Under the pieces are notes generated by a model that was given only the letters and a program-made list of their open reading frames with translations, was not told the DNA's origin and made no database searches. This document shows positions 1-57,927 of a DNA stretch of 57,927 nucleotides, in pieces. Origin of the DNA: an uncultured SAR86 cluster bacterium (GTDB lineage: Bacteria > Pseudomonadota > Gammaproteobacteria > Magnimaribacterales > D2472). How positions within the stretch are numbered: position 1 is the stretch's first letter; the number at the start of each line of letters is the position of its first letter. Both the position numbers and the translations under genes were made by a program. The stretch lies in NCBI GenBank assembly GCA_902528215.1, contig CABZRR010000006.1:1-57927 (forward strand), written 5' to 3'.

Positions 1-531
1 ACCTTTAGAAAGAATCGTCCATGCGGTCCTCTTCTTCAGAGCTCTATGCAACCTGACTCTGCTGTCCCAAAAGAGTGGTGGACACCATCATTTCTATCTA
101 AGGGTGAAACTTTAGAAGAGCTGGCCGAAGTTGCTGGAATTGACATAAAGGGTCTTTTATCAACTCAAGCTAAAGTAAATGAATATGCTAAATCTGGAAA
201 AGATCTTGATCTTCACAGAGGTGACACAGCTTATGATAGATATTATGGTGATCCATCTGTCACACCAAATCCATGCCTAGCACCATTAGAGAAGGGCCCT
301 TTTTATTGTATGGTCCTTTATCCAGGAGAGATGGGTACTGCTGGAGGCTTAGTTATTGATACTCATGCCAGAGTCCTCAACAAAGAAGGAAACGTCATAC
401 CTGGACTTTATGCCTGTGGTAATTGCTCTACAGCGTTGCTGCCAACTTATCCTGGTCCAGGATCAACTCTTGGCCCAGCTATGACATTTGGATACTTAGC
501 TGCAAAAGATATAACTGGTTCAAATTTTTAA
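1..531 (+). CDS. FAD-binding dehydrogenase, 3-ketosteroid-1-dehydrogenase / fumarate-reductase flavoprotein-like, C-terminal part (5' truncated by window)
   Basis: Frame is open from base 1 (TFRKNRPCGPLLQSSMQPDS...); C-terminal GGLVIDTHARVLNKEGNVIPGLYACGN...GPGSTLGPAMTFGYLAA is typical of the KstD-like family. Confidence 0.8.
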   Translation, partial: TFRKNRPCGPLLQSSMQPDSAVPKEWWTPSFLSKGETLEELAEVAGIDIKGLLSTQAKVNEYAKSGKDLDLHRGDTAYDRYYGDPSVTPNPCLAPLEKGPFYCMVLYPGEMGTAGGLVIDTHARVLNKEGNVIPGLYACGNCSTALLPTYPGPGSTLGPAMTFGYLAAKDITGSNF

Positions 532-534
532 TAA

Positions 535-1287
535 ATGGACTTTTCTAATAAAACTGCACTAATAACTGGCGCAGGTCAGGGGGTTGGAGAGGGAATTGCA
601 ACGGCTCTTGCTTCATATGGTGCTAACGTTAGTTTGATTGGCAGAACTTTATCTAAAGTTCAACGTGTTGCAGATGAGATAAATGATAATGGAGGATCAG
701 CTACAGCAATTCAATGTGATGTAAAAGATAAAACTTCAATCAATAATTCAATCTTATCAACAGTCACACATTTTAAATCTTTAAATATATTGATTAATAA
801 TGCTCAAGAGGTGCCACTAGGAAATCTACTAAATGTCTCTGATGAATCATTTCTTGATGGATGGAATTCTGGCCCTCTAGCTACCTTGAGATTTATGAAA
901 GGATGTTATCCTCATCTTAAAGGAGATGGAAAGATTATAAATCTAGCTAGCTCTTCAGCACTTAGACCCGATTCAGCTTCTTATGGAGCATACGCAGCTG
1001 TAAAGGAAGCTATACGTTCATTATCAAGAGCCGCGGCAGTAGAGTGGGGATCAGATAATATTTTAGTTAATTGTATTATGCCACTTGCAAAATCTTCTGG
1101 AATGGAATGGTGGATGAATGAAAATCCTGATGAGGCAAATGAATTTTTAAAAACCATCCCAGTTGGTAAAGTAGGTGATTGTAAAGATGATATCGGAGAA
1201 GCAGTTTGCCACTTATTATCTGATGGAATGAATTACATAACAGGATCAACTATTATGATTGATGGTGGTCAAGCATACTTAAGATAA
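535..1287 (+). CDS. SDR family oxidoreductase
   Basis: TGAGQGVGEGIA nucleotide-binding motif, YGAYAAVK active site, C-terminal GSTIMIDGG. Confidence 0.9.
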   Translation: MDFSNKTALITGAGQGVGEGIATALASYGANVSLIGRTLSKVQRVADEINDNGGSATAIQCDVKDKTSINNSILSTVTHFKSLNILINNAQEVPLGNLLNVSDESFLDGWNSGPLATLRFMKGCYPHLKGDGKIINLASSSALRPDSASYGAYAAVKEAIRSLSRAAAVEWGSDNILVNCIMPLAKSSGMEWWMNENPDEANEFLKTIPVGKVGDCKDDIGEAVCHLLSDGMNYITGSTIMIDGGQAYLR

Positions 1288-1294
1288 TACCAAG

Positions 1295-1780
1295 ATGGAT
1301 AAATTACAAAAATTAATTGATATTGAAGAAATTAAAAATCTTAAACATAGATATTTTAGGGCTATTGATATGGCAGATTTTGATTTGTTGGATCACGTTT
1401 TCGCAGATAATATTTCAATTGATTATCGGGGTGGGACATATAGATGGGAGTCAAAGGGAAAAGACAATATAAAAGAAAGTCTTAAACAAGCTTTTCATAA
1501 TCAAGCTGCATCAATGCATACCGCTCATCATCCAGAGATAAAAATTCTTTCTGAGACAGAAGCGACAGGAAAATGGTATTTGCAGGATATTTTCTATAAT
1601 TTTGATATGGACAGCGTTACACAAGGAACTGCATTGTATGAGGATAAATATATTAAGTTCGAAAATAATTGGTTAATACTTCATTCCGAATATGATCGAA
1701 TATGGGAATGCGTATCACCAATAAATCCTGAGGATAAATTTACGACAATCATGTTAAAAGAAAAAGGAATTCAAAAATAG
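1295..1780 (+). CDS. SnoaL/NTF2-like (BaiE-like) protein
   Basis: EEIKNLKHRYFRAID...DLLDHVFADNISIDY pattern of SnoaL-like dehydratases/isomerases. Confidence 0.75.
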   Translation: MDKLQKLIDIEEIKNLKHRYFRAIDMADFDLLDHVFADNISIDYRGGTYRWESKGKDNIKESLKQAFHNQAASMHTAHHPEIKILSETEATGKWYLQDIFYNFDMDSVTQGTALYEDKYIKFENNWLILHSEYDRIWECVSPINPEDKFTTIMLKEKGIQK

Positions 1781-1788
1781 GAATAAAA

Positions 1789-2217
1789 ATGAAAGAAAAA
1801 GTTCAATCTGCTCTTGATAATTATGTGCTTGCATATACAAATAATGACAAATCTTTATTTAGAAGTTTGTGGGATGATCACGCAATATTTGAAGACCCAG
1901 TAGGGGCTGATCCCTGCATTGGAATAGAAGCTATTTGTGAATTTTGGGATTATGGTCATGCTAGCGGTATGGAAATAACACCTAAAAATGTTGAAACTGT
2001 TGTTTGCTCAAATGAGGGTATCTTAAAAGCAACCATGGAAGTTAGGAATACCAATGAAAATACCGGAATGAATATTTCAATTGTTGATCATTTTGTTATC
2101 AATAAAGAGGGCAAGATTACAAGTGGAAGAGCATTCTGGGATGAGTCATCAATCTCTAACCCTTCCGATTTAAATTCATTTGACATCAATGTTGATGAAT
2201 TTAAAGACAGAGGATAG
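1789..2217 (+). CDS. SnoaL/NTF2-like protein (steroid delta-isomerase-like fold)
   Basis: ALDNYVLAYTNNDKSLFRSLWDDHAIFEDPVG pattern; adjacent to similar fold. Confidence 0.75.
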   Translation: MKEKVQSALDNYVLAYTNNDKSLFRSLWDDHAIFEDPVGADPCIGIEAICEFWDYGHASGMEITPKNVETVVCSNEGILKATMEVRNTNENTGMNISIVDHFVINKEGKITSGRAFWDESSISNPSDLNSFDINVDEFKDRG

Positions 2218-2231
2218 ATATTTCATCGCTG

Positions 2232-2987
2232 ATGAAACTTAGCGTTAATCTAAATAAGATTGCACTTCTCAGAAACTCTCGTGGCAATAACGTTCCATCG
2301 TTACGAGAATATGCTAATTTGGCTATTAGGCTTGGTGTAGATGGTTTAACTCTCCACCCAAGACCTGACCATCGTCATGCCACATCTGATGATGCATTAG
2401 AGGTTTCAAAAATTTGTAAAGATAATAATCTTGAGTTTAATTTAGAGGGCAATCCTTTTTCTTTACCGGAGCAAGATTTTCTTGGTTTCAAACAATTATG
2501 CAATTTAGCTCAACCACATCAAATAACTCTAGTGCCTGATAGTCTTGACCAAGTGACCTCTGATCATGGATGGCAACCTGGCTACTTAGATAATGAATTA
2601 AGTGAATTTGTAAAAGAAATTAAATCTTCTAATTCGAGAATGAGTTTATTTATAGATGCTAATCCTAAGTCAGTTGAGTACGCTGCTAATAAAGGTTTTG
2701 ATAGAGTTGAAATTTATACAGGGCCATTTGCTTATTACTTAGAGTCAAATAACATAGATAAACTCAATCAAGTGAAAAAAAATATAACTGATTGTATTGC
2801 AACCGCAAATGATCATGACATGGGAGTTAATGCTGGCCATGATTTAAATCTTGTTAATCTCCCTCAATTAAAAGAATGCGGTATTATTGATGAAGTTTCT
2901 ATTGGCCATGCAATTATGACAGATGCGTTGAAATTTGGCTTTAGCGATACCATAATGAAATATATTAAATTAATAAGGAATCATTAA
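2232..2987 (+). CDS. pdxJ: Pyridoxine 5'-phosphate synthase
   Basis: LSVNLNKIALLRNSRG...TLHPRPDHRH...NAGHDLNL...SIGHAI motifs. Confidence 0.93.
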   Translation: MKLSVNLNKIALLRNSRGNNVPSLREYANLAIRLGVDGLTLHPRPDHRHATSDDALEVSKICKDNNLEFNLEGNPFSLPEQDFLGFKQLCNLAQPHQITLVPDSLDQVTSDHGWQPGYLDNELSEFVKEIKSSNSRMSLFIDANPKSVEYAANKGFDRVEIYTGPFAYYLESNNIDKLNQVKKNITDCIATANDHDMGVNAGHDLNLVNLPQLKECGIIDEVSIGHAIMTDALKFGFSDTIMKYIKLIRNH

Positions 2988-3301
2988 TGTCTATAGAAGA
3001 AAAAATTAAAGAGCAAATAAAAGAGAACAAAATTCTACTATATATGAAAGGATCACCATATGAACCAAAATGCGGATTCTCAGCAAAAACCGTTCAAGCA
3101 TTGATTGATTGTGGAGCAGAATTTTCCTATGTTGATATTTTAGATAATCAAGATATTAGACAAACTTTACCATCTATATCTGATTGGCCAACGTTCCCTC
3201 AGCTTTTTGTGAAAGGGGAATTAATTGGTGGTTGCGATATAGTTACCGAAATGCATGAACAAGGAGAGCTAAAAGCAATTATTAAAGAGGTAGCTTCCTA
3301 A
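2987..3301 (+). CDS. grxD: Monothiol glutaredoxin, Grx4 family
   Basis: MKGSP...PKCGFSAKTVQ, WPTFPQLFVKGELIGGCDI. Confidence 0.95.
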   Translation: MSIEEKIKEQIKENKILLYMKGSPYEPKCGFSAKTVQALIDCGAEFSYVDILDNQDIRQTLPSISDWPTFPQLFVKGELIGGCDIVTEMHEQGELKAIIKEVAS

Positions 3302-3304
3302 AAC

Positions 3305-3739
3305 TTACCCGAAGTCCTTCAGCATCGCTTTTAATTCAAGGCTATGTTGCTCCTCTTCTCCAATCATACTTCTTGCATATTCTTCTAGATATACAGAAGC
3401 GTCTTCAACAGTTGATAAGAGTTTTTTATATAAACTCAACGCATGAAGTTCATGTTCCATGCCTTCCTCTAAAATATCCTTTATTGAATGTCTATGTGTC
3501 TCAACAATTTTGGCAACTTTAAGACTTGGGTGTCCATCTAAACCGACCAATAGTTCACCAGCTTGTTGGGCATGAACCATTGATTCTGTTGCTTGTTCTT
3601 TAAGAAATGTAACGATAGGAATTCTATAAGGCCCGCTTACCATCAATGAGGAGTGCGTATAACGAACTACACCAGCTAATTCATATTCCATGATCTCATT
3701 TAAAATATTACATACTTCTTTAGTATTTAATTCTTTCAT
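3305..3739 (-). CDS. Ferritin-like / bacterioferritin-like di-iron protein
   Basis: Four-helix pattern with MEYELAGVVRY, ESMVHAQ, MEHELHAL and GEEEQH carboxylate/His motifs. Confidence 0.75.
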   Translation of the reverse strand: MKELNTKEVCNILNEIMEYELAGVVRYTHSSLMVSGPYRIPIVTFLKEQATESMVHAQQAGELLVGLDGHPSLKVAKIVETHRHSIKDILEEGMEHELHALSLYKKLLSTVEDASVYLEEYARSMIGEEEQHSLELKAMLKDFG

Positions 3740-3819
3740 AATTTTTAATTTGTATTTAAATGCATATAATATTGTGTTTTATATAATATGTAAAGTATTG
3801 ATTTAAGGTATTTTTTTAA

Positions 3820-3834
3820 TGATAATCATTCTCA
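3820..3834. promoter_or_regulatory. Putative Fur box (7-1-7)
   Basis: TGATAATCATTCTCA, one mismatch to TGATAATNATTATCA, in the divergent intergenic region beside a ferritin-like gene. Confidence 0.75.
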
Positions 3835-3871
3835 CTCTAGTATTAATTCTCATTTATGAAATCATAGAAAC

Positions 3872-4597
3872 ATGCAAATAATTAGAGGTGACGACTATCA
3901 ATCATGGGTTTATGCACATCATGATGACTTAATAGTTGTTGATCCGTGGCTAACAAATAAACAGGTTTTTCCGGGATTGAACTGGTTATTACATCGCAGC
4001 GCTTTGCAGGAGTCATACTTAGTAAAAAATAATTTAATAAATAAAGTGACTCACATAATTATTACTGCTCATTTTTCTGATCATTTAGACTTAGATTCTT
4101 TAAATCAATTTGATAAAGACATTCACATATACACCACTCATGAAGCGTCAAAAATTTTAATTAAAAATGGATTTAAAAATGTGACCAAAGTTAAAATTAA
4201 CCAATCTTATGAGTTAGGATCATTAAAGTTACGAATCTATCAAGCGGGGAAACCTTATCATTCGACCACATTTGCTTATTCATTAGAGGATGGAAATGCC
4301 AAGGTATTTCATGAATCTCATATGTTCAATAAAAACTTAGTAATTGAAGATATCGACGCTTGTATTATGACAATTGATAAGGTTAAGGTTTTTGGAATCG
4401 TTCAAGTTTCTATGGATATAGAACAAGCAAAATCTGCACAATTAGCCTTAAATGCAAAATACTTTATACCAACAGGAATTGCTCCAAGCAGAACAAAGGG
4501 TCTTATAAGCTATATTCTAAGTATTAAAGAGTTTGATTCAGGGAATGATCTATTACCTGCAGTCTGCAGACAGGTTGGCGATACTCTTAGTATTTAA
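3872..4597 (+). CDS. MBL-fold-like protein with degenerate metal motif
   Basis: VVDPWLT... IITAHFSDHLD... HESHMF; UlaG-like architecture. Confidence 0.65.
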   Translation: MQIIRGDDYQSWVYAHHDDLIVVDPWLTNKQVFPGLNWLLHRSALQESYLVKNNLINKVTHIIITAHFSDHLDLDSLNQFDKDIHIYTTHEASKILIKNGFKNVTKVKINQSYELGSLKLRIYQAGKPYHSTTFAYSLEDGNAKVFHESHMFNKNLVIEDIDACIMTIDKVKVFGIVQVSMDIEQAKSAQLALNAKYFIPTGIAPSRTKGLISYILSIKEFDSGNDLLPAVCRQVGDTLSI

Positions 4598-5190
4598 TTT
4601 TTAATGAAACTATCATAATCATTAACAATTTTACAGAAGACTTGAGCTGTGACTTCGGCATCATATGCAGCACTATGAGCTTCATCGTTGTCGTAAGATA
4701 TATCCAATTCTTTGCATACTTTTGCAAGAACAGTTTGCTTGGTAGCTAACACACCTAAACTTACAGTATCTATTAATGAAAAGGTATGGAAAGGAGATTT
4801 CTTAATATTATTCCTATGACATGCCTCAAGAAGAAAACTATGATCAAAAAAGGCATTATGACCTACTAAAATTGCTCTTGAGCATTCATATTTTGATTTT
4901 TGTTTATTAATTATTTTAAAGGATTCTTTGAGGGCATGCTCCTCCTCTACAGCTAATCTTAGTGGATGATTTAAATCTAATCGAAGAAATTCTAATGCTT
5001 CCTTGTCTACCTCAAGTCCCTCAAAAGGTTTAATGTGATATCTATACGAATCGCCTAATATTAATTTAGAATCCTCATCATCAATTAATTGAATTGCTAT
5101 TTCTAAAATTGCATTTCTTTTTGAATCAAAACCACCAGTTTCAAGATCAACAATAACAGGAAGAAATTTTCTAAATCTATCTTTTAACAT
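4594..5190 (-). CDS. rnt: Ribonuclease T
   Basis: VIVDLETGGFDSKRNAILEIA (DEDD ExoI), LVGHNAFFDHSFL, HSAAYDAEVTAQVF. Confidence 0.92.
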   Translation of the reverse strand: MLKDRFRKFLPVIVDLETGGFDSKRNAILEIAIQLIDDEDSKLILGDSYRYHIKPFEGLEVDKEALEFLRLDLNHPLRLAVEEEHALKESFKIINKQKSKYECSRAILVGHNAFFDHSFLLEACHRNNIKKSPFHTFSLIDTVSLGVLATKQTVLAKVCKELDISYDNDEAHSAAYDAEVTAQVFCKIVNDYDSFIKN

Positions 5191-5240
5191 TTAAGCCCCT
5201 TATTATGCTCATATAATATAAACGATAATCTCATATAAAT

Positions 5241-6260
5241 ATGATTTTTAAAGACATAACTGACACAAAGTTCAAAGGTATTGAAATATCTTCTTATCAT
5301 GAGTTTGATCACGAGAAAGTTTATTATTATGAAGATGATAATACTGGCATTAAGTCTCTTGTAGCTATTCACGATTCTTCAAAAGGCCCAGCAATTGGTG
5401 GGTGCAGATTCAAGGAATACGATTCATTTGAGCAAGGTTTAAATGATGTATTGCGTTTGTCTCGAGGCATGACTCATAAAAACAATGTTGCTCAAATTCC
5501 ATTTGGTGGTGGCAAAGCTATAATTTTTCAAGAATCTCACAAATCAGATGATCTATTAAGATCATATGCCAATTTCTTAAATCTCTTAGAGGGTCAATAC
5601 ATATCTGCCGAAGACATAGGTATTTCACTGGAGGATATAAGATTCATTAAAAAATATACCGAATTTGTTTTTGATAATATTGATCCTGGACCATATACAG
5701 CAAAAGGTATTTATTATGTAATAAAGGAAGCAATTGATTTTTGTTTTTCACAACCATTAACTGATAAAAAAATTTCCATTCAAGGAGCTGGAAGTGTAGG
5801 GATGCATCTTGCAGAGCATCTAGCCAATGATGGAGCTAATGTTTTTATTTCGGATATTGATAAATCAAAACTTGAAATCATCGATAATCCTAACATTAAT
5901 CCTATTGATGATGCATTTTCACTTGAATGTGATGTATTTTCTCCTTGTGCATTAGGAGCTATATTCAATAAGTCATCTATTAAAAGTTTAAATTGTAAAA
6001 TTATCGCTGGCGGTGCAAATAATCAACTCCAAGATTTGTCGATAGCCAACGCCCTTCATAGCAGGGGCATAATATATATACCTGACATTTTAATAAACTC
6101 TGGTGGAGCTATAGGTTTAACGAAAGATTTAATGCAAAGGAACGAATTGGAGACCGAATCAGATTTAATGAATATTGCTTACAGAGTTAGAGAAGCCTTT
6201 ACTGAATCTCAAGAAAAATCAATTAGTCTTCAAGATACAATAAGAGAACTGATTATTTAA
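5241..6260 (+). CDS. Glu/Leu/Phe/Val dehydrogenase family (leucine dehydrogenase-like)
   Basis: AIHDSSKGPAIGGCRF, GMTHKNNVAQIPFGGGKA, IQGAGSVGMHLAEHL. Confidence 0.9.
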   Translation: MIFKDITDTKFKGIEISSYHEFDHEKVYYYEDDNTGIKSLVAIHDSSKGPAIGGCRFKEYDSFEQGLNDVLRLSRGMTHKNNVAQIPFGGGKAIIFQESHKSDDLLRSYANFLNLLEGQYISAEDIGISLEDIRFIKKYTEFVFDNIDPGPYTAKGIYYVIKEAIDFCFSQPLTDKKISIQGAGSVGMHLAEHLANDGANVFISDIDKSKLEIIDNPNINPIDDAFSLECDVFSPCALGAIFNKSSIKSLNCKIIAGGANNQLQDLSIANALHSRGIIYIPDILINSGGAIGLTKDLMQRNELETESDLMNIAYRVREAFTESQEKSISLQDTIRELII

Positions 6261-6262
6261 AT

Positions 6263-7306
6263 TTATTCAGCAACCCCTAACTTTCTTTGTAATTTAGTAT
6301 TCGAAGTTGTATATCCAAATGGCACTCTTTCTCCTGGGAAAATCCTTTGATAAGCCTTTTGAACTGCTAAAGTAGTTTCATGAAATCCGCATAAAATTAA
6401 ATCTAGTTTTCCGGGATAATCATTGATATCTCCAACTGCAAAAATTCCATCTCTATTTGTTTCAAAGTTTTCAGTATTCACAGATATTTTTTTTGATTCA
6501 AGTTCTAACTCCCACTCAAGGATAGGACCTAATTTTTTATTTAATCCAAATAGAAACAATAATTCATCTGCCTCATGAACTACAGATTCTTTAGAATCAA
6601 AGTTTTTTAAGATAACCCCATTTACCTTATCATCACCTTTTATTTCTTCAATTTGATAAGGAGTTAGAAGATTGATTTTACCAGATTTCACAAGTTCTCT
6701 CATTTGAGCCTCAGTATGTTGGGCTCCTCTAAACTGATCTCTTCTATGTACTAGATTTACAGACTTAGCCGTTTTTACTAATTCAACTGTCCAATCTAAT
6801 GCTGAATCGCCACCACCAAAAATAAATAAGTTTTTATCTTTATATTGATCTATAGATTTAACTGCATAGCTCACACCTTTCCCTAAAAATTTGTCAGGAT
6901 CTTCTATGTTTGGAGGTCTTCTTGGCTCAAATGAACCAGCTCCAGCTGCAATGAATATATTTTTTGTAGTACATTCAATACCTTCATTAGTTCTCACTAA
7001 CCAAGTCGATATATCATTTGATGATGAAACTGATTCGATCGATTCAACTCTTTGAGAAAGATGAAGATCATACTCAAAGGGTTTAATTTGTTCAATCAAT
7101 GCATCCACATGCTCTTGCGCTGTTTGGGTCGGAACCCCTGGTATGTCGTATATAGGCTTTTCTGGGTAGAGTTCAGAGCATTGCCCACCAACTTTGTCCA
7201 AGTTATCAATCAGGGTACATTTGAGACCCAAAAGACCAGCCTCAAAAACAGTAAATAATCCTACTGGACCTGCGCCAATTACTAAAATATCTGTTTCAAT
7301 TTTCAT
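6263..7306 (-). CDS. NAD(P)/FAD-dependent oxidoreductase, ferredoxin-NADP reductase type 2-like
   Basis: DILVIGAGPVGLFTVFEAGLLGL, GGQCSELYPEKPIYDIPG, GGGDSALDWTVEL, GIFAVGDIND. Confidence 0.88.
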   Translation of the reverse strand: MKIETDILVIGAGPVGLFTVFEAGLLGLKCTLIDNLDKVGGQCSELYPEKPIYDIPGVPTQTAQEHVDALIEQIKPFEYDLHLSQRVESIESVSSSNDISTWLVRTNEGIECTTKNIFIAAGAGSFEPRRPPNIEDPDKFLGKGVSYAVKSIDQYKDKNLFIFGGGDSALDWTVELVKTAKSVNLVHRRDQFRGAQHTEAQMRELVKSGKINLLTPYQIEEIKGDDKVNGVILKNFDSKESVVHEADELLFLFGLNKKLGPILEWELELESKKISVNTENFETNRDGIFAVGDINDYPGKLDLILCGFHETTLAVQKAYQRIFPGERVPFGYTTSNTKLQRKLGVAE

Positions 7307-9267
7307 TTAATTTTCTGTCCTGGTTGCGCTCCTGAATCAGGAGATAATACAAATATGCCGCCTTCAGAATCACTGGCTGCAAGAATCATGCCTTCAGAAA
7401 TACCAAATTTCATTTTTCTTGGAGCTAGGTTGAATACCATTACTACTAATTTATCTATTAAATCAGAAGGCTCATAAACTGATTTTATACCAGCAAAGAC
7501 ATTTTTTGTTCCTAAATCTCCAAGATTAAGCTTTATTGCTAGAAGTTTGTCTGCGCCTTCAACATGAGAAGCCTCCTCAATCTTAGCAACTCTTAAATCA
7601 ACTTTCATAAAGTCATCAATCTGAATAATATTTTCTTCTTCTTTCATTATTTTTTCCTTTTTATAGAAATCATTTAAATCAATCGGCTCGACTCTGGAAA
7701 TAATTGGTTTAAATTCATCAATTTCCAAATCGATCATTTTATCCTCAAGATTATCAATGCTAAAGCTATTTATTTTTAACATCTTAAGCATTTTATTACA
7801 TAAATTTGGCATTATCGGAGCTAGCAATATGCAAAGATTTTTAAAAACATTTAATGCAGTTGACACTATAATTATCGCGTCTTTTTGATCAATTTTCCAA
7901 GGAGTATTTTCATTTATAAATTTGTTAGTATTATCTGCTATCTGCATGATGAGTTTTATTGCTTTGGAAAACTCTTTTTTTTCATAATAATCAAGGATTT
8001 TATCCATATCCTTCATACAAGCTGATAGATATTCTTCATTAATTGATTTGGATAGGCGATTATTATTTTTTGAAATGAACGGAGCAGAGCGACTAAAAAT
8101 ATTTGAAAATTTTCCAACTAAATCAGAGTTTATTTTTTGTGCTAGATCCACTAAATTTAAGTCAAGATCTTCAATTTTTGAATTAAGCTTACTGGCGAAA
8201 TAATATCTTAATAATTCTGGGTCACATACATTTGCAAATTGATCTGCTGTGATAAATGTCCCTTTTGATTTAGACATTTTCTCTCCATTAACACTAACAA
8301 AGCCATGGACATGTATACTATCAGGGAGCTTATAATTTGAACTTTTCAAAAAAGCTGGCCAAAATAAACCATGAAAATAGGTAATATCCTTACCTATAAA
8401 ATGATGAATCTCATATTCTGAATTTTTACCCCATAGGCTTTCAATACTTAAATTATTTTTCTCTGCCCAATTTTTTGCTGATGCAATATATCCAATAGGA
8501 GCATCAACCCATACATAAAAATATTTATCTGATTCATCTGGAATTTTAAAACCAAAATACGGAGCATCACGAGAAATATCCCAACTCCTTAAATCGCCCT
8601 CAAGCCATTCTGAAAGCTTGCCAACAACTGAATTCTGAATAGACGCAGTTTTTAAAAACTTTTTAAGATTAGATTTGGATTTTTTAAGATCAAAGAAAAT
8701 ATGTTCTGATATTTTTGTGCTTGGTGTGCTGCCAGTTAGCGCGGATTTTGGATTAATTATTTCTGTAGCAGAATATGTAGCTCCACAAGAATCACAACCA
8801 TCTCCATATTGATCCTTGGCACCACATTTTGGGCATTCGCCAATAACATATCTATCTGCAAGAAACATCTTCTTTTCTTCATCAAAGCATTGCTCGATAT
8901 CCTCTTTGTAAATAAGACCCGTATCTTTTGCAGCAAGATAAATTTCTGAGACTAAGTCCTCATTCTCACTTGAATGTGTAGAGTGGTAATTAGTATATTT
9001 AATTCCAAATTTTTCTAAAGAATTCATGTGATCCTTTTTCATTTGATCTATAAAATCAATGGGTTTTATTTGCATTTCGTCTGCTTTCATCATGATAGGG
9101 GCACCATGTGCATCATCAGCACAAAAGCTTAGAACTTCATGATTGCAGTTGCGCATAAATCTAGTCCAAATATCTGTTTGGATATGTTCTAAAATATGCC
9201 CGATATGAATCTCACCATTAGCATAGGGCAATGCATTTGTAACGATAATTTTTCTTTTTTTCTTTAT
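7303..9267 (-). CDS. metG: Methionyl-tRNA synthetase (start uncertain; ORF track begins at TTG 9231, homology-supported reading extends to about 9267)
   Basis: (KKRKIIVTNA)LPYANGEIHIGHILE, CPKCGAKDQYGDGCDSCGATY zinc knuckle, EKMSKSKGTF, C-terminal tRNA-binding domain FMKVDLRVAKI. Confidence 0.93.
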   Translation of the reverse strand: MKKKRKIIVTNALPYANGEIHIGHILEHIQTDIWTRFMRNCNHEVLSFCADDAHGAPIMMKADEMQIKPIDFIDQMKKDHMNSLEKFGIKYTNYHSTHSSENEDLVSEIYLAAKDTGLIYKEDIEQCFDEEKKMFLADRYVIGECPKCGAKDQYGDGCDSCGATYSATEIINPKSALTGSTPSTKISEHIFFDLKKSKSNLKKFLKTASIQNSVVGKLSEWLEGDLRSWDISRDAPYFGFKIPDESDKYFYVWVDAPIGYIASAKNWAEKNNLSIESLWGKNSEYEIHHFIGKDITYFHGLFWPAFLKSSNYKLPDSIHVHGFVSVNGEKMSKSKGTFITADQFANVCDPELLRYYFASKLNSKIEDLDLNLVDLAQKINSDLVGKFSNIFSRSAPFISKNNNRLSKSINEEYLSACMKDMDKILDYYEKKEFSKAIKLIMQIADNTNKFINENTPWKIDQKDAIIIVSTALNVFKNLCILLAPIMPNLCNKMLKMLKINSFSIDNLEDKMIDLEIDEFKPIISRVEPIDLNDFYKKEKIMKEEENIIQIDDFMKVDLRVAKIEEASHVEGADKLLAIKLNLGDLGTKNVFAGIKSVYEPSDLIDKLVVMVFNLAPRKMKFGISEGMILAASDSEGGIFVLSPDSGAQPGQKIK

Positions 9268-9322
9268 TTTTAGGACCTAATTTATCTTTTAATCGAGTAT
9301 TATAAGTCAAAACATTATATCA

Positions 9323-10039
9323 ATGGGTATCAAGCAAATAATTGCTATTGCATCAGCTAAAGGCGGTGTAGGCAAGTCTACTATATGCGCAAATCTTGCT
9401 GAGCAATTTTCTAGAGACTATAAAGTTGGAATATTAGATGCAGACATCTATGGTCCAAATCAGCAAATTATATTCAATGTTGCAAATCAAAAACCAATAG
9501 TTAAGACCATTGATGAAAAAAAGATATTTTTACCTGTTGAAGTTGACAATATTTTATTGAGCGGTATGGGATTTATTATTGATTCAGCTAAAGCTGCTAT
9601 GTGGCGAGGTCCAATGTTAAGTAAAGCTATTAAACAACTTAAGAATTCAACTCAATGGGGAAATCTCGACTATTTGTTTGTTGATATGCCTCCTGGAACA
9701 GGAGATGCATATTTAACTGTTGCTTCTGACATAGAACCCGATTACGCAATATTAATAACTTCAATGAGTAAGCTTGCAGTTCACGATACTAAAAAGTCAA
9801 AGACTATGTTTGATAGATTAAAAATACCCGTGTTAGGCATTATTGATAATATGTCATATTCAATTTGTCCAAATACTCGTGAGCACATAAATGATTTTAT
9901 GTTGGTCGATCTGGAACAAGAAATTGGCTGCGATCTCTTAGGGTCTATTCCCAGGCACAAAGATTTAACAGATTTTAATTCAAGTAAAAAAAATAATTTG
10001 CTTGAACCAATTTATAATAAATTAAAGAAATTATTATGA
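9323..10039 (+). CDS. Mrp/NBP35-family ATPase (ApbC-like)
   Basis: IAIASAKGGVGKSTICANLA; DADIYGPNQ; VDMPPGTGDAYLT. Confidence 0.92.
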   Translation: MGIKQIIAIASAKGGVGKSTICANLAEQFSRDYKVGILDADIYGPNQQIIFNVANQKPIVKTIDEKKIFLPVEVDNILLSGMGFIIDSAKAAMWRGPMLSKAIKQLKNSTQWGNLDYLFVDMPPGTGDAYLTVASDIEPDYAILITSMSKLAVHDTKKSKTMFDRLKIPVLGIIDNMSYSICPNTREHINDFMLVDLEQEIGCDLLGSIPRHKDLTDFNSSKKNNLLEPIYNKLKKLL

Positions 10040-10743
10040 CCTTTCATAGATTTTTATGTTTTTTAGTTTTGTTTGTTTTTTTTAGCTCAAATATTTCAGC
10101 TACTCAAGATCCATTTGAGGATTTAAATCGGAAGATTTGGGCTTTAAATGAATCTTTGGATGATAACTTTGCGAAACCCACTGCAGAAATTTATACAAAT
10201 ATAACACCCGATTTTATTGAAAAAGGAATAACAAATTTCTTTAGAAACATAAATGAGCTTGATAATACTGCAAATCAGTTACTACAAGGCAAACCTATGA
10301 ATGCAATGAATGATTTTACACGTTTCATTATTAATACTTCGGTTGGACTATTGGGTTTTATTGACGTGGCATCAAAAATGGGCTTAGAAAGACACGATGA
10401 GGATTTTGGTCAAACATTGGGTTTTTGGGGGGTTAGTAAAGGACCATTTTTAATGATACCCCTTTTTGGACCATCTACACCTAGAAGCCTTGCAGGGAGA
10501 AGTGTAAGCTCTGTCTTATCAGGCACTTTTGCCATTGAGGAAACAGATGTCAGAATAGGGGTCACAGCTCTTGATGCATTAGAAACTAGGGCTAGGTATT
10601 TAGAAGTAGAAACATTGATTGTTGGTGATCGATACTCCTTTATAAGAGATTCTTACATGCAATATTTAGACTTTGAGTCTAGTGATGGAGAGAATCTATC
10701 GGACGATTTTGTTGATGATATGGATGATTTTTTATTAGATTAA
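10036..10743 (+). CDS. mlaA: MlaA/VacJ family outer-membrane lipid-asymmetry protein
   Basis: QDPFEDLNRKIWALNESLD..., DFGQTLGFWGVSKGPFLMIPLFGPSTPR. Confidence 0.9.
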   Translation: MTFHRFLCFLVLFVFFSSNISATQDPFEDLNRKIWALNESLDDNFAKPTAEIYTNITPDFIEKGITNFFRNINELDNTANQLLQGKPMNAMNDFTRFIINTSVGLLGFIDVASKMGLERHDEDFGQTLGFWGVSKGPFLMIPLFGPSTPRSLAGRSVSSVLSGTFAIEETDVRIGVTALDALETRARYLEVETLIVGDRYSFIRDSYMQYLDFESSDGENLSDDFVDDMDDFLLD

Positions 10744-10745
10744 AC

Positions 10746-11708
10746 TCAGACCATTGAAATTAATTCATCTTTTGTGGTCTCTAAATTTTTTTCTTGGATA
10801 GTTTTAAGAATCAGTCTTCTGAATGATTTCGCATTCTTTAATCCTCTATTTAAACCAAAAATGTGCTTAAGTGTACTTGAGTATGGCTGACCTCTACTTG
10901 CTTGAGCTAAGCAGTAATCTAGATATTGACTAAGGATCATTTTTCTATCCTTTCCCATGTCGGAATCATTAAATATCCTAGAATCAACATTACTTACTAT
11001 CATTGGATTGTCATATGGGCTCCTACCAAGCATAACCCCATCAACTTTATCTAAATGCTGAATCGATTCATCGATGTCTTTTATTCCTCCATTTATAACA
11101 ATTTCAAGTTCAGGAAATTCAGTAACAAGCTGATAAACATTTTCATATTTTAAAGGAGGAATCTGCCTATTTTGTCTTGGTGTTAAGCCCTTTAAGATTG
11201 CAACCCTTGCATGAACTATTAGTGTTTTAAGTTTTGGATTAATAATTTTTGAAACAAAATTATTTAAAAAATCAACATCATCTCTCTCATTCACTCCGAT
11301 TCTGCACTTGACTGTTATTGGAATTGATACAACTTCTTGCATTGCTTTAATACAATCATTTACAAGTTCTGGATCTTGCATAAGGCATGCCCCAAACGAG
11401 CCTTTTTGTACTCTCTCAGATGGGCAACCAACATTTAAATTAATTTCATCGTAACCAAGATTAGAGCAAATTTTTGCACATTCAGCTAAATCATATGGAT
11501 CAGAACCGCCTAGTTGCACTGCAACTGGATGCTCAATTTCACTATTAAAGTTCAATTGCTCTAAACATCTACCATGAATAATAGCTCCAGTTGTAACCAT
11601 TTCTGTATAAAGAAATGATCTTTTTGTTATTAATCTAAATAAATATCGATCATGTATATCAGTGCATTGCATCATTGGGGCAATGCAAAACCTATGATTT
11701 GATGACAT
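10746..11708 (-). CDS. dusA: tRNA-dihydrouridine synthase A
   Basis: FCIAPMMQCTDIHDRYLFRL, LNVGCPSERVQKGSFGACLM, VKCRIGVNERD, INGGIKD. Confidence 0.94.
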   Translation of the reverse strand: MSSNHRFCIAPMMQCTDIHDRYLFRLITKRSFLYTEMVTTGAIIHGRCLEQLNFNSEIEHPVAVQLGGSDPYDLAECAKICSNLGYDEINLNVGCPSERVQKGSFGACLMQDPELVNDCIKAMQEVVSIPITVKCRIGVNERDDVDFLNNFVSKIINPKLKTLIVHARVAILKGLTPRQNRQIPPLKYENVYQLVTEFPELEIVINGGIKDIDESIQHLDKVDGVMLGRSPYDNPMIVSNVDSRIFNDSDMGKDRKMILSQYLDYCLAQASRGQPYSSTLKHIFGLNRGLKNAKSFRRLILKTIQEKNLETTKDELISMV

Positions 11709-11712
11709 TAAT

Positions 11713-13224
11713 TTATAAGAAAGAAATAACTGCTAAAAATCCAACAATACTTAGCACAATAGTGTAAGGCAAAGCCATTATTACCATTCTCATGTATGAG
11801 AGATTGATAAGTGGTGCTAATGAAGACGTAAGTAGAAACAGAAATGCTGCTTGTCCATTAGGTGTTGCAATACTAGGAATATTTGTTCCAGTATTAATTG
11901 CAATTGCTAATTTATCAAATTGAGCTCGAGAGATAATATTCATATCTAATGCATCTTTAATTTCATTTATGTAAATCGTTGCAACAAATACGTTATCGCT
12001 AATAGCTGAAAGCACTCCATTTGCTACAAAGAAAATTGGCGCTTGACTGCTAGTTTCTTGCGCTAAGACATAGGAAATTACTGGCGTGAATAATTCTTGA
12101 TCGGCTATAACACTAACAACTCCAAAAAATACAACTAAAAGTGCTGTAAAAGGGAGCGCTTCTTTAAAGGCATCACCTAAATCATGCTCGTGTGTAATTC
12201 CTTTGAATGAAGTTAATAGTATTATCACCCCTAAACCAATAATTCCAACCGCAGCTAAGTGAAGAGCAAGCGCTATAATTAAAAATATACCAACCAACAT
12301 TTCTACATATAATTCCATGTTTGATAACTCGGTTCTTTGAGAAATTTCATAATCGTTATAATCATGAAATATATTTTTAATGTTTTCTGGTAGTTGGTTT
12401 CCAAAACCACACAAATGTAGCTTTTCAATTCCATAACAAGTGATCATTCCTGCTATAAATACAGGAACTGTAATTGGAGACATCTTGATCATAAATTCAA
12501 TGAATTCCCAGTCCGCAACGTTTGCAATTAATAAATTTTGTGGCTCGCCAACGATAGTACATACTCCTCCCAGTGCAGTTCCAACTACACCATGCATAAT
12601 AAGGTCTCTCAAAAAAGCTTTAAAATTTTCTAAATCCTCTATTCCAGTTGAAGACAACATGGAGTTGTCGTAATAATCGTGATCACCAGATGAAAACTCT
12701 TTTCCTGCGCTAGCAAGGTGGAAGATTCTATAAAAACCTACAGCAACAGCAATCAAAACTGCTGTTACAGTTAAGGCATCTAAAAATGCTGATAAAAAAG
12801 CTGATACAAAACAAAACATCAAAGATAGCTTTATCTTTGATTGAATTGTGAGAAGCAATTTTGTAAAAATCGTAAGCATTAAATTTTTCATAAAGTAGAT
12901 GCCTGCTACCATAAAAACTAATAATAAAATTACTTCAAGATTATGTTCAATTTCATATAACAATGTGTAAGGAGTTGTTAATCCTAAAAAAAGTGCTTGA
13001 ATTGTAATTAACCCGCCTGGTTGAAGTGGGTAACACTTAAGCGCCAGAGCAAGGGTGAAAATGAATTCTAATAAAATCATCCAGCCCACTATGAACGTTG
13101 CTTTTATTCCTAAAGAACTCAATACAAATAAAGTAATAGGATTAATTATTAAAAAAGCTATGATGGTATTCTTATACCAATCAGGCGAGTCACCGAGGAA
13201 CATTTTGTATAAATTATTCACCAT
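11713..13224 (-). CDS. nhaB: Na+/H+ antiporter NhaB
   Basis: [67 protein letters not shown]. Confidence 0.95.
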
Positions 13225-13242
13225 CTTTAAAATCCTTAATGT

Positions 13243-14070
13243 ATGGAATTAATTAGAACACTTCATAAACAAATAAATGAAGATGCAAATCTTATTATAT
13301 TTTGTGAAAGTAAAATTTTATATGATCAGAAAGAAAATTCTTTTATTTTTAATTTAAAAGATTTGAATTCAAAATTACTAAATGGTCCTTATCTAGCTAT
13401 AGCAGATGCAGAAAATAACTATATTTATTCATTAGAGATAAGCTCAAGTGAAAAAATTTTGGGGATTTTTATGGACCCTGAAACAACTAACTTCGTAGAT
13501 TTGATCAACATAATAGCTTTTCTTGATTCTGATAATTTTTTATTAGCATCAAGAGCTTCAATATTAAATAATTGGAACCTTAATAATTCCTTTTGCAGCT
13601 ATTGTGGAAAAATTAACAAATTTGATCGGAAGGAGGGAGCTTTTAGGTGCGATTGTAAAAAATTATTGAACTATCCTGTAATTTCGCCATGCATCATAAC
13701 GTTGATACATGATGAGGAAAGAATTTTGCTAGGCAGAAGCAAATTTTTCCCACCTAATATGTATAGCACCTTAGCAGGCTTTATTGAAGCTGGGGAAAAT
13801 GCTGAGCAAGCTCTTAAAAGAGAAGTAGCTGAGGAAGTTAATATTAAGGTTTCGTCTATAGAGTATTATTCCTCTCAATCATGGCCATTTCCTTCTCAAC
13901 TTATGTTGGGCTTTAAATGTAAATATAAAAGTGGAGAAATTATTTTAAATGATAATGAATTAGAGGATGCAAAATGGTTCAATATTAATGAATTACCTAG
14001 TATCCCACCTCAGACTTCAATTTCTGGAAAGCTTATTCATTCTTATATCGAGGATCATTTAAAGCTCTAG
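13243..14070 (+). CDS. nudC: NADH pyrophosphatase / NAD-capped RNA hydrolase NudC
   Basis: CSYCGKIN zinc ribbon, [10 protein letters not shown], Nudix box [23 protein letters not shown]. Confidence 0.9.
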
Positions 14071-16084
14071 TCGGCTTAAAAGATGGTGTTGGAGCCGGTG
14101 ATGGTATAGGACCTGAAGGTAATGATGTGGATGATTCTGGTGCTAAAGGGGCAGAAGATTTTATATCTAATTTATTTCCATCAACCTCCTTAGTACTGTT
14201 ATTGTCATTTTTAGATTTTTTAGGCTTATTTATATTTTGCTGTGATTTCTTTGGGGATATTACTACTGGTTTTGAAGATTTTTTATTACTTCCTGATTTT
14301 TGATTAGGATTGTTGCTTCTACCTCGATTAGGATTAGATCTAGCATTTTTATTATTTTGATTTCTAATTTTATTATTTTTGGATTGACTTTTTTTGAACT
14401 TTCTTGGTTTTTGATTTTTATTAATCTTTTTCTTTTTAGGCTTATAACTACCAAAGAAAATAGATAGTGTAAGAATAGATTTTATAAAAGCAAAAAATCC
14501 GTTTTTAGTTTTTGGCATTCGAGGAGGAACAGATACTTTTACTAATGGCTTTAAAGGTCTTTTAGATGTATTTGAATCTCGCCAATCCATTGACGGTTCT
14601 GGGCTATTTGGAGTCATGTCATATGAAAATGTTTTTTTACCGGCAGCAGCTTTAACTCTTGCTACTTTGTAATAAGGTCTAGATTTATATGGATCAGCAA
14701 TTATCAAGATATTTACTTGATAGGTATTTTCAATAGCAATGATATCTCTTCTTTTTTCATTTAATAAATAACTTGAAACATCTGCTGGGACGTAAACATG
14801 TATTTCTCCAGTGTTCTCTTTTGCTGCATCTTCGCTGATTATTCGCAAAATTGATTGACCTAGAGAACGCGTTCCTCTGACTTGAACATGTTGTATATCA
14901 TAAGTTTCCTCCAATGACGGCCTCAGTCTTTGTCTTGATAGCTCTAATAAACCAAATCTGGATATACCAGCAATCTGAATTCTAGCTCGATCAGCTTGAA
15001 CTGCTGATCTGAATGTATTTTCAACTTTTTGTTGATGTTTCTCATCTTGCATATCGATAAAATCAATTACTATCAGACCACCTAAATCTCTTAGTCTCAA
15101 TTGTCTTGCAACCTCCCTAGCGGCCTCCATGTTTGTTGCAAAAGCTGTTGATTCAATATCCTTTCCTTTTGTCGATCGTGCTGAATTTACATCAATGGAC
15201 ACCATAGCCTCGGTAGGATCTATGACAATAGATCCACCAGATGGTAATGATATTTCCCGTTGAAAAGCTAATTCAATTTGACTTTCTATTTGATATCTAT
15301 TGAACAATGGTATTTCTTCATTGTAATAAATAACTTTATCTGCATGATCCGGTATAACAGACTTTGCAAAATCTAAAGCCTCGGCATGCACTGACTCATC
15401 ATCAATAAGAATTTCTTGTATATCATCTCTAAAATAATCTCTAAATACTCTCAAAATTAACTTATCATCTTTGTAGATTAAGCTTGGGCTTGGTGCATCA
15501 GCAACAGAGGATTTAATTTGCTCCCACAAATTCATTAAATAATCCAAATCCCATTTTAACTCCTCGGTAGATCGTCCAAGTCCAGCTGTCCTAACAATAA
15601 CACTCATCCCGTCAGGAATTTGCAACGCATTTAATGCATTTTTAATCTCTTCTCTCTCATCACCTGAGATTCTTCTAGAAACGCCTCCTGATTTTTCAGA
15701 ATTTGGGATCAAAACTATAAATCGTCCTGCAAGAGATATCTGGTTTGATAGAGCTGCGCCTTTAGTACCTCTTTCTTCTTTTAAAACTTGTATAAGAATC
15801 TCATCACCTTCTTTCAGAGTGCATTTTCTTCTTCCTTCAGAGTCTTTACCAAAAAACTCATTTGATAATTCTTTTAAAGGGAGGAATCCGTGTCTTTCAC
15901 TTCCAAAATTAACAAAAGCAGCATCAAGACTTGTTTCAACTCTAGAGACAGTACCTTTAAATATGCTGCCTTTATATAGAGATTGATTGTTAAATTCATT
16001 ATCAAGGTCAAAGAGTTTTGCCCCGTCAACCAACGCAACACGAAGTTCATCTGAATATGAACAATTAATTAGAATCCTTTTCAT
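14033..16084 (-). CDS. rne: Ribonuclease E (short, lysine/asparagine/serine-rich C-terminal tail)
   Basis: MKRILINCSYSDELRVALVDGAKLFDLD, S1-like domain, GGSIVIDPTEAMVSIDVNSARSTKGKDIE, GGLIVIDFIDM. Confidence 0.94.
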   Translation of the reverse strand: MKRILINCSYSDELRVALVDGAKLFDLDNEFNNQSLYKGSIFKGTVSRVETSLDAAFVNFGSERHGFLPLKELSNEFFGKDSEGRRKCTLKEGDEILIQVLKEERGTKGAALSNQISLAGRFIVLIPNSEKSGGVSRRISGDEREEIKNALNALQIPDGMSVIVRTAGLGRSTEELKWDLDYLMNLWEQIKSSVADAPSPSLIYKDDKLILRVFRDYFRDDIQEILIDDESVHAEALDFAKSVIPDHADKVIYYNEEIPLFNRYQIESQIELAFQREISLPSGGSIVIDPTEAMVSIDVNSARSTKGKDIESTAFATNMEAAREVARQLRLRDLGGLIVIDFIDMQDEKHQQKVENTFRSAVQADRARIQIAGISRFGLLELSRQRLRPSLEETYDIQHVQVRGTRSLGQSILRIISEDAAKENTGEIHVYVPADVSSYLLNEKRRDIIAIENTYQVNILIIADPYKSRPYYKVARVKAAAGKKTFSYDMTPNSPEPSMDWRDSNTSKRPLKPLVKVSVPPRMPKTKNGFFAFIKSILTLSIFFGSYKPKKKKINKNQKPRKFKKSQSKNNKIRNQNNKNARSNPNRGRSNNPNQKSGSNKKSSKPVVISPKKSQQNINKPKKSKNDNNSTKEVDGNKLDIKSSAPLAPESSTSLPSGPIPSPAPTPSFKPTRALNDPRYKNE

Positions 16085-16230
16085 TATTTTCTCCGATACA
16101 GAGAAAGCGAATAGCGCTAATGCTTATTGAGTCGTCAGAGTCTTATCCTGTGGAGCTCTTAAAACTGTCCTCACCTTAGTTTGTGAAGGTTTTAAAACTT
16201 GTCTTATTCTCTAAGCACCCTTGTGCTTGC
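16085..16230 (-). promoter_or_regulatory. Structured 5' leader of rne (putative)
   Basis: Three inverted repeats: TTTCTC/GAGAAA (16088-16093/16101-16106) overlapping the rne SD; TTAAAAC..GTTTTAA with inner CTCAC/GTGAA (16159-16195); AAGCAC-CCTT-GTGCTT (16213-16228). Confidence 0.55.
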
Positions 16231-16347
16231 TTATCTTTCTCTTTACTGCCTTACAGCTATTTTAATTAATATTTATTAATTCTTTTCAATAAATTTTAAC
16301 TAGTAACTTTTTATATATAAACTAGTATTTTTCAATATTCTACATCA

Positions 16348-17288
16348 ATGAGTGATAAAAACCTAAAAATTGGCAATGATCATGTTGGAAGACGCATTGA
16401 TAACTTTCTAATAAGTTTTTTTAGGGATTTACCTAAATCAAAGATATATAGCATGCTTAGAAAAGGGGAAATTAGAGTAAATTCTGGCCGAATTAAACCT
16501 TTATATAAATTAAAGATAAATGATGAAATAAGAATACCACCATATTTAATTGATTTAAAAAATAAAGAACCTAATTTAAAGATTCCTCCAGCTAGAATTA
16601 AAGAATTCATAAAATCAATTATTTATCAAAATGATGACTATATTTTAGTCAACAAAGATTCTGAACTAAGTGTTCATTCTGGAACAAAAAATCAATTTGG
16701 TCTTATAGATATTGCTAGAGCTAATTTTCCATTACTAGATATTGACCTTTGTCATCGAATTGATAAATCTACTTCTGGATGTGTTTTGATTGCAAAAAAT
16801 AAATTATTTTTAAGACATTTTAATAAACAGCTTATGTCTAATAAAGTAAAGAAAAAATATGAAGCTATCTTATTTGGCGTTCTCGATAAAGATGTAAAGG
16901 TAAAATCAAAAATTGATATATCGACAAAAGAGCATAACCATAAAGTTACCGAATCAAATTATGGTAAAGAAGCAATATCAAAGTTTAAAATTTTAAAAAA
17001 ATTTACTTCATTTACTTATGTTGAGATTCACATAAGTACTGCAGAATGCATCAGATTAGAGTTCAAAGCTCAAATCTTAACCACCCAATAGTAAATGATA
17101 AAAAATATGGTTTATTTGATTTAAATAAATTTATATTCTCCAAGACATCAATTGGTCGTCTCGCTTTGCATGCTGCGTCAATTTCCTTTAAAGATATAAA
17201 TAACCAAGTTGTATGCTATGAAGCGCCAAAAAACCATGAATTTGATATACTGCTCAGCGAAGTAAGTGATTTAACTATTAAATCTTGA
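16348..17288 (+). pseudogene. rluC: 23S rRNA pseudouridine synthase RluC, split by a single-base frameshift (possible sequencing error)
   Basis: ORF 16348-17091 carries GRRIDNFL...HRIDKSTSG; ORF 17046-17288 carries MHQIRVQSSNLNHPIV...GRLALHA; adding one G after 17040 gives STGRMHQIRVQ. Confidence 0.88.
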
Positions 17289-17321
17289 TTTAATCTGATA
17301 GGATGCTTTTTTTAAAATATT

Positions 17322-17534
17322 ATGGCAGTACAAAAAAGTAAAAAGACCAGATCAAAACGAGGAATGATTCGTTCTCATGATCATCTTAAAGATCTTACAT
17401 TATCTACTGATCCTGTTTCTGGAGAGAGACATCTTCGCCATCAAATGACCGCAGACGGTTTCTATAAGGGTAGACTTATTAAAGATTTAAGGAAGCCAGT
17501 TAAAGAGGAAGAGGATAACTCAACACAAGACTAA
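17322..17534 (+). CDS. rpmF: 50S ribosomal protein L32
   Basis: [20 protein letters not shown]...[15 protein letters not shown]. Confidence 0.96.
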
Positions 17535-17536
17535 GA

Positions 17537-18475
17537 ATGTCTTTTTCAGCTTTTTTAGCGTTTCCTGGTCAAGGTTCCCAACACCAATCTATGCTCTCTA
17601 GGGGCGGCATTTCAGATCTTGCTCTTTCAAGCGAGTATGTTCATGCATTAGAGTGTTGCAGTGATTTAATATCCCATGATGCTTTTAAATTAATTGAGGA
17701 GGGACCTGAAGAATTAATAAATAGGACTTCTATAACTCAGCCTATATTGATCCTTTGTTCATATCTCCATTTTAACAAGTTAGTTAATACGGTTGATATA
17801 AACCCAACATATATCGCTGGCCACTCTTTAGGTGAATATTCTGCTTTGGTCGCAGGTAATTCAATTTCAATTACTGAAGCTTTAAAATTAGTAAGAAAAA
17901 GAGGAGAGTTGATGGAGTCAGCGCCTAATGGCTCCATGTCAGCAATAATGGGCCTTGATAATAGTGTTATTAGTGAGATTTGCTTAATTGCATCTCATGG
18001 TGATAACTCTCATGTTCAATGTGCAAATTTAAACTCTCCAAATCAAACAGTTATTTCTGGTCATGATGATGCGGTCATAAGAGCTCAAGATCTTTGTATT
18101 GCAAAAGGTGCAAAACGAGCCATTAAACTAAAAGTTAGCATAGCATCTCACAGCAAGCTTATGTTATCTGCAGCAGATGAATTTCAAAAAACTCTTGAAT
18201 GTGTAACATTTAAAATGCCAGACATAAATATTATCCATAATGTATCAGTGAATTCATCAACTTCCTCTAAAGATATTCCATCTTTACTTGTTTCGCAATT
18301 GTACTCACCTGTAAGGTGGGTAGAAACATGTAATTTTGTTTCTAAATTGAATTTACCAATTATTGAATGTGGTCCTGGAAAAGTGTTATCAGGTTTATTT
18401 AAAGGAAATAAGCTTGAAAACTATTTTTCTGTAACTGATAAAGAATTTTATGAGAAAATTAGTAATTATGGATAA
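17537..18475 (+). CDS. fabD: Malonyl-CoA:ACP transacylase
   Basis: FPGQGSQ; GHSLGEYSALVA; IECGPGKVLSGL. Confidence 0.95.
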   Translation: MSFSAFLAFPGQGSQHQSMLSRGGISDLALSSEYVHALECCSDLISHDAFKLIEEGPEELINRTSITQPILILCSYLHFNKLVNTVDINPTYIAGHSLGEYSALVAGNSISITEALKLVRKRGELMESAPNGSMSAIMGLDNSVISEICLIASHGDNSHVQCANLNSPNQTVISGHDDAVIRAQDLCIAKGAKRAIKLKVSIASHSKLMLSAADEFQKTLECVTFKMPDINIIHNVSVNSSTSSKDIPSLLVSQLYSPVRWVETCNFVSKLNLPIIECGPGKVLSGLFKGNKLENYFSVTDKEFYEKISNYG

Positions 18476-19190
18476 AAAAATAGCCTTTATTACAGGAATT
18501 TCTAGAGGTATCGGATTGGAGATAGCTAAATCCTTCGTGAATGATGATTATTTTGTAATTGGGACATCCAGATCATCATTTAGAATTAATGAAGAATTGA
18601 ACTCTAAAAATTGTATGCATTTATTAATGGATGTTACGGATAGAGAACAAATTTCATCATGTTTCGATGAGCTTAAAAAAATTAATAAGATTCCAAATGT
18701 TTTAATCAATAACGCTGGGATAACAAAGGATCAACTTTTTATGAGAATGAAAGAGGATGACTGGGATGATGTAATTAATTCTAATCTTACGAGTGTGTTT
18801 AATATTACTAAATTATTTATCAAATCAATGGTAAAGGATCGTTATGGAAAAATCATTAATATATCTAGTGTAGCTGGGCTGATGGGTAATCCTGGTCAGG
18901 TTAATTATTCCGCGAGTAAGGCTGGCCTTGGAGGCTTTACAAGAGCTTTAGCAAAAGAGGTTGCTGCAAGAAATATAACAGTTAACTGCATAGCTCCTGG
19001 TTTCATAGAAACCGATATGACTAATCATTTTCAAGATGAAGAATTGGAAAATATCTTAAATCAAATCCCTGCAAATAAAATGGGCAATCCTCAACAAATA
19101 GCTGATTTAGCATTGTTTTTAGCATCTTCAAAGGGAGATTATATTACCGGTCAGACCATTTCTGTTGATGGTGGCCTTTACATGAGCTAA
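18468..19190 (+). CDS. fabG: 3-oxoacyl-ACP reductase FabG (ATG at 18468 preferred over 18450)
   Basis: ITGISRGIG, NNAGITKDQLFMRMKEDDWD, YSASKAG, DGGLYMS; sits between fabD and acpP. Confidence 0.95.
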   Translation: MDKKIAFITGISRGIGLEIAKSFVNDDYFVIGTSRSSFRINEELNSKNCMHLLMDVTDREQISSCFDELKKINKIPNVLINNAGITKDQLFMRMKEDDWDDVINSNLTSVFNITKLFIKSMVKDRYGKIINISSVAGLMGNPGQVNYSASKAGLGGFTRALAKEVAARNITVNCIAPGFIETDMTNHFQDEELENILNQIPANKMGNPQQIADLALFLASSKGDYITGQTISVDGGLYMS

Positions 19191-19252
19191 TGATTTTATT
19201 TGTTTTTGTTAAAATTGTTGTAAAATAGATTTCAATTAATGGAGGATGCCCT

Positions 19253-19483
19253 GTGAGTATCGAAGAAAGAGTGAGAAAAATTGTTTGTGAGCAACTTGGC
19301 GTTGGCGATGATGAGGTGAATAATGATTCTTCATTTGTTGATGACCTTGGAGCTGATTCATTAGACACAGTGGAATTAGTAATGGCTCTTGAGGAAGAGT
19401 TTGAACTTGAAATTGCTGACGAAGAGGCAGAAAAGATTTCAACTGTTCAAGAAGCCGTAAACTACATAAACTCAAACAGCTAA
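19253..19483 (+). CDS. acpP: Acyl carrier protein (GTG start)
   Basis: [17 protein letters not shown]...[28 protein letters not shown] upstream of GTG. Confidence 0.97.
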
Positions 19484-19495
19484 AATTTTTTTTTC

Positions 19496-20728
19496 ATGAA
19501 ACAACTACACAGAAGAGTTGTAGTTACAGGTTTGGGTATATTATCACCAATTGGTAATACTTTGGCTGAAGCCTGGGATTCTTGTATAAATGGAGTATCA
19601 GGTATCTCAAGAATAGAGATAGATCTAAAAAATAATCCAGTTAAAGTTGGCGGTCGTTTAAAAAACTTTAATCCTGAAGATTTTCTTGATTCTAAAGAGA
19701 TTAGAAGAATTGATCCCTTCATTCAATACGGAATAATTGCTGCCAATCAATCTATAAACCACTCAGGAATTCTTGATTCCAAGATAGACTTGTCAAAGGT
19801 TGGTATTAATTTTGGTGCCGGTATTGGTGGTATAGATACAATAGAAAAAAATAAATCTTTATTGGAAGAAAGAGGTTATAAAAAAGTTTCTCCTTTTTTT
19901 GTGCCAGGATCAATTGTTAATATGATTTCTGGTTTAATTTCTATAAAGCATGGTTTTATGGGCCCAAACACTTCGGTTGTTACAGCATGCTCAACTGGCA
20001 ATCACTGTATTGGAACTGCTGCAAGATCTATTGCTTACGGCGAAGCTGATGTAATGATTGCTGGAGGTGCTGAAATGGCTTCAACACCCTTATCAATAGC
20101 AGGATTTACCGCGGCTAGAGCACTTTCTATGAATTCCGATCCTGAAACTGCAAGTAGGCCATGGCATAAAGATAGAGATGGATTCGTGTTATCTGATGGA
20201 GCTGGTTCATTGGTACTTGAAGATTTTGATCATGCTAAAGCAAGAGATGCAAAAATATATGCAGAGGTTATAGGATTTGGAACTAGTTCTGATGCTCATC
20301 ATGTGACAGCTCCCCCTGAAGATGGAAGAGGAGCGGTTCTGTCAATGACTAATGCATTAAATGATGCTGAGATTCATCCATCTGAAATTGATTATGTAAA
20401 TGCACATGGGACATCTACACCTTTGGGTGACATTGCTGAAACAACTGCTCTTAAAAAAGTATTTGGCGATTACGTTCCACAAATTAGTTCAACTAAGTCA
20501 ATGACCGGACATACTCTTGGTGCAGCGGGCGCAATAGAATCAATATTCTGTATTCAAGCCATAAATCACGGAATTATTCCTCCGACAATCAATTTAGATA
20601 AACCAGATCCATTGTGCGATTTAAATTATACTCCCTTGGTATCTGTTGAAAAAAACGTTAGAGTTGCTATGAATAACTCATTTGGATTCGGAGGAACTAA
20701 CTCTACACTTGTCTTCAAACAAATCTAA
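19496..20728 (+). CDS. fabF: 3-oxoacyl-ACP synthase II
   Basis: RRVVVTGLGILSPIGNT, VTACSTGNHCIG, VNAHGTSTPLGD, SMTGHTLGAAG. Confidence 0.96.
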   Translation: MKQLHRRVVVTGLGILSPIGNTLAEAWDSCINGVSGISRIEIDLKNNPVKVGGRLKNFNPEDFLDSKEIRRIDPFIQYGIIAANQSINHSGILDSKIDLSKVGINFGAGIGGIDTIEKNKSLLEERGYKKVSPFFVPGSIVNMISGLISIKHGFMGPNTSVVTACSTGNHCIGTAARSIAYGEADVMIAGGAEMASTPLSIAGFTAARALSMNSDPETASRPWHKDRDGFVLSDGAGSLVLEDFDHAKARDAKIYAEVIGFGTSSDAHHVTAPPEDGRGAVLSMTNALNDAEIHPSEIDYVNAHGTSTPLGDIAETTALKKVFGDYVPQISSTKSMTGHTLGAAGAIESIFCIQAINHGIIPPTINLDKPDPLCDLNYTPLVSVEKNVRVAMNNSFGFGGTNSTLVFKQI

Positions 20729-21674
20729 TTTTTTTATATTTACAATTACTATATTAACCTTAGTAATAAGCTTGCTTGGAACCTCTGAATCATATTCTCA
20801 ACTGAGAGTTGATGATAGATTAGAGTTTTACAATGTAATTAAAGGCGATTCATTCAATTCAATTTTTAATGACTTTGACTTGCACCCAATCCAAAAATTT
20901 TTTTTGAAAATCTACTTAAAAAAAAATAAACTTCAAGTAGCTCAAGCTGGACATTATTATCTTAAAAATAAATCTTGGAAAGAATTTCTGAATTCGGTAT
21001 CTAACGGAGATGTTGTCATTTTTAAATTGGAAATACCCTCAGGAAAAAATCTGTATGAAGTTAAAAAAATTATCTCTGAATCAAATTTTAAAAATGATTG
21101 TGATAACTTTGATTGCTTAGATAATCAGTTTAATTTTGTAGAAGGTACATTAAAACCAGACACTTATTTCTACAAGCACTCATCATCATTAGCTAGTATT
21201 TTACAAAAATCGCAAACTGAGTTTTTTCAATTAGCTACAAATCTATGGATTAACAAGAATCCACAATCACCAATTAGAAATTTATCTGATGCAATAATAC
21301 TTGCTTCAATTGTTGAAAAGGAAGCTGGTAATGAAGATGAGAAGCCAATTATTGCTGGAGTATTTTTACACAGAATATCCGTTGGTATGAAGTTGCAGGC
21401 AGATCCAACAATAATTTATGGATTATTGCCAAATTTTAATGGTGATATCACAAAAGCAAATTTAATAGATAAAAACAATCCATACAACACATATCAAATA
21501 CCTGGCTTACCTCCAACTCCAATATCTACAGTTAGCAAATCTTCATTAGAGGCAGTAATATTGGGTGTGAAAAATGATTATTTATACTTTGTCGCTAAAG
21601 GAGATGGAACTCATAAATTTTCTAAGACTTATCAAGAGCATCTTGATGCAGTTGAGAGATATCAGCTTAATTAA
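20709..21674 (+). CDS. mltG: Endolytic murein transglycosylase MltG (TTG 20709 or 20682)
   Basis: FVEGTLKPDTYFY, LASIVEKEAG, RISVGMKLQADPTIIYG, NPYNTYQIPGLPPTPI. Confidence 0.93.
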   Translation: MSSNKSNFFIFTITILTLVISLLGTSESYSQLRVDDRLEFYNVIKGDSFNSIFNDFDLHPIQKFFLKIYLKKNKLQVAQAGHYYLKNKSWKEFLNSVSNGDVVIFKLEIPSGKNLYEVKKIISESNFKNDCDNFDCLDNQFNFVEGTLKPDTYFYKHSSSLASILQKSQTEFFQLATNLWINKNPQSPIRNLSDAIILASIVEKEAGNEDEKPIIAGVFLHRISVGMKLQADPTIIYGLLPNFNGDITKANLIDKNNPYNTYQIPGLPPTPISTVSKSSLEAVILGVKNDYLYFVAKGDGTHKFSKTYQEHLDAVERYQLN

Positions 21675-21677
21675 ATT

Positions 21678-22277
21678 ATGAAATTAATATCGTTTGAAGG
21701 AATTGAGGGTGTTGGTAAATCTACGCAAATTAATTTAATTCAAGAGTGGTTAAAAACAAAAGGTCTAAGTACAAAACTAATTCGAGAGCCAGGTTCAACT
21801 GAGTTTGGAGAAAAAATAAGAGAGCTACTATTATCAAATGATTCTGATATTTCAGCCCATAGTGAATTATTATTAATGTTTGCTGCTAGAGCAGAGATGG
21901 TCAATGAGCATTTGTTAAATTCAAAAGAAGACATTCTCCTTTGTGACAGATACTATCATGCATCAATTGCTTATCAAGGCTATGGAAGAAGGCTTTCCCT
22001 TGACCTAATTGAGAATTTAATTCAGAAGATAAATTGCCCAATTCCAGACTTAACAATAATATATGATCTTGATGTAAGACTTGGCTTTAAACGAAAAGCT
22101 AATGATGATATCGATAGAATTGAATCTGCTGGAGTAAATTTCTTTGAAGATGTAAGAAAAGGTTATCAGCAAATAGCTAAGGACAGGGAGGAGGTTGTAT
22201 TATTAGATGCATCAGAGTCCATAGAGGTACTGAATCAGCAAACTAAAGAATTGATAAAACCTCTAATTTTAAAATGA
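21678..22277 (+). CDS. tmk: Thymidylate kinase
   Basis: ISFEGIEGVGKSTQINLI, REPGSTEFGEKIRELLL, LCDRYYHASIAYQGYGR. Confidence 0.96.
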   Translation: MKLISFEGIEGVGKSTQINLIQEWLKTKGLSTKLIREPGSTEFGEKIRELLLSNDSDISAHSELLLMFAARAEMVNEHLLNSKEDILLCDRYYHASIAYQGYGRRLSLDLIENLIQKINCPIPDLTIIYDLDVRLGFKRKANDDIDRIESAGVNFFEDVRKGYQQIAKDREEVVLLDASESIEVLNQQTKELIKPLILK

Positions 22278-23266
22278 ATTTAAATAAATTTCCTTGGTTA
22301 ACTGAAGTAGTAACTGCATATAAAAATTTTAATTTTCCTACATCTATAATTATCGAAGGTGAATCGGGCCTTGCTAAAAACCACCTTGCTAATTTTTTTG
22401 CACAAAAATTATTATGCTCTGATGATTTGGCACCTTGTGGTGTATGTAATTCATGTAACTATTTTTTAGCTGGAACACATCCAGATTTTTGCTTTCTCTC
22501 AGCTGACTCATGCTCAAGCATATTGCATTCTTATTCAAAAGCTAATAAAGACTCAATGAATTCAAAAAAAATTGAAGGCGTCAGAGCTTTAAATGAATTC
22601 GTTGCTATGACCCGCTCTGTTTCAAATCACAGAGTGGCAATAATTTTTGATGCTCATAATATGAATATTAATTCTCAAAATGCACTTCTAAAAACTTTAG
22701 AGGAATTGTCCGAGAACAAGCATATATTTTTAGTTTCAAATAAACGTAAATATTTCTTACCAACTATATATAGCCGCTCAAATATTATTACAATAAACAA
22801 TCCCAAATCAGACATTCTTGATCAATGGATAGCAGACAAAGGATATATTGATTATTCAACTATAGATTTCGCTCCAGACTCAACACCGTTAGAAATTGAG
22901 AGACTTATTAATAATGACATGGTTGGACAATATAGAGAAATTTCTCAAAATTTAAATTCTTATTGTTTAGGTGAAATAACTACTCCTGATTTAATAAAAT
23001 TTTACAAAGAAATTAATATCACTTTTGATGAAAAAATTAATTCTATTATTTTATTCCTAAAGACTTGTTTAGGAATTGAAAAAGATTTTTATAAAGCTCA
23101 TCCTGCTATTACAGCCTTGGATAAAAAAAAACTGGATCCAATGTTACTAACAGATTTAATTGAGCAGTTGGTCGAATATAAATATCAACTTATAAAAGTT
23201 CCGTCCCTCAATGAACAGATTGGGCTAAATAACTTTTTTCAAAAAATAAAGAGTTTATTTGCTTAA
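22274..23266 (+). CDS. holB: DNA polymerase III delta' subunit
   Basis: CGVCNSCNYFLAGTHPDF, VAIIFDAHNMNINSQNALLKTLEE; adjacent to tmk. Confidence 0.9.
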   Translation: MNLNKFPWLTEVVTAYKNFNFPTSIIIEGESGLAKNHLANFFAQKLLCSDDLAPCGVCNSCNYFLAGTHPDFCFLSADSCSSILHSYSKANKDSMNSKKIEGVRALNEFVAMTRSVSNHRVAIIFDAHNMNINSQNALLKTLEELSENKHIFLVSNKRKYFLPTIYSRSNIITINNPKSDILDQWIADKGYIDYSTIDFAPDSTPLEIERLINNDMVGQYREISQNLNSYCLGEITTPDLIKFYKEINITFDEKINSIILFLKTCLGIEKDFYKAHPAITALDKKKLDPMLLTDLIEQLVEYKYQLIKVPSLNEQIGLNNFFQKIKSLFA

Positions 23267-24027
23267 GCAGTAGCACCGCCATCGACTACAATTGTTTGGC
23301 CATTAATATATTTCCCAGCATCAGAGGCAAGCATAATTGCTGCTCCCGCTACTTCGTCAGGTTCTCCAATCCTTCTCATGGGGTGAGTGCTTGTATAGTG
23401 ATCATGAAGAGTTGGATTTTCCCAGAGCCCCTTAGCAAAGTCTGTTCGTATTAAACCAGGTGCGATGCTATTCGCTCTTATATTATGTTGACCATATTCA
23501 ACAGCAATGTTTTTAACCATCTGAATATCTGCTGCTTTGCTAATATTATAGGTTCCAATGAGGTTACTACCACGAGTTCCACCAATGCTTGAAATAATGA
23601 TGATGACTCCATCTTTTCGTTCGATCATTTGTGGAGTAACTAAATTTGCTAATATGTGGTTTGCCTTAATGTTATTGTTGAGAACTTTATCAAACGCATC
23701 AGATGGTATGTCAGCCATTGAACCCATAAAAGGATTCGTCGCAGCATTACAAATCAAAACATCTATTTTGCCTAAAAGTTTATTTGATTGACTTACAAGA
23801 TTTTCAAGATCTGACTCAATAGCGATATTTCCAACAATTGGAAATGCTAACTCTGATCCTAAATGATCATTTATTTCCCTTGCTGTGGCTTTGCAAGCAT
23901 CAATTTTTCTGCTAGATATAATTACTTTTGCTCCATGTATTGCTGCATGAAATGCAATTGATTTACCAATTCCCCTAGATGATCCCGTAATTAAAAATGA
24001 TTTATTTTTTAAATTAAATAATGACAT
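23263..24027 (-). CDS. SDR family oxidoreductase
   Basis: ITGSSRGIGKSIA, YNISKAAD, GQTIVVDGG. Confidence 0.93.
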   Translation of the reverse strand: MSLFNLKNKSFLITGSSRGIGKSIAFHAAIHGAKVIISSRKIDACKATAREINDHLGSELAFPIVGNIAIESDLENLVSQSNKLLGKIDVLICNAATNPFMGSMADIPSDAFDKVLNNNIKANHILANLVTPQMIERKDGVIIIISSIGGTRGSNLIGTYNISKAADIQMVKNIAVEYGQHNIRANSIAPGLIRTDFAKGLWENPTLHDHYTSTHPMRRIGEPDEVAGAAIMLASDAGKYINGQTIVVDGGATA

Positions 24028-24042
24028 TTGGCTTATAATCCC

Positions 24043-24276
24043 ATGATGTTAAAAAACGTAGAAATATATTCTAAATCAAATTGTGTCTTTTGTGATAAAG
24101 CAAAAAATTACTTCACACAAAACAACATTACTTATGAAGAATTTAATGTAGAAATTCCTGAAGTTTTTGATGCTCTAATGAAAAGAAACCCTAATGCTAG
24201 GACAATGCCACAAATATTTATCGATAATACACTTATTGGTGGATACACAGATTTAATTGAATGGTTAGAAAAATAA
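24043..24276 (+). CDS. grxC: Glutaredoxin 3 (ATG 24043/24046 preferred over TTG 24028)
   Basis: VEIYSKSNCVFCDKAKNYF, RTMPQIFIDNTLIGGYTDL. Confidence 0.92.
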   Translation: MMLKNVEIYSKSNCVFCDKAKNYFTQNNITYEEFNVEIPEVFDALMKRNPNARTMPQIFIDNTLIGGYTDLIEWLEK

Positions 24277-24285
24277 GGAATTTAC

Positions 24286-25950
24286 ATGGTTGCTTTTAAT
24301 GATTTTTTATTACTTTTAGATGGATATCTCAGCGGTTCATGGTGGTTTCCAGCTTTTCTCATTGGCACAGGTATTTTTTTCACAGCATATCTTGGATTCC
24401 CTCAGTTCAGATTCTTTTCGCATGGTTGGAGAATAGTTACAGGTAAATACGAAAAAGAAGATACAAAGGGAGAAACTTCACCATTTGAAGCACTAACAAC
24501 AGCCATGTCAGGAGCTGTGGGCACAGGTAATATCGGTGGAGTGGCTCTTGCAATATGGATTGGAGGTCCTGCAGCTATATTCTGGATGTGGATTACTGCT
24601 ATCTTTGGCATGACTACAAAATTTGTCGAAGTTACATTAGCTCATAAATATAGAACTACTTTATCGGATGGATCCATATCAGGTGGACCAATGTATTACA
24701 TTGAGAATAGTTTCAACATGAGATCAGCTGGAGTCCTTTTTGCTGCTTTGATGATGATTTGCGCTATTGGATCGGGCAACATGCCCCAAATAAATAATAT
24801 AGCCGGTGTTCTTGATTCAGCATTTAGTATTCCGAAATTAGCCACTGGTTTGATCTTGGGAATTATGCTGTGGTTAATTATTTCTGGTGGCATTAAAAGA
24901 ATTGCAAAAATTGCCAGTAGATTGGTTCCAATTATGGCAGTCATTTATTTTGGTGGAGCATTAGTTGTTGTATTAGAAAATTACAATAATATTATTCCTT
25001 CATTTAACTCTATATTTTCACAAGTATTTTCAGGCTCAGCAGCAGTAGGTGGTTTTTTAGGTGCTAGCTTTGCAATGAGTTTAAAACTTGGTGTTGCAAG
25101 AGGATTGTATTCAAATGAGGCTGGTCAAGGCTCCTCTCCAATTGCTCATGCGTCTGCAAAAACAGAGCATTCAATTGAACAGGGCATGGTGTCTATTTTA
25201 GAACCATTTATTGACACAATTGTTGTTTGCAGTGTTACAGCATTAGTCATTCTATCGAGCGGCGCCTGGACTCAAAAATATGAGAATACATTTGAAAGGT
25301 CTTCTATGGCAATTTTTGTTGGTGAATATAATGAGTCTAATATAAATGACGTTGAAGAACTTGGTAAATACATCCTTGATGCTAGAAAATTTACAGAAAA
25401 TACTTCAGCTATACAAAATTTTTCTGGAAACTTAAATATTATTGATGGTGAACTAAATCTTGAAAATATTACAATTTTCCACAATAACTCAATTGCTGAA
25501 GATGTTAAATTCTTCAAACAAAATATTCCGGTTAATGGGCAAATAGAAATTAAAAACGGCGTAATTACAGATAATTCAATTCAAGTTAAGGGAAAATCTT
25601 TAATTCATTCAGCTGAATTAACCTCAAAAGCATTTGGCTCCGGTCTTTTAGGGGTTTACGGAGAATATATAGTGGCAATAGGCCTGCTTTTATTTGCTTT
25701 CTCAACTGCCATTGCTTGGTCCTACTATGGTGATAGGTCTACAGCTTATATTTTTGGTGAAACTGCTGTTCCATGGTATCGAATGTTGTACGTTCTTTGT
25801 TTTATTGCTGCGGCAATAATTGATACTACTGTTATATGGAACATAGCTTACGTCGTTGTTGCTCTTGTGACTATTCCTAACTTATTTGCAATGTTTTTAT
25901 TAAGAAAAGAAATGAGAGAGCAGGTAACAAATTACATAGTTGAAAAATAA
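24286..25950 (+). CDS. Alanine/glycine:cation symporter (AGCS) family, with a ~110-aa polar insertion
   Basis: TTAMSGAVGTGNIGGVALAI, GVARGLYSNEAGQGSSPIAHA, FAFSTAIAWSYYGDRS. Confidence 0.93.
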   Translation: MVAFNDFLLLLDGYLSGSWWFPAFLIGTGIFFTAYLGFPQFRFFSHGWRIVTGKYEKEDTKGETSPFEALTTAMSGAVGTGNIGGVALAIWIGGPAAIFWMWITAIFGMTTKFVEVTLAHKYRTTLSDGSISGGPMYYIENSFNMRSAGVLFAALMMICAIGSGNMPQINNIAGVLDSAFSIPKLATGLILGIMLWLIISGGIKRIAKIASRLVPIMAVIYFGGALVVVLENYNNIIPSFNSIFSQVFSGSAAVGGFLGASFAMSLKLGVARGLYSNEAGQGSSPIAHASAKTEHSIEQGMVSILEPFIDTIVVCSVTALVILSSGAWTQKYENTFERSSMAIFVGEYNESNINDVEELGKYILDARKFTENTSAIQNFSGNLNIIDGELNLENITIFHNNSIAEDVKFFKQNIPVNGQIEIKNGVITDNSIQVKGKSLIHSAELTSKAFGSGLLGVYGEYIVAIGLLLFAFSTAIAWSYYGDRSTAYIFGETAVPWYRMLYVLCFIAAAIIDTTVIWNIAYVVVALVTIPNLFAMFLLRKEMREQVTNYIVEK

Positions 25951-25952
25951 AA

Positions 25953-26543
25953 TTACTTAGACCTTAGCTCGAGTTCATCTAGCACATGCTGATAATCGAT
26001 ATTTTGAGTTCTGAGCATGACCAGTAAGTGATAAATCAAATCAGCAGATTCACTGGTAACTCTTCCATCATTTGTTACCGCAGCTATTGATACTTCTCCT
26101 GCTTCCTCAGTTACTTTTTTTGCAATTTCTTTTATTCCATCCTTATATAATTGATATGTATAAGATGACAAATTTTTATCTTTAATTCGAAGATCTATTG
26201 TCTCCTCAAGCTTTTCAATAATATTTTTTGATGAAGGAGAGTCAAGAAAACAAGAATTCCTTCCAAGATGACATGTTGGCCCTTTATTTTCCGCAAGGAC
26301 CAAAAGTGTGTCATTATCACAATCATGAAGAATTTTTTTAATAACTAATTTGTTCCCTGAGGTTTCACCTTTTGTCCAGATACATTGCCTGGTTCTACTG
26401 AAGAACGTTGCTAATCCTGTGGATTGACTAATTTTTAATGCCTCCTCATTCATATACCCAAGCATTAAAACCTGAAGAGATTTATGATCTTGGATAATTG
26501 CAGGAATAAGATCATTTACTTTTTTCCAGTCGAGTTTAATCAT
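25953..26543 (-). CDS. hisIE: Bifunctional phosphoribosyl-AMP cyclohydrolase / phosphoribosyl-ATP pyrophosphatase
   Basis: VLMLGYMNEEAL, SRTRQCIWTKGETSGN, DCDNDTLLV..GPTCH; C-terminal EEAGEVSIAA. Confidence 0.95.
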   Translation of the reverse strand: MIKLDWKKVNDLIPAIIQDHKSLQVLMLGYMNEEALKISQSTGLATFFSRTRQCIWTKGETSGNKLVIKKILHDCDNDTLLVLAENKGPTCHLGRNSCFLDSPSSKNIIEKLEETIDLRIKDKNLSSYTYQLYKDGIKEIAKKVTEEAGEVSIAAVTNDGRVTSESADLIYHLLVMLRTQNIDYQHVLDELELRSK

Positions 26544-26545
26544 AT

Positions 26546-27313
26546 TTAGATCCTAATATTTATTTTTTTATTTTTTAACGAAGATTTAATATGAGATATC
26601 GTATATTCACCACTGTGAAAAATGCTTGCTGCCAGAGCACCATCAACACTTGTTTCCTTGAATACATTTACAAAATCTTCTTTGTTACCAGCACCACCTG
26701 ATGCGATCATTGGTAAAGTACAAACAGTGCTAAGCTTGTTGAGAAGCTCAATATCATATCCATTTCTCATTCCATCTTTATTCATTGAATTAATAACAAT
26801 TTCTCCGGCACCAAGATCTTGAACTGTCTCTATCCAATCCAAAGCTGTAATTCCTGTAGAATGAGCAGTTGATTCATTACCAGTTTTGGCAAAGAGATAA
26901 TTTTGTTTATCAATAGTTTTTATATCCATACCAATTACCACACATTGTGATCCAAACTCCTTACTCAGTTGATTTATTAAATTAGGATTCTCAAGGGCAG
27001 GGGTATTGATTGATACTTTATCTGCACCTAAATTTAGAATTTCCCTTGCATCACCAACAGACTTTATCCCTCCAGCTACACAAAAAGGAATATTAATAAC
27101 ATCCGATATTTTTGACACCCATTCTTTTTTAACAGTTTTTCCTTCTGTGCTTGCACTGATATCATAAAATACAAGCTCATCTGCTCCCTCTATGGAATAT
27201 TTCTTTGCTAGATCAACTATAGAACCTACAATTTTATGATTCTTGAATTGCACTCCTTTAACAACTTTGCCATCTTTAACATCCAAGCAGGGTATGATTC
27301 TTCTAGTAAGCAT
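26546..27313 (-). CDS. hisF: Imidazole glycerol phosphate synthase cyclase subunit
   Basis: RRIIPCLDVKDGKVVKGVQFK, PFCVAGGI, GADKVSINT, IASGGAG. Confidence 0.97.
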   Translation of the reverse strand: MLTRRIIPCLDVKDGKVVKGVQFKNHKIVGSIVDLAKKYSIEGADELVFYDISASTEGKTVKKEWVSKISDVINIPFCVAGGIKSVGDAREILNLGADKVSINTPALENPNLINQLSKEFGSQCVVIGMDIKTIDKQNYLFAKTGNESTAHSTGITALDWIETVQDLGAGEIVINSMNKDGMRNGYDIELLNKLSTVCTLPMIASGGAGNKEDFVNVFKETSVDGALAASIFHSGEYTISHIKSSLKNKKINIRI

Positions 27314-28022
27314 TGTTTAATTCAGACAAAGTTATTTTTTTTTCATAGATAGCTTTTCCAACTATAGATTCTTGAATATTGATTCGTCTTAATTCAATTA
27401 CATCCTCTATTGAGGTTATGCCGCCAGATGCTATTAAATTAATTGATGGAAACATATTTAAAATTTTTTGATATGTATTTATGCTTGGCCCCTTCATTAC
27501 ACCGTCAAGAGAAATATCAGTTGCAAGGAAATTATTGAAATAAGAATTATCACTAATAAAATCATAAAGATTTACATTGCTGTTATCCTGCCAACCATGA
27601 GTAAAGATATATGGGATGCCCTTAATCTCATTAAAATCCAATGCTAAAACGATCTGATGAGGATCAAAATTTTTTTTAATTTCATCTAAAAAACCTTCAC
27701 TAAATATTGATGTTCCAATAATAATTCTTGAGACACCCATTTCCAGCATTTCTAATGCATCTCTAATTTTTCTTATTCCACCACCAACTTGCAGTCTAAG
27801 ATTAGGGATTTGCAACAATTCTTTTATGACCGCAATATTTAATTGATTGCCTGTTTGAGCACCATCGAGATCAACAACATGAAGATAATTAAAATTATTT
27901 TCTAGGAAAATATTTGCTTGATTAATTGGGTCATTATTATATTTAGTGAGATTATCAAAATCTCCCTTAAAAAGACGAACGCAACATCCATCTTTAAGAT
28001 CAATTGCAGGTAAGATAATCAT
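27303..28022 (-). CDS. hisA: ProFAR isomerase
   Basis: ILPAIDLKDGCCVRLFKGD, VVDLDGAQTG, LQVGGGIR, IASGGI. Confidence 0.96.
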   Translation of the reverse strand: MIILPAIDLKDGCCVRLFKGDFDNLTKYNNDPINQANIFLENNFNYLHVVDLDGAQTGNQLNIAVIKELLQIPNLRLQVGGGIRKIRDALEMLEMGVSRIIIGTSIFSEGFLDEIKKNFDPHQIVLALDFNEIKGIPYIFTHGWQDNSNVNLYDFISDNSYFNNFLATDISLDGVMKGPSINTYQKILNMFPSINLIASGGITSIEDVIELRRINIQESIVGKAIYEKKITLSELNNAY

Positions 28023-28600
28023 GATATTTGGAAAAAATATTTTAAAAAACTTTCACCAGCATCTGCAGATTTTTCAGGATGAAATTGACATCCCAAGAAA
28101 TTATTTTTTTCTACAACCGAAGAAAACTTAGTTCCATAATCCGATGTGGCTGTTGTATATTTTTGAACAACAGAGTAGTAACTATTTGCAAAGTAATAGT
28201 AACTATTAAATTTTTGAAGCTTTGTTTCTGTAAATATAACTTTATTCCAACCCATTTGAGGGACTTTTAAATTTTTTGCTTCATCAAATCTTTTAACATT
28301 TCCCTCAATTAACCCTAAACACTCAGTATTACCTTCAGCTGAATATTCGAATAAAATTTGCATGCCTATACAGATTCCTAATACGGGTTGATTTAAATTA
28401 TTTATGACACTTATAAGATTTTTTTCTTTAAGCACTTGCATTACATTCTCAGCTGATCCAACTCCGGGAAGAATTACGAATGAGGCATTTTTAATTTCAT
28501 TTGCAGTATCTGTAATTACATATGATTTATCTAATCTACCTACAGCCTTGGCCACTGAGCGAAGATTTGAACCTCCGCTATTTATAATTGCAACGCTCAC
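28019..28600 (-). CDS. hisH: Imidazole glycerol phosphate synthase glutaminase subunit
   Basis: INSGGSNLRSV, LGICIGMQILF, MGWNKV, GCQFHPEKS. Confidence 0.95.
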   Translation of the reverse strand: MSVAIINSGGSNLRSVAKAVGRLDKSYVITDTANEIKNASFVILPGVGSAENVMQVLKEKNLISVINNLNQPVLGICIGMQILFEYSAEGNTECLGLIEGNVKRFDEAKNLKVPQMGWNKVIFTETKLQKFNSYYYFANSYYSVVQKYTTATSDYGTKFSSVVEKNNFLGCQFHPEKSADAGESFLKYFFQIS

Positions 28601-28602
28601 GT

Positions 28603-30474
28603 TTACATTAATCCTTTGGTAGATACAACCTCATTTGATTCAATAACAATTGCAGATTTAAGACATCTAGCAAATGTTTTAAAGGTTGCTTCAAGTAAAT
28701 GATGTGAGTTTTTACCATCAGTTTCAATATGACATGTGAAAGCAGCTGCATTGATAAGCGATACAAAAAAATGTTCAAACATTTCGGTAGGGAAATCACC
28801 TACCATTTCTCTTAACTCAGAGCACTTGAAATTTAAGAATCTTCTTGAACACAGATCAATACTTACATTACATTTGACTTCATCCATCACTAAAGTTTCA
28901 CTAGATGCATATCTAGAAATACCATGTCTTTCCTGCAACGCATCATTAATGGAAGATCCCAGAGTAATAGCAATATCTTCAATTGTGTGGTGTTCATCGA
29001 TTTCTAGATCTCCAAGACAAGAAATATTAAGATCTATCGAGCCATGTTTTGAAAATTGCTCTAATAAATGATCAAGATACTTTAGGCCTGTATTAATATT
29101 ATATTTTCCCGTTCCATCTAAATTTAAATTTATGTATATAGATGTCTCATTCGTTTTTCTAATTTCAGTTGATATTCTTGAGGTAGATTTTTGATTTGCC
29201 AGACTTTCTCGAATTTTTACAGCTTCAGCGTGAGCATCAAGATTTTCAGCATTTGCCATAGTAATCACAGTATCTTTTAAGTTTAAAAAACCCTCTGATG
29301 ATGCTGTTTGAACGCTTATCTGTTTACCAAAGTCTTTGACTCCTAAACCTGAGAATACTTTTGCCATTCCATTGGTTGGCAATACATGATTTGTCCCAGC
29401 AGAATAATCACCAAAAGATTCAGGACTTAATGAGCCGCAAAAAATTGAACCCGCATTATTAATTTTCATCAAAGTGTCTGCATAGTCATCATCAAGTAAA
29501 ATTAAATGTTCAGGAGCACATTCATTTATTAAATTTATAGAGTCATTTGAGGATTTCACTTTAATTAATATTAGGTTGGTTAAACTTTTTTGCAGAATGT
29601 TCTGTCTAGATAGTGAAGAAGTTTGTTTTTTAATTTCTTTTTTTACATTTGTTAATAAAGTTAAGTTGTTTGACAATACAAAGGCTCTTGCTGCTGGATC
29701 ATGTTCAAGTTGAGATAAGACATCGGCTGCTATCAAATCAACCTTTGAAATATCATCTGATACAACCATTACCTCACTTGGACCAGCTGGTAAATCAATA
29801 GCAACAGAATCGGAACATATTTTTTTAGCAGAATTTACGTAAGCATTTCCAGGACCGAATATTTTATCTACTTTTGGAATTATTGTGTTTCCATAAGCCA
29901 TTGCAAATATAGCTTGAGAACCGCCAACTTTATAGATAGATGAAACACCAAACATTTTTGCTATCCATAATATTTCTACGGCTATCTTTCCTGTTATAGA
30001 TGGGGGAGTGCAAACTACTATATTTTTACACCCAGCAATAGTTGCAGGAATCAGCTGCATTAAAAATGATGATATTAACGGAGCTGTTCCTCCAGGAACA
30101 TATATTCCAATAGATTCTATAGGTCTGAATTCTTTCCAGATAGATATTCCCTTAGTGGTTTCAATAGCCGATGAAACTAAATTCTTTTTTTCATTTTCAC
30201 AAATAATTTTGATGTTATTAGCAGAATTTAAAATCGCTTGTTTTAAATCATTAGAAATTTCATTTTCAATATTTTTGAATTCTGATTTTCGTACTTTAAA
30301 TGATTTTATTTCAGGTAAATTTAGTTCTGCATTTATAAGATTAAATGCCTTGGTTCCTTTGTTTGCAATTAATTCTTTGTATCTCAGTACTGTCTTATCT
30401 ACATCTTTAGAATTATTAATATTCGAAAGCCAGTTAATTGAGGAATTAGATTTTGATCTATTTATTAATTTCAT
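28603..30474 (-). CDS. hisDB: Fused histidinol dehydrogenase (N-term) - imidazoleglycerol-phosphate dehydratase (C-term)
   Basis: One 623-aa ORF: HisD motifs (SIGIYVPGGTAPL, KIFGPGNAYV, DLPAGPSEVMVVSD, LSQLEHDP) followed by IGPD motifs (LDHLLEQFSKHGSIDL, DEHHTIEDIAITLG, FFVSLINAA, NSHHLLEATFKTFARCL). Confidence 0.95.
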   Translation of the reverse strand: MKLINRSKSNSSINWLSNINNSKDVDKTVLRYKELIANKGTKAFNLINAELNLPEIKSFKVRKSEFKNIENEISNDLKQAILNSANNIKIICENEKKNLVSSAIETTKGISIWKEFRPIESIGIYVPGGTAPLISSFLMQLIPATIAGCKNIVVCTPPSITGKIAVEILWIAKMFGVSSIYKVGGSQAIFAMAYGNTIIPKVDKIFGPGNAYVNSAKKICSDSVAIDLPAGPSEVMVVSDDISKVDLIAADVLSQLEHDPAARAFVLSNNLTLLTNVKKEIKKQTSSLSRQNILQKSLTNLILIKVKSSNDSINLINECAPEHLILLDDDYADTLMKINNAGSIFCGSLSPESFGDYSAGTNHVLPTNGMAKVFSGLGVKDFGKQISVQTASSEGFLNLKDTVITMANAENLDAHAEAVKIRESLANQKSTSRISTEIRKTNETSIYINLNLDGTGKYNINTGLKYLDHLLEQFSKHGSIDLNISCLGDLEIDEHHTIEDIAITLGSSINDALQERHGISRYASSETLVMDEVKCNVSIDLCSRRFLNFKCSELREMVGDFPTEMFEHFFVSLINAAAFTCHIETDGKNSHHLLEATFKTFARCLKSAIVIESNEVVSTKGLM

Positions 30475-31341
30475 TTAGTTTAAAATTTTTTCTACGGGCA
30501 TTACTAATATAGATGAGGCTCCATTAGATTTAAGTTGCTCCATCGTTTCCCAAAACACAGGTTCACTGCAAAGTGCATGAATAGCAACCTTATCTTGTTG
30601 TTGCAATGGGATAATAGTTGGCGAATCAGCTCCAGGAAGTAATTTGCAAATTTTTTCAACTGAATGAGTTTGTGCATTTAGCATTACATATTTGCTTTCT
30701 GCAGCATTGATAACTCCTTCAAATCGCTTAATTAAATCTAAAATATTTTTATCATTAATTTTTCTATAAGAAACGGGAGAAATAAGGACTGCCTCTGAAT
30801 CCATTAAATTTTTAAACTCAATTAAATTATTTTCCTCAAGGGTTGCTCCTGATGAAACAAGATCACATATACAATCAGCTATTCCAATATATGGTGTAAG
30901 CTCCACAGATCCATTAATTTTTATTACCTCAGCTTTAATATCTTGAGCTTTTAGGAATTTTTTTACCAAAGCAGGGTAAGACGTTGCAATGATTTTATTT
31001 TTTAATGATCTCAACTTAGAGTTCATTGGCTTGGCAAAAGCCAATCTACATTTAGAAAAACCAAGACTTAAAACTGATTTAGCAGAGATTTTTTTATTTG
31101 ATACAGCTTGTTCAGCCAACACATTTTGCCCAACAATACCTAGATCTGCTACTCCTTTTGATACCAATGAAGGTATGTCGTCATCCCTGACCAATAATAT
31201 ATCTATATCCATATTCGAGGATCTAGCTAACAATTTATCTCCATTAGTTGAAAAATTTATTCCAGATTTTATTAATAAATCTTTACTATCATCATAAAGT
31301 CGACCTTTACGTTGTATAGCTATAGTAATTTTTTTTGTCAT
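30475..31341 (-). CDS. hisG: ATP phosphoribosyltransferase (long form)
   Basis: ITIAIQRKGRLYDDS, DIPSLVSKGVADLGIVGQN, C-terminal ACT-like extension (PGADSPTIIPL). Confidence 0.95.
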   Translation of the reverse strand: MTKKITIAIQRKGRLYDDSKDLLIKSGINFSTNGDKLLARSSNMDIDILLVRDDDIPSLVSKGVADLGIVGQNVLAEQAVSNKKISAKSVLSLGFSKCRLAFAKPMNSKLRSLKNKIIATSYPALVKKFLKAQDIKAEVIKINGSVELTPYIGIADCICDLVSSGATLEENNLIEFKNLMDSEAVLISPVSYRKINDKNILDLIKRFEGVINAAESKYVMLNAQTHSVEKICKLLPGADSPTIIPLQQQDKVAIHALCSEPVFWETMEQLKSNGASSILVMPVEKILN

Positions 31342-31344
31342 TTG

Positions 31345-31602
31345 TTAATCCTTTTTTAAAAGGCCTAAATATCCTTTGTTCGATTCTTTAAATAAAAAAC
31401 GAGCTACTCTAGTAACCGTAGCGGTTGATGTATTAAGTTTTGATGCTATATCTCTATAAGTTGTATTGCCTTTATACAAGAGTTGGGCAACCTCCCATCG
31501 TTCCTGCATAGCCTCAATTTCTGCTGGAGTGCATAGATCCTTTAAAAAATTCTCTATATCTTTATCAGAATTTAGTTTTTTTAACGCTGTCGATAATTTC
31601 AT
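31345..31602 (-). CDS. TrpR/YerC/YecD family DNA-binding regulator
   Basis: DLCTPAEIEAMQERWEVAQLLYKGNTTYRDIASKLNTSTATVTRVARFL; heads the his operon. Confidence 0.9.
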   Translation of the reverse strand: MKLSTALKKLNSDKDIENFLKDLCTPAEIEAMQERWEVAQLLYKGNTTYRDIASKLNTSTATVTRVARFLFKESNKGYLGLLKKD

Positions 31603-31617
31603 GAGATGATTCTATAC

Positions 31618-31635
31618 GTTTTAGCATGTTAAAAC
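31618..31635. promoter_or_regulatory. Putative operator palindrome upstream of the TrpR-like regulator / his operon
   Basis: GTTTTAGCATGTTAAAAC, 18-bp near-perfect inverted repeat (GTTTTA-NCATGN-TAAAAC), 15 bp upstream of the start codon at 31602. Confidence 0.6.
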
Positions 31636-31699
31636 AATAGAACATTCATATTAATTTTTATTACATAAATCAGTTAAAATATAAAAATAGTTAATTTGT

Positions 31700-32584
31700 A
31701 TGATTAAATCAAAACCAAAATATTTATTTATTGGATTAGGAGTTATGGGCTATCCAATGGCAGGGCATCTGTCTAAATTAAATAGTATAGATTTATATAT
31801 TTATAATCGATCTACCAATGTAACTAAAAAGTGGTTATCGAAATATAATGGTCATGAATATATAAAAGATAAATTTGATGAAGTTAAATTTGATGGATTA
31901 ATTTTGTGCCTTAAAGATGATGCATCAATTATCAATGTCTTATCAAAAAATAAATTTATTGAACTTATAAAACCCAATGGCTTCATATTGGATCACTCAA
32001 CAACTTCTTTGGATCTAATAAACAAAGTTGCTAAAATTGATATCTATAAATCAAAGAACCTCACTTATTTTGATGCACCAATTAGTGGAGGTGAAATTGG
32101 AGCAATAAATGGAACTCTTACGATCATGTACGGAGGGCCTAGCAAAAAAATTAATATTTTAAAAAACATAATGAATGCATATTCTCACTCTATAACTAAG
32201 GTTGGTCCCAGTGGACATGGGCAATTAACAAAGATGGTGAATCAATTATGTATTGCTGGATTATTGCAAGGCCTGTCAGAAGCCATTGCTCTTGGCAAGT
32301 CATCTGATCTTAATATGAGCAAAGTTTTTAATGCAATTTCAGGTGGAGCAGCTCAATCTTGGCAAATGGATAATCGCTTTAAATCGATGGTTGATAATAA
32401 GTTTGATTTTGGATTCGCTGTAGATTTAATGATCAAAGATTTAAAAATTGCACTGGAACAAGCAAATTTAAATAACTTAGATCTTAAAACAACTAAATCT
32501 GTATTAAAAAACTATAAAAAATTGTCTCACGATAAAAACGGAAATCTTGACACATCAAGTTTAATAAAATTATTTAATGTATAA
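31700..32584 (+). CDS. NAD(P)-dependent 3-hydroxyisobutyrate dehydrogenase-family protein
   Basis: FIGLGVMGYPMAGHL, DAPISGGEIGAINGTLTIMYGG, GHGQLTKMVNQLCIAG, KDLKIAL. Confidence 0.92.
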   Translation: MIKSKPKYLFIGLGVMGYPMAGHLSKLNSIDLYIYNRSTNVTKKWLSKYNGHEYIKDKFDEVKFDGLILCLKDDASIINVLSKNKFIELIKPNGFILDHSTTSLDLINKVAKIDIYKSKNLTYFDAPISGGEIGAINGTLTIMYGGPSKKINILKNIMNAYSHSITKVGPSGHGQLTKMVNQLCIAGLLQGLSEAIALGKSSDLNMSKVFNAISGGAAQSWQMDNRFKSMVDNKFDFGFAVDLMIKDLKIALEQANLNNLDLKTTKSVLKNYKKLSHDKNGNLDTSSLIKLFNV

Positions 32585-32631
32585 AAGAAATACATTATAT
32601 TGGTAAAGTAATTTTTTAAATCCGGAGATAT

Positions 32632-33309
32632 ATGAAAATTTTAAAATCAATTACAGCAATGATGTTGATATTGTCTATGAATACATTTGCTGTTCCAGAA
32701 GGGGCTTTTACAACACTTCACGTAAAAGCAAAAAATGTAGATAAATACATAGAGATGATGAAAGATAATCAAGCTCCATTTGAAGCCATTGGCTCAGATG
32801 TAGCAGGAGTTTGTGTAACTAAAACAGGAAATCAATATCCTGGTGAAATGTTTGTTTGGAATGCCTTTCCTAGCGTTGAAAAAGCTATGGAAGCAACAGA
32901 TTTGTATGATCCAATGAAGGCATCAGGAGCATACAAAAAAATGCGTAATGTTAAATATTCATCCACTTTTAAGCCTTTAAAAGAATTTAAATTGCAACCT
33001 GGCTACGAACGTTTATGGAGACTAAACTTAAATGATCCAATGGCTTACACTCAAAAGATTGTCGAGCTAGAAGAAGCCATAAGAGCAGCAGGTCACGATA
33101 TGAATATTGGTGTATTTCAACCTCTCGGCGGTGGTACAGAAGTTTTCCATGTTAGGGCAGTGAGCCAGACTGCTGGCGATTTAGGAAAGGTTATTGATGA
33201 ATACTATGCTGGGGGATCTTGGGCTTCGATTTGGAATGAATCAGCTCAGTATGTTGATGAAATTGTCAGCGATACCATCGAGCATTGTCAGATTATTTAT
33301 ACAAAATAA
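32632..33309 (+). CDS. Secreted protein of unknown function
   Basis: Signal peptide (MKILKSITAMMLILSMNTFA), SD cggaga upstream, followed by a terminator. Confidence 0.75.
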   Translation: MKILKSITAMMLILSMNTFAVPEGAFTTLHVKAKNVDKYIEMMKDNQAPFEAIGSDVAGVCVTKTGNQYPGEMFVWNAFPSVEKAMEATDLYDPMKASGAYKKMRNVKYSSTFKPLKEFKLQPGYERLWRLNLNDPMAYTQKIVELEEAIRAAGHDMNIGVFQPLGGGTEVFHVRAVSQTAGDLGKVIDEYYAGGSWASIWNESAQYVDEIVSDTIEHCQIIYTK

Positions 33310-33322
33310 TTAATATCCAATA

Positions 33323-33348
33323 AAAAAGCCTGCTTATGCAGGCTTTTT
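33323..33348. terminator. Bidirectional Rho-independent terminator
   Basis: AAAAAGCCTGC-TTAT-GCAGGCTTTTT hairpin with T-tract, between convergent CDSs. Confidence 0.9.
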
Positions 33349-33360
33349 AATTTCTTTTTG

Positions 33361-33750
33361 TTAGCGTTTAATCCATGTTATTGCTAATTGAAAGACGACA
33401 ATAACTACATTTAATGCTGTAGATATAAACCCACCCGGGATAAATCCAGATTCAACTCTCTCAATTAGATCTGTACCTCTTGATGAGATTTCTGATAATT
33501 CAGCCATCATTTCAGCAGCACCGCTAATTATTGCTCCCCCTATTTGAGCAGTATTATAGAACATTAGTCCAACAATAAGATAAAAAGCAGTTGAAAAGAT
33601 TTTTGCCATGATTGGTGTTTCTGGATCAGCTGCAATTGCCGCTGCGAATCTAAAACCTAGCCATGAAAGCAATACCATAGCAACCATAAACATTGCATTT
33701 GATATAAAGCCCAAATACATTAAATTCCATATTTCATATTCCGTATTCAT
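33361..33750 (-). CDS. Small integral membrane protein of unknown function
   Basis: 129 aa with about three hydrophobic segments; SD-like CGGAGAAA upstream. Confidence 0.65.
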   Translation of the reverse strand: MNTEYEIWNLMYLGFISNAMFMVAMVLLSWLGFRFAAAIAADPETPIMAKIFSTAFYLIVGLMFYNTAQIGGAIISGAAEMMAELSEISSRGTDLIERVESGFIPGGFISTALNVVIVVFQLAITWIKR

Positions 33751-33816
33751 TATTTTTCTCCGAATTTATACCCTTTAATTAAGATACGTATAAATAATAT
33801 ACTAATATTCAAGCAA

Positions 33817-33831
33817 TGAGAATGATTCTCA
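33817..33831. promoter_or_regulatory. Putative Fur box (perfect 7-1-7 inverted repeat)
   Basis: TGAGAAT-G-ATTCTCA, close match to TGATAATNATTATCA, upstream of the TPR lipoprotein. Confidence 0.8.
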
Positions 33832-33888
33832 ATAATGCAAATTAATGCAACAATTAGCTTAATAAATTTATTTCAGGAGGTTACTAGA

Positions 33889-35556
33889 GTGGATAATATT
33901 AAATCTTTATTTTTATTTTTTTTAATACTTTTTGCCTCAGCATGTAGCAATAATTCTGATCACCAATTAACAGGTAAAGCTGGTGCTCCACTCCTAAAAG
34001 GATTAGGAGATCATACTCATCAAATTTCATCGAATGTTGATGGAGTGCAAAAATATTTTGATCAGGGATTGATTATGGCATTTGCATTTAATCATGCTGA
34101 ATCTATAAGGAGTTTCAAAGCAGCACAGAACTTAGATCCAAATTGCGCAATGTGTTATTGGGGTGAGGCATTAGCATTGGGTCCAAATATAAATGTGAAT
34201 AGTGATGGAAAAGTTATCATGGCTCCTGAAAACAGAATTGCAGCATTTAAGGCAATTAATAAAGCTATTGCTCTATCTGGAACAGTTTCTGAAAAAGAGC
34301 AGGCATACATATCAGCTTTATCATCCAGGTATGACGGAAATCCAGAATCAGATCGAGATCCATTAGATATCGCCTATGCTAATGCAATGGAAAAATTATC
34401 AATGAAGTTTCCAGATGATAATGATGCAGCATCATTGTTTGCTGAAGCTTTGATGAATACAATGCCTTGGAATTACTGGGCTGAAGATGGTGATCCAAAA
34501 CCAAATACAATTAAAGTCATTGATAGCCTTGAGAATGTATTAGCAAAAAATCCAAATCATCCTCTTGCTATACATTTATATATTCATGCGGTGGAGGCTT
34601 CTTCAAATCCAGGTAGGGCTGAAGACCCTGCTGATCGGTTAGGAAAACTAGTTCCTGGGGCAGGGCATCTTGTTCATATGCCAGCACATATTTATTGGCG
34701 TATAGGAAGGTATCATGATGCATCACTTGTAAACATTGAAGCTGCAAAAGTTGATGAGGATTATATAGCTCAATGTAATGCTCAAGGTTTTTATCCTGCT
34801 TTGTACTATCCTCATAATATTCATTTTTTATGGGCTGCATCTACTATGGAAGGTCGAAGTGAACTTTCAATAGAATCAGCATTGAAAGTTTCTAAATATG
34901 TTCGCATAGAGCAAATCAAACAAATTCCATTTTTAGAATTCTTTCATACTATTCCGCTACTTTCTTATGTAAGATTTGCTAAGTGGGATGAAATTATGGC
35001 ATATGAGAAACCGATAGATGAATTCAAGTTTTCTTTAGGTTTATATCACTATGCCCGAAGTATTGCTTTCGCATCAACAGGTAATACTGAGCAAGCCATT
35101 ACAGAACAAGAAAAAATATTACCACTTAAGGATGCTCCAGAAATTAAAGCAATCATAAGAGCTGGCCAACCATCGGATAAGTTACTTGAAATTGCAAATT
35201 ATCTTGCGATGGGTCAAATTGAATTGGCTAATATGAATTTAGATGCATCAATAATGCATTTTAAGATGGCTGTAGAAACGCAAGATGCTCTTCCATATAG
35301 AGAGCCAGAATTTTGGTACTACCCAACAAGACAGTCATTAGGACATGCATTGTTTCTAAACAAAGATTTTGAAGAAGCAGTAAGTGTTTTTAACCAAGAT
35401 TTAAAAGATTATCCTCGGAATGGTTGGTCATATTATGGACTCTATAAAGCTTATAAAGCACTAAATAAGGCTGAATTATCTAATGAGGCATTAGTAAAAC
35501 ATCAAGAAATTTGGCAGATGTCAGATGTTGAACTTAAATCATCTATAATTTATTAA
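33889..35556 (+). CDS. TPR lipoprotein of unknown function (GTG start; ORF track starts at 33835)
   Basis: AGGAGG SD at 33875-33880; MDNIKSLFLFFLILFASAC lipobox-like signal; YFDQGLIMAFAFNHAESIRSFKAAQNLDPNCAMCYWGEALALGPNIN. Confidence 0.85.
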   Translation: MDNIKSLFLFFLILFASACSNNSDHQLTGKAGAPLLKGLGDHTHQISSNVDGVQKYFDQGLIMAFAFNHAESIRSFKAAQNLDPNCAMCYWGEALALGPNINVNSDGKVIMAPENRIAAFKAINKAIALSGTVSEKEQAYISALSSRYDGNPESDRDPLDIAYANAMEKLSMKFPDDNDAASLFAEALMNTMPWNYWAEDGDPKPNTIKVIDSLENVLAKNPNHPLAIHLYIHAVEASSNPGRAEDPADRLGKLVPGAGHLVHMPAHIYWRIGRYHDASLVNIEAAKVDEDYIAQCNAQGFYPALYYPHNIHFLWAASTMEGRSELSIESALKVSKYVRIEQIKQIPFLEFFHTIPLLSYVRFAKWDEIMAYEKPIDEFKFSLGLYHYARSIAFASTGNTEQAITEQEKILPLKDAPEIKAIIRAGQPSDKLLEIANYLAMGQIELANMNLDASIMHFKMAVETQDALPYREPEFWYYPTRQSLGHALFLNKDFEEAVSVFNQDLKDYPRNGWSYYGLYKAYKALNKAELSNEALVKHQEIWQMSDVELKSSIIY

Positions 35557-35558
35557 TC

Positions 35559-36575
35559 ATGTCAAAATTTTTTTTATTAGTATTCTTTTTTTACTTATCA
35601 AGCCTGTATTCAGCAGACCTTTCTTCACAAAGAGGAATGACAAATATCTTAGGTCCTGAAACTTGGTCAAGATGCTCAGATCTAATATCTAACCCTAAAT
35701 CACGTAGTTATGAGTTGTCATACTTAAGAACTAAATCAATGCCTTTGTCGCCATTTGCAGGTGAATATAAGCCAAAATTTTTACCTGCATCTGCAATGCC
35801 AAACACAGTTCAAATATTTACCATGGATGTCCTTAACGAGGATGTTAATGACGGAAATCAAGGAACTCAAATGGATGCATTAGGCCACTTTGGTCATTTA
35901 GATGAGCCTTGGGATGGTGAAACTGAACTGGATATATCGAATGTAACTTTTTTTGGAGGATTAAAAGGCGATGTTGTTAAGCCCTCTAAGGAATCTCCAT
36001 TACTTAAGCTTGGAATAGAGACTGTACCTCCAATTATTACAACTGCAATACTTATCGATGTAAAAAAATATGCATATAACGGAAAATCTATGTCAGCAGG
36101 AGAATATGTATCAATTAATGACATCAATAAGTCGATTGAATCATCATCTTTAAAATCAAGAGGTATATTGCCAGGAGACGTTGTATTGATCTATACAGGC
36201 TGGAGTGATAATTATCAGGATCCTGATGAATTAAAACTATATTATTCAATGGCTCCAGGCATTTCATACAGATTAGCTGAATATCTGGCTTCAAAAAAAG
36301 TCGTTGCTGTTGGATTAGATACTCCTTTTGTTGATGCAGTAGCTGATCCAAATAACCCAATTCCAGCTCCTGAAGGTACTCCCGAAAATATGGTATTTCC
36401 AGTACATCATTATTTCTTAACTCAGGCTGGTGTTCATACACTTGAAAATTTTAATCTTAAAAAATTATCAAATGATTCAGTAGAGCTCTCTTGTGTAATG
36501 ATATTACCTTTAATGGTTAAAGGTAGTGCAGCATCTTCAATCAGACCTGTTGCTATAGGCCCATCAACTTCATAA
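35559..36575 (+). CDS. Cyclase family protein (kynurenine formamidase-like), exported
   Basis: Signal peptide; GTQMDALGHFGHL, DVVLIYTGWSDNY, LDTPFVDA pattern of the cyclase family. Confidence 0.8.
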   Translation: MSKFFLLVFFFYLSSLYSADLSSQRGMTNILGPETWSRCSDLISNPKSRSYELSYLRTKSMPLSPFAGEYKPKFLPASAMPNTVQIFTMDVLNEDVNDGNQGTQMDALGHFGHLDEPWDGETELDISNVTFFGGLKGDVVKPSKESPLLKLGIETVPPIITTAILIDVKKYAYNGKSMSAGEYVSINDINKSIESSSLKSRGILPGDVVLIYTGWSDNYQDPDELKLYYSMAPGISYRLAEYLASKKVVAVGLDTPFVDAVADPNNPIPAPEGTPENMVFPVHHYFLTQAGVHTLENFNLKKLSNDSVELSCVMILPLMVKGSAASSIRPVAIGPSTS

Positions 36576-36579
36576 ATTT

Positions 36580-37524
36580 ATGAGGAGAATAAATCTATTC
36601 TTAGTATTATTTTGTATTAATTTAAATGCATCTTATGAAATAACAGTACTAGCAACAAATATATCTAACTATGGTGGATTCGGAGAATGGAGTTTTTCAG
36701 CCTTATATGAAAGTGAAACTGAATCTGTGTTATTTGATACTGGATTTCATGAGGATACTGTTTTACATAATGCTAAAATTCTTGGAAAAGATCTATCAAA
36801 AGTTGAAAAGGTGATATTAAGTCATTTTCACAGCGATCATACAGGAGGCCTTCTCAAATTAAGAAAAACATACAAGGAACTTAACAGTAAAGCTTTTACT
36901 AAGGTTTATGTTGCAAGAGGCTTTTTTAATCAAAGATTTGCTCCAGATGGTTCAAAGGTCGGTCCGGGAAATTATGCTGATTCAAGTAAATGGAAAAAAG
37001 ACGCTGAAAATTTAGGCATTAATTTCATAATTCTAGATAGTCATTATGAAGTTTCAAAGAATATATTTGCAACGGGAACTGTTGAAAGGACTGTAGAGAA
37101 ATACAATGGGCCCGAGGGTTTAGTTGTAAAGGATATTAAATCAAATAAATTTGTTCCAGATATAATTTTAGATGACCAGTCAGCAGGCATGTTAACTGAA
37201 AATGGATGGGTAATGATGTCAGGCTGTGGACATTCGGGGATTATTAACACAGCAAAAAAACTCCAGTCTATTAACAATATACCTGTATACGGTGCCATAG
37301 GCGGATTTCACTTATTTAAAGCATCAGATCAACTTATAGATAAAACTGCTAATTGGCTAAAAAATCAGGGAATGACAAAATTTATGGGCGGACACTGTAC
37401 AGGCATATATGCTGCCGAAAGAGTCGCTGATATTATTGGTATATCAAGAGAAAATCTATCCCATACAGCTATTGGAAGCGTGTTAACAAAAGATTTAGTG
37501 ATTCAAAGAAGCTCTGTAGAGTAA
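36580..37524 (+). CDS. MBL-fold metallohydrolase, exported
   Basis: ILSHFHSDHTGGLLKL metal motif; SGCGHSGIINTAKKL; signal peptide. Confidence 0.88.
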   Translation: MRRINLFLVLFCINLNASYEITVLATNISNYGGFGEWSFSALYESETESVLFDTGFHEDTVLHNAKILGKDLSKVEKVILSHFHSDHTGGLLKLRKTYKELNSKAFTKVYVARGFFNQRFAPDGSKVGPGNYADSSKWKKDAENLGINFIILDSHYEVSKNIFATGTVERTVEKYNGPEGLVVKDIKSNKFVPDIILDDQSAGMLTENGWVMMSGCGHSGIINTAKKLQSINNIPVYGAIGGFHLFKASDQLIDKTANWLKNQGMTKFMGGHCTGIYAAERVADIIGISRENLSHTAIGSVLTKDLVIQRSSVE

Positions 37525-37529
37525 TTTTT

Positions 37530-37976
37530 TTAGGAGGTACTTGCCTTGATAAGTGATTTTTTAAGTTCTTCATACTCAAAACACTGGCTCGAGCAAAGAT
37601 TTTCTAATATAACAAGATTTTTTTTTGCAAGCTCAACTCTTCCAGTCTTAATGAAAAGTTCTCCCTGATACTCAAGAGCAGATTTGTTTTCAGGATCAAG
37701 CTCAAGCGATGTTTTGTAATACTTTTCCGCTAAATCATACTTACCAAGCTTTCTTTTTGTAAAAGCGTAAAGATTCCATCCATCTGAATCATTTGGTTTT
37801 GATTTTGTATATGCTTTTAATACCTTATCTGCTTTTCTATAATTTTCATTATCAAGATGTTTAATTGCTCTTTTATATAGAGTAGTTGCATCAAGCTTGT
37901 TGTACTTAACTGCTTCTGATGGCAAAGCTAATAGACAAAGTAAAGGCAAGTATTTTATTTTAGTTATATTTTTCAT
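37530..37976 (-). CDS. TPR-repeat protein, exported
   Basis: NLYAFTKRKLGKYDLAEKYYKTSLELDPENKSALEYQGELFIKTGR. Confidence 0.82.
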   Translation of the reverse strand: MKNITKIKYLPLLCLLALPSEAVKYNKLDATTLYKRAIKHLDNENYRKADKVLKAYTKSKPNDSDGWNLYAFTKRKLGKYDLAEKYYKTSLELDPENKSALEYQGELFIKTGRVELAKKNLVILENLCSSQCFEYEELKKSLIKASTS

Positions 37977-38115
37977 TATTTATTTTTTTATATGTAACAT
38001 TAATTAAATTTATAATTAATCTTAAAAGAGAAATTACTGAAAGAATATTACAACATTTTAAACAATATTTAACTTATGTAAGTTAAAATTTTTAATATAT
38101 ACAGAGGATAAGTCT

Positions 38116-38658
38116 ATGAAATTTATAAATATAATTTTTGCGTTAACTTTAGTATCTTCATTTTCTCTTCAATCTGCTGAAGAAACTTTTGTTGGTGATG
38201 TAAGCATGGGAGAAGTAACCCATAGTTCTGCATTTAATTACATTAAAAACAATATGCTAGGAAAATGGAAAGGTGAACTTACTCAAGAATCAGGAAATGT
38301 TATAAGTGCATCTTACCATTTCAAGCTAGTTTCAAATGGAAATACTATAAGAGAAGAGCTTGTAGAGGATGGTGTGGAGATGTTTACAACATATTCAGAT
38401 AAAAATGGAGAGCTTGTAATCAAGCATTACTGTGCATTAGGCACACAACCAATGTTTACTGTTGATGAACTTTCAGACGACTCAATAGTATTTAAGTCTG
38501 ATCCATCTACTGGTTATCATAGTGAGCACCATAATTTTGTTAAATCTATATCTTGGTCATTTGATTCAGATAAAAAAGAAACACTTATTATGCGAAACAG
38601 TGTTTTTATTGATGGTGAATTACAAAATAACAAGGCAGTTATAAATAAAGTTTATTAA
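38116..38658 (+). CDS. Exported protein of unknown function
   Basis: Signal peptide (ALTLVSSFSLQSA); NNMLGKWKGELTQESG. Confidence 0.7.
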   Translation: MKFINIIFALTLVSSFSLQSAEETFVGDVSMGEVTHSSAFNYIKNNMLGKWKGELTQESGNVISASYHFKLVSNGNTIREELVEDGVEMFTTYSDKNGELVIKHYCALGTQPMFTVDELSDDSIVFKSDPSTGYHSEHHNFVKSISWSFDSDKKETLIMRNSVFIDGELQNNKAVINKVY

Positions 38659-38677
38659 AATAAACTGCATTCAAAGG

Positions 38678-38696
38678 AGCCCGCATAAGCGGGTTT
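38678..38696 (+). terminator. Rho-independent terminator-like hairpin
   Basis: AGCCCGC-ATAA-GCGGGTTT. Confidence 0.65.
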
Positions 38697-38723
38697 CATT
38701 ATTTTGAAAGATGTACTTTATTT

Positions 38724-38978
38724 ATGAATAAAGATTATTGGCGATCAAACCTCAAGATTGTTTCTATTTTACTTTTTATTTGGTTCCTTGTTTCATTTGG
38801 TTTTGGAATTATATGGTCTGATTTTTTAGATCAATTTCAAATAGGTGGTTTTAAGCTTGGGTTTTGGTTTGCTAAACAAGGCAGCATTTATTTTTTTGTT
38901 TTATTAATTTTTATATACATTTATCTGATGAATAAATTAGATAAAAAATATGAAGATAAGTCTGGTAAAGATAACTAA
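38724..38978 (+). CDS. DUF4212 small subunit of sodium:solute symporter
   Basis: YWRSNLKIVSILLFIWFLVSFGFGI...FKLGFWFAKQGSIYFFVLLIFIY; precedes SSS transporter. Confidence 0.92.
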   Translation: MNKDYWRSNLKIVSILLFIWFLVSFGFGIIWSDFLDQFQIGGFKLGFWFAKQGSIYFFVLLIFIYIYLMNKLDKKYEDKSGKDN

Positions 38979-38983
38979 CTCAA

Positions 38984-40732
38984 ATGGATGCGCAGTTACT
39001 TACTTATATTTTTGTTGGTTCTTCTTTCGCTTTATATATTGGAATAGCTATATCGTCACGCGCATCATCAACTAATGATTTTTACATAGCAGGGAAGGGT
39101 GTTCATCCTATTGCCAATGGTATGGCAACTGCTGCAGATTGGATGTCAGCAGCCTCTTTTATTTCAATGGCAGGCCTTATAGCGTTTCTAGGTAAAGATG
39201 GATCTGTATATCTAATGGGCTGGACTGGTGGATACGTTCTATTAGCACTATTACTTGCTCCATACTTAAGAAAATTTGGTCAGTACACTGTTCCTGATTT
39301 TATTGGTACAAGATACTACTCAAACTTAGCAAGATTAGTTGCTGTTTTATGCTTAATATTTATCTCATTTACCTATGTCGCTGGTCAAATGAGAGGAGTA
39401 GGCATTGTTTTTTCTAGATTCCTTGAAGTTGATATTAACTTAGGTGTCATTATTGGAATGTGTATAGTCTTTTTCTATGCAGTCCTTGGCGGTATGAAGG
39501 GCATTACTTATACACAAGTTGCCCAGTACTGCGTTTTAATTTTTGCTTACTTAGTTCCAGCTATTTTTATTTCTATCTTGATGACTGGTAATCCAATCCC
39601 ACAGTTTGGCTTTGGGGATACTCTTGTTAACACCGATACATATTTATTAGACAAATTAGATAAGGTTACTGGTGAACTTGGATTTAATGCATACACAGAA
39701 AATACTAAAACTAAAATTGATATTTTTTGTATTACAGCTGCATTGATGTTTGGAACAGCAGGTCTTCCTCATGTCATCGTCAGATTCTTTACTGTGCCAA
39801 AAGTTAGTGATGCAAGAAAATCTGCTGGTTACGCACTAATTTTTATAGCTATTTTGTATTCAACAGCTCCAGCTGTATCAGCTTTTGCCAGAATGAATTT
39901 TATTGATTCAGTTCAAGAGGTTAACTATCAAGAGGCTCCAGGTTGGTTTAAAAATTGGGAAAATATTGGTCTGATAGCTTGGAAAGATAAAAATGGTGAT
40001 GGCTTAATTCAATACTCTGCTGGTAATGCATTAAATGAAGTGAAGCCAAAATTTAATAATAATAAAGGTTCTTCTGGAGAGAGAGCTACAGATAATAAAC
40101 CAGATATGACTAATTCAAATGAAGTTTATATCGATAGAGATATTATGGTTTTAGCGAATCCTGAAATAGCTAAATTACCACCTTGGGTTATAGCTTTGGT
40201 TGCTGCTGGAGCTTTAGCTGCAGCATTATCAACTGCAGCAGGGTTATTACTAGTTATTTCAGCTTCAGTTTCTCATGATTTACTGAAAAAAACTTTTATG
40301 CCATCAATTACTGATAAACAAGAACTATTTTATGCTCGATGTTCTGCTGCAGTTGCTATATTTATAGCTGGGCTTTTTGGTATATATCCGCCAGGCTTTG
40401 TTGCACAAGTTGTGGCATTTGCTTTTGGTTTAGCCGCTGCAACAATTTTTCCTGCATTATTTATGGGTATATTTTATAAAAGGTTGAATAAAGAAGGAGC
40501 TATAGCTGGAATGCTTGCTGGGTTAGTTGTCACATCAATTTACATTATTAATTTTAAATTTATTAATACTAATTTAAATTCTTCAGAAAATTGGTTCTTC
40601 GGAATCTCTCCAGAGGGATTTGGCTTTATAGGAATGATAATCAACTTTATTGTTGCATTTAGTGTATGTTATTTCTTTAAAAAACCACCTGATAGTATTA
40701 ATCAAATGGTTGATAATTTAAGAAATCCATAA
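38984..40732 (+). CDS. Sodium:solute symporter (SSS), VC_2705-like subfamily
   Basis: DFYIAGKGVHPIANGMATAADWMSAASFI; GTAGLPHVIVRFFTVP; AAALSTAAGLLLVISASVSHDL. Confidence 0.93.
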   Translation: MDAQLLTYIFVGSSFALYIGIAISSRASSTNDFYIAGKGVHPIANGMATAADWMSAASFISMAGLIAFLGKDGSVYLMGWTGGYVLLALLLAPYLRKFGQYTVPDFIGTRYYSNLARLVAVLCLIFISFTYVAGQMRGVGIVFSRFLEVDINLGVIIGMCIVFFYAVLGGMKGITYTQVAQYCVLIFAYLVPAIFISILMTGNPIPQFGFGDTLVNTDTYLLDKLDKVTGELGFNAYTENTKTKIDIFCITAALMFGTAGLPHVIVRFFTVPKVSDARKSAGYALIFIAILYSTAPAVSAFARMNFIDSVQEVNYQEAPGWFKNWENIGLIAWKDKNGDGLIQYSAGNALNEVKPKFNNNKGSSGERATDNKPDMTNSNEVYIDRDIMVLANPEIAKLPPWVIALVAAGALAAALSTAAGLLLVISASVSHDLLKKTFMPSITDKQELFYARCSAAVAIFIAGLFGIYPPGFVAQVVAFAFGLAAATIFPALFMGIFYKRLNKEGAIAGMLAGLVVTSIYIINFKFINTNLNSSENWFFGISPEGFGFIGMIINFIVAFSVCYFFKKPPDSINQMVDNLRNP

Positions 40733-40745
40733 GGTTATTAAAAAA

Positions 40746-43601
40746 TTAGGGATTTACTAAGGGATTTGTACCTAGGCCTGAACCATATATCACAGCATTA
40801 AGCCAGATTCTATTTGTTCCTCTAGTGGAACCTCTGAAGTTTGGCTCACCGGAAAATAAAATTACTTGTCCTTTACCTACTTTCTCTCTAGTTACATAGG
40901 CTGAATTAGCTATTCTTTGTGCAGCTTCTGGCCAAACTAAACCACTCATTCTTACCTTTATATCTTTTTGTGGTGGAATGAGAGACCAATTTATTTGTTT
41001 TGTTTCATCTACATTTACATTAGAAACAAGCGCGCCTATTCTGACCGCAGCTTCCACGTTACTTCCCGTCATTAACACAGGATAATTTGAGTACAGAACG
41101 GGTAATATCTCTGGACTACCAAAAGTTAACCAATGTTTTTGATCTGTTCTCCCAGCTACAAATGATCCAGATGGCATAAAAATTGATTGCCATTTATCTC
41201 TCATTTCAAACTGTTCCTGAGACATTTCTGTTTCACTTAATTCCCATGGGTAATCAATTGAATTGTCGACACCATTACTATTAATTTTGTCTTTATCAAT
41301 TTGATCATCTAACGCCATTAACTCTCTCAAAAGATCAAATTTATAATCATTAATATTTTCAAATGTATTTTGTATTTGTTTTGCATTGCCTAAACCATCA
41401 TTTGAAGATAAAAATCTTGTCGACCTATTATGCGCAATTAGGGTACCCCCATTTCTTATCCATTCTGATAGGTTTTCTAATTCGTTAGTATTCATATCTG
41501 GATATCCGCTTGGAAGAATTAGCGTGTTATAACGTCTCAAGTCAGCATATCCAGCAAAAGAGCCGTTTACAAGGCTATGCCTTATTCCAAGATGATGATC
41601 TAATGACCACCAACTAACTCCAACATCATAAGAGTTGTAATCACCATGTCCCATAATTGCAATCTGTGGTTTTTTTAATAATCTAAAGTGCCTGCCACCC
41701 CAGTCAGGTAATCCTTCTGGTCCAAAGCCAGATTCTATTGACTGAACAGGTATATTTAGATCAGCAGACACTTCTTTTATTTGAGAAATTAAATTTCCAT
41801 TGCCTGGATTATCCATAGCAATAACAGCAACACTTCCTCGAGATAACTTTTGACCCGAAAGTATCGATTCTTTATCAATGATTCGTACTTGAACATTTTC
41901 TTCAAGCAGTCTTGCTGCAAATGCAACCGATCTATCATCATTACCATCGACTGCCCATATTATTGCATTATCATTTATCGCAATATTTGTAGAGGGGGGC
42001 TCCCAATTAACAAGATTTTTATCAATATGCTCTAGAGCAGTTACAGCTGGCAGTCCATACATCATTGTGAAATTGAATGCAGTTGTGTCATACATTATAG
42101 AAGAACCGTCTCTGAGGTTTTCTTGTCGTTCTTCTATAAGCACTGATTCATCAATTTCTGCATCAAATTCTAATATTGCCTTTATAAGTGGTGCCTCAGG
42201 CTGCCTATTTGGAATAATTAAACTTCCTTCAGGTATTTCATAATTAGCTTCAATATCACCCAATTGATTTACTATTTTATCTACCAGCAAAGTTTTTGTA
42301 TTTTTAAATACCTCTATATCTTGGGCTTTTAATTTATCTACTAGTGAGTTTAAGCGCCCATGATTTTTTGATGGTAAGACAACAAAAGTTTGATTAGCAT
42401 ATTTGCTATCTTTAGAAATATTATATTTACGGCCATCCCAAAAATCTTTATACATAGCCTTTGTATTAACTTTTAAAGTATTGAGGTTTTCAATCGTGCT
42501 TACAAATTGATGATGAACTGATTCTTTATATGATTGAATAGTTCCCTCAGGCCTTCTTACGCCGTCTTCTGACATTCTTGATTGTTCATATAGTATTCCA
42601 AGACTACCCCGAAATTGAACGTAAAAAGAATAACCTGGATAAAGATCTTCATGCCATTCTCCAGTATAAAAACGCCAATTTTTTTTATCGAATGCTTCAG
42701 CTTGGTCTTTTGCAAAAACATTTCCCCATTTAATAAGATCTTCATCTATGTTTTTATTAATTGGCTCTCTAGGAGGTCCTGTCATGAAAGTGTCTTGTGC
42801 GCCCATCTCATGCCCATCGACTAGAATCTGAGGCCTCCATTTATTTATTAACTTTACTCTTCCTTGTGTTTCAGGTTGAGTTAAGTAAAACCAGTCTCTA
42901 TTTAAATCAAAGAAATAATGATTTGTTCTTCCGTATGGCCAATCTCCAGTATGTAATAGCGATTGATCATCATAGTTTGGAGCAGTTCCTCGGTATTGCT
43001 CCAATGATTTTGCAAATCTATCTCTACCGTCAGGATTCATCATAGGATCAATAATAACCACCATGTTGTTAAGTAAATCTTCAACTGCAGGATCATTGTT
43101 AGCAATCAGATGATAAATAATTCCTAAAGCAGCATCTGCTCCAGATGTTTCATTTCCATGGATAGAATATGCCATCCATGCTATTGCAGGTAATGATTCA
43201 ATAATTGAAATTGCTTCACGATTATTTATTTTTCTTGCGTCAGATATTTTTGAAATATTTTCTTTGATTTGGTCAAGATTATTTATATTTTCAGGTGATG
43301 AAATAAAAAGCGCATAAAGAGGGCGATTTTCATGAGACCTTGCATATTCAACAACCTTTATTTTATTTGACTGCTTTGACCATTTTAAGATTGCATTGGA
43401 TATTTGGGATGGATTAGCCACTCTATCTCCATAATTAAAATCTAAGAATTCATTTGGATGATCAATTGAATCAATGTATGAACCTGATAGAATTTTTTCT
43501 ACATACAAATCTTTAGAGTATGAAGTAGGTTTTGTCAGGGTTTCACTATTTAAAATAGTTGAAAATATTAATGTAAATGTAAGTAAATTTTTGATATTCA
43601 T
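40746..43601 (-). CDS. M14-family zinc carboxypeptidase-like exopeptidase, exported, multidomain
   Basis: AYSIHGNETSGADAALG (HxxE), MMNPDGRDR, LVDGHEMG; C-terminal GATase-like region. Confidence 0.88.
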   Translation of the reverse strand: MNIKNLLTFTLIFSTILNSETLTKPTSYSKDLYVEKILSGSYIDSIDHPNEFLDFNYGDRVANPSQISNAILKWSKQSNKIKVVEYARSHENRPLYALFISSPENINNLDQIKENISKISDARKINNREAISIIESLPAIAWMAYSIHGNETSGADAALGIIYHLIANNDPAVEDLLNNMVVIIDPMMNPDGRDRFAKSLEQYRGTAPNYDDQSLLHTGDWPYGRTNHYFFDLNRDWFYLTQPETQGRVKLINKWRPQILVDGHEMGAQDTFMTGPPREPINKNIDEDLIKWGNVFAKDQAEAFDKKNWRFYTGEWHEDLYPGYSFYVQFRGSLGILYEQSRMSEDGVRRPEGTIQSYKESVHHQFVSTIENLNTLKVNTKAMYKDFWDGRKYNISKDSKYANQTFVVLPSKNHGRLNSLVDKLKAQDIEVFKNTKTLLVDKIVNQLGDIEANYEIPEGSLIIPNRQPEAPLIKAILEFDAEIDESVLIEERQENLRDGSSIMYDTTAFNFTMMYGLPAVTALEHIDKNLVNWEPPSTNIAINDNAIIWAVDGNDDRSVAFAARLLEENVQVRIIDKESILSGQKLSRGSVAVIAMDNPGNGNLISQIKEVSADLNIPVQSIESGFGPEGLPDWGGRHFRLLKKPQIAIMGHGDYNSYDVGVSWWSLDHHLGIRHSLVNGSFAGYADLRRYNTLILPSGYPDMNTNELENLSEWIRNGGTLIAHNRSTRFLSSNDGLGNAKQIQNTFENINDYKFDLLRELMALDDQIDKDKINSNGVDNSIDYPWELSETEMSQEQFEMRDKWQSIFMPSGSFVAGRTDQKHWLTFGSPEILPVLYSNYPVLMTGSNVEAAVRIGALVSNVNVDETKQINWSLIPPQKDIKVRMSGLVWPEAAQRIANSAYVTREKVGKGQVILFSGEPNFRGSTRGTNRIWLNAVIYGSGLGTNPLVNP

Positions 43602-43668
43602 ATAAATAGTTTAAATATTATCTATTGAGATGATAATACATATCGTAGACTTTATTAGATAAAATTTT

Positions 43669-44787
43669 ATGAAAAAGCTTGTATCAATAGTATTTATCTT
43701 AGCAGTAATTATAGCTGGTATATTTCTATACTTAAGAAATGCAGATGTAGATGTTAATTATGAAAGATTTAATGTGGTTGCGCCTGGTATCCTTAGAACA
43801 CCAGTAGAACGGTTCGAAAACATTACAGATTATCCATTTAAAGAAAACTATTTAATGATTGGCGATACACGTATTCATTACTTAGATGAAGGCCCAGAAA
43901 AAGGAGAAATTATATATTTACTTCATGGTGAGCCTGCTTGGAGTTACTTATTTAGAAAAATGATTCCAACTCTTACTCAGGCAGGGTATAGAGTAATAGC
44001 TCCTGATATGGTTGGATTTGGAAAATCTGATAAATATGCATCAATAGACGATTATTCACATCAAATGCATGTTGATAAAATGACTCAATTAGTAGTTGAG
44101 CTTGACTTAAATAATATTACAGCCCATGTTCATGATTGGGGGGGGTTGGTTGGTCTTAGAGTTATTGCAGAAGAGCCTAAAAGATTTTCAAGAGTTATTG
44201 CTTCTAATACTAGTTTGGTGGCACCTGGAAGAGGTTTCTTTAACGAGATCATATCTTTTATCGGTTATCCCTTATTCAAATTAGGTATATGGCTTCAAGG
44301 GCCAGCCACATGGGAAGAGTTTATTGGCGGGAATGGATTTTCAGGGTGGATAAGATATTCAAGATTTACGGATAACATTGATGTCGGTGAGATTATGCAA
44401 ACTTTGGGTAATGTAAGTGATGATGAAAGAATAGGGTACGAAGCACCATATCCAAATGCTACCTATAAAGCAGGTGCTCAAATTTTTCCATATTTAATAC
44501 CCAGTGAATTAAGAAAAAATGAAAAGGCATATAGAGATGTTTTTGAGAAATGGAATAAACCTTTTTTAATTGCAAATAGTGATAATGATCCTGTTACAAA
44601 AAATAATCCTAGAATGGTTGAAATGTTAAAAAGAATACCGTCTGCTGAGGAACTAATCATTGAAGGACCAGGACACTTTATACAAGAAGAAGCTGGGCCA
44701 GAATACGCTAATTTAATAATTAGCTTTATTAAAGGTGATCCAAAGCCTTTTAAGAAGAAGAGTGCGACAATAGATAAAGAAGTGTAA
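43669..44787 (+). CDS. Haloalkane dehalogenase-like alpha/beta hydrolase with N-terminal membrane anchor
   Basis: LLHGEPAWSYLFRKMIP, HVHDWGGLVGLRV (nucleophile D-W), GPGHFIQEEAG; hydrophobic N-terminus. Confidence 0.85.
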   Translation: MKKLVSIVFILAVIIAGIFLYLRNADVDVNYERFNVVAPGILRTPVERFENITDYPFKENYLMIGDTRIHYLDEGPEKGEIIYLLHGEPAWSYLFRKMIPTLTQAGYRVIAPDMVGFGKSDKYASIDDYSHQMHVDKMTQLVVELDLNNITAHVHDWGGLVGLRVIAEEPKRFSRVIASNTSLVAPGRGFFNEIISFIGYPLFKLGIWLQGPATWEEFIGGNGFSGWIRYSRFTDNIDVGEIMQTLGNVSDDERIGYEAPYPNATYKAGAQIFPYLIPSELRKNEKAYRDVFEKWNKPFLIANSDNDPVTKNNPRMVEMLKRIPSAEELIIEGPGHFIQEEAGPEYANLIISFIKGDPKPFKKKSATIDKEV

Positions 44788-44834
44788 AATATATGTAAGT
44801 TCGCATAATATATATTATGTTAAATTAATGTATA

Positions 44835-46139
44835 TTAATTCCACCGTATTTTAGCTATAGTAAGTGTTGAACAATAGTAAATATCATTATTGGTACCCGG
44901 TGTTAAGAACATTCCATTTGCAAGCGGCGATTTTAGGTCTATTTTTGTTATTAATTCTCCATTTTCAAGATTTATAACAACAATATGGTCACTGTTGTTT
45001 TCATAACTATTAATTATTAGTTCACCTGAATCTAAAAACACTACAGGCTGCATTGTTGGTCTTATATTGACAGACCACTCAATATTTAAGTTTTCTTGAT
45101 TAACTGCATATAGTCCACTGTTTAAACTATCCCATGCGATGCATAGATTATATTTAGGTATAGAAACTGGAGGAGCTATGATCCCTCCACCAGGTTTATT
45201 TGAAAGGGTCACATAATCAATAGTTTGATTATCTATTGATACTTTTAAAAGTTGTTGATTTCCCTTCCATAAAGCTGGTCTTTGCCAACTAAGAGTACCT
45301 GGTGGTGATGAAAATCTTCCATTTGGGTGTCTACTAAAAATAGATCGAACAGACTCAATATCACCATTGTTCATCAGCCAAATAAATCCTTCAGAAATAC
45401 AGCCATCCCATGCTAAACCATGATCACTATTTTTCTCGCGATACTTCACTGACCAATTTTTCTCAATTACTAATTGTTCTTTTTCAACTCTAATTTTAAA
45501 AATATGTTCAATACCTGGAGTGTAGATATACTCACCATTATCATCAATATCGCATGCTATTCTCCCCATAGATCCCTCTGGCAATTTCAAAGGTTTTCCA
45601 ATTAATTCTCCAGACTCTGGATTTAGTCTCGTCAATGTTGATGATGTGTCATTAGACACTCGGATATCTTTTGTAATAATACTTCCATCAGAAAGGATTA
45701 ACAGACCATTATGAGCTTGATCAATGGGCAGCTTTATTTCTTTTAAAATATTGCAGTTTTCATCCAATATATGCATGAAAGAACCATTGACGTTGATGAT
45801 AGTTCCATTAACATGAGCTGCAATGGCGCCACACCAAATGTGCTCACCACATTCCAAATTTGGGGATTCATAAATAGTCTCTAGATTGTCAGGATTTACT
45901 TTTTGAACCCATCCAAATGGCTTATCGCCAAGAAAATTTGGCATTGTTCCAGCAAGATAAAGTTCATTATCATTTCTGCAGATAAACATTACATTCCATC
46001 TATTATTTACTTTAGTAATTAAATGATGGGACTTCTCTTTGACGTTTAGTGAACCATTAAATATTTTTTGACGCCTATTACCGCCACACTCAACTGGCCA
46101 ATGGGAATTAAAGTACCCTTTGTTTAAATCAGTTTTCAT
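44835..46139 (-). CDS. Beta-propeller-like protein of unknown function
   Basis: Repeated strands with NG turns (LAGTMPNFLG, IINVNGSFMHILDENCN, LILSDGSIITKD). Confidence 0.6.
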   Translation of the reverse strand: MKTDLNKGYFNSHWPVECGGNRRQKIFNGSLNVKEKSHHLITKVNNRWNVMFICRNDNELYLAGTMPNFLGDKPFGWVQKVNPDNLETIYESPNLECGEHIWCGAIAAHVNGTIINVNGSFMHILDENCNILKEIKLPIDQAHNGLLILSDGSIITKDIRVSNDTSSTLTRLNPESGELIGKPLKLPEGSMGRIACDIDDNGEYIYTPGIEHIFKIRVEKEQLVIEKNWSVKYREKNSDHGLAWDGCISEGFIWLMNNGDIESVRSIFSRHPNGRFSSPPGTLSWQRPALWKGNQQLLKVSIDNQTIDYVTLSNKPGGGIIAPPVSIPKYNLCIAWDSLNSGLYAVNQENLNIEWSVNIRPTMQPVVFLDSGELIINSYENNSDHIVVINLENGELITKIDLKSPLANGMFLTPGTNNDIYYCSTLTIAKIRWN

Positions 46140-46173
46140 TTATGAATACATATCTAATATAAATAAATAAAAT

Positions 46174-46665
46174 TTATGAGAACCAAGAATGTTTTCCGAA
46201 TTGATTAGGTTTTACTTCCATATCGGTGTTTACAAAGAATTCAAAGCCCTTAATAACTTTATTTATATAGCTTTGTAACATAGGCTTAACAAACAGGTAC
46301 CATGACAAATTTTGCATAAATTTATGCTTAAATGGTGTGAAATGACATATTTCAGGGTTAATTCTTACCCTTAATGAAGATATTTCATCATTACCTTCAA
46401 TAACCCAGTTTACTTGAGCCATTTTTGATTTATTTTTACCTCTTATTATCAAATCATATCCATTTTCATGCCAATTAAAGAAATTTCTCTCAAAAGTTAA
46501 ACCATTCAAATACTCAAGCTCATCAATTGAATTTATTCCAGGCCATTTGATTGCATCATTCCTTTTACAAAATGGATGATAATAAGATAAATTACCAGAT
46601 TCATTAATTATATTTAAAAGATAAGATTTCGATTTTTTAAAAGATCTTTTAGCCTCAACAAACAT
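46174..46665 (-). CDS. SRPBCC-like conserved hypothetical protein
   Basis: SYYHPFCKRNDAIKWPG... SSLRVRINPEI... C-terminal helix pattern resembles the START/SRPBCC fold. Confidence 0.55.
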   Translation of the reverse strand: MFVEAKRSFKKSKSYLLNIINESGNLSYYHPFCKRNDAIKWPGINSIDELEYLNGLTFERNFFNWHENGYDLIIRGKNKSKMAQVNWVIEGNDEISSLRVRINPEICHFTPFKHKFMQNLSWYLFVKPMLQSYINKVIKGFEFFVNTDMEVKPNQFGKHSWFS

Positions 46666-46678
46666 TATTTAACTCCTT

Positions 46679-47533
46679 TTACAAATTATTCATAAAATCC
46701 TTTATATGAACTGTAATTTCATTAGGAGAATCTTCTTGGATGAAATGATTACCTTTTACAGTAACTTCTTTAAGGTTATTCCAGTCTCTTACTTCATCAC
46801 GTTGAGATCCAACCAGTAGAAATCCTGGATCAGCGTTAATAAATAATTTTGGAATATTAGACGAACTATGAAATTGTGCATTCTTGATAATTTCACTGTA
46901 TGTATCTAACGGCTGTTTATTGAAAGGTATATTTCTTGGAAAAGTTAATGTTGGCCGTCTATCTTCACCTTGTTGAGCAAATGGTCTTAAATATTCGTTT
47001 TTTGTTTCCTCTGACATTGGATTGATAGGATCATTGAACAAAATCCTTTCTACAAAAAAATTTTTATCTAAAATTAATTCCTCGCCAGCATCTGACCTAA
47101 AAAGCTTAAATATTTTAATGCCTGCATCAGGCCATTGATCCCAAGTTAAAGGTACAGTTACTCCTTCCATAAAAGTTATTGACGAAATAATACTAGAATT
47201 TAATCTCGCAAACTTTAGTCCAAGACCGCAACCCCAATCATGAATAACTAGATGTAATCTAATACCAAGATCTAATTCTTTTAAAAAACCGTCCAAATAT
47301 TCATATTGACCATTAAAGCTATAACCAGGATTATCAATACCTTCAAGTTTTTGAGAGTCGCCCATGCCGACTAGATCTGGGACAATCACTCTATAACGTT
47401 CTACGAAATTTGGAGCTATATTTCTCCATAAGTATGAAGAGGTTGGATTTCCATGAATAAAAATAATTGCATCACCCCCACCCTCATCAATGTATGCAAT
47501 TTTTGTATTTTTAATTTTGATAAATTTTTTCAT
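46679..47533 (-). CDS. Haloalkane dehalogenase (HLD-II-like)
   Basis: FIHGNPTSSYLWRN (halide-stabilising Asn), VIHDWGCGLGLKFA (nucleophile D), KGNHFIQEDSP (catalytic His). Confidence 0.87.
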   Translation of the reverse strand: MKKFIKIKNTKIAYIDEGGGDAIIFIHGNPTSSYLWRNIAPNFVERYRVIVPDLVGMGDSQKLEGIDNPGYSFNGQYEYLDGFLKELDLGIRLHLVIHDWGCGLGLKFARLNSSIISSITFMEGVTVPLTWDQWPDAGIKIFKLFRSDAGEELILDKNFFVERILFNDPINPMSEETKNEYLRPFAQQGEDRRPTLTFPRNIPFNKQPLDTYSEIIKNAQFHSSSNIPKLFINADPGFLLVGSQRDEVRDWNNLKEVTVKGNHFIQEDSPNEITVHIKDFMNNL

Positions 47534-47556
47534 ATTTTAAATTCTTAAATATGAAT

Positions 47557-47865
47557 TTATCTTGGCGGTAATCCATTTATTAAGGTAATAGTTGATGTTA
47601 CGCTTGCTTTTCTGTGCTCACTAATAGATTGATAATCTGGATCTGAATACCACTCATTTGCGTGTTTTAACGATGGGAAACTAAATAAAATTACTCTCCC
47701 TTTTAATGGATTATCGCCTTCAAAGTGAATTATATTATCGTCATAAGTAATAAACTCTCCTCCGTGCTTTTTTAAAATTGGAAAAAATCCTTTTTCATAT
47801 TCACGATACCTCTTTGCATCATGAATTTGAAGATTGGCAACCATATATACTTTTACATCTTCCAT
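47557..47865 (-). CDS. DUF1330 family protein
   Basis: YREYEKGFFPILKKHGGEFITYDD...VILFSFPSLKHANEWYSDPDYQ. Confidence 0.88.
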   Translation of the reverse strand: MEDVKVYMVANLQIHDAKRYREYEKGFFPILKKHGGEFITYDDNIIHFEGDNPLKGRVILFSFPSLKHANEWYSDPDYQSISEHRKASVTSTITLINGLPPR

Positions 47866-47941
47866 TTTGTTATAAATAATTTAAGTGATACTAAATTTTA
47901 GCTGAATGATTTATTATTTCAAAATCTAGCTTATTTACAAA

Positions 47942-49501
47942 ATGTATAAATTTTTTTTAATTTTATTTTTTTCTATAAATGTTTTTTCAATCGATAAGCC
48001 AAATGTAATTATTATAGTTACTGATGACCTTGGATGGGGTGATGTTTCATATAATGGTGGTCCAATATTAACTCCAAATATTGATAAGCTTGCAATGGAT
48101 GGTCTTCAGATGAATAGATTCTATGCTGCTCCAACTTGCTCACCAACAAGGGCAGCACTTATGACAGGTATAAATAGTCTTGAAAATGGTGTCATTAGAC
48201 CTTTTGATAATCCTACGGCTGATAGGTATGGATTGTCACTTAGATATAAAATTATGCCTGAATATCTTAAAGAAGCTGGTTATCAAACTGCATTATCAGG
48301 AAAATGGCATTTAGGCATGTTTGCTGATGAATATTTACCAATTAATAGAGGATTTGATTCTACCTATGGTCATCTTGGTGGAGGAATTGGTTATTTTGAT
48401 CATGCTTTATCAGGAAGAATGGATTGGCATAGGAATGGAGAAGTTCTCTACGAAGACGGTTATTCAACAACGTTAATTGCTAATGAGGCAATTAGATTGA
48501 TTAATAACTCAGATGACTCAATTCCACTTTTTTTGTATATAGCTTTTAATGCACCCCATACTCCGATTGAAGCCGAAAAAGAATTTATTGATAAACTAAG
48601 TTATATAAAGGACAAAAAAGAAAGAATCTATGCCGCAAATATAACGATTTTAGACTTAGAAATTGGCAACATTTTGAGCGCAATTGAGTCTAAAGGAATA
48701 CTAGAAGAGACAATCATCATATTTTTTTCAGATAATGGTCCTGTTTTTAATGTAGATCCAATAGCTGCAACAATTGCATCACATGTTGTAGACTCTAAAG
48801 GAAATACTTTGGGTCTACGAGGTAGTAAGGGAAGTGCATATGAGGGTGGAATAAGAGTTCCAGCTGTTATCTATTTCAAGGGCGTCTTAGATAAGGCAAA
48901 AAGCAATCAATTTATTTTTGTTGATGATATTTTACCTACAATTTTGAGCGCTCTAAATATCAGATCAGATTCTATAAGTTTTACTGGTATTGATCATTGG
49001 ACAAATTTGATTACAAATAATGTCGTCCCCCCTAATAATTCAATAACTGGAAATGTTATTGTTAATGATGAAAGAGCTTTATTCAATGATAAATGGAAAT
49101 TGTATTACAGACATTTTATCTATGATGATGACTCAAAAAAAAATTTTGAGTTATATGATATTTTGAATGATCCATATGAAGAGTATGATCTTTCTTCAGA
49201 ACATCCTGAAATATTGGAATCAATGAAAAAAACGTTATACGAAAAACCCATTAATTTAGAGACACCGCTTTTTAATCCAGTTCACTCATATCTATATGGG
49301 GACAAATACATTGGAATAAATAATTCACCCTGGCTTGAAAGAAATTATGAGGAAAGGAACCCACCCCACCCTATTATTCAAAATATTATTTTTACTTGGA
49401 TAGTATTTTTAACCTTTAAAGAATTTATCATTCCAATTTGTTTAATGGTAATTCTATTGACAAGTATTTATATTTATAAAAGAAAGTCTAATCGCCTGTA
49501 A
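47942..49501 (+). CDS. Cys-type sulfatase (arylsulfatase family), exported, with C-terminal TM segment
   Basis: IIIVTDDLGWGDVSYNGG, CSPTRAALMTG formylglycine motif, GKWHLG, FFSDNGP; IIFTWIVFLTFKEFIIPICLMVILLTSIYIY near the C-terminus. Confidence 0.93.
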   Translation: MYKFFLILFFSINVFSIDKPNVIIIVTDDLGWGDVSYNGGPILTPNIDKLAMDGLQMNRFYAAPTCSPTRAALMTGINSLENGVIRPFDNPTADRYGLSLRYKIMPEYLKEAGYQTALSGKWHLGMFADEYLPINRGFDSTYGHLGGGIGYFDHALSGRMDWHRNGEVLYEDGYSTTLIANEAIRLINNSDDSIPLFLYIAFNAPHTPIEAEKEFIDKLSYIKDKKERIYAANITILDLEIGNILSAIESKGILEETIIIFFSDNGPVFNVDPIAATIASHVVDSKGNTLGLRGSKGSAYEGGIRVPAVIYFKGVLDKAKSNQFIFVDDILPTILSALNIRSDSISFTGIDHWTNLITNNVVPPNNSITGNVIVNDERALFNDKWKLYYRHFIYDDDSKKNFELYDILNDPYEEYDLSSEHPEILESMKKTLYEKPINLETPLFNPVHSYLYGDKYIGINNSPWLERNYEERNPPHPIIQNIIFTWIVFLTFKEFIIPICLMVILLTSIYIYKRKSNRL

Positions 49502-49535
49502 TAAAGTTTTATAAGTATATAAAAGATGAATAAAT

Positions 49536-51023
49536 TTAAATTAAATAAAAAGATGTTTCTAAACTTTTAATCATTTTTGAAAGACTTTTTTTATCAGAGC
49601 CACCGTAAACATAAAGATCAGGTCTTACCAATATATATTCGTATAATTTAAATATTTTACTCATTCTATTATCCGGATCATCATTTTCATCCATAAAGAT
49701 TAGTTTAATATCTAATTTTTCTATAATCTGTTTTGCTTTTTTAGAAACCTTAAATTCATTCAAATTTGAAATTATTGCAAATTTTGATTTTATGAGTGTA
49801 TCTAGTCTAACTCTCTCTTTATCATGAAATAAAATAGGTTGAGGAATTGGTAGACCGGTAATTTTATCTTCTGGATTTGAGTATATGCCATTAGGTATAT
49901 GAGGAAATTTGACGTCATAACTTCTTCTTGTAGGTTTAAATTGTTTTCCTTCTTCAGCTGCGCAAAATCCCTCTATAATCTCACCAATCGTTACTGTCTG
50001 ACCAATTGACCACTTTGCATGAGGATATCTTTCTTTTTGATATGTATTGAAAATACTTTTTGTTGATCTATTTCTTAAAAATAAGTCAATTTTCCAAGAT
50101 AAGTTTGCAACATCTCTAATTCCAGTTCCCATACCTGCTCCCATAAATGGAGGCATTTGATGAGCAGAATCTCCAGCAAGAAAAATATTATTTTGGTTCC
50201 ATTTGTTAGCAATACATGCATGAAAATTATATATATCAGCTCTTTCAAGTAATGAATTATTCTTATTTATCCAGGGAGACAAAAGTTCCCAAATAGTATC
50301 TTCTTTCTTTAAATGATTTAAATTATCGTTAGGCATTACTTTAAACTCAAATCTTAAATGCTCCCCTCTACCGCGAAGAAAGGTAGTCGGTCTTTTTGGG
50401 TCACATACCTGTATAAGTTCATTTTTTAGTTCTATTTTTTTTACTATATGCGCATCACAAACTAGCCATTTTTGATTATATCCAAAATCGTCTAATTCAA
50501 TATTTAGTTTTTTTCTTATAAAACTACTCGCTCCATCACAGCCAATGAGGAATGTAGATTCAATATTAAATAATTTTTTTTGTTTTATACAATTTAATAA
50601 AACAGAATTTTTTTTATCTTTAAAATCAATTAATTCACAATCTTCTATAACATCTATATTTTTAAATGAGCTAATTTTTTCTCTAATAAATGATTCAAGC
50701 TCTGGTTGGTAAAATAAAACTTGATTTGGCCAACCCATTTCTGATTCTTCCTGAGGTTGTTCGAGTGTTTGGATTGCATCTAAATTGGGTTTAGAAAATA
50801 TAACCCTTTCAATTTGATTTGAGTTTTCAACAATAGTTTTTGCTATATTGAACTTATCAAAAACTCTTAATTGTTCTCCATCAGTATTAATAGCTCTTGC
50901 AGTTGGACTAGGGCCGATATTTTTATCTATTACAATTACTTTATATCCATATTGCGCCAATAAAATTGCGCATACTGAGCCGACAGGACCGTAACCACAT
51001 ATTGCAACATCATATTTTATCAA
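49536..51023 (-). CDS. FAD-dependent aromatic hydroxylase (MhpA/PHBH-like)
   Basis: DVAICGYGPVGSVCAILLAQYG, GCDGASSFIRK, NIFLAGDSAHQMPPFMGAGMGTGIRDVANLSWK. Confidence 0.92.
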   Translation of the reverse strand: MIKYDVAICGYGPVGSVCAILLAQYGYKVIVIDKNIGPSPTARAINTDGEQLRVFDKFNIAKTIVENSNQIERVIFSKPNLDAIQTLEQPQEESEMGWPNQVLFYQPELESFIREKISSFKNIDVIEDCELIDFKDKKNSVLLNCIKQKKLFNIESTFLIGCDGASSFIRKKLNIELDDFGYNQKWLVCDAHIVKKIELKNELIQVCDPKRPTTFLRGRGEHLRFEFKVMPNDNLNHLKKEDTIWELLSPWINKNNSLLERADIYNFHACIANKWNQNNIFLAGDSAHQMPPFMGAGMGTGIRDVANLSWKIDLFLRNRSTKSIFNTYQKERYPHAKWSIGQTVTIGEIIEGFCAAEEGKQFKPTRRSYDVKFPHIPNGIYSNPEDKITGLPIPQPILFHDKERVRLDTLIKSKFAIISNLNEFKVSKKAKQIIEKLDIKLIFMDENDDPDNRMSKIFKLYEYILVRPDLYVYGGSDKKSLSKMIKSLETSFYLI

Positions 51024-51025
51024 TT

Positions 51026-51934
51026 TTAAAATTGTGTTGTATTATTAGGCTCATTGATTACATTATTTTCTATAAAACCAATTTCATCAATTTCAACTTT
51101 TATCTTATCTCCATGCTTAAGCCAATTTTGTGTTGCTAATGCAGAGCCTTCGGGAGTTCCCGTTGCTATTAAATCTCCAGGCATCAAACTAAATGCTGTA
51201 GATATGTATTCAATAAGATCAAAACAATCATAAGTCATTAAATTTGTATTTGTATTTTGTCTCTGCTCATCATTTACGTAAGTTTTTAAGTTAAGATTAT
51301 GAGGATCAATAATTTCATCTGTGGTGACAATACATGGTCCAAACGGACAATGAGTATCCCAAGATTTTCCCATTGTCATGGTGTGTGGTGGACCTCTAAA
51401 TTGCCAGTCTCTAATTGTAAAATCGTTAACAATGGTATAACCATAAATACAATCTTTTGCATTTTCATAAGGGGCACGCCTACACTCTTTTTTTATAATA
51501 AAACCCATCTCACCCTCATAATCCAACCAACTAGATTCTTTAGGCAAGTGGACATCTCCATAGGGATCATTTACGGATGAATTTTGTTTATTAAAAATTG
51601 TAGGATATTCTTCTTGAATCTGAACTTTGTTACTGCGATGATCTTTAAGGTCTTTTGCTTCATCGACATGCTTTTTATAATTTAAACCAACTGCTAGAAC
51701 TTTATTTGGGTTTAAAATTGGAGACTTTAAAATTATTTCATCCATAAAAAAAGTACCCACTTCTAATTGGAGATAATCATTTGCTATATCAAGACCTGTT
51801 TCACCCATTTTAATAAAATCAATCATATTATTTGGTAAATTTGTACTAGAGAAATCAATTACAGCCTCTTTATGAATTGCACCAATCTTACTTTTAGTAG
51901 GATCTTTTTTGGATAAAAATGTAACAAGTTTCAT
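51026..51934 (-). CDS. Fumarylacetoacetate hydrolase (FAH) family protein
   Basis: VLAVGLNYKKHVDEA, WLDYEGEMGFII, IVNDFTIRDWQ, GTPEGSALA. Confidence 0.92.
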   Translation of the reverse strand: MKLVTFLSKKDPTKSKIGAIHKEAVIDFSSTNLPNNMIDFIKMGETGLDIANDYLQLEVGTFFMDEIILKSPILNPNKVLAVGLNYKKHVDEAKDLKDHRSNKVQIQEEYPTIFNKQNSSVNDPYGDVHLPKESSWLDYEGEMGFIIKKECRRAPYENAKDCIYGYTIVNDFTIRDWQFRGPPHTMTMGKSWDTHCPFGPCIVTTDEIIDPHNLNLKTYVNDEQRQNTNTNLMTYDCFDLIEYISTAFSLMPGDLIATGTPEGSALATQNWLKHGDKIKVEIDEIGFIENNVINEPNNTTQF

Positions 51935-51979
51935 GTTAATGATATGTTTTTTGTGTAAGTATAATATTTATACGTAGTT

Positions 51980-52666
51980 ATGAAAAAAATATTTAATAAA
52001 AATTTGTATCTTAATTTTAAATCAGATCATTCTCCAGATGATTTTCATCATGTTGCATTTAAAACAACAAACTATGAAGCAATGGTAAATTTTTATAAAT
52101 GTTTATTTGGATGTGAGCCTCTTTATCAAAGCAATTTAATAACTTTTCTTGCCTATGACAATGAGCATCACAGAATAGCAATTGCAAATACAGCTAATAT
52201 TCTAGACGATCTAAATATTATTCAGAAAAATATAATGAAATTTAAAATTTTTTTAAATAAGAAAATACCTACTATTGAAGGTCTTGATCATATCTCTTAC
52301 AGGATTAATCCAATTGATAAGTGGTTTGATTTCTACTTTAACGCTAAAGAAAGAGGATTAAAACCCTTGTGGACGGTAAATCATGGATGGATTTCTGGTA
52401 TGTATTTTAAGGATCCAGATAATAACTTGGTAGAGATTTTTTTTGAACATTTTTCCTGTGAAAATGAGTTTAAAGAAAACATATCACCTGACTTTGAGGA
52501 CGAGCCAATAGGGACAAATATGGATATTGAAATATTATTTGAAATGTATAAATCTGGGGAATCATTCAATAACCTTATTATGAAAGGTAACACCGTGCCA
52601 GATGGAAAAAAACCTCTTTCAGGATTAGATGCGGTTAAGAATATGAAAAAAAAATATAAAGATTGA
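51980..52666 (+). CDS. VOC-family (extradiol dioxygenase-like) protein
   Basis: DDFHHVAFKTTNYEAMVNFY, GLDHISYRI, YFKDPDNNLVEIFFE: H-H-E ligand pattern. Confidence 0.85.
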   Translation: MKKIFNKNLYLNFKSDHSPDDFHHVAFKTTNYEAMVNFYKCLFGCEPLYQSNLITFLAYDNEHHRIAIANTANILDDLNIIQKNIMKFKIFLNKKIPTIEGLDHISYRINPIDKWFDFYFNAKERGLKPLWTVNHGWISGMYFKDPDNNLVEIFFEHFSCENEFKENISPDFEDEPIGTNMDIEILFEMYKSGESFNNLIMKGNTVPDGKKPLSGLDAVKNMKKKYKD

Positions 52667-52674
52667 CAAACATT

Positions 52675-53544
52675 ATGGAACATAAAGAAATTATTTTATT
52701 TCATTCTAATTGGTCTCTATGCAGCCAAATGGTCAGAGTCGCTTTATATGAAAAAGGTATTTCCTTTAATGAGAGGCATATAAAATTATGTGATCAATAT
52801 CCCGAAGGAGAAAATTTAGATGAATTTTTCCTAGATATAAATCCCCTTGGAACAGTACCAGCAATAAAAATTAATGAAAAAATAATTTGTGACAGCGCAA
52901 TAATAATTAAGGAGCTTAATAGTTTGCAAGGTTCAAAGGAAATTAATTTATATAAAAATGATAATAATGATACTGATACTGATACTTTAATATCAGAAAC
53001 CACCATTACTGAAGGAGTAAAATTTGCTTCAACTCTTGGAACAATTTTGCCTGTTTTTTCTGCTCCATTAATACAATATATGGTAAAAAAACTTCCGTTT
53101 AAATCAATAGTAAAAATTCTTTTACGTCACCCAAGAAAAGATAGAAAACTTATTTTTTTATCAATGTATTTTTTTAATTTTTCAAAGAATCTTCCAAAAA
53201 TGGGTATAAAGAAATTTGCAACTGAATTAATTAATTTTGAGAATCGGTTATCAAAAAATAATAAATTTTTTTATAAAACATTTTCTCATATAGATATAAA
53301 CATGATGTGTTTATTCAATAGGTTGAAAGATCTTCAGCTTGAAGATTGTCTCAACACTAATAAAACTCCTTTGATAAAAAGGTATTGGAATCATTTGAAA
53401 AAAAGGGATAGTTATGACGAGGGTATATTAAATTATTATACGGAAAAAGAATTTTCAATTATCAATGATTTTTATCAGAATAAAAGTTCAATCTTTTTGA
53501 ATCCAATAATAGAGGAATTAGAACTATTAAAAGGTAATTCATAA
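52675..53544 (+). CDS. Glutathione S-transferase family protein (ATG at 52675)
   Basis: LFHSNWSLCSQMVRVALYEKGI, NPLGTVPAIKINEKIICDSAIIIKEL. Confidence 0.87.
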   Translation: MEHKEIILFHSNWSLCSQMVRVALYEKGISFNERHIKLCDQYPEGENLDEFFLDINPLGTVPAIKINEKIICDSAIIIKELNSLQGSKEINLYKNDNNDTDTDTLISETTITEGVKFASTLGTILPVFSAPLIQYMVKKLPFKSIVKILLRHPRKDRKLIFLSMYFFNFSKNLPKMGIKKFATELINFENRLSKNNKFFYKTFSHIDINMMCLFNRLKDLQLEDCLNTNKTPLIKRYWNHLKKRDSYDEGILNYYTEKEFSIINDFYQNKSSIFLNPIIEELELLKGNS

Positions 53545-53594
53545 ATAGCTCAGTTCTTGCCTCAATATTTGTATTTATTCGTGTAAAATAAGAT

Positions 53595-53813
53595 ATGGCA
53601 AAAGAAGACAATCTAGAATTTGAAGGTGAGGTAATTGAGACCCTTCCTAATACAACTTTTAAAGTTAAATTAGAAAACGATCACATCATTGAAGCGCATA
53701 TATCTGGAAAAATGCGAAAGCATTACATCAGGATATTAACAGGCGACAAAGTTAAAGTTGAAATGACGCCTTATGACTTAACTAAAGGAAGAATTACTTT
53801 TCGAGGCCGTTAA
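53595..53813 (+). CDS. infA: Translation initiation factor IF-1
   Basis: [70 protein letters not shown]. Confidence 0.97.
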
Positions 53814-56059
53814 GCCTTAGTATTAACTGCTCTCTTTTTGGCGCTAAATTTAATCTTATTTGAAACTAAATCCACTTTGATTTGCCCTCCTTTGCTGAGA
53901 TCTCCAAATAATACTTTATCCACCAAAGGTTTTTTGATCTGATTGGTGATAAATCTTTCCATAGGCCTTGCGCCCATTTCTTTGTTATAACCATTTTCTG
54001 CAATCCAATTTAAAACTTTTTTAGAGTATATGAGTTCAACATTACGCGCATCTAGCTGAGCTTGAAGTTTTGTAAGAAATTTATCAACAATCGCTAAAAT
54101 TACTTTCATTGGTAGATAATTGAATTGGATAATCTCATCTAGTCTATTTCTAAACTCAGGTGAAAATAGTTTTTTTAGTGACAACAAAGCATCTGATTCA
54201 TTTGACTGATCACTAAACCCGATGCTTTTCTTTTCAAGAAGATCTGCGCCAGCATTTGTTGTCATTACAACAATTACATTTCTAAAGTCAGCTTTTCGTC
54301 CGTTGTTGTCTGTTAGAACTCCTGAATCCATAATTTGAAGCAATAAATTGAATATATCAGGATGCGCTTTTTCGATTTCATCGAGCAATAAAACACAATG
54401 AGGATTTTGGACCACAGCCTCTGTTAAAAGACCGCCTTGATCAAAACCTACATAACCTGGAGGTGCTCCAATAAGCCTTGAAACAGTATGCCTTTCCATA
54501 TATTCGGACATATCAAATCTTACCAGCTCAATACCCATCATATTTGCTAGTTGCGTTGTAATTTCGGTTTTGCCGACACCGGTTGGACCAGCAAATAGAA
54601 ATGACCCTATTGTTTTGTTATCATCTCTAAGCCCTGCTCTAGATAATTTAATAGCGTTAACTAAACTTTTAATTGCTGTGTCCTGACCAAATATAACTGT
54701 TTTTAGATCTGATTCTAGTTTCTTCAAGTTCACGGATTCTTGTCTAGAAATGGTTTGTTCTGGTATCTTTGAGATTTTAGAAATAGTCTTTTCAATATCA
54801 ACTTCCTTGACTGTTATCTTTTTAGAATCTTGTCTAGATATATTTAGTAAAGCACCAGTTTCATCTATTAAGTCAATCGCTTTATCAGGTAAAAATCTAT
54901 CATTAAGAAATCTTTTAGACAGCGTAACTGCTGAATTTATGGATTCATTTGAATACTTTACATTATGATGACTTTCATAATTATTTTTTAAACCATCTAG
55001 TATTTGTATGCATTCATCAACTGATGGCTCAAGCACATCAATTTTTTGAAATCTTCTTGATAATGCTTGATTCTGATTGAATACACCTCTGTACTCTTGA
55101 AATGTTGTCGATCCAATGCACCTTAATTTACCTTTACCTAATGCTGGTTTTAATAAATTAGATACATCAAGACTGCCACCTGAAGCAGATCCAGCACCTA
55201 TAATTGTATGTATTTCGTCAATGAATAATATAGGATTTTCTTGATCATCTAAAAACTTCAGTACTGACTTAAGCCTCTTTTCAAAGTCACCTCTATATTT
55301 TGTGCCTGCAATTAATGCGCCTATATCCAATGAATATAATTTAGACTCATGCAGAAATTCAGGCACTTCTTTAAAGTTAATTAAATGTGCTAGTCCTTCA
55401 GCAATTGCTGTTTTCCCAACTCCTGACTCTCCAACCAATAAAGGGTTATTTTTAGTTCTACGAGCAAGTATTTGTATAATCCTGTCAAGTTCGTCAACTC
55501 GGCCAATCAATTTATCAACCTTATTCAATTCAGCTAGTTGATTTAAATCAATTAAAAATTCAAGTTCAGTATTAGTGTTTACAACCTCATTTGATTCTTC
55601 ATTAGATAAAGATTCTGTATCTACTTTTGGGCTTTCAGATTTACCATGAGATATAAATGAAACAATATCAAGCCTCCCAATACCTTGCTTGGACAAAAGA
55701 AATACTGAGTGACACTCTTTTTCAGAAAAAATAGCTACCAACAAGTTAATCGGCTTTACAACACCTTTGCCTGATGATTGAACGTGAAAAACTGCCCGTT
55801 GAAGGACTCTTTGAAAACCTAAAGTTGGCTGTACTGGTTTTTTTGAATCAACTTTTGCAGGAGTATTATCACGAACATGTTCTTCTAGATTTTCACGTAA
55901 TGTTGAGATATTTACATCATTTGTTTCCAGGGCTTGACGCACTTCATAATCTGTTATCAACATTAATAACAAATGTTCAATGGTCAGATATTCAAGATTC
56001 TTATCTTGAGCCTGATCAAATAAATTTGCTATAGATTGTTCTAATTCTTTACTAAACAT
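53810..56059 (-). CDS. clpA: ATP-dependent Clp protease ATP-binding subunit ClpA
   Basis: [18 protein letters not shown] and [13 protein letters not shown] Walker A motifs; followed by clpS. Confidence 0.96.
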
Positions 56060-56409
56060 TAATCTGTTAATGGTTCAATTTCACTTATGAGTGGATGCTC
56101 ATGAGCTTTTGCCATTTCGTTAATTTCATGAGATTTCATTTCAGCAATCTCTTTTGGAAATATACCACATACTCCCTTTCCTTTGGTATGAACAGACAAC
56201 ATTATCTGTGTTGATCTTTCATGTTCATATCCAAATATCGACTGGATAATATACACAACAAACTCCATAGGAGTAAAATCGTCATTGAGGAGAACAACTT
56301 GATACATTGGCGGCTCTTTTAAATCTGGCTTATCCTCCATAACAATAGTGCCAGTATCCCCATTAGGAATTGAACCATTTGAATTTTCTGAAGACATAGA
56401 AATCCTCAC
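56059..56409 (-). CDS. clpS: ClpA adaptor ClpS
   Basis: [40 protein letters not shown]. Confidence 0.96.
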
Positions 56410-57659
56410 ATTCTTTTAATTATTTCCTTTGCAAAGCCAGAGCAAGAAACTAATTGAGCATTATCCATTAATCTTTCAAAGTCATAAGTAACCATTCTAT
56501 CGCTTATTGCTGCTTCCATTGAGGATATTATTAAATCTGCAGCTTCAACCCAACCCAAATGTCTTAACATCATTTCAGCGGAAAGAATAAGCGAACCTGG
56601 ATTTACTTTATCTTGGCCAGCATATTTAGGTGCTGTTCCATGAGTGGCTTCAAACAACGCAGATTCATCTCCAATATTTGCACCTGGCGCTATACCTATA
56701 CCACCAACACATGCAGCTAGGGCATCTGAAACATAATCACCATTTAAATTCATTGTTGCTATAACGTCATATTCTTTTGGTCTTGTAAGTATTTGTTGAA
56801 GAAAGGCATCGCATATAACATCTTTAATAATAATATTTTTTCCATTAATTGGATTTTTAATTGTTACCCAAGGGCCGCCATCTAAAAGTTGTCCATCATA
56901 AGAATTCATACTTAATTCATATCCCCAATCTCTAAATGCGCCCTCTGTAAATTTCATAATGTTTCCCTTATGCACAAGCGTTACAGATGATCTGTCATTT
57001 TTGATTGCATAATCAAGAGCTTGTTTAACTAGCCTTTCTGTACCTTGTTTAGAAATGGGTTTTACGCCCAATCCAACATCTGAAGGAAAACGAATTTGAG
57101 TTACAGCAAATTGTTCTTGTAAGACTTTTACCATTTCATCAGATTCTGGTGAGCCAGCTTCAAACTCAACTCCTGCATATATGTCCTCAGAATTTTCTCT
57201 AAATATAACCATGTCGACAAAAGAAGGATTTTTTACTGGACTTGGTACGCCTGCAAAATATCTAATTGGCCTAAGACAAACATACAAATCAAGGATTTGT
57301 CTTAAAGATACATTTAGTGATCTTATGCCGCCACCAACTGGAGTTGTTAATGGGCCTTTAATACTGACTATATATTCTTTTAATGCATCTATAGTTTCAT
57401 CTGGTAGCCATGTATCAGAATCATAAACTTTTGTAGATTTTTCACCACAATACACTTCCATCCATGAAATTTTTTTGCTTCCTGAATAAGCTTTTTCGAC
57501 AGCACTATCGACGACATCGAGCATAGCTGGGGTAATATCAATTCCAATTCCATCACCCTCTATATATGGGATAATTGGATTGTCAGGGACTTGAATAACT
57601 CCATCAGACAAATTAATTTTTGAGCCTTCTTTTGGGATCTTGATATGTTTATAGCCCAT
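56406..57659 (-). CDS. icd: NADP-dependent isocitrate dehydrogenase
   Basis: [59 protein letters not shown]. Confidence 0.96.
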
Positions 57660-57745
57660 ACATCCTCTATATAGATAAATATGTTGTAAAATTGCATGAA
57701 TTATACTCTAAAAAAACCTTTAAAATTAAGGTTTTCAGATAATTT

Positions 57746-57927
57746 ATGACAAAAATTAATAAAACAGTTGTTGTTGGAATGTCGGGTGGTGTAGATTCAT
57801 CTGTCGCTGCTTATTTACTTCAACAACAAGGATACAAAGTTCAAGGTTTATTTATGCAAAACTGGCAGAATGAACCAGGTGAAGTCTGTTCATCAGAAAT
57901 TGATTTTAATGATGCGTCAAAAATTTG
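57746..57927 (+). CDS. mnmA: tRNA-specific 2-thiouridylase MnmA (3' truncated by window)
   Basis: [42 protein letters not shown]-loop SGGVDSS. Confidence 0.95.

Follow-up and report, generated by a model that had tools for sequence, protein, structure and literature searches.

Does this SAR86 cluster bacterium lack the 23S rRNA pseudouridine synthase RluC, or has its genome assembly lost a single base? The question is raised by two overlapping reading frames that together appear to make up one rluC gene. They lie in a stretch of 57,927 nucleotides that was analysed whole (the window), which constitutes all of contig 6 of a draft genome (G000; 1.18 Mb, 30 contigs, 81% complete). The relatives of G000 are SAR86 cluster bacteria, and many of the nearest are GORG-type AG-xxx assemblies. 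A preliminary description of the window had attributed the split to a one-base frameshift in the TGRxHQIRV motif of rluC, and had read it as either a very recent inactivation or a sequencing or assembly error.

The two frames have exactly the coordinates and translations that the preliminary description gave (Table 1). The N-terminal piece comprises an S4-like N-terminus, most of a PseudoU_synth_2 domain and the catalytic motif HRIDKSTSG; it is correct through codon 231, which ends at 17040, and continues with 16 out-of-frame residues to a stop. The C-terminal piece, in the -1 frame relative to the N-terminal piece, runs from the HQIRV motif to the natural C-terminus. In a codon-level alignment of the window with 17 distinct SAR86 genomes, there is a single one-column gap, found in the window only, and it falls within the codon for the glycine of TGRxHQIRV. 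All 17 relatives are one base longer at this site and read TGR[M/T]HQIR[V/I/L] in one frame; in the window, the one-base deletion puts the motif out of frame with the catalytic motif. The full genes of the relatives have 942 bases (921 in one), as compared with 941 in the window. We conclude that the one-base deletion is real in the assembly, and that it lies in the motif to which it had been assigned.

Table 1. Coordinates in the window of the two rluC pieces, the break and neighbouring features
Feature	Coordinates	Strand	Details or basis
N-terminal rluC piece	16348..17091	+	247 aa, ends in VEIHISTAECIRLEFKAQILTTQ and a stop
C-terminal rluC piece	17046..17288	+	80 aa, starts with MHQIRVQSSNLNHPIV
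Break site, gene one base short relative to all aligned relatives	17040..17041	+	codon-level alignment
TGA, last upstream stop in the frame of the C-terminal piece	17022..17024	+	sequence
rne (ribonuclease E/G family), divergent neighbour, intact	14033..16084	-	sequence and synteny
rpmF (ribosomal protein L32-like), downstream neighbour, intact	17322..17534	+	sequence
fabD (malonyl-CoA:ACP transacylase), downstream neighbour, intact	17537..18475	+	sequence

Several lines of sequence evidence support identification of the gene as rluC, encoding a 23S rRNA pseudouridine synthase of the RluA family. Upstream lies rne, divergently oriented, and downstream are rpmF, fabD, fabG, acpP and fabF; this rne/rluC/rpmF-fab arrangement is the classical order, as in E. 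coli. The N-terminal piece matches PseudoU_synth_2 (PF00849) with 73.1 bits, above the Pfam cut-off of 26.8. Against TIGR00005, the pieces score 136.6 and 45.2 bits, each below the cut-off of 192.7 because of the frame break itself; the intact orthologue from the relative G021 passes with 206. Through this orthologue, HRIDKSTSG aligns to HRLDRDTSG of E. coli RluC, indicating that the catalytic Asp motif (HRxD..TSG) is present. The best equivalog profile for the intact G021 orthologue is that of RluC (NF008249), with 207.7 bits as compared with 119.3 for RluD; the curated NCBI cut-off of 378 is not reached, and at this score we infer the substrate positions from the E. coli RluC sites 955, 2504 and 2580. 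The nearest solved structures are those of E. coli RluC (PDB 1xpi and 1v9k). Hence, the name proposed in the preliminary description is backed by gene order, best equivalog profile and nearest structures, with an equivalog score below cut-off. The gene resembles E. coli RluC in gene order, best equivalog profile, nearest structures and catalytic motif; unlike E. coli RluC, it is one base short and is consequently divided between two ORFs.

The preliminary description had called for comparison with the closest genomes, and had described both halves as well conserved. The four closest relatives, which are syntenic with the window, encode an intact protein of 313 aa to which the N-terminal piece is 84-88% identical and the C-terminal piece 86-96% identical, and, as described above, every one of the aligned relatives is intact at the break site. 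Among 40 genomes of the same genus or order, open frames of 294-386 aa cover rluC in 19 same-genus and 16 same-order genomes. Only two have shorter rluC frames, both of them at contig ends. Two genus members, G011 and G017, have no rluC match. Since fabD and rne are missing from these two genomes as well, we attribute the missing matches to draft gaps affecting the whole neighbourhood, and reject loss of rluC in either.

Over 25 kb or more spanning the break site, the window is collinear with four relatives, and a chimeric join at that site is rejected on this ground. A frame comparison with the four syntenic relatives identified rluC as the one real gene with a split frame in this window of 57.9 kb, so we also reject the notion that the window is locally error-rich. 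The other ORF flagged in that comparison lies antisense to the acpP/fabF region and is a mechanical frame. Elsewhere in the window, DNA identity to G021 and G004 falls from 93% to 74% between 25591 and 32586, in a block that contains his genes, and identity to G003 holds at 94% throughout; this block looks as if homologous recombination had replaced it in one of the lineages. There are also two synteny break points: one at 40725-40745, where G021 and G004 have ~3.9 kb of extra sequence, and one at 44830-46160, where 44835-46139 is absent from G021, G003 and G006.

The substitution pattern provides information on the age of the break. We counted changes private to the window at codons where G021, G003 and G004 agree. 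Across the whole gene, there are 11 synonymous and 4 nonsynonymous private changes, with ~44 nonsynonymous changes expected in the absence of constraint. After the break, there are 3 synonymous and 0 nonsynonymous changes, with ~11.6 nonsynonymous changes expected without constraint; if the whole private branch were unconstrained, the probability of observing zero would be ~9e-6. Pairwise dN/dS is ~0.10-0.18 for both parts of the gene, similar to that of intact genes among themselves. A simple Poisson bound, assuming a background dN/dS of 0.05-0.15, limits the part of the private branch that was free of constraint to an upper 95% value of ~7-17%. No second lesion or decay was found on either side of the break in the rluC of the window. 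Judging from these private changes, which show no decay, the break is either very young or not real.

We consider it probable that the one-base deletion is an error of sequencing, amplification or assembly, and that the organism makes normal, full-length RluC. An otherwise intact and ordinary rluC would then carry a one-base deletion in the assembly, the base having most likely dropped out of this draft SAR86 genome at whole-genome amplification, sequencing or assembly. The intact gene in all 17 aligned relatives and the fragmented state of the draft both speak for an artefact. To gauge how often frames are broken in G000, we compared ~1.13 Mb of this genome with ~1.11 Mb of G021. Among 751 orthologous ORFs (~714 kb), there are three genuine frame splits in G000, or 0.4 per 100 kb: rluC, a threonine-synthase-like gene (at a G9 run) and an acyl-CoA dehydrogenase-like gene (at an A7 run). 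A fourth match was rejected as a mechanical antisense ORF. This frequency is lower than the 3.0 indels per 100 kb reported in a benchmark of the GORG single-cell workflow for marine genomes (PMC11247762), from which many of the nearest relatives come. Error alone would therefore be sufficient to account for the rluC break, since, if G000 came from a GORG-type workflow, more breaks would be predicted than are seen; a lower error rate is conceivable if G000 is instead a bulk assembly with deep coverage. Against an artefact, the rluC deletion is in a two-base run rather than a homopolymer, unlike the other two splits, and slippage errors arise less typically at such a site.

The two other split genes merit a brief description. 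The threonine-synthase-like gene (G000:C1:64993-66217; 408 aa in relatives) is read in two frames at its G9 run, where G021 has GGAGGGGG; every other complete copy in the genus is open. The acyl-CoA dehydrogenase-like gene (G000:C4:29360-30545) is split near its start, where its A7 run corresponds to A6 in G021.

The principal alternative is a real and very recent loss of function: rluC would be null in this cell or strain and retained by all of its relatives. If the cell itself carried the deletion, a ribosome starting at 16348 would stop at 17091, after 231 correct and 16 wrong residues; this product would lack motif III and the last 80 residues, and would not be expected to be a functional enzyme. 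The assembly itself shows the deletion, the site is not a homopolymer, and no second copy of RluC was found in the draft (81% complete), whose other family members are RluD-like and RluB-like; this speaks against a compensating spare RluC. Single rluC knockouts in E. coli have very small growth defects (PMC11194073); by analogy, a real null allele is biologically possible and might persist for a while. Nevertheless, every relative with the locus has kept the gene, the two genus members with no match represent draft gaps rather than losses, and private changes to the protein are as infrequent as those on branches with an intact gene. Because they are so rare, any loss would have to date from the final ~7-17% of the private branch, or from still later. 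The lack of decay and the singleton status of the break fit both an artefact and a recent loss. We regard a recent loss as a serious but somewhat doubtful explanation; an artefact is favoured, and we infer a technical rather than biological origin of the deletion. Thus, the two readings offered in the preliminary description both stand, with all aligned relatives intact, no decay and no recoding route.

We also considered whether slippage, either ribosomal or transcriptional, brings the gene back into one frame, or whether each piece is translated on its own and the two products then reassemble. The first codon of the C-terminal piece is indeed an ATG, located within the overlap with the N-terminal ORF, and zero-frame slippery heptamers (TTTAAAA/AAAAAAA) exist at 16992/16995. 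However, a slip there would lead into the frame that stops at the TGA at 17022, as would any slip upstream of that stop, including at the A7 run at 16995-17001. We found no zero-frame slippery heptamer in the usable overlap between this TGA and the stop TAG at 17089, nor in the interval from 17022 to 17091. The frame break is absent from the relatives, and there is no conserved recoding signal, because all 17 read straight through rluC in one frame. Programmed -1 frameshifting is therefore rejected, for want of both a usable slippery heptamer and conservation of the break. Internal restart at the ATG at 17046 is likewise rejected: this codon simply encodes the methionine inside TGRMHQIRV, and no clear ribosome-binding site precedes it. 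We judge recoding or split function to be very improbable. An older pseudogene, or an adaptive loss of the gene in the lineage, has in its favour only the presence of a frame break and is scarcely credible, being refuted in practice by the lack of a second lesion and by 0 nonsynonymous private changes after the break as compared with ~12 expected.

The reverse comparison, of G021 with G000, flagged three ORFs, one of which is a poly-A junction between iscA and a ferredoxin gene. In G000, at a locus outside the window (G000:C20:3686-4405), the coding sequence of an IscA-type protein continues in frame, via an A11 run, into that of a [2Fe-2S] ferredoxin; G011 has A11 at the same junction. Five relatives (G021, G004, G010, G006 and G005) have A10 followed by an in-frame TAA, and in these it is the -1 frame that is open for the ferredoxin, with no ATG, GTG or TTG ahead. 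The junction sequence is invariant, of the type GTAAAAAAAAAA(A)TAAAAATTTTACC. In seven other genus members, iscA ends in CGCGESFTI and there is a separate ferredoxin gene with its own ATG. This arrangement suggests that poly-A slippage, either transcriptional or -1 ribosomal, may join the gene pair, giving both IscA and an IscA-ferredoxin fusion. A literature search on the junction found nothing.

The rluC break itself is ordinary and nothing new in kind. With one lesion, no decay, singleton status and a draft assembly, it is like the recent single-base frameshift nulls and the indel errors of draft (single-cell or metagenome) assemblies that are already known, and we identified no difference from them. 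The poly-A junction between iscA and ferredoxin elsewhere in the genome is more interesting. For rluC, the finding is a caution for annotation: the assembly would yield two fragment proteins or a pseudogene call for a gene whose enzyme is very probably functional in the organism. Should the loss be real, this streamlined marine bacterium would be a natural rluC-null, its 23S rRNA without pseudouridines at the positions equivalent to 955, 2504 and 2580, and the allele would be just another recent null in a non-essential gene for rRNA modification.
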